DNA from: Desulfuromonadales bacterium
GTDB lineage: Bacteria > Desulfobacterota > Desulfuromonadia > Desulfuromonadales > BM103
NCBI GenBank assembly: GCA_030145205.1
Contig: JAQYVZ010000018.1
Span: 1-64,000, forward strand
Length of the DNA: 64,000 nucleotides
Reading direction: 5' to 3'
A program made the position numbers and the translations under genes. Below are positions 1 through 64,000 of this stretch, piece by piece. The notes beneath the pieces are model-generated. The model searched no databases, was not told the origin of the DNA, and worked only from the letters and a program-made list of their open reading frames with translations. Every line of letters begins with the position of its first letter. Positions within the stretch are counted from its first letter, which is position 1.

Positions 1-124
1 AAGCGGGGCGACAACTACATTGACACCCGCCGAGAAATAGATGCGAGAGGAAAATTGAGAAGGTTTTTTGCTCATAAATGGATGTTATCGCGTTTCGTGA
101 CATTTAAAAAAATATCGCTGTTTC

Positions 125-157
125 GTAGCACACCTGCTTCGGGAACAGGTGCGCTAC
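125..157. repeat. Inverted repeat, 12-bp arms with one mismatch
   Basis: GTAGCACACCTG, a 9-base loop, then CAGGTGCGCTAC. The arms pair over 12 bases with one mismatch. No T-run follows on either strand, so it does not look like a normal terminator. The surrounding 1-271 stretch shows no convincing gene. It could be the tail of an upstream unit or a relic of a mobile element. Confidence 0.5.
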
Positions 158-271
158 AGGCATAGCTCGATGATATAGCGCAGTTTCATAGGACCCCTGC
201 TTTTTGAATGTGACGCAAAAAGTCCCCTGGAGATCCCAAGGGCCGTTCTTTTCATACCGTTTCAACATCAA

Positions 272-514
272 TCAACTTAGATCATCAATAGAGGCACCAA
301 GGACATTGTTCTTGACTGACTCTATCCCCGTTTCCGTCGATGATGCTGATGAATACATCTGGCTTTGTTCGATGATTTGCCTGTTCTTGGCCTTCAACAC
401 GAAATACGGTTTGCCGTTTTTGGCTTCCTTCCTTTCGTAGTTGCCATCATCATCTGCATTCTTTTGAATGGACTCAATACCATTCTGTGCGTTCGACTTA
501 GCCTTATATTTCAA
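272..514 (-). pseudogene. YegP-like (DUF1508) protein, N-terminally truncated
   Basis: The 80-residue frame matches the YegP/DUF1508 family, small proteins of unknown role built from two similar units of about 50 residues. The second unit is complete (core 'YFVLKAKNRQIIEQSQMY', then 'ETGIESVKNN'). Only the end of the first is left ('YKAKSNAQNGIESIQKN'). The frame begins at a TTG codon, and a TAA lies two codons upstream of it, so roughly the first 28 residues of a normal family member are missing; I could not find them in another frame just upstream. No ribosome binding site is visible at the TTG. I read it as a decayed copy; translation of a one-and-a-half-unit protein from TTG is the alternative. 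Confidence 0.7.
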
Positions 515-902
515 AAATTATATTTACAATGTTTTACATCCAAGAAACTTAATTAAAGTAGATTCCCAGCTCTAGAGCCATTTGCCTCCCCGTGGTGGCT
601 CATTCAGTAAGGTAAGGTCATTTATCTTGGCCCAAACGAGAAATCCTCGAAAACCCTGACATTTATGACCAAACCAACCCACACTGACACATCTTAGCAG
701 ACGCATCTCAAATATTTCCCACAATTCCTCTCGCAACTAATTCATGGGTTGTTTTTGATCAAAATACGAAGTTATTAATAACCCTGCATTCCAGTAACGA
801 TGAAATCTTCCTGACAGTCGTGAGTTGTGAGAAGTCAGGCTCTACCTCGCAATTTTTCTTTATGACAACACTTGTGATAATGTGATGAAATAGCGAGGAA
901 AA
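515..902. other. AT-rich intergenic region with a palindrome
   Basis: No gene seen. It holds the missing 5' side of the yegP-like remnant (not recoverable by eye), a perfect 12-bp palindrome GTTATTAATAAC at 771-782, and the likely promoter of the AraC-type gene near 873-881. The palindrome lies about 120 bp before the AraC start and could be a regulator site; this is a guess. Confidence 0.4.
873..881 (+). promoter_or_regulatory. Extended -10 promoter candidate for the AraC-type gene
   Basis: TGTGATAAT fits an extended -10 element (TGn followed by GATAAT), 21 bases before the ATG at 903. The -35 position is only T-rich, so the call rests on the extended -10. Confidence 0.4.
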
Positions 903-1730
903 ATGAAGCAGAATAGCGTTCAGTACCATATCCCAGAAGGAATCAACGGCTTAGAACTACTGACATGTTCTGATGCTGGCTATCACTTTTCGCCCCACTT
1001 CCACGACTCTTACTGCATCTGGCTAAATGCCAGCAGTGCTGAAACCTATACCTACAAAGGTAATTCCGGAATACTGCAAACAGGTGATGTTGGAATTATT
1101 GCGCCAGGCGAAGTGCATTCCAATAGTGTGTTTGGCTCTGAGTCACGGCAACTTCTTACCTATTACCTTAACGATGACCTACTCCAAGCTGTTGCCCTTG
1201 ACATTTCGGGTCGGTCTGATTCTTCGATAGAGTTACCGACAGATTTTCATTCTGACACTGAAGCTTATATGGGGCTAATTACACTTTGGCAGACCCTAAA
1301 AACTTCAAAATCTACTATGGAACGTCAGTCGGCTTTTTATGAAGTCCTTTCTTTGCTTATAAATAGATATGCAAATCCTGTCCAACCAGAGATAGATACT
1401 GGGAGAGAACAAAAACGAACCTCTGTGGTCATTGAACAGTTTCACGACAGGATAGATGAAGACCTTCGACTGGACGAACTTGCAAACCTGGTCGATTGCA
1501 CTCCATATTACTTGATCCGTTTTTTCAAGAAAGCCATCGGAATGACCCCTCATGCCTATCTCTTGCATTTGCGTTTAGAAAAAGCCAAGAACCTGTTGCG
1601 GCAAGGACACAGCATTGTCGATACAGCCTTTGCTACAGGCTTTACCGATCAAAGTCATTTGACTCGTCACTTCAAGGCCAAATTAGGTATCCCCCCTGGT
1701 GTTTATCAAAATCAGATTCTCAGCAACTGA
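903..1730 (+). CDS. AraC family transcriptional regulator with N-terminal cupin domain
   Basis: A 275-residue DNA-binding regulator. Residues about 20-90 form a cupin-like effector domain ('HFSPHFHDSY', then 'GDVGIIAPGEVHSN'). Residues about 177-270 hold the double helix-turn-helix of the AraC family ('LRLDELANLVDCTPYYLIRFFKKAIGMTP' region, then 'VDTAFATGFTDQSHLTRHFK'). The ATG has GAGG just upstream. Regulators of this build often control a nearby exporter and sense a small molecule; the EamA exporter about 1 kb downstream is a possible target, but nothing in the sequence proves this. The gene is intact although both neighbouring genes (yegP-like, csaA-like) are broken. Confidence 0.9.
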   Translation: MKQNSVQYHIPEGINGLELLTCSDAGYHFSPHFHDSYCIWLNASSAETYTYKGNSGILQTGDVGIIAPGEVHSNSVFGSESRQLLTYYLNDDLLQAVALDISGRSDSSIELPTDFHSDTEAYMGLITLWQTLKTSKSTMERQSAFYEVLSLLINRYANPVQPEIDTGREQKRTSVVIEQFHDRIDEDLRLDELANLVDCTPYYLIRFFKKAIGMTPHAYLLHLRLEKAKNLLRQGHSIVDTAFATGFTDQSHLTRHFKAKLGIPPGVYQNQILSN

Positions 1731-1811
1731 TAATTTAGGTCAATTTTGTACAAGACGCTTCCTTTCTGAATTGTTATGACAGAGAAAAATCTCGTCATTG
1801 AGGAGGAGTCT

Positions 1812-1991
1812 ATGAATATTGTATTACACAAGTGGATACGGCAGTGGCTCCAACATCGAATCCATTGTAAGCAGCTTATGACATTGACAGAGAGTGAGCG
1901 CAACGATCTTGCCATCAGCAGGATTGATGCTGAACAGCTTGCTGGACGGTATCCGTCTGCCGGATGTTACGAATTAGATAGAGGAGAATAA
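1812..1991 (+). CDS. DUF1127-like small protein
   Basis: A 59-residue protein. I chose the ATG at 1812 because AGGAGG lies six bases upstream; an earlier in-frame ATG at 1776 has no such site. The sequence 'WIRQWLQHRIHCKQLMTLTESERNDLAISRIDAEQLAG' resembles the DUF1127 (YjiS-like) motif: an Arg/Trp-rich helix, then a 'L..L....L.DLGI.R.....' pattern. DUF1127 proteins are small; in some alphaproteobacteria they bind RNA and affect phosphate and carbon metabolism, but the role here is unknown. It is followed four bases later by the csaA-like reading frame, suggesting one transcript. Confidence 0.65.
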   Translation: MNIVLHKWIRQWLQHRIHCKQLMTLTESERNDLAISRIDAEQLAGRYPSAGCYELDRGE

Positions 1992-1995
1992 TCAA

Positions 1996-2355
1996 ATGTC
2001 TAAAGAGACAAAACCGGTCGTATCGTATTAAGACTCATTCGAGAAACTTGACATTAGAATTGGCAGAGTTGTCGCTGTTGAACTCGAAAACGAAACACAC
2101 AAGCCAACGTATAAAATGACCGTAGATTTTGGCAAATATGGAAAACGAGTTAGCTATGGCAGGTTCACCCAGCATCCAGTGGAAGAGGTAAAGGACAGAC
2201 TTGTATTGGGTGTCTTGAACTTTGAGCCTCGCCAAATGGGACCAGTGACTTCCGAAGTATTGATCCTGGGTGTCCAATACCCAAAAGCTGAAAGCGGTGA
2301 GGCGACTTTTGTTTCACCATCAGTCAATGCAAAGGTCGGAAGTAAATTGTTTTAG
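1996..2355 (+). pseudogene. CsaA-like tRNA-binding-domain protein with an in-frame stop at codon 12
   Basis: Reading from ATG 1996 gives 11 residues, then TAA at 2029-2031, then an open frame to 2355 that matches the CsaA/EMAP-II type tRNA-binding fold ('FEKLDIRIGRVVAVE', 'YKMTVDFG', 'VLGVLNFEPRQMGPVTSEVLILG'). Residues on both sides of the stop belong to the family, so this is one gene interrupted by a stop, either by a CAA to TAA change or by three inserted bases. The next in-frame ATG is at 2116, after the first two core strands, so restart would give a fragment. The family acts as a chaperone or tRNA binder. Likely a recent pseudogene; a sequencing error is possible. Confidence 0.75.
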
Positions 2356-2717
2356 CAAGAATCTTTTTGCGGAAGGATACTCCTAAAAGTCCTCTCACAT
2401 TGACTCAGGCATGGAGAACCTAGGGGAGATTCTCATAACCCGCTAAATACGGAGCCCCTATCTGCCTCTTCTGGACCCTGCAGAATGCAGAATGATCCTC
2501 CGTAGCTAAAGGGCCATTTACAGATTTTCGGCTACAGCAGATAAAATTAGTTCCCAACTTTATTTCCCCTGAACAGGTATGCTCATTTTACCCCCACCTG
2601 AATGTTCCATATAACATACACCTTGACAACATACCGCACGTCAGTTAATTTAGCACTCAAACGGTTACCATAAGGCACACCGCAAAACGAGAGATTTCAA
2701 GAAAGACATTCCAGACA
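2356..2717. other. Intergenic region before the EamA gene
   Basis: No gene seen in about 360 bases. It contains a spaced inverted repeat (ACGGAG near 2448, CTCCGT near 2499), a short tandem TGCAGAA pair near 2482-2495, and the EamA promoter at 2623-2651. Confidence 0.4.
2623..2651 (+). promoter_or_regulatory. Sigma-70-type promoter for the EamA gene
   Basis: TTGACA at 2623-2628, a 17-base spacer and TAATTT at 2646-2651. The -35 box is perfect and the spacing is optimal. The start codon is 67 bases further on. Confidence 0.65.
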
Positions 2718-3653
2718 ATGACCCACAAAACAAACTCCTTTGCGATGATCGCCTTTTGCGCCCTTGGTGTGATTTGGGGCAGCAACTTCATCTACATGAA
2801 GCTGGCGGCCAACCTGATCTCACCGCTTCAGATCGTCTTCTTTCGAGTCCTGTTCGGTTTTGTCCCCGTGGTCATTTACGCCCAACTGCGCGGTACACTG
2901 CGCTGGCAGCACCTCAGGCATAGTGGTCATTTTTTCGTGATGGGCATGCTGGCGACCGCAGTTTACTATTACGGCTTTGCCAAGGGAACCTCGCTGCTGT
3001 TGTCCGGAGTGGCCGGTGCTGTCAGCGGCGCAATCCCGCTATTCTCCTTCCTGCTCGCCGTTCTCTTTATTGCTGAAGAGAAAGCCACGCGCCTGAAAAT
3101 CGCCGGCGTTCTGGTCGGCTTTATCGGGGTCGTCATCATCGGACGCCCCTCGGGAGCAGACCTGGCTAGCACCAATCTGGAAGGGGTTGCCTATATGGTG
3201 GCTGGCTCACTCAGTGTCGGCGCTTCATTTGTCTATGCGAAAAAATTTGTGATCCCCCTGAAAATCCCCGCAGCCGCGCTGACCACTTACCAATTGGGAA
3301 TTGGCCTGCTGATGCTGTCACTCTTCACGGACTACTCCGGCATCGGCAAAATCTTCACCAATTTTCATGCATCAATCGGTTTGATCGTCGGTCTCGGCCT
3401 GCTCGGCACCGGTCTGGCCTACATCATCTACTATTACATTGTTGAAAAACTCGGGGCGGTCTCGGCCTCGTCTGTCACCTATATCCCTCCCGTGATCGCA
3501 TTACTGATCGGCTCCCTGATTGTCGGCGAGCCGATTGTACTGTTTGACTATGCGGCAACGGTGCTGATCTTTGCCGGCGTCTTCCTGCTGAAGCGTTCTC
3601 CCCGCAACAGATTAAATTTGAAGCGCACAGCCGTTTCTAGTAAACTCGCCTAG
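2718..3653 (+). CDS. EamA/DMT family inner-membrane transporter
   Basis: A 311-residue membrane protein made of two EamA repeats (about residues 8-145 and 155-292), with some ten hydrophobic helices. Family features include 'GVIWGSNFIYMKLA' near the N-terminus and 'SASSVTYIPPVIALLIGSLIVGEP' near the C-terminus. Members export or exchange small metabolites such as amino acids or their derivatives; the substrate cannot be told here. A strong promoter lies just upstream, so it probably forms its own unit. The deoxynucleotide kinase gene starts 43 bases after it. Control by the upstream AraC-type regulator is possible. Confidence 0.88.
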   Translation: MTHKTNSFAMIAFCALGVIWGSNFIYMKLAANLISPLQIVFFRVLFGFVPVVIYAQLRGTLRWQHLRHSGHFFVMGMLATAVYYYGFAKGTSLLLSGVAGAVSGAIPLFSFLLAVLFIAEEKATRLKIAGVLVGFIGVVIIGRPSGADLASTNLEGVAYMVAGSLSVGASFVYAKKFVIPLKIPAAALTTYQLGIGLLMLSLFTDYSGIGKIFTNFHASIGLIVGLGLLGTGLAYIIYYYIVEKLGAVSASSVTYIPPVIALLIGSLIVGEPIVLFDYAATVLIFAGVFLLKRSPRNRLNLKRTAVSSKLA

Positions 3654-3696
3654 CCGATCGGTCACAGTATCGGGATCTGACAAATGAGGTGAGAAC

Positions 3697-4365
3697 ATGA
3701 TTATTGGTTTCGCGGGAAAAGCCGCTACGGGGAAAACCACGGCAGCCAGACATCTGGCAGCAACTCTGGAGATGCCGGTCACAATTTTGCCGATGGCGAA
3801 AGTTCTACGTGACGAAGTGGAGGCGTTTCTGCGAGGCATCGACGCACAGGAATTTGTGCCGCTGGTTTACGGTGATCAGGACGACAAGGTTCGGGTGTTT
3901 CATGTCGACACAGCCAAGGCTCAAGCTGCTTGCCCCATCTGGGAAGGGTTTGTGACCGAGCACCGTGAGATTCAGGACCATCACGACCGGACGGCGGTCA
4001 CGGTACGACGGATCCTGCAATGGTGGGGGACGGAATACCGGCGCGCCCAGGACCCCGACTACTGGACCAAGGCCTGGGGCCGGGAAGTTGAAACGCTGGC
4101 TTTCGAGAAAAGGCTCATCCTTGTGGACGACGTCCGTTTCATGAACGAACTGAATGTCATCCGTGATCATGGCGGACTGATCGTAAAAATTGAACGGCCA
4201 GGGTTTGACGGGGCCAACAATCACAGCAGCGAGACTTCGCTGGATGGCTACAGCGCCTGGGACGGGAAGATCGTCAACGACGACACCATCGACCAGCTCG
4301 GCATAAACGCAGAAACCCTGATCGCGGAGCTCCTGCAGAAGGCGGCAGTATCAACCTCCCCCTAG
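3697..4365 (+). CDS. Deoxynucleoside monophosphate kinase-like P-loop protein (phage type)
   Basis: A 222-residue protein with a P-loop near its N-terminus (GKAATGKT, residues 7-14). The middle and end resemble the T4 gene-1 type deoxynucleotide kinases: 'ILQWWGTEYRRAQDPDYW', 'ILVDDVRFMNE' and a 'HSSET' segment. Such enzymes phosphorylate dNMPs to dNDPs and are mostly phage encoded; here no other phage gene is near, so it is either domesticated or a stray transfer. GAGGTGAG lies before the ATG. Its stop codon overlaps that of the convergent cyclic-nucleotide-binding gene by four bases (CTAG, 4362-4365). Confidence 0.7.
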   Translation: MIIGFAGKAATGKTTAARHLAATLEMPVTILPMAKVLRDEVEAFLRGIDAQEFVPLVYGDQDDKVRVFHVDTAKAQAACPIWEGFVTEHREIQDHHDRTAVTVRRILQWWGTEYRRAQDPDYWTKAWGREVETLAFEKRLILVDDVRFMNELNVIRDHGGLIVKIERPGFDGANNHSSETSLDGYSAWDGKIVNDDTIDQLGINAETLIAELLQKAAVSTSP

Positions 4366-4832
4366 AACACACTGGCCAGCCGTCCCAAGGCATTCTCCAA
4401 CCGGGTTGAGACCGACAACAGCATCCCCTTGAGCAGCTTGACCGCGAGCTCGCCATGCTTATCAAGAATTCGGCGAAAGTTCTCATGGTCGATCATCACC
4501 AGGTCGAGGTCTTCGAGCACTTCGGCCGTGACCTTATGGGGGGAGCCATCTAACATCCCGCGCTCACCGACCATCGAACCATCGGCCAGCACACCGACCA
4601 CCACATCCTTCCCTTCGAATTCCGTACCGACCTTGATCAACACGCGCCCTGATGTAATAAAAGCCATGTAATCGCAGACGTCACCCTCCCGCCAGAGAAC
4701 AGTCCCGGCAGGGACATGCCGGCAGGTAAAGTGGTGAGAGAGATCGCTCAGCTCCTGATCACTCAGGAAACTGAAAAAACTCAGTTCACGCGTCATGCGT
4801 GCACAGACTTCTCCGCTGATGATGCCGTCCAT
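4362..4832 (-). CDS. Cyclic-nucleotide-binding domain protein without DNA-binding domain
   Basis: A 156-residue protein consisting of one cNMP-binding fold ('FFSFLSDQELSDLS', 'VPAGTVLWREGDVCDYMAFITSGRVLI', 'DGSMVGERGMLDGSPHKVTAEV'). The Crp-type helix-turn-helix is absent; the C-terminus ends in an amphipathic helix ('LKGMLLSVSTRLENALGRL'). The usual 'RxA/RSA' part of the phosphate-binding cassette reads 'SPHKVTA', so binding of cAMP or cGMP is uncertain. It lies 27 bases downstream of mlaC on the same strand and is probably the last gene of the mla operon, perhaps a regulatory add-on. Confidence 0.8.
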   Translation of the reverse strand: MDGIISGEVCARMTRELSFFSFLSDQELSDLSHHFTCRHVPAGTVLWREGDVCDYMAFITSGRVLIKVGTEFEGKDVVVGVLADGSMVGERGMLDGSPHKVTAEVLEDLDLVMIDHENFRRILDKHGELAVKLLKGMLLSVSTRLENALGRLASVF

Positions 4833-4859
4833 GGTGACACCTTCCTTGAGGTTCGGTAT

Positions 4860-5474
4860 TCAACCCGCAGTCTCTGCCATGCGAATTTCGTCCAACTTCT
4901 CCTGCATGCGGGCCAACAGCCTGGTCATCCCCTCCTTGCGGGCAATTTCCCGGTAATTGTCACGGTAGGTGCGCACCAGACTGACACCCTCCACGATCAC
5001 GTCGTAGACCAGCCAGCCCCCTTCTTTCTGCACCAGCTTGTAATCAATGGGAATCTCCGCGGAAGCGGTCAGGATCTGCGTCCCGACCCGCGCCTTACGT
5101 CCGTCGATCTGCTCATCACCGAACAGAATTTCCTCGTCGGTGTAGGCTTCGATCTTGCCGATATAGCTCGCTTCCAGCAGGTCGGAGAACAGGACGATAA
5201 ACTGCGCCCGGTCCTCCTTGCCTGTTTTGCGCCACTGGGGGCCAAGCACATATTGCGACATCACCGAAAAATCAAACCTCTGACGGAGCAGTGTGCTGAG
5301 CTCATGACGACGAGACTCCCCCTGCAGGGTGTCGTTCTGCAGAACCGTCAGGATCTGATTGATCGATTGCTCGAGTTGCGCTTTGGGGCCATCGGCGCAA
5401 AGTGCCGGAACCGAAGCAAATAACAAACCGAGCAGCAGGATCAGACAGCAGCCGATGCGAAGTCGTCTTTTCAT
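4860..5474 (-). CDS. mlaC: MlaC/Ttg2D-like periplasmic phospholipid-binding protein
   Basis: A 204-residue secreted protein. It begins with a signal peptide ('MKRRLRIGCCLILLLGLLFASVPALCA') and continues with the Tol-Tol-Ttg2 fold ('LLRQRFDFSVMSQYVLGPQWRK', 'IDYKLVQKEGGWLVYDVIVEGVSLVRTYRDNY'). MlaC ferries phospholipid between the outer-membrane MlaA complex and the inner-membrane MlaFED complex. I chose the ATG at 5474 rather than an in-frame one at 5495 because GGGAG lies seven bases before it and the signal peptide starts there. It follows mlaA by 36 bases. Confidence 0.92.
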   Translation of the reverse strand: MKRRLRIGCCLILLLGLLFASVPALCADGPKAQLEQSINQILTVLQNDTLQGESRRHELSTLLRQRFDFSVMSQYVLGPQWRKTGKEDRAQFIVLFSDLLEASYIGKIEAYTDEEILFGDEQIDGRKARVGTQILTASAEIPIDYKLVQKEGGWLVYDVIVEGVSLVRTYRDNYREIARKEGMTRLLARMQEKLDEIRMAETAG

Positions 5475-5510
5475 AACAGTCTCCCAGGCAGACACCCCGG
5501 ACCGGGCGTC

Positions 5511-6290
5511 TTATTCCTCCACCTTGGCAGCGCGATGCTGCAGGTAGGCGTTGCGGACAAACAGGTAGGGGTCGAGTGCATCTCGCTTAATGCCTTCGTA
5601 GCTATCCTTGTCGAGGGACAGTGCATTCACCCGGTCGTAGACCTTGAGACCAATCTGTTCCTCCTGTTTGAGCTTCAGGTAATAGGGTGAAGAGATCGGG
5701 TCGACAAAGGTGTCAGCCACCCGACCGACGCCATCGCGCAGGCTGCTCGGCCCGAACAACGGCAGGACCAGGTAGAAGCCGGGGCCGGCCCCGTAATGCC
5801 CCAGGGTCTGGCCGAAATCTTCGTCATGCTTCTTCAGCCCCATCTTGCGGGCCGGATCAAACAGGCCGAGGATGCCGACGGTGCTGTTCACCACGAACCG
5901 GCCCAGCTCGGTGCCCGCCTCCTTGAACTTGAACTGCAGGGTGGCGTTCAAAAACCGCACCGGCGTACCCAGGTTTGAAAAAGCCCGGTTCACTGAATTT
6001 CTGGCCGGCTCCGGGACCACCCGGTAAACCCGCGCCACCGGCTTAAGCAAATAGAAGTAAAGCTTGTCATTGACCCAGAACATGCCCCGGTTGAAGGGCT
6101 CCAATGGATCGGAAACAACCGGCGCCTCTTCCTCATCGTCCCAGAGGAAGTCTTCATCACTGTCCAGCGCCGAACCGTTCAGCGACGCCGCTTCTTGAGC
6201 AAATGCCGGCAAAACCGATACGCCGAGCATAAGCAGAATCAACACAATGCTGACCGGACGTGAGAGTGAGGAGAAAAGAAAACCTGACAT
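5511..6290 (-). CDS. mlaA: MlaA/VacJ family outer-membrane phospholipid transport protein
   Basis: A 259-residue protein with a signal sequence (residues 1-31, 'LPAFAQ') and the full VacJ domain ('DPLEPFNRGMFWVNDKLYFYLLKPVARVYR', 'FGQTLGHYGAGPGFYLVLPLFGPSSLRDGVG'). The family removes misplaced phospholipid from the outer leaflet of the outer membrane. E. coli MlaA is a lipoprotein; this protein has no cysteine at all, so it cannot be lipid-anchored in that way. AGGAG precedes the ATG. It sits inside the operon between mlaD and mlaC, whereas in E. coli mlaA is unlinked. Confidence 0.93.
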   Translation of the reverse strand: MSGFLFSSLSRPVSIVLILLMLGVSVLPAFAQEAASLNGSALDSDEDFLWDDEEEAPVVSDPLEPFNRGMFWVNDKLYFYLLKPVARVYRVVPEPARNSVNRAFSNLGTPVRFLNATLQFKFKEAGTELGRFVVNSTVGILGLFDPARKMGLKKHDEDFGQTLGHYGAGPGFYLVLPLFGPSSLRDGVGRVADTFVDPISSPYYLKLKQEEQIGLKVYDRVNALSLDKDSYEGIKRDALDPYLFVRNAYLQHRAAKVEE

Positions 6291-6297
6291 ACCACTC

Positions 6298-6744
6298 CTA
6301 TTCGTTCTCGAAGATATATTTACTGACCAACTGTTCGAGGTTAATCGCCGATTCGGTCTCGTAAATCCGGCCGCCGTCGCCGATCAGTTCATCTGCCCCA
6401 CCGGGGGAAACGTCGATGTAGCGGTCACCAATAATTCCGGCGGTCCGGATGGAAGCGATCGAATCTTCCTGCAAGACCACGCCGCGATCGATATCCAGAA
6501 ACACCTCGGCTTCGTAACTGTCAGCATCCAGACGAATCCCGTCGACCTTGCCGACTTTAACTCCGGCAATTTCCACAGTCGCCCCTTTCTTGAGGCCGGA
6601 AATCGAGCCGAAACGCGCCGACACCTGGTAAGTCTCGCCACCGAGCAGGTCAACATCGCCGAGCTTGATCGACAGCCAGGCAAAGCAAAGAAACCCGGCG
6701 ACCATAAACAGCCCGACAACCGCTTCAAGACTGAACTTCTTCAT
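6298..6744 (-). CDS. mlaD: MlaD-type MCE domain protein
   Basis: A 148-residue protein: one N-terminal membrane helix ('AVVGLFMVAGFLCFAWLSIKLG') followed by a single MCE domain ('YQVSARFGSISGLKKGATVEIAGVKVGKV', 'GIIGDRYIDVSPGG'). MlaD hexamers form the periplasmic lipid channel on top of MlaE. The ATG at 6744 overlaps the end of mlaF by 20 bases and has a GAGAGGGG site. The C-terminal tail after the MCE fold is about 30 residues. Confidence 0.92.
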   Translation of the reverse strand: MKKFSLEAVVGLFMVAGFLCFAWLSIKLGDVDLLGGETYQVSARFGSISGLKKGATVEIAGVKVGKVDGIRLDADSYEAEVFLDIDRGVVLQEDSIASIRTAGIIGDRYIDVSPGGADELIGDGGRIYETESAINLEQLVSKYIFENE

Positions 6745-7540
6745 ACAAGCCCCTCTCTTCCAAATCGCTGTAATAGAGCGCGCCCATGGTTTCCCGCACA
6801 AACGCCCGTATCTCGGGTTGCTCCGACAGCTGGAACTCTTCCGGAGACAAACAGCCCTGGATGATCCCGTCGGCCAGCAGGGCGACATAATCCGCCAGTT
6901 TGAAAATCTTCGGCACGTCGTGACTGACGATCACGGCCGAATACTTCAACTGCTGCTGGGTGTGGAAAAACAGACGATACAGTTCGTTGCTTTTATTGAC
7001 GTCGAGCCCCGTGGTCGGCTCATCGAAGAAGATGACCTTCGGATCAAGCATCAAGGCCCGCGCCAGGCCGACTCGCTTACGCATGCCGCCACTCAGTTGC
7101 GCCGGAAACTTTTCATCGGCACCGTCCATGTCCATCAGCGCGAGCTTTTCGAGGACTCGGGCGCGAATCTCCTGCTCGCTCAAACGGGTCCGCTCCCGCA
7201 ACGGCAGGGCGACGTTGTCGAACACGGTCATCGAATCGAACAGGGCGACATTCTGGAACAAGACGCCGAATGTCGTGCGGATTTCCTTGAGCCGCCGTGG
7301 CTTGACCCGGTTGAGATCTTCACCATAGACCTTGACCAGCCCCCGGTCCGGCTTGACCAGCCCCAGCATATGCTTGACGATCACACTCTTGCCCTGGCCG
7401 CTGGCGCCGACGATAATGGTCGTCGTCCCTTCAGGAACGTCGAGATCGACCCCTCTAAGAACCTGCTGCTGGCCGAACGATTTCTCGACACCGCGCAGGC
7501 TGATGATCGGTTCAGACGATGATTTGCGTGCATCATTCAT
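6725..7540 (-). CDS. mlaF: MlaF-type ABC transporter ATPase
   Basis: A 271-residue ATPase with Walker A 'GASGQGKS' (about residues 45-52), signature 'LSGGMRKR', Walker B 'VIFFDEPTTGLD' and switch His in 'VSHD'. It energises phospholipid movement by the MlaE permease. The 'SGGM(R/K)KR' signature is typical of the MCE-associated ATPases. Two starts are possible: ATG 7540, which I chose, or GTG 7552 in the same frame, which has a purine-rich site too close to it. It follows mlaE by about 25 bases. Confidence 0.92.
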   Translation of the reverse strand: MNDARKSSSEPIISLRGVEKSFGQQQVLRGVDLDVPEGTTTIIVGASGQGKSVIVKHMLGLVKPDRGLVKVYGEDLNRVKPRRLKEIRTTFGVLFQNVALFDSMTVFDNVALPLRERTRLSEQEIRARVLEKLALMDMDGADEKFPAQLSGGMRKRVGLARALMLDPKVIFFDEPTTGLDVNKSNELYRLFFHTQQQLKYSAVIVSHDVPKIFKLADYVALLADGIIQGCLSPEEFQLSEQPEIRAFVRETMGALYYSDLEERGLYEEVQS

Positions 7541-7564
7541 AACGTCTCGCACCCCTCGCCAGGA

Positions 7565-8353
7565 CTAGAGCAACAGTGCGCTGATCAGGTAATCCCAGAC
7601 CAGCACGGCAACAGAGGACAGGACAACCGCATCCGTGGTCACCCGGCTGACCCCTTCGGCGCCGAAACCGCCGGAACGTTCCAGATGCAGGGCATAGCCC
7701 TTGGCAGCGGCAATCCAGACCAGCAGCAGGCCAAAAATCAGAGATTTGACCAGCCCCATCCGGATGTCAGCCCAGCCAACACTCGAATACATCCCCTGGA
7801 AATAAGCCCCCTCATTCACATCGAACAGGCCAATTCCCACCAGCCAGCCGCCGAGGATGCCAATCACATCAAACAGGGCGGTCAGCAATGGCAGAACGAT
7901 GACGCCGGCCAGCAGCTTGGGTGCCATCAGGTACTTGTAGGGATCGATCGCCATGCATTCGAGCGCGTCGATCTGCTCGGAATTGCGCATGATGCCAACT
8001 TCGGCGCAGATCGCCGAACCGGCCCGCCCGATCACCATCAGGGCGGTCAGCACCGGTCCCAGTTCACGAATCAGGCTGAGCGCCACGGCCGAACCGAGGA
8101 ATCCCACCGAGCCGAACTTGTTCAGGGTGTAATAGCCCTGCAACCCGAGAACCATCCCGGTAAAGGTGCCAGTAAACAGAATCACAAACACTGAGCGCGC
8201 ACCGATAAAATGGATCTGACGAACAACAGGGGAAATCTTATAGGGAGGCTTAAAAATGCTAACGAAAGTCAGGGCGAAAAACGTCCCCATCCGACCGGCA
8301 GTTTCAAGAAACCAGAGGGCTTCACGCCCGATTTTTTCGAAGAGGAAAATCAT
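7565..8353 (-). CDS. mlaE: MlaE-type phospholipid ABC transporter permease
   Basis: A 262-residue permease with the MlaE family core: 'QIHFIGARSVFVILFTGTFTGMVLGLQGYY', 'ELGPVLTALMVIGRAGSAICAEVGIMRNSEQIDALECMAIDP' and a C-terminal 'GVSRVTTDAVVLSSVAVLVWDYLISALLL'. It forms the inner-membrane part of the MlaFED complex. It is the first gene of the operon mlaE-mlaF-mlaD-mlaA-mlaC. No good ribosome binding site is visible before the ATG. No MlaB-type STAS protein is encoded next to it. Confidence 0.93.
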   Translation of the reverse strand: MIFLFEKIGREALWFLETAGRMGTFFALTFVSIFKPPYKISPVVRQIHFIGARSVFVILFTGTFTGMVLGLQGYYTLNKFGSVGFLGSAVALSLIRELGPVLTALMVIGRAGSAICAEVGIMRNSEQIDALECMAIDPYKYLMAPKLLAGVIVLPLLTALFDVIGILGGWLVGIGLFDVNEGAYFQGMYSSVGWADIRMGLVKSLIFGLLLVWIAAAKGYALHLERSGGFGAEGVSRVTTDAVVLSSVAVLVWDYLISALLL

Positions 8354-8390
8354 AGTTTACGTAGTTGATATCATAAAATTTCATTACTTC

Positions 8391-8419
8391 AATTTACCTA
8401 TAATTCAGATTTGTTGCAA
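8391..8419 (-). promoter_or_regulatory. Promoter candidate for the mla operon
   Basis: On the minus strand TTGCAA (8414-8419), a 17-base spacer and TAAATT (8391-8396) stand about 38 bases before the mlaE start. Both boxes match the sigma-70 consensus only in part. Confidence 0.4.
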
Positions 8420-8442
8420 TGCTTAATTGGTGACATCAAGGC

Positions 8443-8470
8443 TTGCCTGCGACATGATCAATGATAGAAT
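8443..8470 (+). promoter_or_regulatory. Promoter candidate for hydBGDA
   Basis: TTGCCT (8443-8448), a 16-base spacer and TAGAAT (8465-8470), 54 bases before the hydB ATG. A fair sigma-70 match; no sigma-54 site with correct GG-N10-GC spacing was found here. Confidence 0.4.
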
Positions 8471-8524
8471 TTTCGGGAAGACTGTCAAATACATCGAACC
8501 AGGCGTCCGTTCTTGAGGCTTTAA

Positions 8525-9493
8525 ATGAAGGATACCCATTTACCCTGCTTCCGAATCAAGCCAGACTTTTACGACGCCCTGGCACATCACCTTGCAGCAG
8601 ACTTCGAATTCTGGGCGTCGCTTGTTGGTGCAGATGGTCTCTGCCGACTGCAACTGGTGGCGTCCCCCCCCGAGAACACGTCTTCTGGATTGCCCGGCAT
8701 CCCCTTCAAGAAGCTATTACTGCCGCCTGCGGAACCGCTCTGGTCATGGGATGGCAAAACATTCCAGTCGCCGGACCCACAACCGCGTCGCGCCGTGTTC
8801 GGAGTTGCACTCTGCGACCTTCAAGCCCTCTGGTATCTGGATCAGGTTTTCGCCGAAGACCCCCTATACCAGGAGCGCCGTCAACACCTGTTGATCGTTG
8901 GTGGCCCCTGCCAACCGGCGGACCAATGCCGGTGCCACCCAGACGAATCCCCCTTGGCCGGCGATCTGTTCCAAACGCACGACCACATCTGGAGCCTATC
9001 AAACCGCGGGCACGCCGTTTTAAAGGAGCTGGCAAAATGGCTTGGCGCCACCGTCGACCGCCCTCTGCCAAAACCGCTCCAGGTTCCGAAGCCACGCGCA
9101 GACATCAGGGAGCCTTTGTTCAGGGCCAGTACAGGGTCGGCAATCTGGCAGCAAAGCAGCCAATCCTGCCTGGCCTGTGGAGTCTGCTCCGCCGTCTGCC
9201 CAACCTGCTACTGCTACGACATGATCGACCACACTGATCTCGACGGAAAAAGCACCCGCCAGCGGGTCTGGGATAATTGCTTTTTCAGTACCCACGCCAA
9301 GGTGGCCGGCGGGCATGATTTCCGACCGGACCGGGCGGCACGCCTGCGTTTTCGCTTTGAACACAAAAAATTTGGTTTTGGCCCATTGCGCGGCCGGCCA
9401 TCGTGTGTCGGTTGCGGGCGCTGCCTGAAAGCCTGCCCGGTCGATATCGATCTTGACCAGATTGCCGAACAGCTGAATGCGGGAGAGGCCTGA
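8525..9493 (+). CDS. hydB: Group 3b [NiFe]-hydrogenase/sulfhydrogenase beta subunit (iron-sulfur)
   Basis: A 322-residue protein like the beta subunit of archaeal soluble hydrogenases and AsrA. The N-terminal half contains 'FGVALCDLQALWYLDQVF' and a small Cys group ('GGPCQPADQCRC'). The C-terminal part carries two ferredoxin-type cluster motifs, 'CLACGVCSAVCPTC' and 'CVGCGRCLKACPVD'. It carries electrons between the flavin subunit and the hydrogenase small subunit in the cytoplasm. GAGG precedes the ATG, and the stop overlaps the hydG start. It is first in the gene order B-G-D-A, the same as in Pyrococcus. Confidence 0.88.
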   Translation: MKDTHLPCFRIKPDFYDALAHHLAADFEFWASLVGADGLCRLQLVASPPENTSSGLPGIPFKKLLLPPAEPLWSWDGKTFQSPDPQPRRAVFGVALCDLQALWYLDQVFAEDPLYQERRQHLLIVGGPCQPADQCRCHPDESPLAGDLFQTHDHIWSLSNRGHAVLKELAKWLGATVDRPLPKPLQVPKPRADIREPLFRASTGSAIWQQSSQSCLACGVCSAVCPTCYCYDMIDHTDLDGKSTRQRVWDNCFFSTHAKVAGGHDFRPDRAARLRFRFEHKKFGFGPLRGRPSCVGCGRCLKACPVDIDLDQIAEQLNAGEA

Positions 9494-10320
9494 TGCTGGA
9501 TCAGCTCCAACCACACTCTGCCGTACTGCAAGCGGTCGCGCCTTTGACTGCCGATGATCGACTGTTTCTGTTTCTGTCGGCTGAACCGATTTCTGCTACC
9601 CCGGGCCAGTTTGTAGAAATCAGCATTCCGGGGGTCGGTGGTTTTCCCGTATCGCCCTGCGATCTGGTCAAAGGCAAGCAAATCTACTCCTGCATCCGCA
9701 AGGCAGGGCGGGTCACCAGCGCACTGTTTGAACTTGAGGTTGGTGCATCCATCGGGCTGCGCGGGCCTTTCGGCAACGGCTTTGACCTGTCGCAGTGTGT
9801 CAACCGGGATGTCTTGCTGTTGGCTGGAGGCCTTGGCATCGCACCGTTGCGGGCTCTGCTGGCGGCCTTGCTGAAGACCGAGCAGCATCGGCAACTCATT
9901 CTGCTGTTCGGCGCAAAAACCTTTTCGGCGCTTCTGTTCCGCGATGAGTTGGTCAAACTGGCGAAGGCCCATAAGCTCAAACTGCTCCTCTCCGTCGATG
10001 ATGATGAAGGGCTCAGCCATGTAACCACTGACCACCCTTGCCGAGTGGGCCTGGTCACATCACTCCTGGACGAACTGACGTTACAGTGCAAGATGACAAC
10101 CGCTGTCGTCAGTGGCCCGCCGGCTCTGTATCGCGGGGCACTTGAACAACTGGCAACCCTTGGACTGCCGCCGGAGAGGATTTTCGCAACCCTAGAGCGC
10201 CGCATGCGTTGTGGGATTGGTGAATGCTGTCACTGCGTCACAGGCGGGGTTTACCTCTGCCAGGAAGGACCGGTCTTTTCTCTGGAGAAGATCCGAACTC
10301 TGGAAGGAGCCCTGGAGTGA
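9493..10320 (+). CDS. hydG: Group 3b hydrogenase gamma subunit (FAD/NAD(P)-binding reductase)
   Basis: A 275-residue flavoprotein of the ferredoxin-NADP reductase type. An FAD-binding barrel ('PGQFVEISIPGVGGFPVSPC') is followed by a nucleotide-binding domain ('LLLAGGLGIAPLRALLAALL'), and a C-terminal [2Fe-2S] motif like PyrK ('LERRMRCGIGECCHC', then a fourth Cys in 'YLCQEGP'). It exchanges electrons between NAD(P)(H) and the iron-sulfur subunits. Which nicotinamide nucleotide is used cannot be read from the sequence. Start overlaps hydB, and the stop overlaps the hydD GTG. Confidence 0.88.
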   Translation: MLDQLQPHSAVLQAVAPLTADDRLFLFLSAEPISATPGQFVEISIPGVGGFPVSPCDLVKGKQIYSCIRKAGRVTSALFELEVGASIGLRGPFGNGFDLSQCVNRDVLLLAGGLGIAPLRALLAALLKTEQHRQLILLFGAKTFSALLFRDELVKLAKAHKLKLLLSVDDDEGLSHVTTDHPCRVGLVTSLLDELTLQCKMTTAVVSGPPALYRGALEQLATLGLPPERIFATLERRMRCGIGECCHCVTGGVYLCQEGPVFSLEKIRTLEGALE

Positions 10321-11063
10321 TTCCGAAACTGCTAAAAATCGGGGTGGTTCACTTTGCCGGCTGCAGCGGGTGCCAGCTGATGCTGCTGAACTGCGAAGCA
10401 GAACTCGCAATTTTGGCACAACGAGTCGACTGCGTTGACGCCAGCATGATCACATCCGCAACGTGCGAGGAGACTCCTTTCGACCTGCTCCTGGTCGAAG
10501 GCTCCATCACCTCTCCCAGTGAACAGCAACACTTGCAAAAGCTGCGGTTAAGATGCCGTCATCTGGTCGCCGTAGGGGCCTGCGCCCTGACCGGCGGCAT
10601 CAATCGCTTTGATGCACCGACCCGGGAAACAGCATGCACACACGTCTACGGCCCTGTCGCCGACCAGATAGAAACCTTTTCTCCTCAACCTGTCGCGAAC
10701 TTTGTCGCTGTTGACGCCTGCATTCCCGGCTGTCCTCCGGAGCACAGTGACTTCCTTGATTTTTTCGGTGCACTGTCCTGCGGGGTCTGGCCGACACAAC
10801 GGGACGCACCGGTTTGCATGGAATGCCGCACACGCGAGCTCCGCTGCCTTCTGGAGGAGGATCATCTGCCCTGTCTCGGACCGATAACCATCGGCGGATG
10901 CGCGGCGCGCTGCCCCGCCCTTGGCATTCCTTGTGAAGGCTGCCGTGGTGAAGTATCTGAGGCAAACCGGGACGAGCTCTGTCATCTCATGGCAAAAACA
11001 CACCTCTCAAAGTCAGAGCTCAAACGACGAATCCAACGCTTTACAGGAGGGGAGAATGTCTAG
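10317..11063 (+). CDS. hydD: Group 3b [NiFe]-hydrogenase small (delta) subunit
   Basis: A 248-residue protein starting at GTG 10317, which overlaps the hydG stop (GTGA) and has AAGGAG upstream. The conserved cluster-binding positions of small subunits are present: 'FAGCSGCQ' near residue 15, 'GACALTGGI', 'CIPGCPP', and a Cys-rich C-terminal half ('CMECRTRELRC', 'CAARCPALGIPCEGC') able to bind more clusters. It passes electrons from the NiFe site to HydB and HydG. No Tat signal is present, so the enzyme is cytoplasmic. Confidence 0.88.
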   Translation: MIPKLLKIGVVHFAGCSGCQLMLLNCEAELAILAQRVDCVDASMITSATCEETPFDLLLVEGSITSPSEQQHLQKLRLRCRHLVAVGACALTGGINRFDAPTRETACTHVYGPVADQIETFSPQPVANFVAVDACIPGCPPEHSDFLDFFGALSCGVWPTQRDAPVCMECRTRELRCLLEEDHLPCLGPITIGGCAARCPALGIPCEGCRGEVSEANRDELCHLMAKTHLSKSELKRRIQRFTGGENV

Positions 11064-12312
11064 ACAGATCATTCAGCCTCTCACCAGGGTGGAAGGACAT
11101 GGTCGGGTTATCCTGGAACAACAGCAGGGCCGCCTTGTCTCCGTCCAGCTTGACCTCAACGAATCGCCACGCCTGTTTGAAGCGCTGTTGGTTGGCCGAA
11201 GCTGGCAGGAAGTCCCTGAGTTGGTCTGCCGAATCTGTGGCATCTGCTCATCGGTCCACAAACTCGCCGCCCTGCATGCTCTGGAACAGGTTCTCAAGAT
11301 CAACATTCCGCCGGCCGCCGCAATCGTACGGGAGCTGACCCTGCTGGGAGGGCACATCCAGAGCCACGCGTTACATCTTTTCTGTCTGATCCTGCCCGAT
11401 TTCTTTGGTGTCCCGAGTGTGCTGGATCTGGCGCGCGACCGCCATCCTCTGGCGATGGCCGGACTGGAAGTCAAAGCCTTCGGCAACCGACTGCAGGAAC
11501 TCTTCGGCGGCCGCATTGTGCATCCCGTCAATCTCGTGATCGGTGGCATCGGACAATGTCCGGCAGAGGAGCAGCTGATTCCGCTCAAGGAGGAACTCGC
11601 CGCCCTCTGTGAAAAGTGGCCTGCCATTGCTGAAGAATTCCAGGCTTCTGCCAAGTATCCTGCTGGTGGGGCTCCGGTTGGATGCTCTCTGGCAACAGGA
11701 AGTCCGATCGGATTCGACCTGACCGGGACATCCCTCTGGACAGCAGATGGGAGCGAATGGCCTGTCGCTGATTACGCCCGGTTGCTTGCAGAACGCCCGG
11801 TTTCAAGCTCCCATGCCAAGTGGCCTACTGGTGAACAAGGACCTTTCCTGGTCGGCGCACTGGCAAGACAAGCGCTGACGGCAAGACGTACCGGCACCGC
11901 CCCGGACACGTCCCGACAAAACGGAATTTATGCAAACAACACGGCGCAGCTTCTGGAAATTGACTGGGCCCTAAGCCGGGCTTATTCCCTGGCATGTCAA
12001 CTGCTGGACCTTGACAAGACGGCTCCGTGCCGGATCCCGCCTGATGGTCCGCGTGCCGGAGTCGGCATCGCAGCATTCGAAGCGCCACGCGGTCTGCTGG
12101 TTCATCGGTATATTCTGGATGACACGGGTCATGTCACCGAGGCGGATATCGTGACCCCAACCGCGATCAATCAACAAGTCATGGCCAAGCAAATCTGTCT
12201 TGATCTTGCTGAAGAGAAGGACCAGGTCAGGATCGTCAAAACAGCCGAGCAAATTGTCAGAGCTTATGATCCGTGCATTTCCTGCGCGGTACATCTGCTC
12301 GAAGTAAAATAA
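11056..12312 (+). CDS. hydA: Group 3b [NiFe]-hydrogenase large (alpha) subunit
   Basis: A 418-residue catalytic subunit. The N-terminal NiFe motif 'RICGICSSVH' and the C-terminal motif 'DPCISCAVH' supply the four cysteines for the metal site. Five residues after the last His ('LLEVK') end the protein, so a C-terminal peptide to be removed by a maturation protease is very short or absent; compare with family members. The ATG has GGAGG upstream and overlaps hydD by eight bases. No hyp genes or HycI-type protease are in this window. Confidence 0.9.
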   Translation: MSRQIIQPLTRVEGHGRVILEQQQGRLVSVQLDLNESPRLFEALLVGRSWQEVPELVCRICGICSSVHKLAALHALEQVLKINIPPAAAIVRELTLLGGHIQSHALHLFCLILPDFFGVPSVLDLARDRHPLAMAGLEVKAFGNRLQELFGGRIVHPVNLVIGGIGQCPAEEQLIPLKEELAALCEKWPAIAEEFQASAKYPAGGAPVGCSLATGSPIGFDLTGTSLWTADGSEWPVADYARLLAERPVSSSHAKWPTGEQGPFLVGALARQALTARRTGTAPDTSRQNGIYANNTAQLLEIDWALSRAYSLACQLLDLDKTAPCRIPPDGPRAGVGIAAFEAPRGLLVHRYILDDTGHVTEADIVTPTAINQQVMAKQICLDLAEEKDQVRIVKTAEQIVRAYDPCISCAVHLLEVK

Positions 12313-12383
12313 GGTAAGAGAGTGGAGACGATTCGGAGGGACGCATTACTTCCCCAGAGGGTTTGTTTCTAAGATTGCCCGGG

Positions 12384-12857
12384 TCACCCCAGCGGCAGTT
12401 CGGTCTTGTTGGTGACCGCCTTCAGAGCAAATGACGACTGCACTCGGAGCACTCCAGATAAGCCGGTCAACTGGTTATGGATACGCACATAATCGGTGTT
12501 GTCACGAACAATGACACGCAACAGATAGTCGAAGTCACCGGACATCAGATAACACTCCATCACCTCAGGAACCTTGCACACCTCGGTTTCAAAGTGGGCA
12601 AGCTTTTCCCGTTGTTGACCGTCCAGTGTGACCCGCACGAAGACGGTGTTCGGTTTGTCGATAGCCGCCGGATTCACCAGGGCGGCATAGCGCTGAATGA
12701 CACCAGCCTGTTCCATGGCACGCACCCGCCGCAGGCAGGCAGATTCCGACAAACCAACCTGTTCGGCCAACTTCACGTTGGCAAGCCGCCCGTCCTGCTG
12801 CAATGCGATCAAAATGGCCCGATCGATCTGGTCCAGGGGAGATAGATCAAGATTCAT
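12384..12857 (-). CDS. Lrp/AsnC family transcriptional regulator
   Basis: A 157-residue regulator: an N-terminal helix-turn-helix ('LDQIDRAILIALQQDGRLANVKLAEQVGLSESACLRRVRAME') and a C-terminal RAM ligand domain ('VMECYLMSGDFDYLLRVIVRDNTDYVRI'). Such proteins form octamers and respond to amino acids. It is divergent from alanine dehydrogenase with a shared 169-base control region, so ald is the natural target, with alanine or another amino acid as effector. Confidence 0.9.
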   Translation of the reverse strand: MNLDLSPLDQIDRAILIALQQDGRLANVKLAEQVGLSESACLRRVRAMEQAGVIQRYAALVNPAAIDKPNTVFVRVTLDGQQREKLAHFETEVCKVPEVMECYLMSGDFDYLLRVIVRDNTDYVRIHNQLTGLSGVLRVQSSFALKAVTNKTELPLG

Positions 12858-13026
12858 AGATAATTCCTCTATATTTTCGAAGATTCTGCTTTTAACGTAA
12901 GCTTTTTCAAAATATTTGCAAGAAAAACTACTGGAATATTTGGTAATCTTTCAGAAACATTACGACAACACTACTCAACTGATGCAGCCCTGCGAACCAG
13001 CGTCGCATCCTGAAAAGGAGTCTGCC
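12858..13026. promoter_or_regulatory. Divergent lrp-ald control region
   Basis: The region is AT-rich with repeated AATATTT-like tracts near 12911 and 12935, the kind of sequence Lrp proteins bind. No clear -35/-10 pair stands out. AAGGAG before 13027 serves ald. Confidence 0.45.
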
Positions 13027-14142
13027 ATGATCGTTGGCATCCTGAAAGAAATCAAAGCAGAAGAAAACCGGGTCTGCATGACGCCGGCCGGCGCAGAAGT
13101 GATGTGTGCAAACGGCCACACCGTGCTGGTTGAGAAAGAGGCTGGCCTTGGCAGCGGCTTCAGCGATGCTGAATATGCTCAGGTTGGTGCTGAAATTGCG
13201 GCCACGCCATCAGAGATCTACCAGAAGGCCGACATGGTCATGCATGTCAAGGAACCGCAACCAGGCGAATACAGCCTGATCCGTAAGGATCAAATTGTAT
13301 TCACCTATTTCCATTTTGCCGCCGCCGAAGAGTTGACACGGGCCATGCTCGAACGCGGCGCGACCTGCATCGCATACGAAACCATCGAAGCAGAGGATGG
13401 CAGCTTGCCTTTACTGACACCAATGAGTGAAGTCGCCGGGCGCATGGCGGCCCAGCAGGCGGCCAAGTACCTGGAGCGCGCCCAAGGCGGCCGCGGCGTC
13501 CTGCTCGGTGGCGTCCCCGGGGTTGCCCCGGCCACTGTACTCGTGCTGGGTGGCGGCGTGGTCGGTACGCACGCCGCTCAAATGGCCTGCGGTCTGGGTG
13601 CCAAGGTCTACCTGCTCGACACTAACCTGGCGCGACTGCGCCACCTGGCCGAAGTCATGCCGAAAAACTGTTTCCCGATGATGTCCTCGCCGGCCGTCAT
13701 CCGAGACCTGGCTCGGGAAGCCGACGCTGTCATCGGCGCAGTCCTGCTACCCGGCACCAAGGCCCCACGGCTGATCACCAGGGATATGCTGAAGAGTATG
13801 AAACCGGGCACAGTCCTGGTGGACGTGGCCATCGACCAGGGCGGCTGTTTCGAAATGTCCAAACCGACCACCCACGGCGAGCCGGTGTTCGAAGTCGACG
13901 GCATCGTCCATTACTGCGTGGCCAACATGCCGGGCGCGGTGCCGATGACATCCACGCTGGCCTTGACCAACGCCACCCTGCCCTACGCGCTGCAGATTGC
14001 GAACCGCGGCTGGTGGAAGGCCGCCAAAGAGGTGTACGGCATCCGGGAGGGTCTGAACGTGGTCGATGGCAAGGTTGTCTATCAGGGCGTGGCGGAGGCC
14101 TTTGGTCTGGATTACGTTCCGGTGATGGATATCCTCGGATAA
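13027..14142 (+). CDS. ald: Alanine dehydrogenase
   Basis: A 371-residue NAD-dependent enzyme that interconverts L-alanine with pyruvate and ammonia. Family signatures are complete: 'GILKEIKAEENRVCMTPAG' at the N-terminus, 'MHVKEPQPGEYSLI', the Rossmann loop 'VLGGGVVGTHAAQMACGLGA' and 'MPGAVPMTSTLALTNATLPY'. The ATG at 13027 was chosen because AAGGAG lies upstream and homologues start there; an in-frame start at 12916 would add 37 non-homologous residues. Expression is likely under the divergent Lrp-type regulator. Confidence 0.95.
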   Translation: MIVGILKEIKAEENRVCMTPAGAEVMCANGHTVLVEKEAGLGSGFSDAEYAQVGAEIAATPSEIYQKADMVMHVKEPQPGEYSLIRKDQIVFTYFHFAAAEELTRAMLERGATCIAYETIEAEDGSLPLLTPMSEVAGRMAAQQAAKYLERAQGGRGVLLGGVPGVAPATVLVLGGGVVGTHAAQMACGLGAKVYLLDTNLARLRHLAEVMPKNCFPMMSSPAVIRDLAREADAVIGAVLLPGTKAPRLITRDMLKSMKPGTVLVDVAIDQGGCFEMSKPTTHGEPVFEVDGIVHYCVANMPGAVPMTSTLALTNATLPYALQIANRGWWKAAKEVYGIREGLNVVDGKVVYQGVAEAFGLDYVPVMDILG

Positions 14143-14226
14143 GTCGCTGCCCGGCTCGGTTTGCCGACATTGGTTTGTGTGCTATGCTTCTTTTTCTTAT
14201 TTAATTTACATAACGAGGAGCACACC

Positions 14227-15006
14227 ATGTCGAACGAATCGAACCTGCTGGTGGAAAGAGATGGCGCTGTCGCCATCCTGACCTTCAATAACCCCAAGGC
14301 CCTCAATGCCCTGACGGCTGCAACCTTCGAGGCTCTAGAAGCGACGCTTGAAGAATTAGCTACCGACCAGAGCGTGCGTGCCGTCGTCCTGACCGGCGCC
14401 GGCAACAAGGCGTTCATCGCCGGCGGCGACATCAGCGTTCTGGCCACCCTCAACGTCGAGAGCGCGCGTCAGTTTGCGCTGCTGGCACAACAGGTCATCG
14501 ACAAAATCGAGGCCTTCCCCAAACCGGTGGTGGCAGCCATCAACGGCTACGCCCTCGGCGGCGGCTGTGAGCTGGCAATGGCCTGCGACTTGCGAATTGC
14601 AGCCGACACTGCCCGCTTCGGTCAGCCTGAGGTCAAGCTGGGAATCATTCCCGGCTTTGCCGGCACACAGCGCCTGGCCCGACTGGTCGGCAAGGCGCGC
14701 GCCAAGGAGATGATCTTTACCGGCGAGATGATTGACGCTGCTACAGCAGACCGGATCGGCCTGGTCAACCGGGTGGTCCCGGCGGAAAATCTTATGAAAG
14801 AAACTTTGGCCCTGGTGGCGACCATGACCGACAAGAGCATGTCGGCCATCACCCTCTGTAAAGAAGCGATCGACCATGGTCTGGAAATGGACTTCGCCCG
14901 CGGCGCCCGTTATGAGGCCGACCTGTTCGGGCTCAGTTTCGCGACTCCAGATGCTCAGGAAGGCCTTGCGGCTTTTTTGGAGAAGCGTCTGCCGAAATTC
15001 AAGTAA
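14227..15006 (+). CDS. Enoyl-CoA hydratase/isomerase family protein (crotonase)
   Basis: A 259-residue crotonase. The oxyanion-hole segments 'AFIAGGDIS' and 'GYALGGGCELAMACD' are present, and both glutamates used by true enoyl-CoA hydratases appear to be retained ('FGQPEVKLGIIPG', 'RAKEMIFTG'). It probably hydrates short 2-enoyl-CoA such as crotonyl-CoA. GAGGAG precedes the ATG. It is 84 bases after ald and is followed by a clear terminator, so it may share the ald transcript or have its own promoter. Confidence 0.9.
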   Translation: MSNESNLLVERDGAVAILTFNNPKALNALTAATFEALEATLEELATDQSVRAVVLTGAGNKAFIAGGDISVLATLNVESARQFALLAQQVIDKIEAFPKPVVAAINGYALGGGCELAMACDLRIAADTARFGQPEVKLGIIPGFAGTQRLARLVGKARAKEMIFTGEMIDAATADRIGLVNRVVPAENLMKETLALVATMTDKSMSAITLCKEAIDHGLEMDFARGARYEADLFGLSFATPDAQEGLAAFLEKRLPKFK

Positions 15007-15015
15007 CCTCTCTTT

Positions 15016-15048
15016 GAGGCCGTCGGTAAACAATCGGCGGCCTCTTTT
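15016..15048 (+). terminator. Intrinsic terminator after the crotonase gene
   Basis: GAGGCCGTCG, nine-base loop, CGGCGGCCTC, then TTTT. Ten-base stem with one G-U pair. Confidence 0.8.
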
Positions 15049-15192
15049 CAAAACTTCTACACCTTCTCTACACACAATCCTCAAGAAAGAAGTTGCGGAG
15101 AAGCCTGGAGACAGCTAAATTTAATACACACCCTGAACCATCACGCTCAACAGGCCTGTTTGTCCCCAGGAACACCCAGGAGATCTGTTCAG

Positions 15193-16632
15193 ATGGCTGA
15201 AGGCAACATGCTGTTTCTTCCGGTGAAGGATTTCTGCAGACGCAACGTCACCACCTGTTCACCCCAGGAAACAGTCCTTGACATCGCCGCCATGATGCGC
15301 GACAAGAATATTTCGAGCACGGTGGTTTGCGAGAAAGGCAACCCGATCGGCATCCTGACCGATCGCGACTTGCGCAACAAAGTCGTCTCCCAGGGTGTGG
15401 ATCCGGCCAGCATTACGGCGTGCGACATCATGAACGCGCCATTGATTACGGTCCGGGAAGAAGACTTTGTCTTCGAGGCCCTTCATAAAATTTCCCGTAA
15501 CAACATTCACCGCGTCGTCGTGGTCGATGCCGAGCAGCGTCTTATCGGTATCATCACCGATTCCGACATCCTGAACCTGCAGAGCAATTCCCCGCAGCGA
15601 CTGGTCCGCGACATTGAAGAGGCCGCCACCCTTGCCGAGCTCAAGCAGCTCCATAAGGGTATCCAGAGTTTAGTTCTGCACCTGGTCGGCACCGGAGTGC
15701 CCACCCGGGAACTGGTGCGGATGATCGCCCACCTCAACGACCAATTGCAACTGCGCCTGATTGCTCTGCTGCGCGAGCGCCAGTTCAGCGATCTGCCGGA
15801 CCGGTTTGCCTTTGTCGTCCTCGGCAGCGAAGGCCGTCGGGAGCAGACCCTGACCACCGACCAGGACAATGCCATCATCTACGCCAACGACCTGAGTGCA
15901 GCCGACATCTCCCGGATTGAAGACTTCTCCGAAGCCCTGATCGAGGCCTTGATCAAAATCGGCGTACCCCCCTGCCCTGGCGGAATCATGGCCAAAAACG
16001 CGTTCTGGCGCCGCAGCGTCAATGAATGGGAGCAGATTCTTTTTTCCTGGCTGCAAACCCCGCTGCCGGAAAACATCCTTAATGGCAGCATGTTCTTTGA
16101 CCTGCGCACCTTGTACGGCGACACCAGTCTCGAGAATGAGTTGAAGCAGAAGCTGTCCGATTTCTTCCAAACCGACCAGATGTTTCTGACGCGCCTGGCC
16201 GGCAACCTGCTGCGATTCAAGCCGCCGGTTGGCCTGCTAGGGCGCCTCAAGACCTCCAGCGAGAAGGAACATCGCGGCCAGATCGACATCAAGAAGGCGG
16301 GGATTTTCGCCATGACCGAGGGGATCAAGACGATGGCCATGGAGGCGGGTCACATGTACGGCGGGACCCGGGAGCGGGTCAAGGCTCTGGTCAAGCTGGG
16401 TGTTCTGGAACAGAACATGGCAGACGACCTGGAAGCGAGCTACAACTTCCTGGTCTTTCTGCGCCTGCGCTGCCAGGTCGAGGCGCTGCGCGACGGACTT
16501 GAGCCCGACAATTACATTACCCTGGCGCGCCTTAACCACATGGAGAAAGGGCGCCTGAAGCTGGCCCTTGAAGAGGTCAAGGCCTTCCAGGACTTCCTCG
16601 AAGTTCATTTCCGCCTGCACCTGGTTCGCTGA
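15193..16632 (+). CDS. CBS-pair protein with DUF294 nucleotidyltransferase domains
   Basis: A 479-residue protein. Two CBS repeats (about residues 10-130: 'DIAAMMRDKNISSTVV', 'ALHKISRNNIHRVVVVD') precede a GlnD-like nucleotidyltransferase domain with 'GSEGRREQTLTTDQDNAIIY' and a DUF294 C-terminal substrate-binding domain. Family members often also have an N-terminal cyclic-nucleotide domain; it is absent here. The CBS pair probably senses adenine nucleotides; the target of nucleotidyl transfer is unknown. ATG 15193 is preceded by AGGAG; a TTG at 15160 is in frame but less likely. Confidence 0.85.
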   Translation: MAEGNMLFLPVKDFCRRNVTTCSPQETVLDIAAMMRDKNISSTVVCEKGNPIGILTDRDLRNKVVSQGVDPASITACDIMNAPLITVREEDFVFEALHKISRNNIHRVVVVDAEQRLIGIITDSDILNLQSNSPQRLVRDIEEAATLAELKQLHKGIQSLVLHLVGTGVPTRELVRMIAHLNDQLQLRLIALLRERQFSDLPDRFAFVVLGSEGRREQTLTTDQDNAIIYANDLSAADISRIEDFSEALIEALIKIGVPPCPGGIMAKNAFWRRSVNEWEQILFSWLQTPLPENILNGSMFFDLRTLYGDTSLENELKQKLSDFFQTDQMFLTRLAGNLLRFKPPVGLLGRLKTSSEKEHRGQIDIKKAGIFAMTEGIKTMAMEAGHMYGGTRERVKALVKLGVLEQNMADDLEASYNFLVFLRLRCQVEALRDGLEPDNYITLARLNHMEKGRLKLALEEVKAFQDFLEVHFRLHLVR

Positions 16633-16661
16633 ACATCTCTGGACCGCCTCAGAAAACAACA

Positions 16662-16691
16662 ACGCGGCTGCAACTAAAGCTGCAACCGCGT
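16662..16691. terminator. Bidirectional terminator-like hairpin
   Basis: ACGCGGCTGCA, eight-base loop, TGCAACCGCGT. The stem has one mismatch. On the minus strand it is followed by a T-rich tract, so it best serves the GGDEF gene, but it also lies 30 bases after the CBS gene stop. Confidence 0.65.
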
Positions 16692-16720
16692 CAATAGAAC
16701 AACCGTAATTTCCAGGCCGC

Positions 16721-18646
16721 CTAGAACTGTTCGCCCTCCCACATGGCCTCGTCAAACCGCAGGCTCTGGTTGCGACCACCATCTTTTGCCTTATAGAGAG
16801 CAACATCCGCATACTTGATGCATTGCCAGAAGCCATCGCTGTCGACCGGGAATTCGCTGACCCCGAGGCTCAAGGTCTTCTTCAGTGAGCCGTTGGGAAT
16901 CTTGAACTTGTTTTCGTCGAAGGTTTTGCGGATTTTCTCCGCCACAACCTCCGCATCGCCAGGATTGGTATCGACCAGCAGTACCAGGAATTCTTCGCCG
17001 CCAAAACGGATGACGATGTCGGTATCGCGCACGTTCTTATAGATCAGCTGGGAGGTTTCCTTCAGCACCAGGTCGCCGACATCGTGGCCATATTCATCGT
17101 TGACCTGCTTAAAGTAATCGAGGTCGCACATGATCAGGCCGAGACAGGTCTCGCGACGCAGCACACCTGAGATCACATGGTTGGCGTGGTCTTGCAGGAA
17201 GCGCCGATTGTACAAACCAGTCAACGGATCTTTCAAGGCCGATTCACGCAAGGTGTGCATCAAACGTTTTGCTTCAATCACTGACAAAGCCTGCTTGATG
17301 TAGGCTTCAGCCTTAAAAATCTTACCCTGGACCTTCTGGACATCCAACTCGCTGCCCTTGCCCGGCTCAAACAGGAACTGGACGACACCACCGGTTCGCC
17401 CGCCGATAATCATCGGCATGCAGACATGGACCTTGCCGGTCTCCTGCTTAAACTGCTTGCAGACTTGCGGATAGGCGACAGAGGAAATTTCGTGGCCAGT
17501 TTTTTTGGCCCGGCACAATTCACAGTTGGTCAGGATTTCACCGCTGCAAGACATCTCACTGGCGCCGAACGCCATCGGGTAAACCGGCGTCATATCTCGC
17601 TGGTTGTCCATGACTTCATAAATCACAAAGTCATCCAGATTGAGTTCGCGATGAAAGACTTCGCCGATGCGGGCGTAGACATCTTCAAGGGTTGCATCTT
17701 CTTCGATTACACGTTTGAACATGGTCATTGAGTAAACCGTGTCCATCAATGTATTGAACTCCTGCGAGAGGGTGCCGATCTCGTCGCGCGAAGTGATTTC
17801 AATCTTGTTGGTCAGGTCGACATCACCGGTTCCAACCGAGTGGATCTGGTCAACGATTTCCGCAATCGGCTTGGCCAGGGCCTGGGAGATCCAGCGCGTA
17901 AAGAGAAGCAACAAGAAAACGGCAATGATCAGAACCCCGATCACTGTCAGGACGGTTACCTGGATAATCTCTACAATTCGAGACGCCGAAGAGTGATAAA
18001 GGTCGGACAGGTAGAGGGAGAAATCGATCGACAGTTGGCTGGCCGCCCCCATCCTGTCTTCCAAGGTCACAAAACGCGCCTCAAGCTGTTCACCGTTTGC
18101 AGCCTCACCGGCCAGAGTCTCCAGTTTATAGGCATAAAAATCTGCATAAGCCTGGTCGATATCATCCAGCAGCGGCGAGAATTCCTTCAGGAAATCGACG
18201 CCTACGGGATCTTCGTTCAGGGAGGTCGTATGCAGGGTCTCCAGCAGTTTGCCGGTATCGTGGGAGTAGTCGTTGACGGCCCCGCCGAGGGCCAGCGCCG
18301 AAGAAAAATCACGCAGATCACGTTGACGCCGTGAAGTGAGGTCGTAAAGCCGGGTCACAGCGCCCTTATCCTGGGCCTTCAGAATCCCCGAAGCATCAAT
18401 GTTCATCGCCTGCAGGTTGCGGATCACCTTCTGAACCACCTTGTCCTGCGGCACAGCATTGTTGATGATTTTATCGTAACGGATACTGATACTCGCCATT
18501 CCGATAATAGTCAGACTGGCCATGACCAGGAACCAGAACAGAACACCGACAGAGAACAGCCGGAATTTCTTCTTGATCGGCAAGTCGATGAACGTCAGCA
18601 ACCGCATCAGACGACAGCCCAGGTTGAACCGCTTGCATTCTTGCAT
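16721..18646 (-). CDS. Membrane diguanylate cyclase with HAMP and Cys-rich GAF-like domain
   Basis: A 641-residue protein. A membrane helix near residues 30-55, an extracytoplasmic four-helix-like region, a second helix near 220-250, a HAMP linker ('AKPIAEIVDQIHSV'), a GAF-like domain and a C-terminal GGDEF domain. The active site reads GGEEF, and RDTD five residues before it is a product-inhibition site, so it should make cyclic di-GMP and be feedback controlled. The GAF-like part has five cysteines ('SCSGEILTNCELCRAKKTG', 'QVCKQF', 'HVCMPM'), suggesting a metal or redox sensor. ATG 18646 has GAGG upstream. Confidence 0.9.
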   Translation of the reverse strand: MQECKRFNLGCRLMRLLTFIDLPIKKKFRLFSVGVLFWFLVMASLTIIGMASISIRYDKIINNAVPQDKVVQKVIRNLQAMNIDASGILKAQDKGAVTRLYDLTSRRQRDLRDFSSALALGGAVNDYSHDTGKLLETLHTTSLNEDPVGVDFLKEFSPLLDDIDQAYADFYAYKLETLAGEAANGEQLEARFVTLEDRMGAASQLSIDFSLYLSDLYHSSASRIVEIIQVTVLTVIGVLIIAVFLLLLFTRWISQALAKPIAEIVDQIHSVGTGDVDLTNKIEITSRDEIGTLSQEFNTLMDTVYSMTMFKRVIEEDATLEDVYARIGEVFHRELNLDDFVIYEVMDNQRDMTPVYPMAFGASEMSCSGEILTNCELCRAKKTGHEISSVAYPQVCKQFKQETGKVHVCMPMIIGGRTGGVVQFLFEPGKGSELDVQKVQGKIFKAEAYIKQALSVIEAKRLMHTLRESALKDPLTGLYNRRFLQDHANHVISGVLRRETCLGLIMCDLDYFKQVNDEYGHDVGDLVLKETSQLIYKNVRDTDIVIRFGGEEFLVLLVDTNPGDAEVVAEKIRKTFDENKFKIPNGSLKKTLSLGVSEFPVDSDGFWQCIKYADVALYKAKDGGRNQSLRFDEAMWEGEQF

Positions 18647-18795
18647 CACAACCTCATTGTGACAGGTAGGAAGAAAAGACGAGGCAAACCATACATAAAT
18701 GGTTCACAACCACGTATCAATTAGCAAACTTCAGCAAAACTGTCAAGATTTTGACTTCAAACAGCTCTTGCCAACGTGGTTTAGGCTAAAAACGA

Positions 18796-20520
18796 CTAAC
18801 ACACCCCGCAACGTTGGCAGCCCGGAGTGCAGGGCTGGCCAGCCTTGGCCTGCAGAGCCATTTGATATTCCTGCCACAAGAAGTGTCGGGCGACGCCCGT
18901 ATCGATCACTTCCCAGGGAAAGCGTTCTTCCGCAGAGCGCTCCCGCGACAGGAAAAACGCTGGGTCCAGACCGGCGTCCCGACAGGCCTGACGTAATGAA
19001 GTGCCCTGTCCCAAAGCAGGCAGAACCTGACTGATGCGTCGATCGCCGCGCGCCAGGAATGCCTGGAGCTCCGCCTGTTTCAACGATTCCAGATTCAGGT
19101 CGACGTTCGGCAACGGCCTGATCCGACGCTGCAGCAAGCGGTATTTCTTTTCCAGGGAGCGTCGCGACTCCATCGGCGCCCACTGCAATGGCGTAAACGG
19201 TTTGGGAACAAACGGATTGACCGACAGGGTCAGCCGACCAAGCCGCCCGCGCTTGCGGCCGATCGCCTCCCAGAGGGCGCGGATATCCAGGGTCAGTTGG
19301 ACAATCGCCTCGACGTCTTCTTCTGTTTCACCGGGCAGGCCGACCATGAAATAAAGTTTGAGGTTGGGGATTCCGGCCGTGGCCACCAATTCTACCGCTG
19401 CGAGGATCTGTGCTTCATCAACCCCCTTGTTAATGACGGCCCGCATTTTATGGCTGCCCGCCTCAGGGGCCAGCGCGAGCGTTTTGTGCCCGGATTCAAC
19501 CAGCAGGCGCACCTGCTCGGCGTCAATACTGTCGACCCGCACACTGGACACAGAGACGGTTCCTCCGGCTGACAAAATTTTCTGCCCCAGACCTGTGAAT
19601 GCGGCGCTGTCGGAAACTGCAGCGCCGACCAGGCCAATTTTCGGCTGTTCGGTGCCAAAATCCGACAACTGGCGCTCCAACTGCGGCACGCTATGTTCAC
19701 GGAACGGCAGGTAAATGAACCCGGCCGCACAGAATCTGCAGCCACGCGGGCAACCTCGGGAGATTTCCAGCAGGTTCATTGAGGCGAATTCCGTCTCCGG
19801 CGTGCTGACACAGGTCCGGGTCTCTGCCTGGTCAAGCGAGGCGAGCCACTGCCGCCGGACCGGCAGGGCCGCCGGGTCCGTGGCGACAACCGCTTCGATC
19901 TCTCCCGATTCGGCATAACTCGTCCGGTAAAATTGCGGCACGTAAAGGCCGGGTCGGGTCGAGAGACGACATAGCAGCTCCGCCCGATCAGCTTCCGGCT
20001 GCTCCGTCAGGACATCGACCAGCCCCGGCAGGAGAACTTCAGCTTCGCCAACGGCAAACAGATCCATAATGTCAGCCAGCGGCTCCGGATTCAGAAACGC
20101 GCAGACACCGCCACTTAAAAGCAGGGGAAAGCGCTCATCACGAGCGTCGCGCCGCAGCGGCAGGTTGGCAAAATCAAACAGCTCCGGCAGGTTGAGATAG
20201 TCGTTTTCGAAGGAGATGGAAAAGGCGATCAGATCGAACTCGATCAACCGCCGCTGTGATTCGAGGGAGAGCAGCGTTGCCGAACCGTTGCGATAGTCGT
20301 CGCGGTCTTCCGCATCTGGCAGAAAGAACCTCTCGCAGCGCGTATCGTCACGGCTGTTGAACCAGGCGTAAACCGACTGGAAGCCGAGGTTGCTCATCCC
20401 CTGGTGGTACGTATTCGGATAGACCAGGGCAACCGACAAACGTCCCCCCCAAGGTGCTGCACGCAGTCCCGTTTCGGCCGCAAGGCGCTTGCGATATTTC
20501 TCAGTCAGTCGACGTGACAT
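18796..20520 (-). CDS. B12-binding-type radical SAM protein (TIGR03960-like)
   Basis: A 574-residue protein. An N-terminal domain of the B12-binding type ('VALVYPNTYHQGMSNLGFQSVY') precedes the radical SAM core with 'RGCPRGCRFCAAG' (CxxxCxxC). The C-terminus ends in a Cys group ('CTPGCQRCGVC'). This layout fits the TIGR03960 family of unknown function; in some genomes it is followed by a DUF2344 partner (a possible tRNA-modification link), but no such gene is adjacent here. The last gene before it on the strand is the pirin gene, 57 bases away. No clear ribosome binding site is seen. Confidence 0.85.
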   Translation of the reverse strand: MSRRLTEKYRKRLAAETGLRAAPWGGRLSVALVYPNTYHQGMSNLGFQSVYAWFNSRDDTRCERFFLPDAEDRDDYRNGSATLLSLESQRRLIEFDLIAFSISFENDYLNLPELFDFANLPLRRDARDERFPLLLSGGVCAFLNPEPLADIMDLFAVGEAEVLLPGLVDVLTEQPEADRAELLCRLSTRPGLYVPQFYRTSYAESGEIEAVVATDPAALPVRRQWLASLDQAETRTCVSTPETEFASMNLLEISRGCPRGCRFCAAGFIYLPFREHSVPQLERQLSDFGTEQPKIGLVGAAVSDSAAFTGLGQKILSAGGTVSVSSVRVDSIDAEQVRLLVESGHKTLALAPEAGSHKMRAVINKGVDEAQILAAVELVATAGIPNLKLYFMVGLPGETEEDVEAIVQLTLDIRALWEAIGRKRGRLGRLTLSVNPFVPKPFTPLQWAPMESRRSLEKKYRLLQRRIRPLPNVDLNLESLKQAELQAFLARGDRRISQVLPALGQGTSLRQACRDAGLDPAFFLSRERSAEERFPWEVIDTGVARHFLWQEYQMALQAKAGQPCTPGCQRCGVC

Positions 20521-20577
20521 GAATTCATTCAGGCTGGCGAGATCAGGTTCAGCAGCGGCAGCTCCGACCTGTCAGCG

Positions 20578-21429
20578 CTATTTAAGAAATGTGCCTTCAC
20601 GGTACTCCTTGAAGGCCAGGTCCAGTTCATCCTGGCTGTTCATAACAATCGGCCCTTGCCAGGCAACCGGTTCATCAAGGGACCGGCCGGACACCAGCAA
20701 GAACCGGGCAGAGACGCCTTGCGTAGTTATCTCAACGGCCTCGCCGTCGCCGAATAGAACCACCATACCATCATCGGCCAAGGTCTGGTGCTTCTGGCAG
20801 CAGCAAGCCTGACCGCCGAACAGGTAGGCAAAAACCGTATCACCGGGACGCGTCGTCAGCTGGAGCCTGGCATGGGACGGCATGCTGATATCGAGATAAC
20901 GTGGATCAATAACAATATCCTGGACCGGCCCGATAACGCCATCGACCTCTCCACATAGGACCTTGATGCGGATTCCGCCCTCCCGAACCACCTCCGGGAT
21001 CTCAATCGACTGGACCTCCTGATAGCGCGGCGTCATCATCTTCTGCTGCGCCGGCAGGTTCGCCCAGAGTTGAAATCCTTCAAGGAGACCCTCGTCATTC
21101 CCTTTCGGCATTTCCGCATGGACGATACCGCTGCCGGCGGTCATCCACTGGACATCCCCGGCCAGGATGGTCCCCTGGTTGCCAAGGCTGTCAGCATGCT
21201 CGACCTCACCCGTCAGCACATAGGTAATCGTCTCGATGCCACGATGCGGATGTGACGGGAACCCCAAAAGGTAGTCCTCCGGAGTACCTGCCCTAAAATC
21301 ATCGAACAGCAAAAACGGGTCGAACAGCGGCGCCTCATGGTAGCCGAACGCACGTTTGAGATAAACTCCGGCGCCTTCGACAACGGCTTTTGCTTGCAAA
21401 ACGGTTTTGACTTCGCGAATTTCGGCCAC
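20578..21429 (-). CDS. Pirin family protein
   Basis: A 283-residue bicupin. The N-terminal metal site is intact ('FPSHPHRGIETITYVLTGEVEHADS', 'GSGIVHAEMP'), as in pirins with quercetinase-like activity. The C-terminal cupin lacks obvious metal ligands. I prefer the GTG start at 21429, since GGAGGA just upstream forms its ribosome binding site; ATG 21441 in the same frame would place that site inside the coding region. Its substrate is unknown. Confidence 0.88.
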   Translation of the reverse strand: MAEIREVKTVLQAKAVVEGAGVYLKRAFGYHEAPLFDPFLLFDDFRAGTPEDYLLGFPSHPHRGIETITYVLTGEVEHADSLGNQGTILAGDVQWMTAGSGIVHAEMPKGNDEGLLEGFQLWANLPAQQKMMTPRYQEVQSIEIPEVVREGGIRIKVLCGEVDGVIGPVQDIVIDPRYLDISMPSHARLQLTTRPGDTVFAYLFGGQACCCQKHQTLADDGMVVLFGDGEAVEITTQGVSARFLLVSGRSLDEPVAWQGPIVMNSQDELDLAFKEYREGTFLK

Positions 21430-21500
21430 GCGTTCCTCCATCCGTTACGATCTACCCTCTGATGCATGACGACGCTATTGCCCCGGCGACCAGATCGTTT

Positions 21501-21845
21501 CTATTCATACGCGACCGGCACCATGCACATGAACACCAGGGGTTCGCTGCCGGTATTGCGGTACTGATGTTTCTGCTCGGGCGGCACCAGAATGTAATCC
21601 CCGGCCGAGACGTCCCTCGGTGTATCGCCGGCCATAACCTCGCCACTCCCTTGCAGGATGTAGTTGAGGTGCTCGCTGGCATGAATGTGGTGCGGCGTGT
21701 GCCCGCCAGGGTTCAGAGTAAACACCCGGATTGAAAAATTCGGCGCACCGTCGGCCTGGCCGATCGGCAACTGCCGGGAGGCGCCAACGGCGCCATCCAT
21801 TTGCACCGGGAAACTCTCACAATGTTCCAGTCGGGTTATCTTCAT
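21501..21845 (-). CDS. Small cupin domain protein
   Basis: A 114-residue single cupin. Metal-ligand positions are visible in 'GGHTPHHIHASEHLNYILQGSGEV' and 'VPPEQKHQYRNTG'. ATG 21845 has AGGAG upstream. Function unknown; it lies 71 bases before the pirin gene and may be transcribed with it. Confidence 0.85.
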   Translation of the reverse strand: MKITRLEHCESFPVQMDGAVGASRQLPIGQADGAPNFSIRVFTLNPGGHTPHHIHASEHLNYILQGSGEVMAGDTPRDVSAGDYILVPPEQKHQYRNTGSEPLVFMCMVPVAYE

Positions 21846-21987
21846 ACACAACGCTCCTGTCCATACAAAATCCGGCTCAAACACTTTAAATCTACGCAGA
21901 GTTCAGTTTACCAACTTTTATACTCATGTGGATAGAGATACTGTATTTTTTGCTGATTTTCATCAATGTCAAATCCACTTATAACGA

Positions 21988-22015
21988 CAAAAAAAGGACC
22001 GCCATAAGGCGGTCC
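21988..22015 (-). terminator. Intrinsic terminator of the dcw cluster
   Basis: On the minus strand GGACCGCC, loop TTAT, GGCGGTCC and seven T. A perfect eight-base stem about 150 bases after the ftsZ stop. Confidence 0.85.
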
Positions 22016-22141
22016 ATTACACATAGGGAGTCCAGACAGGCCACGCAGCACTCGTGCGCGTGTTGGGGAGGCCGGGCGGAGAACCGGCACACGGGCACAC
22101 GCCTGCGCACGCCTTGAAATAAAATGCGACTTTGCAAAAGA

Positions 22142-22161
22142 CCGGGGGCTACTCTCCCCGG
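22142..22161 (-). terminator. Hairpin just after ftsZ
   Basis: On the minus strand CCGGGG, loop, CCCCGG followed by TCTTTT, seven bases after the ftsZ stop. It may act as a first terminator or protect the 3' end; the 21988-22015 structure is stronger. Confidence 0.55.
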
Positions 22162-22167
22162 GGAATT

Positions 22168-23334
22168 TTAGTCAACCCGCTTACGCAGGAAGGTTGGGAT
22201 ATCGTACTCATCATCATCACCGCCACCGAAGGACACGCCGACACGCATTGAACGCGGTTTATCCTGCTCTTGCCTTTTGCGGATGATCGTCGGCACATCC
22301 AGGTCGGTACGACTGCTACCATATGCCGAGACCGGCGACATCTCCTCAATCGGCCGCCGCCCTCCTTTCTCGAAAGAGGCGCCAAAACCGGTAGCAATCG
22401 CTGTCACCTGGATCTTCTCACCCATCTCCTCGTTGATCACCAGACCTATAAAAATATTGGCTTCCTCGTGAACCTTTTCGTGGATGATGTTGGCGACCTC
22501 CTGATAATCGTCCATGGTCATGCTCGACGAGCCACTGATATTCACCAGCACACCTTTCGCCCCGGAGATATCGATATCTTCGAGCAGCGGGCTGCTGATC
22601 GCCTGACGAGCCGCTTCGGTTGCGCGGCTTTCGCCTTCAGCAAGGCCGATACCCATCATCGCCATACCACGCTCGCTCATCGCCGCCTGCACATCGGCAA
22701 AGTCGACGTTAATCATACCGTGAGTCGTAATCAGGTCGGAGATCCCTTGGACCGCCTGGCGCAACACATCATCCGCCGGCTTGAAGGCATCGAGGATACC
22801 CATTTTCTTGCCAGCCAAACCGCTCAGGCGATCGTTGGGTATCAGGATCAGGGAGTCGACCACCTTCTTCAGCTCTTCGACCCCCTCTTCCGCTTTCTTC
22901 ATCCGTTGCTTGCCTTCAAATGCGAACGGCTTGGTGACCACCGCCACCGTCAACGCTCCCACTTCTTTGGCCACTTCGGCAATCACCGGGGCTGCGCCGG
23001 TGCCGGTGCCGCCACCCAGACCGCAGGCGATGAACACCATGTCGGCCCCTTCCAGCAGCTCGACCAGTCGGGCTCGATCCTCTTTGGCCGCCTCCCGACC
23101 CACCTCCGGGTTGGCGCCGGCACCAAGGCCCTTGGTCAGTTTGCCGCCCAATTGCACCCGCATCGGGGCCAGGTTGAAACGCAGCGCCTGGGCATCGGTG
23201 TTGGCAACGATAAAGTCAATGTTGTCCACCCGTGCCGCGATCATGGTGTTGACTGCATTGCCGCCGCCACCGCCGATACCAACGACCTTGATCTTTGCTC
23301 CCTGGTCCAACTGCTCGTCAAATTCGAATGTCAT
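22168..23334 (-). CDS. ftsZ: Cell division GTPase FtsZ
   Basis: A 388-residue tubulin-like GTPase that forms the division ring. The nucleotide-binding loops are clear ('GIGGGGGNAVNTM', 'GLGGGTGTGAAPVIAEVAKE'), and the C-terminus carries the conserved peptide 'DIPTFLRKR' that binds FtsA and other partners. I chose ATG 23334: the in-frame ATG at 23346 overlaps the GGAGGGAG ribosome binding site. It is the last gene of the dcw cluster, 78 bases after ftsA. Confidence 0.97.
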   Translation of the reverse strand: MTFEFDEQLDQGAKIKVVGIGGGGGNAVNTMIAARVDNIDFIVANTDAQALRFNLAPMRVQLGGKLTKGLGAGANPEVGREAAKEDRARLVELLEGADMVFIACGLGGGTGTGAAPVIAEVAKEVGALTVAVVTKPFAFEGKQRMKKAEEGVEELKKVVDSLILIPNDRLSGLAGKKMGILDAFKPADDVLRQAVQGISDLITTHGMINVDFADVQAAMSERGMAMMGIGLAEGESRATEAARQAISSPLLEDIDISGAKGVLVNISGSSSMTMDDYQEVANIIHEKVHEEANIFIGLVINEEMGEKIQVTAIATGFGASFEKGGRRPIEEMSPVSAYGSSRTDLDVPTIIRKRQEQDKPRSMRVGVSFGGGDDDEYDIPTFLRKRVD

Positions 23335-23412
23335 GGCTCCCTCCATCTGTTTGGGCCGGCATCTCCGCGTTGCCGGCTGTTTATTGTCTGGATACGTGAT
23401 TCTTTTTATTGT

Positions 23413-24642
23413 TTAGAAAAATTCTCCGAACCATTCTTTCATGCGCCGTGTGACCCGATCGAACAGGTTCTCCTGGCCGATGCTGAAGTTGCGGGTCTGC
23501 ATATTGCGACTGCCGTACTTCACCAGGCCGACGCCGGTGGCATAGATCGGCGAATTAACGACATCGGTCAAGCCGCCGATGTTCTGCGGCACACCGCGGC
23601 GCACCGGCAGGTCAAACACTTGTTCTGCCAACTCAGGCATGCCCGGCAGAATGGCCGAGCCTCCCGTCAACACGACCCCGGAAGCGATCAGGTCCTCGAA
23701 ACCGCTCTTGACAATCTCCCGGTTGACCAACGTGAAGATCTCCTCGACGCGCGGCTCAAGAATCTCGGCCAGCAACTGACGTGACAGAACGCGCGGCTCA
23801 CGACCGCCGACCGACGGCACTTCGATGGTTTCGTCCTTGCCAACCTTGGAGGCTAGGCAGCTCCCCGAGGTTTGTTTGATCTTTTCTGCTTCTGCGGTCG
23901 GAGTTCTCAAGCCAACAGCAATATCGTTGGTCAGGTGGTTGCCTCCCAGGGAGAGCACGGCAGTATGCTTGATCGCACCGTCAACGAAGATGGCAACATC
24001 GGTGGTACCGCCGCCGATGTCCACCAGGGCCACGCCGAGTTCTTTTTCATCGGGTGTGAGCACCGCCTCGGCCGAGCCGAGCTGTTCCAGCACGATATCG
24101 CCGACATCGACGCCCGCCTTGTTGCAGCTCTTGATGATATTCTGCGCACTGGCCACGGCGCCGGTGACAATATGCACCCGGGCCTCCAGCCTGACGCCAC
24201 TCATGCCGAGAGGCTCCTTGATACCGTCCTGATCGTCGATGATGAATTCCTGCGGCAGGATATGGATCACTTCCCGGTCCATCGGAATGGCAATCGCCTT
24301 GGCCGCATCGATGACCCGGCGAACATCTTCGGTGGTCACTTCGCGGTTCTTGATGGCGATTACGCCCTGTGAGTTGATCCCCTTGATGTGTCCACCGGCA
24401 ATACCGGCGAAAACGGTTTTGATGTCACAACCAGCCATCAACTCCGCTTCCTGGATTGCTTTGCGGATCGCACTCACCGTTCCCTCGATGTTGATGACGA
24501 CGCCCTTGCGCAACCCGCGTGACGGGCTGGTGCCAATTCCGACGATATCCAGGCCTTCGTCTGTCATGGCACCGACAATGGCGCAAATCTTGGTCGTACC
24601 GATATCCAGTCCGACAATCAGGTTTTCCCGTTTGCTGTTCAT
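23413..24642 (-). CDS. ftsA: Cell division protein FtsA
   Basis: A 409-residue actin-like ATPase that anchors FtsZ to the membrane. Phosphate loops 'GLDIGTTKICAIVG' and 'LVDIGGGTTDVAIF', and the adenosine motif 'GVVLTGGSAILPGM' are present. It ends in an amphipathic helix 'RMKEWFGEFF', the usual membrane-targeting tail. It follows ftsQ by 23 bases. Confidence 0.97.
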   Translation of the reverse strand: MNSKRENLIVGLDIGTTKICAIVGAMTDEGLDIVGIGTSPSRGLRKGVVINIEGTVSAIRKAIQEAELMAGCDIKTVFAGIAGGHIKGINSQGVIAIKNREVTTEDVRRVIDAAKAIAIPMDREVIHILPQEFIIDDQDGIKEPLGMSGVRLEARVHIVTGAVASAQNIIKSCNKAGVDVGDIVLEQLGSAEAVLTPDEKELGVALVDIGGGTTDVAIFVDGAIKHTAVLSLGGNHLTNDIAVGLRTPTAEAEKIKQTSGSCLASKVGKDETIEVPSVGGREPRVLSRQLLAEILEPRVEEIFTLVNREIVKSGFEDLIASGVVLTGGSAILPGMPELAEQVFDLPVRRGVPQNIGGLTDVVNSPIYATGVGLVKYGSRNMQTRNFSIGQENLFDRVTRRMKEWFGEFF

Positions 24643-24665
24643 CTCAACTCCCCTTCCGGCAGGCC

Positions 24666-25502
24666 TTAGCCTATAGTCCGCTTGACATCGATCTTGACAA
24701 TGACCCGATCGATTACGTTCAAATCGATATACTTGAGCGCCGTCAGGCGCGGTTTCAAATCACTGTAAACCCGTTCCAGCCGCTGCAGCTTGAACGCGTA
24801 GCCATCCAGCCCCATCCGGACTGGCACGCCCCCTTCGGTGGTAAACAGGGTCAATCCATCCTGAGGATGGATATAGAACTCAGAAACGTCTTCCAAGGTA
24901 AAAACCTCACGTTGCCGCAGCATCTGCATGAGCCCCAGAGCCCGACGCAGCCGCCCCTGAACCTGCTCGGGGCTGTTGATCATGTCTTTTCGGTCAAGTC
25001 CGGTAATCACTGGGAAATCGAGCCGATCAGAGCCGTCCAGAAGCTTGAAAATCTCACCGTCACCATCGACGTAATACAGGTAACCCAGATCGACAATCGC
25101 CTCCGGCCGACGCTCGGTTACCCGAATCACGACTTCATCCGGAAAAGCCCTTTCGACCTCAGCTGTCGCAATCCACGGGTTTTCTTCAATCTTCCGACCA
25201 ATCAGATGTAGGTCCAGATCGAACAGGCCATCGCCCGGCTGGATGTCCGAAGCCGCCATGATGTCGCCTTCGCTGACCCGCGCCTGATGCTCCACCCGGA
25301 TCTTGTGAACAGCAAAGTATCCCGACTCGAACAGAGCTTGCGCCAACAGAACTGAACCGCTTGCGATCAGGGCGCCGGTGCCTACACCGATACAGACGCG
25401 CAGGGTCCGGTGAAACAGCTTGCGCCAGTCGCGCGACTGTTTCTCCTGCTTCGGGCGATTCTGCTTGACCCGTTTCTGTTTATTGCGCTTCAGATCGTTC
25501 AT
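24666..25502 (-). CDS. ftsQ: Cell division protein FtsQ
   Basis: A 278-residue bitopic membrane protein. A highly basic cytoplasmic start (Lys/Arg/Gln-rich, residues 1-30), one membrane helix near 37-57, a POTRA domain ('FAVHKIRVEHQARVSEGDIMAASDIQPGDGLFDLD') and the FtsQ beta domain ('DLNVIDRVIVKID' near the end). It links early and late division proteins through FtsB and FtsL. It lies 27 bases after ddl. Confidence 0.92.
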   Translation of the reverse strand: MNDLKRNKQKRVKQNRPKQEKQSRDWRKLFHRTLRVCIGVGTGALIASGSVLLAQALFESGYFAVHKIRVEHQARVSEGDIMAASDIQPGDGLFDLDLHLIGRKIEENPWIATAEVERAFPDEVVIRVTERRPEAIVDLGYLYYVDGDGEIFKLLDGSDRLDFPVITGLDRKDMINSPEQVQGRLRRALGLMQMLRQREVFTLEDVSEFYIHPQDGLTLFTTEGGVPVRMGLDGYAFKLQRLERVYSDLKPRLTALKYIDLNVIDRVIVKIDVKRTIG

Positions 25503-25529
25503 TGATCCGTTCCCTGCTCCAATCGGAGA

Positions 25530-26456
25530 CTACTTGTCCAGGCCGGCGTCCTCGAGAATACGCTGTACCAGTTCGGCAAAACTGATCCCTGCATGGGCCG
25601 CCGCCTTCGGCAACAGACTGGTCTCGGTCATGCCGGGAATCGTATTGACCTCAAGGCAGAAAAACTCCCGCTCTCGCACCATAAAATCGACCCGCGCCGC
25701 GCCGCGACAACCCAGTAGACCGCAGGCGTCAACCGCCATCTGCTGCAGGCGACTGTAGAGGACGTTATCCAATGGCGCCGGCAGCAGATATTCCGTCTGC
25801 CCTTTGGTGTACTTCGCGGTGTAGTCGTAAAAGCCACTTTTCGGTACAATCTGAATGATCGGTAGCGCTTCGCCGTTCAAGACACTGACTGTCACTTCCA
25901 GCCCTTCAATAAAGTCTTCAACCAGGATGCGCCGATCATGCCGTAAGGCTTCGTCAAGACCTTGTTCCAGTTCCTGTAAATTCTTCGCAATGCTGATTCC
26001 GATGGTCGAGCCCTCCCGGGCCGGCTTGACGATCAACGGGTAATGGCGGCAACGTTTTAGCAACGCCGCCCGGTCATCCCCTTCGGCGAAGGCGACAAAA
26101 CCGGGGGTCGAAAGCTCATGGTAAAGCAGCACCTGCTTGGTCACGACCTTGTCGGCAGCCAGGCTTGACGCCAGAACTCCGCTGCCCGTATACGGCACCC
26201 GCATCATTTCGAGCAAGCCTTGCACCGTACCGTCTTCGCCGAATCGGCCATGCAGAGCGATAAACGCCAAGTCGATTTCGGCGCTGCGCAACTGGAGCGG
26301 CAGGTCGTTGCCGGGATCAATTGCCACCGCGTTGTAGTCGGCAGAGGTGAGTGCCTTCAGCACGGCCTGGCCCGTCTTCAGCGAAACCTCGCGTTCCGCC
26401 GAGGGTCCGCCCATCAGGACGGCGATCTTCTGTTTACGCAGTTCAGCCCTGGTCAT
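25530..26456 (-). CDS. ddl: D-alanine-D-alanine ligase
   Basis: A 308-residue ATP-grasp enzyme that makes the D-Ala-D-Ala dipeptide for MurF. '[17 protein letters not shown]' at the N-terminus, '[15 protein letters not shown]', '[15 protein letters not shown]' and '[22 protein letters not shown]' are family signatures. Its start overlaps the end of murC by 14 bases. In related genomes murB stands between murC and ddl; here it is missing. Confidence 0.96.
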
Positions 26457-27834
26457 CGTTGGTCCGTTCCGTCAAACGCTGCAGAAACTCTTCACCGGTC
26501 TGCCAGATGTTGCCGGCACCAAGGGTGATCACCATATCGCCCGGTTCGACAACCGCCAGCAAGTGATCAACCATCGCCGCCTGGCTGCCGGCATAACTGC
26601 AGGACTTGTGGCCATGCTCGGCGATCCCTGCCACCAGGCTTTCCGCATCCACACCAGGGATCGGATCTTCGCTGGCAGCATAAACGTCCATGATCGCGAC
26701 ATGGTCCGCCTGGTAAAAGGCCGTCACAAAGTCATCGTACAGCGCCTGGGTACGGCTGTAACGATGCGGCTGAAAGACCGCCACAACCCGCCGAACCCAA
26801 CCGTCCCGGGCTGCTGACAGGGTTGCCTTGATCTCAGCCGGGTGATGACCGTAGTCATCCACCACCATGATCTCGTTAACCTCTCCCTTGATCTGGAAGC
26901 GTCGCTGCACACCGCCGAAATCCTTGAGCCCTTCGGCGATGACCTCGAAGGGCAGCTGCAGCTCGAGTCCGACCGCGATCGCCGCCATGGCGTTTAGCAC
27001 ATTGTGCCGTCCCGGCATCTGGAAGCTGATCCGTCCCAACTCTTCGCCCTGCAACTGAACGTTGAAGGAGGTCCCGGACTGGTCATGCTCGACCTCAGAA
27101 GCCTGCAGGTCCGCTTGGCTGTTGAACCCGTAGGTAATCAGCCGCTTTTTCACCTCGGGGAGCAGCATCTGTATGTTCTCATCATCGAGGCAGAGGACCG
27201 CCAACCCGTAAAAGGGGACTTTATTGATAAAATTGATAAAGATATCCCGAATTTCTTCAATTCCCTTGTAAAAGTCGAGATGGTCGGCGTCGATATTGGT
27301 CACTACGGCGATCGTCGGCGAGAGTTTCAGGAAGGAACCGTCCGATTCATCCGCCTCGGCGACCAGAAACTTGCCCTGCCCCAGCTTGGCATTTGAACCG
27401 AACAGGTCGAGCCGACCGCCGATGACTACCGTCGGGTCAATGCCGCCATGTGACAGGATGGTCGCGACCATGCTGGTCGTCGTGGTTTTGCCGTGTGTAC
27501 CGGCAATCGCCACGCCGTATTTCATCCGCATCAGTTCGGCCAGCATTTCTGCTCGCGGGATCACCGGAATGCCTCGCCGGTGAGCCTCCTGCACCTCTGG
27601 GTTGTCCGAACGGATCGCCGTTGACGTCACCACAACATCCACATCATCGAGATTTTCCCCACGATGTCCGTAAGCAACGATGCCGCCAAGCGACACCAGA
27701 CGACGGGTGGTCTCGCTTTCTTTGAGATCGGAACCGGAAACCTGATAGTCCAGGTTGATCAGAACTTCGGCGATGCCACTCATACCGATGCCACCGATAC
27801 CGACGAAATGGATTTTCTGAATTTTTCCGTACAT
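26443..27834 (-). CDS. murC: UDP-N-acetylmuramate-L-alanine ligase
   Basis: A 463-residue Mur ligase that adds L-Ala to UDP-MurNAc. '[25 protein letters not shown]' forms the N-terminal nucleotide fold, '[11 protein letters not shown]' the ATP loop, and '[14 protein letters not shown]' plus 'FQPHRYSRT' the C-terminal domain. Length is normal. It starts 12 bases after murG and overlaps ddl. Confidence 0.97.
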
Positions 27835-27846
27835 GGTCTGTTCCGT

Positions 27847-28926
27847 TCAGTCCGCGGTTTTCATCAAGGTGCGGCACTCGTCCAGCAACCGCGCCGCCGC
27901 GCCGGCATGCGACATGCCTTGCGCGGCAGCGGCCATCGCCTTCAGCCGCGTTGCATCATTGAGCAGATCCGTTATTAACTTTGCCAGACGTTCGGCGGTC
28001 AGGTCAGCCTGCTCCAGTTGGATCGCCGCCCCTTTTGCCGCCAAAGCCTGGGCATTTGCCGATTGGTGACCGCCTGCCGCATGCGGGAAAGGCACCAGAA
28101 TCGCCGGCCGACCGCATGCAGTCAACTCCGCCAAGGTTGTCGCTCCGGCCCTGCAGACCACCAGGGTGGCCTGCTGGTAGGCAGCCGCCATATCCGTGAT
28201 GAACGCTTGGACGCTGGCGCTCTCCCAGCCAACCTTGCGGTAACCTTCAACAACCTCATCCAGGTCGGATTGACCGGCCTGGTGGATAATCTTCAGTTCG
28301 CCAAACTGCGCTTTCAATATCGGCAGGGCCTCCAGCAACGCCCGGTTGATTGCCCTGGCGCCCTGGCTGCCGCCAAACACCAGCAGGACCGGTTGATCGG
28401 CACGCAACTCAGAACATGTCTCCATTGCGGCCCTGACCGGGTTCCCGGTAACGACCGTTGGCCGTCCGGCAAAGGCTGCGTCGGCCTCCTCGAAGGAGAG
28501 GCAGATCCTCTGCGCCCAACGCCCCAACAAGCGGTTAGCCATGCCGGGCCGAGCGTTCTGTTCATGAATCAGGTACGGCATCTTCATCCATTTCGCCGCC
28601 AACAGTACAGGAACCGACGCATACCCACCGACCCCGACAATCGCGTCTGGGGCAAATTCTCTGAGGACTCTCTTCGATTGCCCTATCCCGGCCAGCAGGT
28701 TGCGTAACGCCTTGAGTCTGGCCTTGACACCGAGACCGGCCCAGCCACTCATGGCAACGGTTTGCAGCGGCCAGCCCAGTTCGGGGAGCAGGCGGGCCTC
28801 CAGCCCTTTTTCCGTGCCCACGAAGAGGACGTCACTGTCGGGCTCATCCTGTTTCAGGCGTTCTGCCAATGCGACCGCCGGGAACAGATGACCGCCCGTG
28901 CCGCCACCGGCCAGAAGCAGTCTCAT
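27847..28926 (-). CDS. murG: Lipid II synthase MurG (GlcNAc transferase)
   Basis: A 359-residue GT-B glycosyltransferase that attaches GlcNAc to lipid I on the cytoplasmic side of the membrane. 'LAGGGTGGHLFPAVALAE' at the N-terminus and 'CRAGATTLAELTACGRPAILVPFPHAAGGHQSANA' near the C-terminus are signatures. ATG 28926 overlaps the ftsW stop by four bases (ATGA) and fits the family start; upstream in-frame starts lie inside ftsW. Confidence 0.97.
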   Translation of the reverse strand: MRLLLAGGGTGGHLFPAVALAERLKQDEPDSDVLFVGTEKGLEARLLPELGWPLQTVAMSGWAGLGVKARLKALRNLLAGIGQSKRVLREFAPDAIVGVGGYASVPVLLAAKWMKMPYLIHEQNARPGMANRLLGRWAQRICLSFEEADAAFAGRPTVVTGNPVRAAMETCSELRADQPVLLVFGGSQGARAINRALLEALPILKAQFGELKIIHQAGQSDLDEVVEGYRKVGWESASVQAFITDMAAAYQQATLVVCRAGATTLAELTACGRPAILVPFPHAAGGHQSANAQALAAKGAAIQLEQADLTAERLAKLITDLLNDATRLKAMAAAAQGMSHAGAAARLLDECRTLMKTAD

Positions 28927-30029
28927 TTCAGTTCCCCCGGAGCATGACTTGACACATTCAGCACAATGCCGATCGCCGCCAGGCTCATCAACAAGCTGCT
29001 TCCACCGTACGACAAGAAGGGCAAGGCCAATCCTTTTGTCGGCACCATGCCCATCACCACCGCCATATTGACAAACGCTTCCAGGCCAATAAGCAGGCTC
29101 ATGCCGAATGCCAGGTAACAACCAAATTCGTCCGGCGCATGCAGAGAGGCGCGGAAGCCACGTATCACCAACATCAGGAACATGGCAGAAATCACAATGA
29201 CACCAACAAAACCAAGCTCTTCGCCGATCACCGAGAAGATAAAGTCGGTATGGGCCTCGGGCAGATAAAACAGTTTCTGTTTGCTCTGTCCCAAGCCCTT
29301 ACCGACAGCGCCTCCCGAACCGAAGGCAATCCAGCTCTGGATGATCTGGAAACCCGAGTTGCTTGGATCATCCCAAGGGTTCAAGAAGGCCAGTACGCGC
29401 TGCCGCCGGTAATCAACATTCATGACCAGGAAGTAAAGGATCGGCATCACGGCCACACCAACACCTGCCAGATAAATCAGGCGGGTCCCGGCGACCAGAA
29501 GCATCATCACGGCGACGACCCCGAGGGTCATTGCGCTGCCGAGGTCCGGCTGGGCCATCAGCAGCATCAGCAACACCGCGAGCAACCCCACATAAGGCAA
29601 AAAGCCGATTTTCAGGCTTTTAATCTTGTCTTTTTTCCGGGCCAGAGAATGCGCCATGAAGATGATCAAGCCAAGTTTCGCCAGTTCCGCTGGCTGGAAC
29701 GAGAACCCGCCGACCGGCAGCCACCGCACGGCGCCACCCACTTTGCGACCGACACCCGGTATCAAGACCAGTGCCAGCAGCAGCAGACAAAGCAGCATCA
29801 ACGGGACCGCCAGTTTCCGCAGGTATTGATAATCAAACCGAGCCGTCACTGCCAGAATGCTGAACCCGGCCAACGCAAACAATCCCTGTCGCTTCAGGAA
29901 AAAGAGACTGTCAGCATGCGCCCGCACGGCCATGATCGACGAGGAGGAGAACACCATCACCACCCCGAGACAGGTCAGGCAGACCGCCAGCAGCAGGATT
30001 GAATTGTCAGCGCCTTGCTTGATTTCCAT
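28923..30029 (-). CDS. ftsW: Lipid II polymerase FtsW (SEDS family)
   Basis: A 368-residue polytopic SEDS protein, the septal peptidoglycan glycosyltransferase working with FtsI. Ten or so membrane helices; motifs 'GVVMVFSSSS', 'GGAVRWLPVGGFSFQPAELAKLG', 'AHTDFIFSVIGEELGFVG' and 'LPFLSYGGSSLL'. ATG 30029 has GAGGA upstream and comes seven bases after murD. Confidence 0.96.
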   Translation of the reverse strand: MEIKQGADNSILLLAVCLTCLGVVMVFSSSSIMAVRAHADSLFFLKRQGLFALAGFSILAVTARFDYQYLRKLAVPLMLLCLLLLALVLIPGVGRKVGGAVRWLPVGGFSFQPAELAKLGLIIFMAHSLARKKDKIKSLKIGFLPYVGLLAVLLMLLMAQPDLGSAMTLGVVAVMMLLVAGTRLIYLAGVGVAVMPILYFLVMNVDYRRQRVLAFLNPWDDPSNSGFQIIQSWIAFGSGGAVGKGLGQSKQKLFYLPEAHTDFIFSVIGEELGFVGVIVISAMFLMLVIRGFRASLHAPDEFGCYLAFGMSLLIGLEAFVNMAVVMGMVPTKGLALPFLSYGGSSLLMSLAAIGIVLNVSSHAPGELK

Positions 30030-30036
30030 ATCGTCC

Positions 30037-31389
30037 TCAAGCGTCCTTTGCCAATCGTGCGACCTCTTGCTCAAACACCCGGCCGCGCTCTTCAAAATTG
30101 TTAAACATATCGAAGCTTGAGCAGCCTGGCGACAACAGCACCGTGCCGCCCTGCGGCGTCACAGCCGCGGCGACATCCACGGCATCGCGCATGCTGGTCG
30201 CTAGAGAAATCTCCGTCAATCCAGCAAAAGCCTCCTGCATGCGTGCCGCCGCTTCGCCGATCAGCACCAGGTGATCAACCTTCTGCCGCATCGGTTCCAA
30301 CAGCGGCTCCAGGGAACCCTGCTTGTCCTTGCCGCCTGCGATCAGGGTCAGGGGCGGTACGGCACCCTCCAGACTCTTCACTACGCTACCGATATTGGTC
30401 CCCTTTGAATCGTTGAACCAGCGGACGCCATTCACTTCACCTGCCAAGGCCATCCGGTGCGGCAGCCCCCGGAAGGCAGTCGCCGCCTGCCAGGCGGTCT
30501 TTGCCGGGCAGCCGCTCATCAGCGGCGGGATCAGCGCCGCCATAACGTTTTCAACATTGTGCCGTCCCGGGATCACCAGTTCATTAACCGGGAAGCGTTT
30601 GCAGACGCCTGCGTATCTCCAGACCAATTGGTTCCCTTGCAGCGACATGCCCTCGTCGAGTTGCTGCGTGCTGCTGAACAAGACTTTGCGAGCCGCCATC
30701 CTTTCTGCAATTGCCATGACTCTGGCATCATCAGCATTCAAGACCGCGATATCCTGATCCGTCATATTTTCAAACAGCCGGGCCTTGGCTGCCTCGTAGC
30801 TGGCCATGTCCGGGTAACGGTCGAGGTGATCTTCGCTGATATTGAGCAGCAAACCGAAACGTGGGTGAAAGCGTTCAATCGTCTCTAGCTGGAAAGAAGA
30901 GAGCTCCACCACCAACCAGTCCCACTCTTGCCCAACAGCTTCAATCAGTGGCGTCCCCAGATTACCGCCGACAAAAGTCTGCTTGTCCCAAGCCTGGAAC
31001 ATTGCTCCCATCAACGAAGTGACCGTTGATTTACCGTTCGTTCCCGTAATTGCAATCAGCGGCTGCGGCAAGGAACGCGCCGCGACTTCGATTTCACCCA
31101 GAACCGGAACACCCCGCTGTCTAGCCGCACAGAGGACTGGGATATCGGTAGGGACGCCGGGGCTGATCGCCACCAGGTCCGCTGTCATGAACAGTTCTGG
31201 TGAGTGCCCACCAAAATCCAGCTGCTGAATATTTTGCTTCAGGTCTTCCGGCAGCACCACCTGCTCAGCGGGCCGGGCGTCGCTCATGACAACCCTCGCA
31301 CCATGTTTCAGCAGAAAGCGCGCAAGGCCGCAGCCGGTGCGTCCGGCGCCGACCACAACAACCTGTTTTTCAGCAAGATCCCAATTCAT
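30037..31389 (-). CDS. murD: UDP-N-acetylmuramoylalanine-D-glutamate ligase
   Basis: A 450-residue Mur ligase that adds D-Glu. 'VVVVGAGRTGCGLARFLL' opens the UDP-binding domain, 'GTNGKSTVTSLMG' is the ATP loop, 'FNDSKGTNIGSVVKSLEG' and 'LLSPGCSSFDMFNNFEERG' the C-terminal signatures. The ATG at 31389 shares one base with the mraY stop (TAATG). Confidence 0.97.
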   Translation of the reverse strand: MNWDLAEKQVVVVGAGRTGCGLARFLLKHGARVVMSDARPAEQVVLPEDLKQNIQQLDFGGHSPELFMTADLVAISPGVPTDIPVLCAARQRGVPVLGEIEVAARSLPQPLIAITGTNGKSTVTSLMGAMFQAWDKQTFVGGNLGTPLIEAVGQEWDWLVVELSSFQLETIERFHPRFGLLLNISEDHLDRYPDMASYEAAKARLFENMTDQDIAVLNADDARVMAIAERMAARKVLFSSTQQLDEGMSLQGNQLVWRYAGVCKRFPVNELVIPGRHNVENVMAALIPPLMSGCPAKTAWQAATAFRGLPHRMALAGEVNGVRWFNDSKGTNIGSVVKSLEGAVPPLTLIAGGKDKQGSLEPLLEPMRQKVDHLVLIGEAAARMQEAFAGLTEISLATSMRDAVDVAAAVTPQGGTVLLSPGCSSFDMFNNFEERGRVFEQEVARLAKDA

Positions 31390-32465
31390 TAGCGCAGCTT
31401 CAACGTCGATAGGCCAATCAGGGCCAGAATGATACTGATGATCCAGAACCGCACAATAATCTTCGGCTCCGGCCACCCCTTCAATTCGAAATGATGATGG
31501 ATCGGTGCCATTCGGAATACACGCTTGCCGTAGAGTCGGAATGACGTGACCTGAACAATGACGGACAACGCCTCCATCACAAAAATCCCGCCGACAATGA
31601 CCAGCACAATTTCCTGCTTGGTGATTACGGCGATGGTGCCGATCGCTCCCCCCAGTGACAGACTGCCGATATCCCCCATGAAGACCTGTGCCGGGTAGGT
31701 GTTGAACCAGAGAAACCCAAGGCCCGCGCCGATCATCGCACCACAGAGCACGGCCAGTTCGCCCGCACCCTGCACTTTATTGATCTGCAGGTAATTGGCC
31801 AGGTTGGCATGACCGGCCAGGTACGCGAACAGGAGGTAGGTGCCGGCGGCAATAATCACCGGTCCGATCGCCAACCCGTCCAGTCCGTCAGTCAGATTGA
31901 CCGCGTTGCTGGCACCGATAATCACGACCATGGCAAAAGGCACGTAAGCCCAACCCAGGTCTGGATTGAGTCCCTTGAAAAACGGGAACGCCAGAGTGGT
32001 CTGGAAGGGCGGATAGAAGAACAGGGCCATGCCGATCGCAAAAGCAATCAGGATCTGCCAGAACATTTTTTGCCGGGGCGACAAACCATCGCTGCTTTTC
32101 AACCGAACCTTGAGCAGATCGTCAACAAAACCGATTACACCGTAGCCGATGGTCACCAGAATGGTCAGCCAGACGTAAAGATTCGTCAGATCCGCCCAGA
32201 GCAGGGTCGGCACGACGATCGCAAACAGGATCAGCACGCCCCCCATCGTCGGCGTGCCTTCCTTGACATAGTGTGATTCGGGACCGAGCTTGCGCACCCG
32301 CTGCCCCAGCTGCAGCGCCGATAGCTTGTTGATCAGCCAGGGCCCCAACAGGAAACTGAGCATCAAGGCGGTAATCGTTGCGTAAATCGCCCGGAAAGTA
32401 ATAAACCGGAAGACATAAAACACCGAAAAATCGGTATGCAACGGATAAAGCAGGTGATACAGCAT
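31389..32465 (-). CDS. mraY: Phospho-N-acetylmuramoyl-pentapeptide transferase
   Basis: A 358-residue inner-membrane enzyme that makes lipid I from UDP-MurNAc-pentapeptide and undecaprenyl phosphate. About ten helices; catalytic and binding motifs '[10 protein letters not shown]', '[13 protein letters not shown]', '[23 protein letters not shown]' and '[14 protein letters not shown]' are intact. It follows murF by 12 bases. Confidence 0.97.
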
Positions 32466-32477
32466 AATGTCCGCCTC

Positions 32478-33869
32478 TCAGGCCGTTTCCGGTTTATTTG
32501 CGGCATCCCGCAACAGGTCGACAACCTTTTCCAACTGCATGCCTCGCGATCCCTTGATCAACAGACGGTCACCCGCCTGCAACTGCTGCTCAATGCGCGC
32601 GGCAACGTCCGCGTGGCTCCGACCGATGATAATCCGGTCCACATCGAGGCCACCTTCAGCCGCGCCCTGGCCAAACTCGTTGGCAAATTCCCCGAGCAGA
32701 AACAGGTAATCGACACACTCTGCTGCCATCCGGCCGACTTCGCGATGCAGATCAGCAGCGGCTGCACCCAACTCCAGCATGTCGCCCAACAAGGCAAGCC
32801 GCCGTCCCGTACTGCCCAGGTCGTGCAGGGCATCCAGGGCCGCCCTAGCCGACAGGGGGTTGGCGTTGTAGCTGTCATTCAGAATCAGGATGTCGTTCCG
32901 CAACTCAAGCAGTTCCATCCGCCCTGGACAAGGGCTGAACTCTTCCAGCCCGGCCACAATATCCGACATGGAAACATTGAGGGCCTGCGCAGCAGCAGCT
33001 GCTGCAAGTGCATTCTGCACATTGTGACGCCCCGGCAGGGGCAATCGCACCGGTCTGGTTTCCCCGGCCAACAGCAGCTGGAATTCAACCGAACCGTTTC
33101 GTGCCGTAACATGATCGGCACGAATCTGCGCTTCAGCCGAGCGCCCATACGTGATTTTCTTAACACCATTCGCAACCGGCAGCTGGGCCACATGGGGGTC
33201 GTCCGCATTGACCAGGGCTGTCCCCCCGAAAGGTAGATTCGCAAAAAGCTCACCTTTGGCGCGGGCGACGGCATCAATGCCACCCAGGCTTTCCAGGTGA
33301 GCACGGCCGACATTGGTAATCAAACCGATCTCTGGCCGGACAATCTCGGTGAGGCGAGCGATCTCTCCCCGCTCGCTCATGCCCATCTCGACGACCGCCC
33401 AGCAATGTTCCGACTTGAGGTTGAACAGGGTCAAGGGAACGCCGATCAAGTTATTATAATTTCCGGCGGATTTGAGCCCGTCTCCGGTGCGGGACAAGAT
33501 CGACGCGAGCATCTCCTTGGTCGTGGTTTTGCCGGAAGTGCCGGTAATCCCCACCACTGGACCGCTGAACCGGTTGCGCAGCATCGCGGCCAGATCGCCC
33601 AGAGCACGCAGCGTGTCTTCCACCTGCACCACCGGGATCGACAGTCCACCCACCGTTTCTTCGCTCAGGCAGGCAGCCGCACCGGCTTGTGCGACCTGCG
33701 CCAGAAAATCGTGACCGTCAAACCGCGGCCCACGCAGGGGGATAAACAGCTCTCCCGGCTGCAGCGCCCGGCTGTCCGTACAGAATCCCTGCACTCTGAC
33801 ATCTGCTCCATTACTGACCAGCCGTCCTCCGGTTGCTTCGGCAACGGCGCGTAAGGTCAGATCCATCAT
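32478..33869 (-). CDS. murF: UDP-MurNAc-tripeptide D-alanyl-D-alanine ligase
   Basis: A 463-residue Mur ligase that adds D-Ala-D-Ala. ATP loop 'GTSGKTTTKEML', 'WAVVEMGMSERGEI', 'LNDSYNANPLSARAALDAL' and a final 'LIKGSRGMQLEKVV' are diagnostic. AGGAGG lies upstream. Two adjacent ATGs (33869, 33866) exist; the first overlaps the murE stop as ATGA. Confidence 0.97.
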   Translation of the reverse strand: MMDLTLRAVAEATGGRLVSNGADVRVQGFCTDSRALQPGELFIPLRGPRFDGHDFLAQVAQAGAAACLSEETVGGLSIPVVQVEDTLRALGDLAAMLRNRFSGPVVGITGTSGKTTTKEMLASILSRTGDGLKSAGNYNNLIGVPLTLFNLKSEHCWAVVEMGMSERGEIARLTEIVRPEIGLITNVGRAHLESLGGIDAVARAKGELFANLPFGGTALVNADDPHVAQLPVANGVKKITYGRSAEAQIRADHVTARNGSVEFQLLLAGETRPVRLPLPGRHNVQNALAAAAAAQALNVSMSDIVAGLEEFSPCPGRMELLELRNDILILNDSYNANPLSARAALDALHDLGSTGRRLALLGDMLELGAAAADLHREVGRMAAECVDYLFLLGEFANEFGQGAAEGGLDVDRIIIGRSHADVAARIEQQLQAGDRLLIKGSRGMQLEKVVDLLRDAANKPETA

Positions 33870-35374
33870 GCGACGCCTCCTGCACCCAGTGCCCTGCGAA
33901 TCTCTTCGCGGTCGTCAAAATGAACCTTCTGCGTACCAAGAATCTGGTAATCTTCGTGCCCTTTTCCGGCGACCAGCAGAAGATCGCCCGGCTGTAGCAA
34001 AGACACCGCAAAATCGATTGCTTCACGCCGATCGGGAATCACAAGGTAGCCACGGTCCCGAGCACTTTCAGCCTGTTCCAGGGTCCACTCTTGAGCATGG
34101 ACACGCCGGAGGCCTTCTCTGACATCGTCGAGGATCAGCAACGGATCTTCGGTGCGCGGGTTGTCCGATGTCGCTACAGCAATGTCGGACCACTGTGCAG
34201 CCACCTCTCCCATCACTGGACGCTTGGTCCGGTCCCGGTCGCCACCGCAGCCAAAGACTGTCAGCAGGCGTTGTGGCTGTAAGGCGCGTAAGGCTTCGAG
34301 GACTCGACTCAGGGCATCACCAGTATGTGCATAATCCACCAGAATGACTGCGTCCCGATCATTATCGATCCGCTCGAGGCGCCCCGGAATCTGGGGTGCC
34401 TGCGCCAGACCGGCTTCGATGGTTTCGGCCGGCAGACCGAGCGCCACCGCAGCAGCAACACTGCACAACAGATTCTCGATGTTGTAGTCACCCAGCAAGC
34501 GACTGTTAACCCGAACATCCCCGCTGGGAGTCCTGATCGTACCTTGGATGCCATCCAGCGACACCTCAAGCGAACGTGGCCGGATGGCCGCGGACTCGTT
34601 CTGGCCGCAAGTCAGCGCATCCGGCAGCTGTTCAGCCAGGCGGGCTCCGTAACTGTCATCGATGTTGATGACAGCACGCCCCGCATCACGCGGCAGCAGA
34701 TCATCAAACAGACGGCGCTTACTTTGGAAATACCATTCCATCTCCTGGTGATAATCGAGATGCTCCGGCGTCAGGTTGGTAAAGACCCCTACCTGGAAAT
34801 GGATCCCGTCCGCCCGATACTGATCAAGGGCATGCGACGACACCTCGAGAGCCACCGAACAAGCCCCGTCACTCCTGAATGACGCGAGCCTTGCCAGCAG
34901 GTCGGTCGCTTCTGGCGTGGTGTGCGGTGCCGGGTATTCCTTATCCTGGTAGCGGTAATTGACCGTACCGACCACCGCCGGCGCCAAACCGGCTTGTTCT
35001 AATATCGCTTCAAGTAGGTAGCTGATCGTGGTTTTGCCGTTGGTCCCGGTAATGCCGACCACCGCCATATCCCGGGTCGGATCTTCGTAAAAAACCTGTG
35101 CAGCCTGGGCGAGAGCCTGGCGGGCATTCTCGACGACCACCCCGGTGACTCCCGACGGCAGCGAACTCTCTCGTTCAGCCACCACGACACTGGCTCCACG
35201 GGACACGGCATCGTCAATAAAAGCATGCCCATCGTGCACCTGACCGCTCAATGCGAAGAATGCGCTGCCCGGACCAGCCTGCCTGGAATCAAAACAGAGA
35301 TCCTCAATTATTGCGGACCTCGTCCCCAGCAGCCTGACCACCTGGCAATTTTTTATCAGTTCAGATAATTGCAT
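33866..35374 (-). CDS. murE: UDP-MurNAc-L-Ala-D-Glu meso-diaminopimelate ligase
   Basis: A 502-residue Mur ligase. ATP loop 'GTNGKTTISYLLEAIL', 'ALEVSSHALDQYR' and 'DNPRTEDP'. The DNPR motif is that of enzymes using meso-diaminopimelate, so the cell wall is of the usual Gram-negative type. It follows ftsI by 12 bases and overlaps murF. Confidence 0.97.
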   Translation of the reverse strand: MQLSELIKNCQVVRLLGTRSAIIEDLCFDSRQAGPGSAFFALSGQVHDGHAFIDDAVSRGASVVVAERESSLPSGVTGVVVENARQALAQAAQVFYEDPTRDMAVVGITGTNGKTTISYLLEAILEQAGLAPAVVGTVNYRYQDKEYPAPHTTPEATDLLARLASFRSDGACSVALEVSSHALDQYRADGIHFQVGVFTNLTPEHLDYHQEMEWYFQSKRRLFDDLLPRDAGRAVINIDDSYGARLAEQLPDALTCGQNESAAIRPRSLEVSLDGIQGTIRTPSGDVRVNSRLLGDYNIENLLCSVAAAVALGLPAETIEAGLAQAPQIPGRLERIDNDRDAVILVDYAHTGDALSRVLEALRALQPQRLLTVFGCGGDRDRTKRPVMGEVAAQWSDIAVATSDNPRTEDPLLILDDVREGLRRVHAQEWTLEQAESARDRGYLVIPDRREAIDFAVSLLQPGDLLLVAGKGHEDYQILGTQKVHFDDREEIRRALGAGGVA

Positions 35375-35386
35375 CTCGGTTGACCG

Positions 35387-37366
35387 TCACCCTGGTGGAG
35401 CCAGCTTGACCCAGGCCGGCGTCCCATATGAAATCCCCATGCCCGGGGCAGGAAACTGCTCAACCACCTGCCCTTGGCCGCGAAAGCTCAAATTCAGCCC
35501 TTTTTCACCCATCAATTTCAAAACCTGCCGGTAGCTCATCCCGGCGAAGTCTGGCATCTGAGGTCCCCCACCTGCTGTCGCGGCAATCTTGTTCCGCATC
35601 AGCGGGGGTTGTTTTTCCGGCAACTCTGCAAAGAACTGTTCTAGAGTCGGCCCATTGTCTTCGGCCACGACGGTCTCTGTCGGCGCCACCTTGAGGTACT
35701 GCAACGCTTGTGAAGCAATCCGTGAAAAAACCGGTGCGGCAACCAGGCCGCCATAAACCACCTTCTCCGGCTCATCAATCATCACCAGCATCACCAGACG
35801 AGGATCTTCGGCCGGGACAAATCCGACAAAGGACGCCACCCGCTTGTCCGCCGAATAACTCCCGGTCACAGGATCGACCTTTTGGGCCGTACCGGTTTTA
35901 CCGGCAACCCGGTATCCGGGAACGCGCGCCTTGGTCGCTGTCCCGCCGTCGGCCGTCGTCGTTTCCATCATCGCGCTGACCCGCTTGGAAACATCGCTGG
36001 CGATCACCTTGCGGGCCACCTTGGGCTGATACGTGGTCCTGACCTGTCCCTGCTGGTCGACCACCCGTTCAACAACATAAGGTTCCATCAGGTAGCCGCC
36101 GTTCGCAATGGCGGCCGTGGCGGCGGTCAACTGCAACGGGGTCACCGACAAACCCTGCCCAAAGGAAATCGCCGCAAGATCGACCTCGAACCAGCGACTC
36201 GGCTTGTGAACCATTCCAACCTGCTCCCCCGGCAGGTCAATGCCGGTCAGAGCACCAAAACCGAATTTCCGGATGTAATCGTAAAAACTGTCTCGCTCGA
36301 GAATCTTGCCGATTTTAGCGGAACCGATATTCGAGCTGTACTTGATGATCTCCAGTGGAGTCAGTTTGCCGTGCGGCTTGTGATCGTGAATCGTTTTGCC
36401 GCCGACCCGGAACTTGCCATTTTCGCAGTCGATGCGCTGCGTCGTGTTGATCACCGCTTCATTCAACGCGGCAGCCATCAGAAAGATTTTAAAGGTAGAA
36501 CCTGGCTCAAACGCATCGCAGATGGCCCGGTTGCGCCACTGGGATGGCCTGTATTTGCCGAAAGCATTCGGGTTGTAAGTCGGCTGACTCGCCATGGCGA
36601 GAACTTTGCCGGTCGACGGTTCAAGCATCACGACCGTGCCAGCGCGTGCACCGGAGCTTTCCACGCCAGCTGCGAGTTCCCGTTCGACAATGTACTGCAG
36701 GTTCTTGTCCAGGGTCAGGAATAGGTCATCCCCGCTACTCGCCCCCTTGACTTCCGGGGCACCAGACCCGATACCGCGACCCAGAGCATCCCGCTCGGTC
36801 ACCAGAAAACCGCCGCTGCCCAACAGGGTCTGGTCATACCGAAGCTCCAGGCCTTCCAGCCCTATTGGATCGAGCCCGGTAAACCCGAGGAGGTGCGCTG
36901 CAACGCCGGAGTTCGGATAGAAACGCCGGTGCTCCTTAATTCTGTGGACCCCCTCGATATTCAAGCCGAGAGTCATCGCACTCTCCTGCGGTGACACCTG
37001 CCGTTTCAACCAGGCGAACCCCTGGTTGCCCTTCAGCTTGGCTTTGACAGCAGAAACCGGCAGGCCAAGCGCCTTTGCCAGCGGTTTGGCGGCAGCCGCC
37101 TTCTCAGTCAACTTGCGTGGCTCGGCATAAATCGAATCGACATCGATACTGACCGCCAGCTCTGCGCCGTTGCGGTCGTAGATCGTTCCTCGCTGCGGTG
37201 TCAGAGGCACAATCTTCTGGTGCTGCCTTTCGGCGCGCTCAACCCAATCGCTGCCGTGAATGACCTGGAGATCCAACGCTCGAAAACCCACCAGCACAAA
37301 GCCAAGCAGGAACAGCACCCCGACCAGGCGGATGCGAATTCGAATGCCTTTCTCCAGTTCGCTCAT
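35387..37366 (-). CDS. ftsI: Septal peptidoglycan transpeptidase FtsI (PBP3) with C-terminal PASTA domain
   Basis: A 659-residue class B penicillin-binding protein. One N-terminal helix, a dimerisation domain, then the transpeptidase with 'EPGSTFKIFL' (catalytic Ser), 'YSSNIGSAKIG' and 'GKTGTAQK'. The last 60 or so residues form one PASTA domain ('MPDFAGMSYRQVLKLMGEKGL'), absent from the E. coli enzyme but common in delta-type proteobacteria and Gram-positives. ATG 37366 shares one base with the ftsL stop (TGATG). Confidence 0.96.
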   Translation of the reverse strand: MSELEKGIRIRIRLVGVLFLLGFVLVGFRALDLQVIHGSDWVERAERQHQKIVPLTPQRGTIYDRNGAELAVSIDVDSIYAEPRKLTEKAAAAKPLAKALGLPVSAVKAKLKGNQGFAWLKRQVSPQESAMTLGLNIEGVHRIKEHRRFYPNSGVAAHLLGFTGLDPIGLEGLELRYDQTLLGSGGFLVTERDALGRGIGSGAPEVKGASSGDDLFLTLDKNLQYIVERELAAGVESSGARAGTVVMLEPSTGKVLAMASQPTYNPNAFGKYRPSQWRNRAICDAFEPGSTFKIFLMAAALNEAVINTTQRIDCENGKFRVGGKTIHDHKPHGKLTPLEIIKYSSNIGSAKIGKILERDSFYDYIRKFGFGALTGIDLPGEQVGMVHKPSRWFEVDLAAISFGQGLSVTPLQLTAATAAIANGGYLMEPYVVERVVDQQGQVRTTYQPKVARKVIASDVSKRVSAMMETTTADGGTATKARVPGYRVAGKTGTAQKVDPVTGSYSADKRVASFVGFVPAEDPRLVMLVMIDEPEKVVYGGLVAAPVFSRIASQALQYLKVAPTETVVAEDNGPTLEQFFAELPEKQPPLMRNKIAATAGGGPQMPDFAGMSYRQVLKLMGEKGLNLSFRGQGQVVEQFPAPGMGISYGTPAWVKLAPPG

Positions 37367-37683
37367 CAATCGACAGTTACAACCTGTTCCGGGACCGGCA
37401 AACGCAGTCCGAGTTCACGTCTGGCAACCCGCTCAATCCTTTTCGGGTTCTGCAAGCTGGCCGCCTCCAAGGTCAATTGCGCCACCTCATGCCGACTGGT
37501 GCGCAACGTTGCCTCAATGCGAGAGATGTCGTATTCCAGGCTGGTCACCTGAACCCGCGACCAGACAAAAAACAGGGCGACCAAAGAAAACAGGCCGATA
37601 AAGCCGAGAACCGGCAACAACTTCGGTTTGCGCAAAGCAAAGCCATTGATCTTCGGCATTGCTCTGGTAGTTACACTCGCCAT
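37366..37683 (-). CDS. ftsL: Cell division protein FtsL
   Basis: A 105-residue bitopic protein: a basic cytoplasmic start, one membrane helix ('LLPVLGFIGLFSLVALFFVWS') and a coiled coil ('LEYDISRIEATLRTSRHEVAQLTLEAASLQ'), ending in 'IERVARRELGLRLP'. It bridges FtsQ/FtsB and FtsW/FtsI. ATG 37683 has AGGGAG upstream. Sequence is poorly conserved in this family, so position between rsmH and ftsI adds weight. Confidence 0.9.
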   Translation of the reverse strand: MASVTTRAMPKINGFALRKPKLLPVLGFIGLFSLVALFFVWSRVQVTSLEYDISRIEATLRTSRHEVAQLTLEAASLQNPKRIERVARRELGLRLPVPEQVVTVD

Positions 37684-37725
37684 AGTCAACTCCCTCTAAA
37701 CCCGGTTTTCCGGGGAAACTCTTCA

Positions 37726-38670
37726 TTACAGCCGCTCCACAGCACGGAGAATTGCGCTGCGAGCCCGAGGATTACCGGCAATCTCCTCGTCTGAGGCGCG
37801 AACGCCCCGTCGGGTCAGCACCTTGACCGTTGCCTGCTTGTCACAACTGCACACCGGCAGTCGCGGTGGGCAGACACAATCGATCGCCGCATCTCTGAAC
37901 CGGTGCTTGACGATGCGATCTTCGAGAGAGTGGAAACTGATCACCACCAGCCGCCCTCCCGGTTTCAAAACATCCAGGGCTGCATCAAGACCATCCCGCA
38001 GACGATCCAGCTCCTGGTTTACGTAAATTCGTAAGGCTTGAAAAACCCGGGTGGCCGGATGAATCCGTTGCGGCACCCGCCCTTTGGGGACGACGTCGCA
38101 GATCAACTCGGCGAGCTGCAGGGTCGTCTTCAAGGGGTTCTCCTCCCGCGTCCGGACAACGGCCTTGGCAATCCGCCCCGCCCAACGCTCTTCGCCATAT
38201 TCACGAAATATCCTGCGCAGGGTCTCCACCTCACTCTCGGCCAGAACATCAGCGGCCGTCAGCGGCCCGTCCGTGTCCATCCGCATATCCAGCGGGCCAT
38301 CCTCACGGAACGAGAACCCTCGCTCGGCACTGTCCAGCTGGTGGGACGACACCCCGATATCCAGCAGGACGCCATCGACCTGGTCAATCTCGAGCGCGGC
38401 GAGGTGGGTCGTCAGGTCGGAATAGGTTCCGCGTCGCAGAATGACTCTCTGTCCGAAACCCGCCAGGGTCCTGCCAGCTGCAGCCAGCGCCTGCGGATCC
38501 TGGTCCAGGCCGACCAGACGCCCGTCCGGAGAGCTTGCCTCAAGAACCAACCGGGCGTGCCCGCCACCGCCAAGCGTGCCGTCGACATACGTGCCGCCCG
38601 CCTGAGGAGCAAGGTAGGTCATCACCTCTCCAGGCAGCACTGACACATGCGAAAAGGCTCGCTCAGCCAA
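37726..38670 (-). CDS. rsmH: 16S rRNA (cytosine-1402-N4)-methyltransferase
   Basis: A 314-residue SAM-dependent methyltransferase. 'YVDGTLGGGGHARLVLE', 'DGVLLDIGVSSHQLDSAERGFSF' and 'LVVISFHSLEDRIVKHRFR' are signatures. No ATG fits the conserved 'FSHVSVL' start; the likely start is TTG at 38670, only a few bases after the mraZ stop, so translation is probably coupled to mraZ. Confidence 0.95.
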   Translation of the reverse strand: MAERAFSHVSVLPGEVMTYLAPQAGGTYVDGTLGGGGHARLVLEASSPDGRLVGLDQDPQALAAAGRTLAGFGQRVILRRGTYSDLTTHLAALEIDQVDGVLLDIGVSSHQLDSAERGFSFREDGPLDMRMDTDGPLTAADVLAESEVETLRRIFREYGEERWAGRIAKAVVRTREENPLKTTLQLAELICDVVPKGRVPQRIHPATRVFQALRIYVNQELDRLRDGLDAALDVLKPGGRLVVISFHSLEDRIVKHRFRDAAIDCVCPPRLPVCSCDKQATVKVLTRRGVRASDEEIAGNPRARSAILRAVERL

Positions 38671-38673
38671 GGA

Positions 38674-39129
38674 TCAAAGCCCCAACTCGAAACGCTTCTG
38701 GCGCTGCTCGGCGAGACGCTTCTCCGCCTCAGCCTGCGTTTCGAGGTATTTGCTCTTGTTCCATATTTGAATTTTGCCGTCGCCGCCAACCACGACGACA
38801 TCGCGGACACCATCGGTGTCCAGCTGACAGTACTCGCGCAATGCCTGCGGCAGCTGGATACGACCCTGCTTGTCAAAAACACAATGTGTTGCAGGGGTAA
38901 CTGTGGTCAGATGAAGGTCTTCCCGGAATTGGTCATGGGGAAGCTGGGCGAATTTTACGAGGAACTTTTCCCACTGGGAGACAGGATAAGCGACAATTCC
39001 GCTACGGTCTTGAGTGACAACCAACGTGTCATCGCTGTAAGCCTCTTTGAGGACGTCGCGAAACCGAGCCGGAATGCTGGCCCGCCCCTTGGCATCGATC
39101 GAATTGTAATAGACGCCCTGAAAACTCAT
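38674..39129 (-). CDS. mraZ: Transcriptional regulator MraZ
   Basis: A 151-residue protein with two SpoVT/AbrB-like repeats ('YNSIDAKGRASIPARFRDVL', 'VFDKQGRIQLPQALREYCQLD'). MraZ forms rings and represses its own operon by binding 10-bp direct repeats near the promoter. It is the first gene of the dcw cluster. AGAGGG precedes the ATG. Possible operator half-sites lie at 39153-39169. Confidence 0.95.
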   Translation of the reverse strand: MSFQGVYYNSIDAKGRASIPARFRDVLKEAYSDDTLVVTQDRSGIVAYPVSQWEKFLVKFAQLPHDQFREDLHLTTVTPATHCVFDKQGRIQLPQALREYCQLDTDGVRDVVVVGGDGKIQIWNKSKYLETQAEAEKRLAEQRQKRFELGL

Positions 39130-39152
39130 TTGGCCCTCTTTGGGCTAAAAAT

Positions 39153-39169
39153 ACACGTTTCACCACTTT
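39153..39169 (-). promoter_or_regulatory. Possible MraZ operator
   Basis: On the minus strand AAAGTGG and AACGTGT are separated by three bases, giving a 10-base repeat period like known MraZ sites (AAAGTG[T/G]N3 repeats in mollicutes, TGGGN-N5 repeats in E. coli). Only two copies, the second imperfect. They sit at the expected transcription start of the promoter at 39177-39205. Confidence 0.4.
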
Positions 39170-39176
39170 CTGGGCA

Positions 39177-39205
39177 AATATAGCCGTGAAGAGCTGACGT
39201 GTCAA
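39177..39205 (-). promoter_or_regulatory. Strong sigma-70 promoter of the dcw cluster
   Basis: On the minus strand TTGACA (39200-39205), a 17-base spacer and TATATT (39177-39182), 48 bases before the mraZ ATG. One base from consensus in total. Confidence 0.8.
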
Positions 39206-39396
39206 GAATAATTTCATTTTTTTAAGGGGTTAGCCCATCAGGGGGATGAGATTAAATGCTCCGCAAACAGGTCATTTTAAAGCGCGATAAATATCCGCCC
39301 CGGAGCAAGGGTAACAACAGTCGCGTTTTCAACAAGATAAGAACAAAAGCATGAAGAAGCTTCTCAAAACATCTGGTGATTATATCGGAACAGGTT

Positions 39397-39418
39397 GGTC
39401 CTGAAGCGGATCAGGACC
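39397..39418. other. Hairpin across the end of the corC-like gene
   Basis: GGTCCTGA, six-base loop, TCAGGACC: a perfect eight-base stem that includes the stop codon of the corC-like gene. No T-run follows on either strand. The rest of 39206-39396 shows no gene. Confidence 0.5.
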
Positions 39419-40673
39419 CCTCGCCGGGTGGTGTGAGCAGGCACATCTCGATCTCCTCGATACGGTGATCCTCCATACTCCGCACGGTAAAGCGGGCTCC
39501 GCGAACTTCACACTGATCACCCTCCTGGGGAATTCGCTCCAGGGCATGCAGCACGAACCCCGCCAGGGTATTGACATGCTCTTCGGACAGGGCCAAGTCG
39601 AAACGACGATTGATGTCACGCAGTGGTATACTGCCATCGACCAGGAAGCGACCCTGTTCCAGCGGTCGGATCAAGGCATCTTCGTCATCGTACTCATCCT
39701 GGATCTCCCCGACGATCTCTTCGACGATATCCTCCAGAGTGACAATCCCTTCAACCCCGCCATATTCATCGACCACCACAGCCAAGTGAACCTGCTTGCG
39801 CAGAAACGCCTGCATGAGTGCCTCGACCGACTTGGCCTCCGGCACAAAATAGGGCGCTCGGGCCACCCGACGTAGGGAAAAACCTTCCGGTTGGTCGACA
39901 AAGCCGAGAATCTCCTTGATATGGATAACCCCGACAATCCGATCCAGCTCTCCCTCATAGACCGGAAAGCGGGAATGCCGAACCTCGGAGCCGATCCTGA
40001 TCAACTCATTCAACGGCGTCCCCACTTCGACACCGACCACCTCGGTCCGCGGCACCATCACGTCGCGCACCCGGATTTCGGAAAGGTCAAACACGCCATG
40101 CAGCATGCGCCGCTTGTCCTGCGCCACGACCCCGGCGGATTCACCGAACTTGATCATGGTACGAATTTCATCTTCGGAGATCAGGGGACGGGCGTCCTCG
40201 CCTTGCAGCAGCTTGGTCAACAAACCGGAAATGCGCGTCACCACCCAGTTGACCGGGGTCAACAGCCACATGGCAAAACGGATCGGATACAACACTTTGA
40301 ACGACAGCTTCTCCGGGTATCGGGCAGCGTACGTCTTGGGGCAGACTTCGGCAAAAATCAGCAGCAGTGGTGTCAAAATCAGGATGGTCAGAAATTCGCC
40401 GCGCCCACCGAACAGGTCTATAAGCAAGGTCGTCGCAAACACGGAGACGGCAATATTGACCAGATTGTTGCCGACTAGGATGGTGCTGAGCAGATGCTCC
40501 GGCTCCTCGAGCAGGCTGTCAAGTTTGCGGGCGTCCTTATGATCCTTGTCGGCAAGATACTTGACCCGCAACCGATCCATTGACATCAGGGCGGTTTCCG
40601 ACCCGGAAAAAAAGGCGGAAAATAGAAAAAGAACGCCGAGACCGATCAGGTGAAGCCATTGGTCACTGGTCAT
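39411..40673 (-). CDS. CorC/HlyC family membrane protein (DUF21-CBS-CorC)
   Basis: A 420-residue protein: a DUF21/CNNM membrane domain with three to four helices ('FLFSAFFSGSETALMSMDRLRVKYLAD'), a CBS pair ('VRDVMVPRTEVVGVEV', 'HLAVVVDEYGGVEGIVTLEDIVEEIVGEI') and a CorC_HlyC domain at the C-terminus. Related proteins are linked to Mg2+ or Co2+ efflux and once were called hemolysins. ATG 40673 matches the family start; GAGG lies rather far upstream. It is divergent from ligA. Confidence 0.9.
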   Translation of the reverse strand: MTSDQWLHLIGLGVLFLFSAFFSGSETALMSMDRLRVKYLADKDHKDARKLDSLLEEPEHLLSTILVGNNLVNIAVSVFATTLLIDLFGGRGEFLTILILTPLLLIFAEVCPKTYAARYPEKLSFKVLYPIRFAMWLLTPVNWVVTRISGLLTKLLQGEDARPLISEDEIRTMIKFGESAGVVAQDKRRMLHGVFDLSEIRVRDVMVPRTEVVGVEVGTPLNELIRIGSEVRHSRFPVYEGELDRIVGVIHIKEILGFVDQPEGFSLRRVARAPYFVPEAKSVEALMQAFLRKQVHLAVVVDEYGGVEGIVTLEDIVEEIVGEIQDEYDDEDALIRPLEQGRFLVDGSIPLRDINRRFDLALSEEHVNTLAGFVLHALERIPQEGDQCEVRGARFTVRSMEDHRIEEIEMCLLTPPGEGS

Positions 40674-40780
40674 GGACGGTGCGCTGCCTCGCAGGGTAAC
40701 GGGGAATAACAACTGCAACAAGCTGGAATGAGTGAATTCTACCTGACATGCCCACCAAAAACAATCCAGTTTTGCGTTGA

Positions 40781-43128
<2,348 letters not shown>

Positions 43129-43402
43129 AACCCTTCTTTGAAAACAGCTTACCCACCCTACCAGCAGTGCATCAACCGTAAATACTTCACGTGGCGTTAC
43201 CGACAAAAAACGGCAACGACATTCGCGAAAAACGTCTGTTTTCACGTCCCCCAAAAGACGTTAAAGCCTACCTATCTCTTCGTGAGCAAGGCCCTACAGT
43301 TTTTTTTGAAACGACAAAAACCACACAACACTATGAATTCACACTAATTAGCATACGCGCACCAAAAACACACAAGAATCGCGCGTGTTTACTAATTATA
43401 AT
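43129..43402. other. Intergenic region with two inverted repeats upstream of a sigma-54 promoter
   Basis: No gene. AACGTCT (43231-43237) pairs with AGACGTT (43256-43262) across 18 bases. AAACACAC (43366-43373) pairs with GCGTGTTT (43383-43390) with one mismatch. Their distances of roughly 180 and 50 bases from the expected transcription start make them candidates for activator (enhancer-binding protein) sites. Confidence 0.4.
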
Positions 43403-43417
43403 TGGCACACAGTTTGC
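43403..43417 (+). promoter_or_regulatory. Sigma-54 (-24/-12) promoter
   Basis: TGGCAC-N5-TTGC, with GG and GC ten bases apart, matching the RpoN consensus at every key position. It stands 59 bases before the ATG of the Cys-rich small protein. Confidence 0.8.
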
Positions 43418-43476
43418 GACGAATAGTGTGTCCACATACAACGTACACATGAACTGCAATCAAGGGAGATCAGGAA

Positions 43477-43722
43477 ATGACAGAATGTGAATTGCTGGCA
43501 ACCTGCGGTTTCTACAAAAAATACCAGGACACCCTCAGCCTGGCCTGCCGCGGCTTCATCAAGACCTATTGCCGTGGAGGTCAGATGGACGAATGTGTCC
43601 GCAAGCAGTACCGCATGGAACATGGTCAACCACCGGCAGACGACATGATGCCGTCCGGCCAGACGGTTCCGGAACAGTATCGAGGACAATCAGTTGTCGG
43701 AGGGGACACCAAGACGTCCTGA
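43477..43722 (+). CDS. Small Cys-rich protein of unknown function
   Basis: An 81-residue soluble protein. Cysteines are at residues 4, 10, 24, 32 and 40 ('MTECELLATCGFYKK', 'LACRGFIKTYCRGG', 'DECVRKQYRMEHG'). This pattern (C-x5-C, YC-x-G, C-x-R) resembles small proteins I recall from Geobacter relatives, some fused to signalling proteins; I know no proven function. It could bind a metal or iron-sulfur cluster. GGGAG lies upstream, and a consensus sigma-54 promoter drives it, so expression needs an activator. The C-terminal 30 residues look unstructured. Confidence 0.8.
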   Translation: MTECELLATCGFYKKYQDTLSLACRGFIKTYCRGGQMDECVRKQYRMEHGQPPADDMMPSGQTVPEQYRGQSVVGGDTKTS

Positions 43723-43753
43723 CAAGCGGGGAGAATGGTAGGCAGCGACATGA

Positions 43754-44611
43754 TCAATCGGCATCGTCGAGGTACTTCAGACTTTCCCGGTAGACATCGC
43801 TGCCCGGCACGCCGTACTCCTTTGCGATCATTTTGACGACATCCCGACGTGACAGGTCAGATTCTTCCAGCATCTTACGCAAGGCAACCGTCATGCTGAC
43901 TCGGGGTGCATCCTCTGACGGCGGCAGAATCAACACCAGCTCCCCCTTCACCGCACTTTGCCCGAAATGGGCCAGGGCTTCCGCCGTGCTGCCTCGGAAC
44001 ACCTCTTCATGCAGTTTGGTCAGTTCACGTACGACAACCAACTGACGGTCCGGGCCGGAGACCTCCAGCAGATCGTTGAGGGCCGCCAACAGACGATGCG
44101 GTGCTTCATAAAAGACCAAGGTCTGGTCGAGGCCGGCGCGATCCTGCAGGAGACTACGGCGTGCGACAGCCTTGGCCGGAAGAAAGCCTTCAAAGGTAAA
44201 TCGGTCGGTCGGCACCCCGGCAACACTCAAAGCACCCACCAGGGCGGACGGGCCAGGCACCGCGACGACGCAGATGCCAGCGGCATGACACGCCTGCACC
44301 AGCCGGTAGCCCGGGTCGGCAATCCCCGGCGTCCCCGCATCACTGATCAGAGCAACATCCTGCCCGGCACGGAGTTTTTCCAACAGAGGATCAACTTTCT
44401 GCCGGGCGTTATGTTCATGGTAGGAGACCAGGGGGGTTCCGATCTGATAATGGACCAACAGTTTCCTGCTATGGCGGGTATCCTCGGCGGCGACCAGGGC
44501 TACCTCCTTGAGAACCTGTACGGCCCGGAAGGTCATGTCACCGAGGTTGCCGATCGGTGTCGCGACCACATACAAACAACCACCGGCTGGCGACATCACC
44601 GCTCCGCTCAT
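43754..44611 (-). CDS. rsmI: 16S rRNA (cytidine-1402-2'-O)-methyltransferase
   Basis: A 285-residue tetrapyrrole-methylase-fold enzyme. '[25 protein letters not shown]', '[11 protein letters not shown]', '[19 protein letters not shown]' and 'FEGFLPAK' are RsmI signatures. It modifies the same nucleotide as RsmH (encoded at 37726-38670). Its ATG overlaps the nadE stop (ATGA). Confidence 0.95.
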
Positions 44612-46581
44612 TCCGACTCCACAGCAAACTCAGCAAGAGCCAAAGCTTCCAGCTCGGCCAGCCAGAGCGCCGCACTCGCATCACTCGGCATACGCCAGTC
44701 GCCTCGCGGTGACAGGGCGACACTGCCGACTTTGGGGCCGTCCGGCAAACAGGAACGTTTGAACTGCTGCGAGAAAAAGCGCCGATAGAAGAGTGTGAGC
44801 CAACGACAGATTTCCGCAGGGGTGTAGTCGCCGGCGAACGCCTGGCAGGCCAGAGCGAGAACCTTACGCGGCGCAAAGTGACAGCGCACGACCTGGAACA
44901 GGAAGAAATCGTGCAGCTCGTAGGGGCCGACATGATCCTCGGTCTTCTGGCTGATCTCCCCGTTGACATCGGGCGGCAAGAGTTCAGGAGAAACTGGCGT
45001 CGCACAGACATCTGCCAGAATCTCAGCCGCCCGGCCAGAGAATTCTGCTTCCGCACACCAGGCAATCAGGTAACGCACCAGCGTTTTGGGGATCGAGGCA
45101 TTTACACCATACATCGACATATGGTCGCCGTTGTAGGTACACCAGCCGAGCGCGAGCTCTGACAAATCGCCGGTGCCGATCACCAAGCCACCCTGCTGAT
45201 TCGCCAAGTCCATTAGAATCTGGGTGCGTTCCCGTGCCTGGGAGTTCTCGTAAGTAATGTCGTGACTCTGCGGATCCTGCTCGATATCGGCAAAATGTTG
45301 CCGGACAGCCGCGTCGATCGAGATGGTCTTCAGGTTGACGCCGAGTTCACGGGCCAGCTCGGATGCGTTGTTGCGCGTCCGATCGGTCGTGCCGAACCCG
45401 GGCATGGTCACAGCGAGAATCCCGTCGCGCGACAGGCCGAGCCGATCAAACGCCTTGACCGTCACCAGCAGCGCCAGAGTTGAATCGAGCCCACCGGAGA
45501 TGCCTACAACCACCTGCTTTCCACCAGTATGCGTCAGCCGCTTCATCAATCCGGTGGTCTGGATGGCGAAAATCTCATGGCAACGAGCCTGTCTCTCGTT
45601 CTCACCGGCCGGCACAAAGGGGGTTCGGGGAAGGGGTCGCATAACCGGCGCTGATGTCTCTTCACCCACAACCAGATGAAGGAGATCGTAGCTACCGTCA
45701 GGAACTGACTGGGCATAACCATTGTTGCGCAAACGTTCGTTCTGCAAACGTTCGATATCAATGTCGGCAACGGCCATACCCGTTTCGAATTGGAACCGAT
45801 CCGTTTCAGCCAACAGTTGTCCATTTTCTGCAATCAGGCAATGCCCCGAAAAAACCAGATCGGTACTCGACTCCCCAGGGCCGGCTGAAGCGTAAATATA
45901 AGCCGCCAGACAACGTGCCGACTGAGCTTCAACCAATGCTCGCCGATAGGCGCATTTCCCCAGAGTCTCCGGACTGGCCGACAGATTCAACAAAACAGTT
46001 GCGCCAGCCGCAGCCATCTGTCCACTAGGCGGACTGGCGACCCAACCATCCTCGCAGATTTCGATCCCGATGACAGCGCCGGGAAAGCCCTCTATTGCAA
46101 ACAGCAAGTCGGTGCCAAAGGGGACTTCAATCTCATTGAAGGCGACCAGCGTTTCAGTCGCATCCAGCGCACGGGAGAACCAACGCTCTTCATAAAATTC
46201 AAGAGTGTTCGGCAAAAAAGTCTTCGGGACGACACCAACAATCCGACCCCGGTTGATCACCACGGCGGCATTGAACAGGCGGCCGGCCTGGCGAACCGGG
46301 GCCCCGACCACGAGGGTCAGATCCAGGTTTTGACTAAAGCGGGCAAGCGCCTCAAGGGCGTCTTCGACCGCATCAAGCAGCAAACTTTGATAGAAGAGAT
46401 CGCCGCAACTGTAACCGGTCAGAGACAGTTCAGGGAAAACAACAATCTGGCATCCCTGATCCGCAGCTGCCTCCGCCGCGAACTGGATGCTCTGTAGATT
46501 GGCAGATACGTCGCCAACAAGACACTCGGGCGACACCGCCGCGATTCTCAGCAAGCCAAGCTTTTTGATAGATATGGGCAC
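44608..46581 (-). CDS. nadE: Glutamine-dependent NAD+ synthetase
   Basis: A 657-residue fusion: an N-terminal nitrilase-type glutaminase (Glu in '[11 protein letters not shown]', Cys in '[10 protein letters not shown]') and a C-terminal synthetase with the pyrophosphatase loop '[13 protein letters not shown]'. It makes NAD from deamido-NAD with Gln as ammonia source. I prefer the GTG at 46581: AAGGAGG lies eight bases upstream, whereas an in-frame GTG at 46608 has none. Confidence 0.95.
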
Positions 46582-46871
46582 GAAAACGCCTCCTTCGGAA
46601 ATGCTCACATTCTAAGGTGCGCTCAGGGAAAAAGCAAACAGATAGGGGGAGAAAGGGCGTTCTGACCGGAGCGGAGCCAGCCACCTCCAGGCTCGGGAAC
46701 AATTCTCTCGCAATATTGCAAAAACAGATGCCGCAACACCTTGCAAAAACACAACACACTGTTCTCCATAACCAATAAGGCGATAAGTAGCTGTTTTACA
46801 AAAGAAAATGCCAGTACTTTAAATGTTAAAGTAAATCATATTTGAGAGAAGGCCGGCGACAGCAAACCAGA

Positions 46872-46891
46872 GTTTTGCCTAATTGCAAAAC
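46872..46891. promoter_or_regulatory. Palindromic activator site candidate
   Basis: GTTTTGC-N6-GCAAAAC, perfect seven-base arms. Its centre lies about 130 bases before the expected sigma-54 transcription start, the usual place for an enhancer-binding protein. The half-site GCAAAA recurs in the two upstream TTGCAAAAACA copies. Confidence 0.5.
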
Positions 46892-46986
46892 CACCCAAAA
46901 TAAGCAGAATCTAATCCGCCATGTATATTCAGCATAACTCATTGCTTTTACAATGTTTTCATAAAATCTAAACCAGAAACAAACAG

Positions 46987-47001
46987 TGGTATAGAAATTG
47001 C
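46987..47001 (+). promoter_or_regulatory. Sigma-54 promoter candidate
   Basis: TGGTAT-N5-TTGC then T. GG and GC are ten bases apart, and the -12 part is consensus; the -24 part deviates (TGGTAT for TGGCAC). 76 bases before the hydrolase ATG. Confidence 0.6.
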
Positions 47002-47077
47002 TCTAACAAATCTGCAATCAAAATATAACAGCTACAAACACAATACAACCGCTCACGAAAACAGAAAGGATGTCACC

Positions 47078-47986
47078 ATGCACGCAACTATCAATGGAAT
47101 CAAAATAGCTTTCGACGATGTCGGCAGCGGCCCGGCCGTGATCCTGTTGCACGGTTTCCCGTTCAATCGCCAGATGTGGGTCTCGCAAGTGGAAGACCTG
47201 GCGGAGAACGGCTTTCGGGTCATCGCCCCCGACCTGCGTGGCTTTGGTGAAAGCGAAGCAGGCGACAAGCCGCTCAACATTCGTACCTTATCAGACGATG
47301 TCTCTCGCCTCATGAAGTATCTCGGCATCGGCCGGGCCGTTCTGGTCGGCATGTCGCTGGGAGGAGAAGTCGTCCTTGACCTGCTGCGCCGTCACCCTCG
47401 AAAAGTGGTTGCGACCAGCATCCTGGCCCCGATGATGCCACTCGCAAGTGCTGAGGAACAACTCCGTTACCTCAATTTTGCCGAACTGATCCGCGAAGGG
47501 CACCACCAAACTGCCATCGATGGCCTCTGCCAGTGGATTTTTTCTAGCGACGGAACAAAAGAGAATCAAGAGATTGTTGATAAGGCCCGCCGGCTCATGG
47601 AAACGGTTGATCCGCAGACCCTGGCCAAGGGGATGACCTATTGTGCTCAACAGCAAAAATGGGTCGAACGCGGAGAGCGTCACAAAACTCCGACCTTGGT
47701 AATCAGTGGCGAAAATGACCCCCTGTCGTCACCAAAACAGGCAGAAGTCCTATCCAGTCTGCTTCCGGTAGGCCGGCGACAAGTAATTCGCGAAACGGGT
47801 CATCTGTTTAACTTCGAGGCGCCCGAAGACCTGAACCAGTTTCTGGTTGAATTCCTTTGTGAAGTCAGTGATTACAAGCCCAGCTATCTCCAAATGGCCG
47901 CAGACCGCGTCAGGTCGAGCCTGAATTTCGATTTCCTGCATGACTACGACGAAGAAGCTGAAACCGAATGCGAGGGGATCGTTTAA
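47078..47986 (+). CDS. Alpha/beta hydrolase
   Basis: A 302-residue serine hydrolase. Oxyanion segment 'LLHGFPFNRQMW', nucleophile elbow 'GMSLGG' (Ser near residue 91), acid in 'SGENDPLSS' and base in 'ETGHLFNFEAPEDLN'. After the catalytic His a tail of about 45 residues follows, ending very acidic ('HDYDEEAETECEGIV'). The substrate is unknown; esterases of the pimeloyl-ester or haloperoxidase type are the nearest kinds. AAGGA precedes the ATG. A likely sigma-54 promoter and a strong terminator make it a single-gene unit. Confidence 0.88.
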   Translation: MHATINGIKIAFDDVGSGPAVILLHGFPFNRQMWVSQVEDLAENGFRVIAPDLRGFGESEAGDKPLNIRTLSDDVSRLMKYLGIGRAVLVGMSLGGEVVLDLLRRHPRKVVATSILAPMMPLASAEEQLRYLNFAELIREGHHQTAIDGLCQWIFSSDGTKENQEIVDKARRLMETVDPQTLAKGMTYCAQQQKWVERGERHKTPTLVISGENDPLSSPKQAEVLSSLLPVGRRQVIRETGHLFNFEAPEDLNQFLVEFLCEVSDYKPSYLQMAADRVRSSLNFDFLHDYDEEAETECEGIV

Positions 47987-48019
47987 ACCGGCTCATCGTC
48001 AATACCAGCACATCGCAAT

Positions 48020-48048
48020 CAGCCGAGTCGGACTCCCCGACTCGGCTG
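48020..48048 (+). terminator. Intrinsic terminator after the alpha/beta hydrolase gene
   Basis: CAGCCGAGTCGG, five-base loop, CCGACTCGGCTG: a perfect 12-base stem, followed by TATTTGT. Confidence 0.8.
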
Positions 48049-48265
48049 TATTTGTCTCAAACAGGCACCTCTCCCATGAACGTCCGCTTTGCTTGACGAT
48101 GATTTTTCTTTGTTATTCAGGCCACAATTCTGTCTCATAAACACAGCGTGCAGAGAACTGAAATATCCGAAATTCCTAGGTTAGCGAGATCATACCGAAA
48201 GCCATATATCCGCAAAACAAGATGTCTAACCATTTGAATTATAAGGATTTTTACGACGGATTAAT

Positions 48266-48295
48266 TTGACAGACTGAAGCAACATTTGGTACTAT
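48266..48295 (+). promoter_or_regulatory. Sigma-70 promoter for the GSU3473-like gene
   Basis: TTGACA (48266-48271), an 18-base spacer and TACTAT (48290-48295), 55 bases before the GTG start. Confidence 0.55.
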
Positions 48296-48350
48296 TCTAT
48301 ATCTTCAAATTTGGCGAACAATCTACTGTTCCAACATCAAAGGGGCTGTT

Positions 48351-48551
48351 GTGAGAGGATTGATAAGAGTGGAATTGACAGACGGAGCCGTCTGTAGCAT
48401 GGCCCAAAAAGCCTTTAACATTTTCCTCTCACAAAATGAAGTTGTTGGTTTCGAGCGTTCTGGTGGCTGGGTTCTCATAGGCCAATGTCTCACAAGAGAC
48501 ACAACATCTTCAAACATCTACAAGGGGCCTGAGCGTCGTCGCGTGACCTGA
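48351..48551 (+). CDS. GSU3473-like small protein
   Basis: A 66-residue protein from GTG 48351, with AAGGGG seven bases upstream. 'IRVELTDGAV', then 'EVVGFERSGGWVLIG' and a final 'YKGPERRR', resemble the GSU3473 family seen in Geobacter and allies. The 'YxGPERR' tail is also common at the ends or joints of PilZ and other signalling proteins, so it may be a signalling or regulatory peptide; its role is unknown. A TTG at 48360 would fit the family N-terminus but has its purine site too close. Confidence 0.65.
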   Translation: MRGLIRVELTDGAVCSMAQKAFNIFLSQNEVVGFERSGGWVLIGQCLTRDTTSSNIYKGPERRRVT

Positions 48552-48720
48552 CCCTTTCCAGTAGTCATTCATAAACCTACACCTACCCCCCCAACCGCTC
48601 CTTGGCCACTCCTCCCCTAACGACTATCATTTCTCATGCAGGTTATATTACAATCTTCAGTATCCAATGCAACGGATGAGCTCCCTAAACACATCCATAC
48701 GTGATCAGCAAGGAGAAAGC

Positions 48721-50130
48721 ATGAAGATTACCTTTCACGGCGCGACCCAAACTGTCACTGGCTCCTCACATCTGCTAGATGTTAACGGTAAAAAGATCCT
48801 GCTCGACTGTGGCCTGTTCCAGGGCAGACGGAAGGAGTCCTTCGAACGGAACCGCAGTGAGTTCTGTAAAGGCGAGATAATCGACTGCCTGATTCTTTCG
48901 CATGCCCACATCGATCACTCCGGTCGCATTCCCTGTCTCGTCAAGAACGGTTTTACCGGCGATATCTTCTGCACATCGGCAACCCGGGATTTGTGTGCCG
49001 TTATGCTTATGGACAGCGCCTACATCCAGGAAAAGGATGTGGAGTTTGTTAATCGCCGGCGCAAGAAAAAAGGTCAACACCTCTTCGAACCACTCTACAC
49101 CAAAGCAGATGTAGCTAAGGGCATGGAGCAGTTTTTGGGGTTGAGCTACAACCGACGCCACGAGATCTTCCCTGGCATCCACCTCACCCTGGTAGATGCC
49201 GGGCACATGCTAGGCAGTGCGCACGTCATACTCGACATTAAAGACCAGGAGACCGGCCTTGATCGTCGTCTTGTATTCAGCGGCGACATCGGCCGACCAG
49301 ACATCCCAATAATCCGCGACCCCACTCCAATCCACGATGGCGCCGACATCCTCATCATGGAGAGCACCTATGGCAACCGGCTGCATCCCCCCTATCCCGA
49401 GTCGGAGAAGGAACTGGAGCGCATCATCAATGAAACGGCCAGCCGCGGCGGCTCGCTCCTGATTCCGGCTTTTGCCGTCGGCAGGACTCAGCAACTCGTT
49501 TACGCCCTCCACAAGCTTTCTGACAAGAAGGCAATCCCAGACCTCCCGATTTTTGTGGATAGTCCATTGGCCACACGGACCACGGAAATTTTCCGTCTCC
49601 ACCCGGAAGTCTATGATGCGGAAATCCGTGAGTTTCTACTGACCGACGACGACAACAACCCTTTCGGCTTCAACCGACTTCAGTACACACAGACGGTGGG
49701 ACAGTCTAAAGGCTTGAACGACTTAAAAGTGCCTGCGGTCATCATCAGTGCGAGCGGCATGATGCATGGCGGAAGGATTCTTCATCATCTTCGAAACCGT
49801 ATAGAAGATCCGCGGAACACCATTCTTATCGCTGGCTGGCAGGCGCCCAACACCCTTGGACGTCGTATCATTGACAGGGAAGAGGTCGTCCGTATTTATG
49901 GTGAAGAATATAAAGTCAGGGCCCAGGTTGAGACCTTGAATGGTTTTTCCGGCCACGCCGACCGCGACGGGCTCATCGATTTCGTTCGGAACATGAAAAA
50001 GAAACCGCAACAGACCTTCATCGTGCACGGTGAAGATGAATCCTCCGAGAGCTTGGCCAGAGATCTTCGTAATGAACTCGGTCTTAAAAATGTGATTATC
50101 CCAGATGCACTAGAATCTTTCGATGCCTGA
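48721..50130 (+). CDS. Metallo-beta-lactamase/beta-CASP family RNA nuclease
   Basis: A 469-residue protein of the CPSF73/Ysh1-like group. Metal motifs 'SHAHIDHSG', 'VDAGHMLGSAH' and 'SGDIGRPD', the beta-CASP segment ('PAFAVGRTQQLVYAL', 'IISASGMMHGGRILHHL') and a C-terminal 'FSGHADRDGL' plus 'FIVHGEDESS' are all intact, so an active ribonuclease is expected. The bacterial members are poorly studied. AAGGAG precedes the ATG. A 16-base terminator stem follows. Confidence 0.93.
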   Translation: MKITFHGATQTVTGSSHLLDVNGKKILLDCGLFQGRRKESFERNRSEFCKGEIIDCLILSHAHIDHSGRIPCLVKNGFTGDIFCTSATRDLCAVMLMDSAYIQEKDVEFVNRRRKKKGQHLFEPLYTKADVAKGMEQFLGLSYNRRHEIFPGIHLTLVDAGHMLGSAHVILDIKDQETGLDRRLVFSGDIGRPDIPIIRDPTPIHDGADILIMESTYGNRLHPPYPESEKELERIINETASRGGSLLIPAFAVGRTQQLVYALHKLSDKKAIPDLPIFVDSPLATRTTEIFRLHPEVYDAEIREFLLTDDDNNPFGFNRLQYTQTVGQSKGLNDLKVPAVIISASGMMHGGRILHHLRNRIEDPRNTILIAGWQAPNTLGRRIIDREEVVRIYGEEYKVRAQVETLNGFSGHADRDGLIDFVRNMKKKPQQTFIVHGEDESSESLARDLRNELGLKNVIIPDALESFDA

Positions 50131-50176
50131 GGAAAAACTTCACCTGAGTCATTGATCAAGAACAACTCAGACAAAA

Positions 50177-50218
50177 CAGAAAATCGCCCACGGTTACTAT
50201 CTCGTGGGCGATTTTCTG
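50177..50218. terminator. Bidirectional intrinsic terminator
   Basis: A perfect 16-base stem (CAGAAAATCGCCCACG with its complement) around a ten-base loop, with A-run on the left and T-run on the right. It serves both the nuclease gene and the convergent aldehyde dehydrogenase gene. Confidence 0.88.
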
Positions 50219-50255
50219 TATGACGTTGAGTCTCTTGATTTCTAAAACTGACGAA

Positions 50256-51884
50256 TCAAAGGATAAAATCCGTGGAGAGGAAATTTGACCTGTGTTCGCG
50301 AGTAATCTTGCGGATCAGATCTTTGTTCTGTTCCACGTCTTTGGCTGCAACCAAGGTTCGGATAGAAAAAACCCGCAGGGCGTCGGAAACCGACAGAGTC
50401 CCTTCGGCTGAGCCTTTACGCCCGGTGAACGGGAAGGTATCCGGCCCGCGTTGACACTGACTGTTGAGATTGACCCGGCAAACCTGGTTGACCAGCGGGT
50501 CGATCAAGGAGGCGGTAGCGCCGGGACTGCTACTGAAGATACTCAGTTGTTGGCCGAAGTTCGATTCAACCACGTAGCGAATCGGTTCTTCGATGTCGTC
50601 AAAAGGAACAACCGGAACGAGCGGCCCGAATTGTTCTTCATCGTAAAGACGCATGCCGGGGACGACCGGGTAAACTAGGGCTGGAAAAAAGAAGCTGGCG
50701 CTGGCCGTACCACCGTCCGGGTTGATGATGCTCGCTCCCTGTTCAAGGGCATCTTCCAGCAGTTCGCCCATCGCTTCCGGCTTGCCAGGCTCCGGTAGAG
50801 GCGTGGTAAAGACTCCATCTTCCCAGGGCATGCCACAGTGCAGCGAACTAATGGCAGCGGACATTTTTTCGAGAAAACGCTCGACGACCTCCCGATGGAC
50901 GAAGATGATCTTGATAGCAGTGCAGCGCTGGCCGTTGAAGGAGAGTGAACCAAGAACGCACTCTTTAACGGCCAGTTCGAGATCGGCGTCGGCTAGCACG
51001 ATGGCCGGGTTCTTGGCTCCCATACCAAGGACACAACGCAACCGGTGGGGGGTTGGATGCTGTTTTTTCAAGGCATCGGCTGCCCGGCTCGAACCGATGA
51101 ACGCCAGCACGTCGACTTTGCCGGTGGCCATCAGCGGGCCGACCACTTTGCGCCCTTCACCGTACACAGTGTTAACCACACCTGGCGGGAAAGCATCCCG
51201 AAACGCGGCCAATAGCGGGCGATACAGCAGGACACCAAGGCGCGGCGGCTTGAACACCACCGTGTTGCCCATGATCAGGGCCGGAATGAGGGTTGTGAAG
51301 GTTTCGTTCAGCGGGTAGTTGAACGGCCCCATGCACAGCACCACACCGAGTGGTCCGCGGCGGATCTGGCCGATGATCCCCTCGCGGATCTCGAGTCGTG
51401 AGGAGGTTCTGTCAAGGTCCTTGAGCGCCTCAATCGTATCCTCGATGTAAATGGCCGTCCGATCGAATTCCTTTTCCGAACCCGCAAGGCTCTTGCCGAC
51501 TTCCCACATCAGCAGCTTGACAACTTCGGTACGGCAGGCCTTGAACTGTCGCAGAAACTCTTCGATATGACCGATGCGCTCGGTCACCGACATGGTCGGC
51601 CAGCGTCCCCGACCGTGGTCATAAGCGGCCACTGCCGCATCAAGAGCCGTCAGAGATTCTGCCTCTGTCAATAGTGGGTAGCTACCGATACGAACCGGGG
51701 CCAGGTCTTCAGTGGTCCGTAAACGTACCGGTGAAAAAGTTTCCCCTGTTGGCCCCTGCCAGTGGCGAAAGGTCCCGTTGATCAGGTATTCGGTCTGCTC
51801 AATCGAGACAGGCAGGCGATGTCTTGCTGGGATGTCATCGGGAAATGGAAAGATCGAAGAGATATGTTCGCTGGGTGTAGCCAT
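50256..51884 (-). CDS. GapN-like NADP-dependent aldehyde dehydrogenase, atypical active site
   Basis: A 542-residue aldehyde dehydrogenase nearest in style to non-phosphorylating glyceraldehyde-3-phosphate dehydrogenases. 'GPFNYPLNETFTTLIPALIMGNTVVFKPP' binds cofactor, and 'SFNGQRCTAIK' carries the catalytic Cys. The usual general-base motif 'ELGGK' is replaced by 'GMGAK', so the Glu is missing. ATG 51884 has GGAGGA upstream. The frame stays open to 51989 and would add 35 residues with one membrane helix ('LLTIMGLTLAVTLVLVLQVLI'), an alternative anchored form. The true substrate is uncertain. Confidence 0.8.
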   Translation of the reverse strand: MATPSEHISSIFPFPDDIPARHRLPVSIEQTEYLINGTFRHWQGPTGETFSPVRLRTTEDLAPVRIGSYPLLTEAESLTALDAAVAAYDHGRGRWPTMSVTERIGHIEEFLRQFKACRTEVVKLLMWEVGKSLAGSEKEFDRTAIYIEDTIEALKDLDRTSSRLEIREGIIGQIRRGPLGVVLCMGPFNYPLNETFTTLIPALIMGNTVVFKPPRLGVLLYRPLLAAFRDAFPPGVVNTVYGEGRKVVGPLMATGKVDVLAFIGSSRAADALKKQHPTPHRLRCVLGMGAKNPAIVLADADLELAVKECVLGSLSFNGQRCTAIKIIFVHREVVERFLEKMSAAISSLHCGMPWEDGVFTTPLPEPGKPEAMGELLEDALEQGASIINPDGGTASASFFFPALVYPVVPGMRLYDEEQFGPLVPVVPFDDIEEPIRYVVESNFGQQLSIFSSSPGATASLIDPLVNQVCRVNLNSQCQRGPDTFPFTGRKGSAEGTLSVSDALRVFSIRTLVAAKDVEQNKDLIRKITREHRSNFLSTDFIL

Positions 51885-52069
51885 CAAATTCCTCCTGCCA
51901 ACTGACTTGGCGATCAAAACCTGCAACACCAACACAAGTGTTACGGCAAGTGTCAATCCCATGATGGTCAAAAGAAACCAGAGCATCACATGCTGCCTTG
52001 CTGAAAGTCACAATGCTCCAAAACGACACGCGGGATGGCCACTGCAATACATAATGATGTCAGTTCATA

Positions 52070-52453
52070 CTATTTCAGAACCTTTTCGAGGACACCTTTA
52101 ACCATGTCACCACCCTTGGATTGCACAAAAGAGAGGATGATTGGAACGAATTGACTTACCAGCCCGGAATCCAGGTTGAGTGATTTAAATCCGCCGGCGA
52201 GACTTGCAAGATTCCCAAGTTGGCTGGCGCCACCCCCGAACGAGGAGGCAAGCCCACCGAGAGCCCCTGCAAGGCCGCCAGATTTCGGGGCGGCAGAAAT
52301 GAGGTCTTCAATCCCCGGCACGGCGGTCGCAACCTGGCTGAAATCATTGGAGCCCAATTTATCTTTTGCCAGTTTGAACAAGAGCCCGGCACCTCCTTTG
52401 GCTTGGTCTTCGGAAACCCCGAGCTGGTCTGTGAGCATTTTAAGTAATTCCAT
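52070..52453 (-). CDS. DUF2780-like protein
   Basis: A 127-residue protein rich in Gly, Ala, Leu and Ser. It starts 'MELLKMLTDQLGVSEDQAKGGAGLLFKLAK' and ends in 'LVSQFVPIILSFVQSKGGDMVKGVLEKVLK', like the DUF2780/VcgC-VcgE family of unknown function. No signal peptide. GGGAGG precedes the ATG at 52453. It is 80 bases upstream of the long aldehyde dehydrogenase frame on the same strand. Confidence 0.7.
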   Translation of the reverse strand: MELLKMLTDQLGVSEDQAKGGAGLLFKLAKDKLGSNDFSQVATAVPGIEDLISAAPKSGGLAGALGGLASSFGGGASQLGNLASLAGGFKSLNLDSGLVSQFVPIILSFVQSKGGDMVKGVLEKVLK

Positions 52454-52636
52454 TGGCAAACCTCCCTATTGGTTATGCAATCAACTTTATGGGGGAAATG
52501 ACAAAATGCAAGAGGGGTGGTTCCGAATCACTGGCATCAGGGAGATTAAATAGAGGGTCTTTATCTCGAGCCCCACCTCACTGAAAGGGAAGACGCAAAC
52601 AACTACGCGCTAAACCGTGAGCAAACAGTTCCCGGC

Positions 52637-52999
52637 TTAAAGCTCAAACGCCGCCGGCACATGTTCAATGTCGGCGCACTCTCCCTGGAGCAGGACAGCA
52701 ATCACATCGAAACGCGGCTGCAATTCCCGCCCCCGCCTTTCCGCCAGATACCACTTGGCCGCCTTGATAATCTGCTGCTGCTTACGTAGTCCAACGGCTT
52801 CAGCCGGTGAGCCGAAAGCGAGGCTGCTCCGCGTTTTGACTTCGACAAACGCAAGAGTGCGCCCTTTGCGGGCAATGATATCGATTTCACCGAGAGGGGT
52901 TGTGAAATTACGTTCGAGAATCCGGTAGCGGTGCTTCTTCAAAAAAGCAACCGCCATTTCCTCACCGCGAGCGCCCAGGCTGAGGCGCTCATGCGTCAT
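52637..52999 (-). CDS. YraN (UPF0102) family protein
   Basis: A 120-residue protein with an endonuclease-like core: 'LGARGEEMAVAFLKKHRYRILERNF', 'GEIDIIARKGRTLAFVEVKTRSS' (D-ExK type) and 'FDVIAVLL'. It is a predicted Holliday-junction-resolvase-like nuclease of unknown role, usually next to rnhB as here. ATG 52999 overlaps the end of rnhB by 11 bases; further upstream starts lie inside rnhB. Confidence 0.88.
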   Translation of the reverse strand: MTHERLSLGARGEEMAVAFLKKHRYRILERNFTTPLGEIDIIARKGRTLAFVEVKTRSSLAFGSPAEAVGLRKQQQIIKAAKWYLAERRGRELQPRFDVIAVLLQGECADIEHVPAAFEL

Positions 53000-53630
53000 C
53001 GCAGTGTTCCCGTACACCGGCGAAGCTGCGCCGGTGGCAAACCGTGGGTCCCAGCTCAGCAATCGCCTCCCGATGGCGGACGCTGCCGTAGCCTTTATGC
53101 GAGGCAAAACCGTAGCCGGGGAAGATTCGATCATAGGCGGTCATGATACGGTCACGCACCACCTTGGCGACGACGGACGCTGCCGAAATGGAGAGGGAGC
53201 GGGAGTCGCCTTTTTTGAGGGTTTTCTGGGCAACGGACAGGGGAACCGGGGTGATGCCATCCACCAGCAGATAGTCGGGAGAAACATCGAGACGTTGGAC
53301 CGCCCGCACCATGCTGCGCAAGGTCGCCTGCAGGATGTTGATGCGATCAATCTCTTCAGGACGGCTGACACCGATCCCGACGGCGATCGCCTGAGCATAG
53401 ATTTGTGGGAAGAAGCGCTCGCGGGCTGCGGCGGAGAGTTTTTTCGAATCGGTCAGGCCGGGCAGGTCAAACTCGGCGGGCAGAATCACCGCAGCTGAGA
53501 CCACCGGTCCCGCTAATGGACCGCGGCCGGCCTCATCGATACCAGCAACAGCACGATAACCCTGCTGCCAGGCCAACTGTTCAAACGTCAGGGAAGAATA
53601 GGAGAGTTCAGGAAAAAGAGAGTTATCCAA
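52989..53630 (-). CDS. rnhB: Ribonuclease HII
   Basis: A 213-residue type 2 RNase H that cuts at ribonucleotides in DNA-RNA hybrids. 'VAGIDEAGRGPLAGPVVSAAVIL' (first two acidic residues), 'LTDSKKLSAAARERFF', 'LLVDG' (third Asp) and 'FASHKGYGSVRH' are conserved. It starts 47 bases after the rplS terminator. Confidence 0.96.
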   Translation of the reverse strand: MDNSLFPELSYSSLTFEQLAWQQGYRAVAGIDEAGRGPLAGPVVSAAVILPAEFDLPGLTDSKKLSAAARERFFPQIYAQAIAVGIGVSRPEEIDRINILQATLRSMVRAVQRLDVSPDYLLVDGITPVPLSVAQKTLKKGDSRSLSISAASVVAKVVRDRIMTAYDRIFPGYGFASHKGYGSVRHREAIAELGPTVCHRRSFAGVREHCDDA

Positions 53631-53677
53631 AAGAGCCCCCTTAGCGGCAGGCTGCCCTCCCGAAAATGGGACATAGC

Positions 53678-53707
53678 AAAAAGCCCCGGCAGGAACCGGG
53701 GCTTTTT
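53678..53707 (-). terminator. Intrinsic terminator after rplS
   Basis: AAAAAGCCCCGG, six-base loop, CCGGGGCTTTTT: a perfect 12-base stem with T-run on both strands. It stands between rplS and rnhB, so rnhB-yraN need read-through or their own promoter. Confidence 0.88.
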
Positions 53708-53711
53708 AAAA

Positions 53712-54059
53712 TCAGTAGGTCCGCTTCTCGCGGATGCGGGCCGCCTTGCCCTGCAGCTTACGCAGGTAGTACAGCTTGGCGCGACGAACGCGACCAACCA
53801 TCAGCAGCTCAACCTTGTCGATCGTCGGAGCATGTAGCGGAAAAATACGCTCGACACCGACACCGTTCGAAACCTTGCGCACGGTAAACGTGGAACCGAC
53901 ACCATCGTTGTGGCGCTTGATGCAAACGCCCTGGAACACCTGGATGCGTTGCTTGTCACCTTCGGTGATCTTCACATGCACTTTCAGGGTGTCTCCCGCC
54001 TTGAATGCCGGGATATCTTTCCTCATATGTTCCATGCCAATGTAATTGACAACATTCAT
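53712..54059 (-). CDS. rplS: Ribosomal protein bL19
   Basis: A 115-residue large-subunit protein at the 30S-50S interface. '[29 protein letters not shown]' and '[35 protein letters not shown]' are typical. ATG 54059 has GAGGAGG upstream. It is separated from trmD by four genes' worth of other functions, including tpx. Confidence 0.97.
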
Positions 54060-54232
54060 TTTCTTCGTCCTCCTCAGCTGATCGGATAAGCGAACGGGAA
54101 AATTACCGCAAACCCTCCAGCGAGTCAAGGCAAAAAGAGGTTTTTTACCTCACCAGCTTCGTGACAACAGATATCTCGGCAAAACGACGGGGTTAAAGCC
54201 CTGAAAAGCAGCTTTTCCCACAGAATAAAACT

Positions 54233-54751
54233 TTACAGAAGAGCCTTCACTGCCGCCAGAGCCGCCTGGTAATCAGGCTCGGCCGTCACCTCAGACACGA
54301 TTTCACGGTAGACCACCTTGCCGGCAGCATCAACCACATAGACAGCACGCGCCAACAGCTTGAGTTCGTCGATCAACAGACCGTAATTCAACCCGAAGGA
54401 ACGATCCTGGTAATCGGACAGGGTCTGGACTTTTTCGATGCCGGCATTGCCGCACCAACGCTTCTGGGCAAAGGGCAGATCCAGGCTGACCGTGTAGACA
54501 ACAACACTGTCGGGCAACTGCGCCGCTTCCTGGTTGAAAACACGGGTCATCGCGTCACAGACCGGCGTGTCCAACGATGGCACCACCGCGATCAACTGAA
54601 TTTTTCCGGCAGCATCCGCCAGAGTCACCGGCTGCAGACCATTATCGACCACACGGAATTCCGGGGCTTGATCACCAACAGCAACATCAGGGCCAAGCAG
54701 GGTTACGGGGTTGCCTTTAAACGTTGCCACACCTGTTTTTTGCTGAGTCAT
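54233..54751 (-). CDS. tpx: Thiol peroxidase (Tpx)
   Basis: A 172-residue atypical 2-Cys peroxiredoxin. The peroxidatic Cys is in '[18 protein letters not shown]' and the resolving Cys in '[10 protein letters not shown]'. It reduces hydrogen and alkyl peroxides using thioredoxin. A candidate promoter of its own stands at 54797-54823, and a small GAAAAG/CTTTTC hairpin follows the stop near 54203-54217, so it may be a separate unit inserted in the ribosomal block. Confidence 0.95.
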
Positions 54752-54796
54752 TTCAATCTCTCCCTGTTCAGAAAAGTTCCATGGAAAACGAAGCTC

Positions 54797-54823
54797 ATTC
54801 TAACTTGCAGTGACCCCTGTCAA
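54797..54823 (-). promoter_or_regulatory. Promoter candidate for tpx
   Basis: On the minus strand TTGACA (54818-54823) and TAGAAT (54797-54802), good boxes but only 15 bases apart, shorter than ideal. Confidence 0.4.
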
Positions 54824-54842
54824 GCAAAGAGCCCAAAAAACC

Positions 54843-55058
54843 TCACAACGCCGAAGTTGTCAGCGCACTCAACTCCTTCACAACAAGGTCAATCTCCGCA
54901 TCAGAGAAACCTTTTTCCCGAGCCGCTTCCTCCAAAGTACCCCAGATCGGTTCGCCACAACGGATACAGCGGATTCCCTTCTGAAATAAATAGCCGACAG
55001 CATCCGGAACTTGCTCAACCAAGGTCTCGATGGGAGTCTGCCTAGTGACCTCAAACAT
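54843..55058 (-). CDS. DUF1858 protein
   Basis: A 71-residue protein starting at ATG 55058, which overlaps the end of the RNA methyltransferase gene by eight bases. 'VTRQTPIETLVEQVPDAVGYLFQKGIRCIRCGEPIWGTLEEAAREKG' fits DUF1858, small proteins with a CxxC pair, often seen alone or fused to hybrid-cluster or redox proteins. Function unknown; a metal or thiol role is possible. Confidence 0.85.
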   Translation of the reverse strand: MFEVTRQTPIETLVEQVPDAVGYLFQKGIRCIRCGEPIWGTLEEAAREKGFSDAEIDLVVKELSALTTSAL

Positions 55059-55635
55059 CAGAGTCCGCCACCGGCTGACACCTTCCCTGCTCACCGACCA
55101 AACGATCGAGAATGATCGCGGCGGCGGTTCGCACCGAAAGATGATTATAGCCGCCAGCCCGCAACGGGGCCAGCTCCGGCCAACCATGCGTGTAATGCTT
55201 TGGCGCCAGACCATGTCCGGTGCCGAACACCAGCAACAGAGGCTGTTGACTGGCCAGCCCTCGCGCGGTTCGATAACCAAGGCCTTGCTGATGACGCGCA
55301 CCGGTCAGTACGGGCAGAGCCTCCGCACCAGCAAGCTGGCGCCAATCGGCCAGCGCGTCATCCAGACTATCGACGGTCTCAATCAGGTTCAATGCCTGGC
55401 AACGATCCTGGTTATATTCGGCACCGAAACCCTGACGCCAGTGGCTGACAATGCGATCAATCAGATGGTGCTGCTCCTGCACCGGCGTCACCAGATAATA
55501 TCGGGACAATCCATAAGTGGTTGCCAGACGGGCAAGATCGTGAATATCCAGAGTGGTGAGAGCAGAGGTGACCGTATCCCCGCGCCGATCCAACACAGGG
55601 TGGTGCACCAGAGCGATGGCCATGGGGCGCAGCAT
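55051..55635 (-). CDS. SAM-dependent RNA methyltransferase (PF09936, SPOUT-like)
   Basis: A 194-residue protein with the PF09936 pattern: 'IALVHHPVLDRRGDTVTSALTTLDIHDLARLATTYGLSRYYLVTP' and 'LLLVFGTGHGLAP', a SPOUT-type knot that should bind SAM. It usually follows trmD, as here; the substrate RNA is not known. Its start shares one base with the trmD stop (TGATG). Confidence 0.88.
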   Translation of the reverse strand: MLRPMAIALVHHPVLDRRGDTVTSALTTLDIHDLARLATTYGLSRYYLVTPVQEQHHLIDRIVSHWRQGFGAEYNQDRCQALNLIETVDSLDDALADWRQLAGAEALPVLTGARHQQGLGYRTARGLASQQPLLLVFGTGHGLAPKHYTHGWPELAPLRAGGYNHLSVRTAAAIILDRLVGEQGRCQPVADSDV

Positions 55636-56378
55636 CAGTCAGCCTTCTCACTCTCGGCCGCACGCAGCTCTTCGAGCACACAGAGATCCCAATCTCTGAG
55701 AGGAATCGCCTGCAGCAAGTCCGGGCGCCGCAGCAGAGTTCGCCGTAATTGCTCACGCCGACGCCATTCGGCGATCTTCTGATGATTGCCGGAGAGCAAA
55801 ATTTCGGGGACCTTCTGACCATTAAAGTCTGCCGGGCGGGTATATTGCGGATATTCGAGCAGACCGTCGCTGTGGCTGTCGGTTTCGGCGCTGCTGGCGC
55901 TGCCGAGCACACCGGGCAGCAGGCGGGCTATAGCATCAATCATCGCCATGGCGGCCAACTCGCCACCGGTCAACACAAAATCTCCCAGGGAAAGCTCCTC
56001 ATCGACCAGGGAACGGATGCGCTCGTCAAACCCTTCGTAACGGCCACAGACAAACGTCAGGCTTTCCGCCTGACTGAGTCGACGGGCCTCCGCCTGACGG
56101 AACGGCTGTCCTTGGGGCGACATCAGTAAAACCCGCGTACCGGGAGAACGCTGGCGCAGATCAGCCAGAGCCCGCGCCACCGGCTCAACCTTCATGACCA
56201 TACCGTCGCCACCGCCGTAGGGGGTGTCATCCGTCACAAGGTGGCGTCCTTCGGCCCAGTCGCGCAGATTATGCACGTCGAGCTGGAACAGACCCTTCTC
56301 GCGGGCTTTCCCCAGAATGCTCGTCGTCATCGGTCCATCAAGCATCGTCGGGAAGAGTGTCAGGACATTAAATTTCAT
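55635..56378 (-). CDS. trmD: tRNA (guanine-37-N1)-methyltransferase
   Basis: A 247-residue SPOUT enzyme that methylates G37 of tRNAs to prevent frameshifting. '[11 protein letters not shown]', '[17 protein letters not shown]', '[13 protein letters not shown]' and '[27 protein letters not shown]' are signatures. ATG 56378 overlaps rimM by 11 bases; upstream in-frame starts lie inside rimM. Confidence 0.97.
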
Positions 56379-56904
56379 CAGGATCCGGAACCAACCCGTC
56401 AGGCAGGTCGACCAGAAGTTCACCGGTTTCGTCATCGACTCCCTCGAGAAAGGGAGGAATGGCAGGAACCAGAACTTCCCCGCCCGCACCGCGGACGACG
56501 AGAATTTCATGGGCAGCAGTCACAAACATCTCCTCAACTTCGCCGATCACGCCACGCCGACGGTCAACCACGGTGCGCCCTTGGAGATCGCACCAGAAAT
56601 GCTGATCGTCATCCAGTTCGGGCAAATCAGCGCACTTCACCAACAGGGTCTGCCCTGTCAGTTGTTTCGCTGCATCGATATGGGAAACCTGTTCGAAGTG
56701 AACCAGGAGGAGTTGCTTGTGGGGAGTACAACGTTGAATACGATAGGGGGTCAAGCGGCCAGAGGAATCTCGCAGGAAGACGTCCCGGACAGCCGCAAGG
56801 GCGAGGGCACCCGTCGGCAGGGGGCGAACCTTCAGATCACCGCGCAGGCCGTGAGTCCCGGCCAGCACACCGACTTCCATCAGTTGATCCGCAGAGGGTT
56901 TCAT
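56368..56904 (-). CDS. rimM: 16S rRNA processing protein RimM
   Basis: A 178-residue ribosome maturation factor that binds S19 and helps shape the 30S head. '[19 protein letters not shown]' opens the N-terminal domain, and a PRC-barrel follows ('[36 protein letters not shown]'). No clear ribosome binding site precedes the ATG. Confidence 0.95.
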
Positions 56905-57169
56905 TTTTCAGAACCAGCCCGTTGCAAAGAAAGCTTTTACGGACAACCGGACCGCCATAAACCACGTCGGCCCGGGCGTTGCATCAACCAGGGAACCATT
57001 CCGCAGGGGTCCTCATATTGGGCCAGATGAGGGACAGCCAGCTACAAAAGCAGGGTCATCCTCATGACAGAGCCACAACCTGAACGGGCTGCAAACACCA
57101 TAAAAGGAGCCCTGCCTTACAGCAGCAGAGATTTATGGAGAACGGCAGTCGGGCCGTCCTCCAAATCCA
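56905..57169. other. Gap between rpsP and rimM, no khpA
   Basis: No gene seen in 265 bases. In related genomes a small KH-domain protein (khpA) sits here; its 'GKVIGK' motif is not found in any frame. A GGAGAACGGC/GCCGTCCTCC hairpin with one mismatch at 57137-57162 follows rpsP but lacks a T-run. Confidence 0.5.
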
Positions 57170-57430
57170 TCACGCCTGCTTGAACTTATCCCAGATACCC
57201 TGATTGCGCAGCAGCGTACGAACCGTATCGGTCGGCTGGGCGCCCTTCTGGAGCCAGTCGATGATGCGCTCTTCCTTCAGGTTCACCATTGGCGGATCCA
57301 ACTTGGGGTCGTACTGGCCGAGGCTTTCGATGAAACGACCATCACGCGGGAACCGCTCGTCTGCAGCCACCACCTGATAAAAAGGCTTTTTCTTGGCGCC
57401 ACCGCGGGCCAGTCTGATTTTTACTGCCAT
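57170..57430 (-). CDS. rpsP: Ribosomal protein bS16
   Basis: An 86-residue small-subunit protein. '[42 protein letters not shown]' is the typical start. AGGAGG precedes the ATG. It follows ffh by 66 bases. Confidence 0.97.
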
Positions 57431-57496
57431 AGTCTTAACTTCCTCCTCTAAACGTGTTTCGTCAGGATTATCCTGTTTCGTTGTTATGTGTATCGA

Positions 57497-58849
57497 TCAG
57501 AAAGGCAGGCCCCCGCCGCGCCCCATCATGTTGCGCATTCCCTTGGGACCCATCTTCTGCATTTTCTTCATCATTTTCTGTGCTTCGGTAAACTTTTTCA
57601 GCAGCTGGTTGACATCCTGAACCCGGGTACCGCTGCCATTGGCAATCCGCAAACGCCGAGAGCCATTAAGAATTTTATGATTACGGCGTTCCTGCACCGT
57701 CATCGAATTGATGATCGCCTCGATCTTTTTCAGCTCATCTTCTGGCAGCTGCGCACCCTGCATCTGCTTGAGTGCCTTGCCGGCGCCAGGGATCATCGAA
57801 AGGATCGAATCGACCGAGCCCATCTTCTTGATCGTTTTGAGCTGATCCCGGAAAGTTTCCAGGGTAAAGCCATCTTCACGCAGCTGCTTTTCGATCGCCG
57901 CCGCGTCATCCTGATCGATCGCCGCTTCTGCTTTCTCGATCAGAGAGAGGACATCCCCCATACCGAGAATACGTTGCGCCAAACGGTCCGCATGGAAGGT
58001 CTCGAGTGCATCGAGCTTTTCTCCCATACCGGCCAGTTTGATCGGCTTGCCAGTGACCGCACGAATCGAGAGGGCTGCACCGCCGCGGGCGTCACCATCC
58101 AGCTTGGTCAGCACGACACCGGTCAGGTCAAGCCGTTCATCAAACGAGCTTGCAACATTGACCGCGTCCTGGCCGGTCATGGCATCTGCTACCAGCAAAA
58201 TCTCGCGCGGCTCCAGAGCGACCTTGATCCGCTCCAGCTCCTGCATCAGTTCATCATCGATATGCAGGCGGCCTGCGGTATCGAGAATCAGTGTATCGTA
58301 ACCCTGCCGCTCAGCGAAGGCATGCGCCTGCTTGCAGATATCGACCGGGTTCTGATCCGCCGAGCTGTCAAACACAGCAATATCGAGCTGACGGCCCAGA
58401 GTCTTAAGCTGTTCAATTGCGGCCGGGCGGTAGATATCGGCCGGCACCAGCAGCGGGTTGCGCTTTTCGCGTCGCAGCTTCAGCGCCAACTTGCCACAAG
58501 TGGTGGTTTTACCTGCCCCCTGCAGACCGCACAACATGATACCGACTGGCGGACGAGCAGCCAGGTCGAGATCGTTGTCTTCGCCAGCACCCATCAACTT
58601 GCCCAGCTCGTCGCGGACGATCTTGATCACCTGCTGGGCAGGCGTCAGGCTTTGCAGGACATCCTGGCCGACCGCACGCTCACGCACCGCCGCCACGAAA
58701 TCCTTGACCACCTTGAAGTTAACATCCGCCTCAAGCAGCGCAAGACGCACTTCTCGTAGCGCCTGCTGGATGTTTTCCTCAGTCAGGCGACCACGGCCAC
58801 GCAGTTTTTTAAAAACTGTATCAAACTTTTCGGAGAGGCTGTCAAACAT
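57497..58849 (-). CDS. ffh: Signal recognition particle protein Ffh
   Basis: A 450-residue SRP54 homologue that targets nascent membrane proteins. N domain, then G domain ('GLQGAGKTTTCGKLA', 'LDTAGRLHIDDEL', 'TKLDGDARGGAAL') and a Met-rich M domain ending in 'MMKKMQKMGPKGMRNMMGRGGG'. ATG 58849 begins the conserved 'MFDSLSEKFDTVF'. It is first of the translation block, with a promoter at 58892-58921. Confidence 0.97.
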   Translation of the reverse strand: MFDSLSEKFDTVFKKLRGRGRLTEENIQQALREVRLALLEADVNFKVVKDFVAAVRERAVGQDVLQSLTPAQQVIKIVRDELGKLMGAGEDNDLDLAARPPVGIMLCGLQGAGKTTTCGKLALKLRREKRNPLLVPADIYRPAAIEQLKTLGRQLDIAVFDSSADQNPVDICKQAHAFAERQGYDTLILDTAGRLHIDDELMQELERIKVALEPREILLVADAMTGQDAVNVASSFDERLDLTGVVLTKLDGDARGGAALSIRAVTGKPIKLAGMGEKLDALETFHADRLAQRILGMGDVLSLIEKAEAAIDQDDAAAIEKQLREDGFTLETFRDQLKTIKKMGSVDSILSMIPGAGKALKQMQGAQLPEDELKKIEAIINSMTVQERRNHKILNGSRRLRIANGSGTRVQDVNQLLKKFTEAQKMMKKMQKMGPKGMRNMMGRGGGLPF

Positions 58850-58891
58850 ATCTCTACAACCCTGTGCGGGCAATTTCGTGACAAATGAAGT

Positions 58892-58921
58892 ACTTTAGTG
58901 AAGCAACCCGGATTTTGTCAA
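58892..58921 (-). promoter_or_regulatory. Promoter of the ffh-rpsP block
   Basis: On the minus strand TTGACA (58916-58921), an 18-base spacer and TAAAGT (58892-58897), 43 bases before the ffh ATG. Confidence 0.6.
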
Positions 58922-58947
58922 GCAAAAACGGGGCAAACAGCCTGCGA

Positions 58948-59202
58948 TTACGCCTGTAGCAGAAAGGTCTCACCCTGTTTCTGGTGAAGCTCGGCGGGCA
59001 ACAGTTCATTTGACGTCAGAACCGCAAACACGGCATCTCGATGTTCCGGGGAAAACCGTAAGGCCAAGCCGCAGTCGGAGGAGAGCTGACGCGGCACCGG
59101 GATCAACAAAAATTCCACCTCGGCCTCCTTAAGCAGCTTCTCCGCCTTGAGCACCCGGTGGATCGAGTGAAAAATTGCAACAAAATCTTTTTCGTGAACC
59201 AC
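58948..59202 (-). CDS. DUF3343 protein (putative Se/S carrier-like)
   Basis: An 84-residue protein starting at GTG 59202, chosen because GGAAGGG lies eight bases upstream and the family pattern begins there ('FVAIFHSIHRVLKAEKLLKEAEVEFLLIPVPRQLSSDCGLALRF'). DUF3343 proteins carry one conserved Cys followed by GLA/GLG and are thought to carry selenium or sulfur; the Cys here is in 'SSDCGLAL'. Role in this cell unknown. Confidence 0.8.
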   Translation of the reverse strand: MVHEKDFVAIFHSIHRVLKAEKLLKEAEVEFLLIPVPRQLSSDCGLALRFSPEHRDAVFAVLTSNELLPAELHQKQGETFLLQA

Positions 59203-59423
59203 GTTTGACGCCCTTCCAGCTAAAAAGTTCGGCATCATGCCACGAATCCCGGCACAGGGCAAGCACCGGGATTTTGACTCTGCTTCTCCCGCAAAAAGAA
59301 CGCCCTGAACCAGCGTCATGATAGCAGGAAGCCTGCTTCGATGGCTGGCTCAGGGCAGATTGTCGCTCTTCTACAGAGCCCTTCCTCAAACCGGATGACA
59401 CGATCTGCAATGAGACGAATCAG

Positions 59424-60611
59424 CTACAACTCTACTTCCGGGAGGTCGTCAAGCCACCCTCCGTTTTCGGTAAGCTGTCGAACCAGCATCCGTGAGGATT
59501 CTTCCGGGTGCTCCGGCCGGGCATGCAGTTGCTTCATAATCAGCTTATCGCCGATCCGACCGCAAATCTCGATCTTGCCGATATCGTGGCCGATAATGAA
59601 TTTGAAACGTTTACCGTAACCATCCAACTGCTTACGCGCCTTATCAACGATATCAACCCCCTCTTTCAGCGGCACCTGAAAATGGTGGCGAACCCGCGAG
59701 ACCGGCATGCACTGGTAGAGATAGTACGGGTTGACGCCGATCCGGAGCAGCTTGTTCATTAGCTCGACCAACGTCTCGACGTTGTCATTGACGCCGCGCA
59801 GGAACACCGCCTGGTTGTTCACCGTAATCCCCGCTTCGCGCAGACGCATGATCGCCTCGGCCGCAACCGGGGTGATCTCATCGGGGTGGTTGAAATGGGT
59901 CGGGACATACAGTGTCTTGGTCTGATTAAACTCCCGCAGCACTTCGATCAGCTCATCATCGAAGAAGCGGATCGGATAAACCACCGGTGCCCGTGAACCG
60001 ACCCGGACATAGTTGAGGTGATCGAGCCCTTTGAGTTCATCGAGCATGGCCTTGACCGTCGGAGTCGGCAACATAAAGGGATCGCCACCCGAAATCAGGA
60101 CATTGCTCAACTCCTTGTGCTCTGCGAAGTACTTGGCCGCCCCTTGGAAGTTCTTCACGGTCTGTTCGTTGGGCAGACCGACCATACGCTTGCGGAAGCA
60201 GTGGCGACAGTACATAGCGCAGTACTCCGTACCAACCACCAAGGCGGTGTAGGGGTACTTGTGCAGAATGCCGTTACCCTTGTCATGCTTGTCGTCGCCG
60301 TAGGGGTCACCGGTCGTCTCCCCCATCGCCCCGGCCACGACTAGCTCATCGATGTCCGGGACACAGAGCCTGCGGATCGGGTCGGCAGGATCGTTGGCAT
60401 CGATCAGACTCAGATAGTAACGCGGGATATTCATCGGATGAGCACCGACAACTTCTTTAAGGTCCGCCTCTTCTTCGGAAGAGAGATCAATATAGGCCTT
60501 CAACTCATCGACAGAGGTAATATTATTTTTCAGTTCCTCTTTCCAATCAAGCTGACGCCAATCAACCGTGGCCTCGATTTTCTTTTTTTCCATTTGGCCT
60601 TTTGCCGACAT
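59424..60611 (-). CDS. KamA family radical SAM aminomutase-like protein
   Basis: A 395-residue protein of the lysine 2,3-aminomutase family. The radical SAM motif is 'YCAMYCRHCFRKR' (CxxxCxxC), with 'LISGGDPFMLP' after it. It differs from true lysine 2,3-aminomutase where the substrate is held: 'YQCMPVS' has Met where the lysine enzyme has Asp ('YQCDLS'), the 'DAPGGGGK' PLP-lysine stretch reads 'GHDIGKIEI', and the C-terminal Cys triad for zinc is absent. The substrate is thus likely not lysine. AAGGAT precedes ATG 60611. Confidence 0.85.
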   Translation of the reverse strand: MSAKGQMEKKKIEATVDWRQLDWKEELKNNITSVDELKAYIDLSSEEEADLKEVVGAHPMNIPRYYLSLIDANDPADPIRRLCVPDIDELVVAGAMGETTGDPYGDDKHDKGNGILHKYPYTALVVGTEYCAMYCRHCFRKRMVGLPNEQTVKNFQGAAKYFAEHKELSNVLISGGDPFMLPTPTVKAMLDELKGLDHLNYVRVGSRAPVVYPIRFFDDELIEVLREFNQTKTLYVPTHFNHPDEITPVAAEAIMRLREAGITVNNQAVFLRGVNDNVETLVELMNKLLRIGVNPYYLYQCMPVSRVRHHFQVPLKEGVDIVDKARKQLDGYGKRFKFIIGHDIGKIEICGRIGDKLIMKQLHARPEHPEESSRMLVRQLTENGGWLDDLPEVEL

Positions 60612-60812
60612 AGTTTTTATCCTTTCACAAATTTCGCTCTCCCTGTCGACCCAAGCTTTTCGACTCCAGGAACGAGAAAGATGAGCATCGCCAAAGCGCT
60701 GCAATGGCGATCAGCACAGCAATAACTTGCACCTGTCAATCTTTTACTACGCGGCTTGGACTTTGCGTTAAAACAGGAGTAACTTGTCCGATTTCCTGAA
60801 GAAATTTAATGA

Positions 60813-60840
60813 TTGCCATAACACTTCGACATGTTATCAT
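60813..60840 (+). promoter_or_regulatory. Promoter candidate for the amino-acid ABC operon
   Basis: TTGCCA (60813-60818), 16-base spacer, TATCAT (60835-60840). An inverted repeat ATAACA-N8-TGTTAT (60818-60837) fills the spacer and could be an operator. The rest of the 60612-60935 gap shows no gene. Confidence 0.4.
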
Positions 60841-60935
60841 TAAAGTTGGTTTGATTTCTAGGATACATTCCGCCCGGACCCAACCGTCCTGTTTTCAGCT
60901 CCACATGGAGCCCCACCCAACAAAGGAGAGACTGC

Positions 60936-61673
60936 ATGAAAAAGCTTGTTGTACTGCTACTGATCAGCGTGCTATTTGCGACATCCGGAACCGCTTTTGC
61001 TGACAAGCTCTACGTTGGCACAGACACATCTTTCGTACCCTTTGAATACAAGGGCAAGGACGGCAAATACACCGGTTTCGACATCGACCTCTGGGCAGAG
61101 CTTGCCAAGCGGATCGGCGTTGAATATGAGCTCAAGCCGATGGACTTCAACGGCTTGATCCCAGGTCTGACGACCGGCAACTTGGACGTCGCCCTGGCTG
61201 CTATTTTCATAAAATCCGCCCGTGAAGAAAAAATTGACTTCTCCCATCCCTACTTCCGGGCGGGCCTGAAAGTTATGGTGCAGGCCAACAACACTGACAT
61301 CAAGGCCCCTGCCGACCTCAAAGGCAAGGTCGTTGCCGTGAAACTCGGCACGGCAACGGTTGAATATGTCGAGACCCTGGGCGCCAAAAAGGTCGTCAAA
61401 TTCCCGAACATCGACCAGGCTTATCTCGAAGTCGCGACCGGTGGTGCCGATGCAGCCATGCACGACACTCCGAACGTGCTGTACTACATCAAAACGGCAG
61501 GCCAAGGCCGGGTTAAAGCTGTCGGCCCCGACGTCAAAGCAGCGCAATACGGCATTGCCTTCCCCGCCGGCAGTGAGCTTCGGGAAAAAGTTAACGTTGC
61601 CTTGCTGCAAATGATGGAAGACGGCGCCTACGCTGACCTTTACAGAAAATGGTTCAATTCTGATCCCGAATAA
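60936..61673 (+). CDS. Polar amino-acid ABC transporter substrate-binding protein
   Basis: A 245-residue periplasmic protein. Signal peptide 'MKKLVVLLLISVLFATSGTAFA', then a SBP_bac_3 fold ('YVGTDTSFVPFEYKGKDGKYTGFDIDLWAELAKRIGVEYEL', 'MDFNGLIPGLTTGNLDVALAAIFIKSAREEKIDFS'). GlnH/ArtJ-like, but with 'AAIFIKSAREEKIDFS' the exact amino acid cannot be named. GGAGAG precedes the ATG. A 14-base hairpin separates it from the permease gene. Confidence 0.92.
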   Translation: MKKLVVLLLISVLFATSGTAFADKLYVGTDTSFVPFEYKGKDGKYTGFDIDLWAELAKRIGVEYELKPMDFNGLIPGLTTGNLDVALAAIFIKSAREEKIDFSHPYFRAGLKVMVQANNTDIKAPADLKGKVVAVKLGTATVEYVETLGAKKVVKFPNIDQAYLEVATGGADAAMHDTPNVLYYIKTAGQGRVKAVGPDVKAAQYGIAFPAGSELREKVNVALLQMMEDGAYADLYRKWFNSDPE

Positions 61674-61731
61674 CATCAACAACGCCCTGTAAAAACAAAA
61701 TCTTCCGTACAGGGACATTGTCAGACCAACA

Positions 61732-61770
61732 CAGATCCCCTTCGACCGACCCTGTGTCGAAGGGGATCTG
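61732..61770 (+). other. Intercistronic hairpin between binding protein and permease genes
   Basis: CAGATCCCCTTCGA, 11-base loop, TCGAAGGGGATCTG: a perfect 14-base stem followed by CATATAAAAAA, no T-run. Such stems stabilise the upstream mRNA so that more binding protein than permease is made. Confidence 0.75.
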
Positions 61771-61823
61771 CATATAAAAAACCACTTCACGGCTAACAGC
61801 TTTTAAAGACGAGACAATTATCT

Positions 61824-62546
61824 ATGGATTTTGAGTTTTCCGTTATTGTTGAATCGTTGCCCATGCTTTTTGAGGGAGCGAAACTCACCTGGGTCATCAC
61901 CTTGGCAGGCATCGGCGGTGGCATGGTTATTGGCATCCTGGCCGGACTGGGTCGAATCGCTGGCACGCCCTACCTCGGTGATGAACCGCATGGAATCTTC
62001 ATACCGGTCAGTGTCTTGACCAGATATCTTTCCGCCGGCTTTGTCGAAGGGATCCGTGGCACGCCGATCATCGTGCAGGCAATGTTTCTCTACTTTGCCT
62101 TCCCAATGCTGGTCAGGGCGCTCTTTACGATAGATCAGTTCAGGATGGAGGCGCTCACCGCCGCCGTCATCACCATCATGATCAACGCCGGAGCCTACAT
62201 TGCCGAAATCGTGCGCGGCTCCGTTATCTCGGTGCATAAGGGTCTGATCGAAGCAGGCCTGTCGCTGGGGATCAGTCGTTTTCAACTGATCGCTCACGTC
62301 ATCGGCCCGATCGCCATCAGAAGAATGATCCCGCCACTCGGCAACCAGTTCATCATCAGCCTGAAAGACACATCGCTCTTCATTGTCATTGGGGTCGGCG
62401 AACTGACCCGCCAGGGACAAGAGATTATGGCGAGTAATTTCCGGGCACTGGAAATATGGCTGACCGTCGCCATCATCTACCTGCTCATGACGTCCGTCCT
62501 GGCGATGACCCTGCGGCACTTTGAACGTAAGATGAAGATCTTCTAG
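61824..62546 (+). CDS. Polar amino-acid ABC transporter permease
   Basis: A 240-residue inner-membrane permease of the HisM/GlnP type. Around five helices; the ATPase-contact (EAA) loop reads '[33 protein letters not shown]', and '[19 protein letters not shown]' is a family signature. Only one permease gene is present, so it probably works as a homodimer. An unusual insert '[17 protein letters not shown]' lengthens the first loop. Confidence 0.92.
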
Positions 62547-62641
62547 TTGCTTTTTCAGGCCTGGAAATCATCGTGTCACCCGTTCCCCAACGCGCACCAG
62601 CTCTGCAGCTCTGACTGCCGGGCAACGTTAAGGCTGAGAAT

Positions 62642-63382
62642 ATGTCGAACATTATCGAAATGAAGAATATCTGCAAGTCGTTCGGCCGCACAGAAGTGTT
62701 GCACAACATCGATTTTGCAGTGGCCGAGGGAGAGGTTGTCGTCATTATCGGGCCCTCAGGTTCCGGCAAGTCCACCCTGATTCGCTGCATCAACTGCCTG
62801 GAAATGATTTCCAGCGGGGAGCTGATTGTTGATACGATCCGCATCCCGGCCGAGCAAAGTCGCATCCGTCAGATCCGGCTTGAAGTCGGCATGGTTTTCC
62901 AGCAATTCAACCTGTTTCCTCACATGTCGGCTCTTGAGAATGTCGCCTTCGGTCCCCGCAAGGCCCGAGGGATGAAGGTCTCCGAAGCGGAACCGGTTGC
63001 CCTCGACCTGCTGGACAAGGTTGGCCTGGCCGACTTCAAAGACAAACTACCGGGACAGCTGTCAGGCGGTCAACAACAGCGCGTCGCCATTGCCCGTGCG
63101 CTCGCTGTCAATCCGCGCGTCATGCTGTTCGACGAACCCACTTCAGCATTGGACCCGGAAATGATCGGTGAAGTTCTGGATGTCATGAAGAACATCGCCA
63201 AGGACAGTGGCATGACAATGGTCGTCGTCACCCACGAAATGGGGTTTGCCTCCCAGGTCGGCGACCGGTTGATTTTCATGGACGACGGCCGGATTATCGA
63301 AGAAGGCAAGCCGGGGGAAGTCATGAAGAACCCAACCTCGGACCGGCTCAAAGACTTCCTGAGCCACGTCAAACATCACTGA
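62642..63382 (+). CDS. Polar amino-acid ABC transporter ATPase (GlnQ-like)
   Basis: A 246-residue ATPase. Walker A 'GPSGSGKS' near residue 38, signature 'LSGGQQQR', Walker B '[15 protein letters not shown]' and '[15 protein letters not shown]'. It powers the importer with the two genes before it. A 95-base gap without a gene precedes it; the ATG lies downstream of a weak site. A terminator follows. Confidence 0.94.
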
Positions 63383-63410
63383 CGACGTTTCCAAACCAAG
63401 AAATGACACA

Positions 63411-63448
63411 GAAAGGATCTGCCCTCCAAGGCAGGTCCTTTCTTGTTT
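63411..63448 (+). terminator. Intrinsic terminator of the ABC operon
   Basis: GAAAGGATCTGCC, six-base loop, GGCAGGTCCTTTC (one G-U pair), then TTGTTT. Confidence 0.8.
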
Positions 63449-63493
63449 AAGGAGAACTGTTCCCGGGATTTTGTCACCGGCAGCATTTCCTGC

Positions 63494-63522
63494 TTGACAA
63501 GCAAATGACGATTGTCGACAAT
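63494..63522 (+). promoter_or_regulatory. Promoter of the GntR-type gene
   Basis: TTGACA (63494-63499), 17-base spacer, GACAAT (63517-63522). The -10 box lies inside the palindrome at 63510-63523. Confidence 0.6.
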
Positions 63523-63523
63523 C
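63510..63523. promoter_or_regulatory. Perfect palindrome, likely GntR operator
   Basis: GATTGTCGACAATC reads the same on both strands and fits the GT-Nx-AC scheme of GntR family sites. It covers the -10 box, so the regulator probably represses itself. Confidence 0.6.
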
Positions 63524-63545
63524 GATCATCTCCAAGGAGCAATCT

Positions 63546-64000
63546 ATGCCAATCATCAAGAAAACCTATAAGGATCAAGTCGTCGCTTACGTCTACCAGC
63601 TGCTTCTGGATGGTACGCTGAACGCGGGTGAGCAGATCAAGGAAAGCCATCTGGCCGAAGAGATGGGAATCAGTCGGGCCCCTATCCGCGAAGCTCTCAA
63701 AGAACTGATTATGAATGGCCTGGTTGAATATCGTCCCCAGGTCGGCAACTTCATCGCCAACATGTCTCCGAAACAGACGATCGACAGCTACACCACGCGT
63801 GGTGTTTTGGAAGGGTTTGCTGTCATGCAGACCTACAATCAGTTCTCCGCGGAAGAACTCAAAAAGCTAGGGAATCTGGTCAGCCAAATGGAAGCTTACG
63901 CAACTCAAAAGAACAACCGGATGCTCACCAATACCGGTGGAGAGTTCCACGATCTGCTGATCAGCAAAAGCAATAATGTGCAACTGCTCGAGTACACTGA
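63546..64000 (+). CDS. GntR/FadR family transcriptional regulator, cut by the window end
   Basis: The first 151 residues are in the window. A winged helix ('YKDQVVAYVYQLLLDGTLNAGEQIKESHLAEEMGISRAPIREALKELIMNGLVEYRPQVGNFI') is followed by the start of an FCD-type ligand domain ('SYTTRGVLEGFAV', 'GGEFHDLLISKSNN'). AAGGAG precedes the ATG. It may control the adjacent amino-acid transporter or genes beyond the window. Confidence 0.88.
   Translation, partial: MPIIKKTYKDQVVAYVYQLLLDGTLNAGEQIKESHLAEEMGISRAPIREALKELIMNGLVEYRPQVGNFIANMSPKQTIDSYTTRGVLEGFAVMQTYNQFSAEELKKLGNLVSQMEAYATQKNNRMLTNTGGEFHDLLISKSNNVQLLEYT

What the first reader, a model, noticed from the sequence alone, without database searches (positions are those of the whole stretch)
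43231..43722. Sigma-54-controlled Cys-rich small protein of unknown function
A consensus -24/-12 promoter with two upstream inverted repeats drives an 81-residue protein with five cysteines. The tight control and Cys pattern point to a stress, metal or surface-related role not yet described.
Basis: partly seen in the sequence, partly recalled or inferred. Interest (0 to 1): 0.65.

Follow-up and report, generated by a model that had tools for sequence, protein, structure and literature searches.

The report
Unnamed four-cysteine signalling-type mini-protein
A bacterium of the Desulfuromonadales carries a tiny protein with four conserved cysteines, probably switched on through the sigma-54 system; it belongs to an unnamed protein family whose other members include parts of chemoreceptors and messenger-binding proteins, so it may be a small metal- or redox-sensing part of bacterial signalling.

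Summary
The 81-aa ORF (43477-43722) is a real gene with relatives in Desulfuromonadales and, sparsely, in records labelled as six other phyla; cysteines 4, 10, 32 and 40 are invariant in 14 of 14 rows. No Pfam, NCBIfam, PHROG or PDB match is better than E 0.1. TGGCAC-N5-TTGC at 43403-43417 is a good sigma-54 site; a comparable site precedes 6 of 15 strong Desulfuromonadales matches (shuffles of 14 of them average 0.03). Of the two inverted repeats, one is at chance level, one marginal.
[quoted passage not shown] An MCP-like gene lies next to, or one small gene from, the orthologue in 7 of 14 loci, not in the window.
Best reading: a cysteine-ligated metal or Fe-S module, made on demand through sigma-54, feeding chemoreceptor or c-di-GMP circuits. 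Promoter and family are well supported; cofactor and signalling role are inferred.

The parts
43477..43722 (+). 81-aa four/five-cysteine protein gene (P0001)
   Evidence: relatives; codon-position pattern
43403..43417 (+). sigma-54 (-24/-12) promoter TGGCACACAGTTTGC, 59 nt before the ATG
   Evidence: only exact match in the window; similar site upstream of 6 of 15 strong Desulfuromonadales matches, the window included
43465..43468 (+). GGAG, likely ribosome-binding site
   Evidence: sequence; inference
43345..43398 (.). imperfect inverted repeat just upstream of the -24 element; possible activator (bEBP) or IHF region
   Evidence: marginal against shuffles, 1.7%; conservation not shown
   Evidence: 13% of shuffles have one as good

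Best explanation
The gene encodes a free-standing copy of an unnamed four-cysteine domain (C-x5-C ... [YF]C-x-G-x4-6-C-x-R ... P-x-G). The four cysteines most likely hold one metal or an Fe-S cluster (inferred). The domain acts as a small sensing or docking module for chemoreceptors and c-di-GMP effectors: in some bacteria it is part of the chemoreceptor (C-terminal tail) or of a PilZ protein, in others it is a separate small protein, probably cytoplasmic (no signal peptide seen by eye). Here it is transcribed from its own sigma-54 promoter, so it is made when an enhancer-binding activator (unidentified) fires. Shown: gene, family, fusions, promoter conservation in part of the orthologues. Inferred: cofactor, partner, signal, activator.
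For: Relatives in records labelled as seven phyla; C4/C10/C32/C40 invariant in 14 of 14 rows gathered without a cysteine filter. 29 of the 30 loci returned (best matches of 30 of the 44 genomes with a match) carry all four Cys (exception L030). Sigma-54-type sites upstream of 6 of 15 strong matches, the window included; 300 shuffles of 14 of them never reached 6. Two MCPs with the domain as C-terminal tail (67, 70, 72). PilZ fusions: 2 of 4 scanned pass the Pfam cut-off. MCP-like gene next to the orthologue, or one small gene away, in 7 of 14 loci; the five compared are 46-60% identical to one another. The own-genome paralogue L003 lies about 0.85 kb from a REC-PilZ gene. Three other exact sigma-54 sites of this genome precede a molybdopterin-oxidoreductase-like gene, an NMT1-like receptor gene and a PtsP-like gene. 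Sigma-54 sites precede some chemotaxis and motility genes in Geobacter and Desulfuromonadia (PMC2577667, 9 of 110 sites; PMC12316311; passages only).
Against: The window copy has no MCP, TatD- or TcdA-like gene in the 17 kb tested. The MCP neighbour is convergent and belongs to a wider block with TatD- and TcdA-like genes, so adjacency may be shared locus history. 9 of 15 strong matches show no site at 0.88 (one of them, L019, has a weak one at 0.82), 11 of 12 outside the order and 12 of 12 other paralogues show none. The domain is also fused to a uracil-DNA glycosylase and a PRK04286-like protein, so it may be a general-purpose module. No cofactor data, coordinates or Cys-Cys distances. Whether G000 has rpoN, or the MCP elsewhere, was not tested.
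Confidence: 0.45

Rival explanations
1. General metal or Fe-S handling protein (a chaperone, carrier or thiol buffer) with no special tie to motility; fusions reflect delivery or protection of clusters in partner proteins.
For: Fusion to a family-4 uracil-DNA glycosylase (that enzyme family has an Fe-S cluster: PMC9266487, passages) and to a PRK04286-like protein; the Omnitrophota copy L011 lies among NifX-like and MinD-ferredoxin-like genes (identities recalled).
Against: Two MCP and several PilZ fusions, and a recurrent MCP neighbour, are not expected of a general carrier.
Confidence: 0.25
2. Structural zinc domain used only as a protein-protein adaptor, without sensing.
For: Four invariant Cys in a small domain; top AF2 model of the L007 orthologue pLDDT 86.5; very constant C-terminal PPxDDMMPSGQ that looks like a docking peptide.
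Against: None decisive. A pure adaptor need not be under a sigma-54 switch.
Confidence: 0.2
3. The -24/-12 match is a chance string and the gene is driven by another promoter.
For: The exact string is not enriched genome-wide, 6 against 7 for the reversed control; 9 of 15 strong matches lack a clear site.
Against: 6 of 15 have sites (14-row shuffle mean 0.03), beginning 74-135 nt before the start; 4 of the 6 genome-wide exact sites precede same-strand genes.
Confidence: 0.1

Closest known systems
PilZ-domain c-di-GMP effectors (PF07238)
   Same: Distant members of this four-Cys family are fused to PilZ domains, N- or C-terminally.
   Different: The window protein has no PilZ domain.
Chemoreceptors (MCPsignal PF00015) with accessory C-terminal domains
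   Same: Two MCPs carry this domain as their C-terminal tail.
   Different: The window protein is free-standing; the known accessory metal domain CZB (recalled) was not among the hits of the proteins scanned.
Fe-S sensor regulators with C-x5-C spacing, such as IscR and FNR (recalled, not compared here)
   Same: A C-x5-C pair plus two more conserved Cys.
   Different: No DNA-binding domain found, no Pfam match, no fold match.

Membership tests
sigma-54-dependent genes | -24 GG / -12 GC element with correct spacing upstream | tested here: met
   43403-43417 exact; site in 6 of 15 strong matches
sigma-54-dependent genes | dependence on rpoN and an enhancer-binding protein | not testable with these tools
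   needs a mutant; activator not identified
sigma-54-dependent genes | conserved upstream activator sites | tested here: inconclusive
   one marginal inverted repeat; no shared repeat noticed in 12 upstream sequences read by eye
PilZ (PF07238) | PilZ domain | tested here: not met
   no Pfam hit for P0001 up to E 10
Chemoreceptor | MCPsignal domain | tested here: not met
   no Pfam hit for P0001 up to E 10
Any Pfam / NCBIfam / PHROG family | profile match | tested here: not met
   only hits: four unrelated families at E 0.17-0.24, each in 1 of 14 members; PHROGs tried with the window protein only
unnamed four-Cys domain defined here | C4, C10, C32, C40 plus R42 and P-x-G | tested here: met
   14 of 14 in A1; 29 of 30 loci; exception L030
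unnamed four-Cys domain defined here | metal or cluster bound by the four Cys | not testable with these tools
   no coordinates or spectroscopy

The most novel reading that the evidence does not exclude
A previously undescribed redox- or metal-sensing domain that plugs into chemoreceptors in two ways: fused in cis, or supplied in trans as a sigma-54-induced small protein to MCPs that lack a sensor of their own, so that the cell swaps sensory input by transcription rather than by making a new receptor.
Probability: 0.2. Interest if true: 0.75.

Novelty: new variant of a known kind. Interest (0 to 1): 0.5.

Why it matters
It points to an unclassified domain found in chemoreceptors, c-di-GMP effectors, a DNA-repair enzyme and stand-alone proteins, with a concrete handle (its own sigma-54 promoter) for finding out what it senses. 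If true, it would be a detachable sensory part for chemotaxis.

Tried and rejected
Rfam on 42800-44800: nothing at gathering score. Plasmids, phages and viral contigs: no relative. AF2 with the window protein first (81 aa, 14 rows): mean pLDDT 54.9, not used. AF2 with the 67-aa L007 orthologue first (15 rows): best model 86.5, the five models 86.5, 80.8, 71.6, 59.5, 53.1; no Foldseek match at E 0.001 in the PDB, no VIA-align match at Z 2 among 3 chains. Tree of 35 rows unresolved (18 of 32 inner branches open), so transfer between phyla is neither shown nor excluded. Literature: searches returned no paper; the listings of 42, 43, 78, 79, 89, 90 and 92 showed nothing that names this protein or a PilZ/MCP-linked four-Cys domain; of the listed papers I saw passages of five only. 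The library holds open-licence papers only, so this is no proof that it is not in print. Operon with the downstream gene rejected: that gene is on the other strand.

Cautions. The domain regex used in scripts to requires the four Cys, so the invariance in A2 and A3 is by construction; A1 and the 29-of-30 count are not filtered, though the search profile itself favours Cys. A3 holds the G209 MCP tail, so its E 6.0e-17 is circular; with A2 it was 2.4e-10. Promoter weights were set by hand from the recalled consensus after the window site was seen. Orthologues are related, so the sites are not fully independent. Rows left out: L030 (missed by the regex, scored later), L045 (near copy of L044), the fused and distant loci L048-L057, L079-L084, L086 and L097-L099, and L004-L006, which are the same contigs as L017, L020 and L019.

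Full report
Observation. The ORF at 43477-43722 encodes 81 residues with five Cys and a GGAG ahead of the ATG. It stands between an acylphosphatase-like gene upstream and an rsmI-like gene on the other strand (names recalled; ORFs). TGGCACACAGTTTGC at 43403-43417 is the only exact TGGCAC-N5-TTGC in 64 kb. In the genome of 3.72 Mb there are 6 exact sites and 7 of the reversed control, so the string alone is not proof. Four of the six lie ahead of same-strand genes: a gene with a TAT signal and Molybdop_Fe4S4 domain (formate-dehydrogenase-like by recall), an NMT1-like receptor, a PtsP-like gene (PEP-utiliser plus GAF; start about 0.2 kb away) and the window gene. A formate dehydrogenase (fdnG) is in the RpoN table for G. 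sulfurreducens (PMC2725144, passages).

Inverted repeats. The pair at 43231-43262 is matched in 13% of shuffles; the one at 43345-43398 in 1.7%. I noticed no shared repeat in 12 upstream sequences read by eye. These are not evidence of activator sites.

Family. One pattern-based scan of the genome collection with the single protein, which reaches close relatives only, gave 13 loci at 55-71% identity, from records labelled Desulfuromonadales/Deltaproteobacteria, Ignavibacteriae, Phycisphaerae, Bacteroidetes, Alphaproteobacteria, Omnitrophota and Elusimicrobia (most are MAGs). Alignment A1: C4, C10, C32, C40 and D55 D56 M57 M58 P59 S60 G61 Q62 are invariant in 14 of 14; C24 in 13. In the order, 44 of 136 genomes have a family member at E 0.001, and 15 places in 14 genomes are strong matches (E 5.9e-26 or better). 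Elsewhere strong members are sparse: at E 1e-12, 10 of 297 genomes of the phylum, 4 of 247 of a Bacteroidota order, 1 of 246 of the Phycisphaerae record's phylum and 2 of 247 of the Ignavibacteriae record's phylum; each set includes at least one genome already known to have one. No Pfam, NCBIfam or PHROG model fits; the best PDB chains have E 0.33 and 0.38 and unrelated names. The exception to the Cys rule is L030 (G005, at a contig end), which lacks Cys32 and Pro59: a draft-sequence error or a decayed copy.

Promoter in relatives. In the 150 nt before the start, 6 of 14 loci score 0.88 or more on a hand-weighted sigma-54 matrix (window, G001, G020 second copy, G018, G013, G135); 300 dinucleotide shuffles average 0.03 and never reach 6. 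L030, scored later, has none (0.55), so 6 of 15; without the window itself, 5 of 14. G021 has a weaker site (0.82). Outside the order 1 of 12 reaches 0.88 (a Phycisphaerae copy). A second subfamily has TGGAA...TTGC sites: 3 of 6 at 0.88, 5 of 6 at 0.82, but these six are close kin. Other paralogues 0 of 12.

Where the domain occurs. PilZ fusions: six long frames were read and four scanned: L049 (E 9.9e-15) and L053 (5.1e-6) pass the Pfam cut-off, L051 (0.0021) does not, L048 has no hit. Chemoreceptors: G209 (640 aa; HAMP, MCPsignal, and a below-cut-off match to Mcp40H-20_sensor) and G313 (628 aa; 4HB, HAMP, MCPsignal) end in this domain. Also a family-4 uracil-DNA glycosylase (G242; TIGR00758 above cut-off) and a PRK04286-like protein (G1185 scanned, best score below that model's cut-off; G264 has the same layout by eye). 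Domain E-values, each for one genome: 2.4e-10 (G209, profile A2), 5.1e-10 (G313), 9.2e-6 (G242), 1.4e-5 (G1185 and G264); for the PilZ frames 1.0e-7 to 5.2e-6 with A1. The last three proteins named are weak matches and rest partly on the visible Cys pattern.

Neighbourhood. An MCP-like gene lies beside the orthologue, in convergent orientation, in 7 of 14 loci read (L059, L061, L062, L064, L065, L069, L070), in two of them (L069, L070) with a small TSCPD-like gene between. Two of the seven MCPs were scanned: MCPsignal was the only signalling domain above cut-off and no sensor domain was reported; N-terminal hydrophobic stretches by eye. TatD- and TcdA-like genes (names recalled) lie beyond the MCP in 6 of the 7. 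The window (17 kb tested) and L060, L063, L066, L068 have neither MCP nor TatD; L067 has TatD and TcdA without MCP; L058 has TatD at a contig end; L030 was not read. The own-genome paralogue L003 lies about 0.85 kb from a REC-PilZ gene.

Structure. The 67-residue L007 orthologue gives a top AF2 model with three helices (pLDDT 86.5, pTM 0.68; the other four models range down to 53.1), without a detectable relative. I had no coordinates, so whether the four Cys converge is unknown.

Interpretation. Four conserved Cys in a mini-protein of a mostly anaerobic order (recalled) suggest a metal or cluster site (inference). The fusions and neighbours suggest a signalling module. The sigma-54 promoter suggests that the free-standing copy is made on demand; sigma-54 sites precede some chemotaxis and motility genes in Geobacter and Desulfuromonadia (PMC2577667, PMC12316311, PMC3162934; passages only). 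I put the combined reading at 0.45, sigma-54 control alone at about 0.85.

Noticed in passing
L071-L076 (G015, G019, G017, G016, G004, G006): A second subfamily (CEFVLRYVxxVKPHWDDF...) sits convergent to a glycogen-phosphorylase-like gene (identity recalled) and has TGGAA/TGGAG...TTGC sites 59-67 nt before its start.
   Followed up: partly
L011:3251-6650: The Omnitrophota orthologue lies in a cluster of DUF5320, NifX-like and MinD-ferredoxin-like genes (recalled), a hint at Fe-S biology.
   Followed up: no
L012:3325-4634 and L013:4007-5207: In two Bacteroidota the gene follows an ECF-type sigma factor gene (Pfam hit for L013 only) and a small gene, suggesting a different control there.
   Followed up: no
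L145:2557-3333; [quoted passage not shown]
   Followed up: partly
L015:4520-5204: A Phycisphaerae genome has two tandem copies of the gene about 0.46 kb apart.
   Followed up: no
window 43630-43662 (residues 52-62): The C-terminal PPxDDMMPSGQ motif is about as conserved as the cysteines among orthologues and has no explanation.
   Followed up: no
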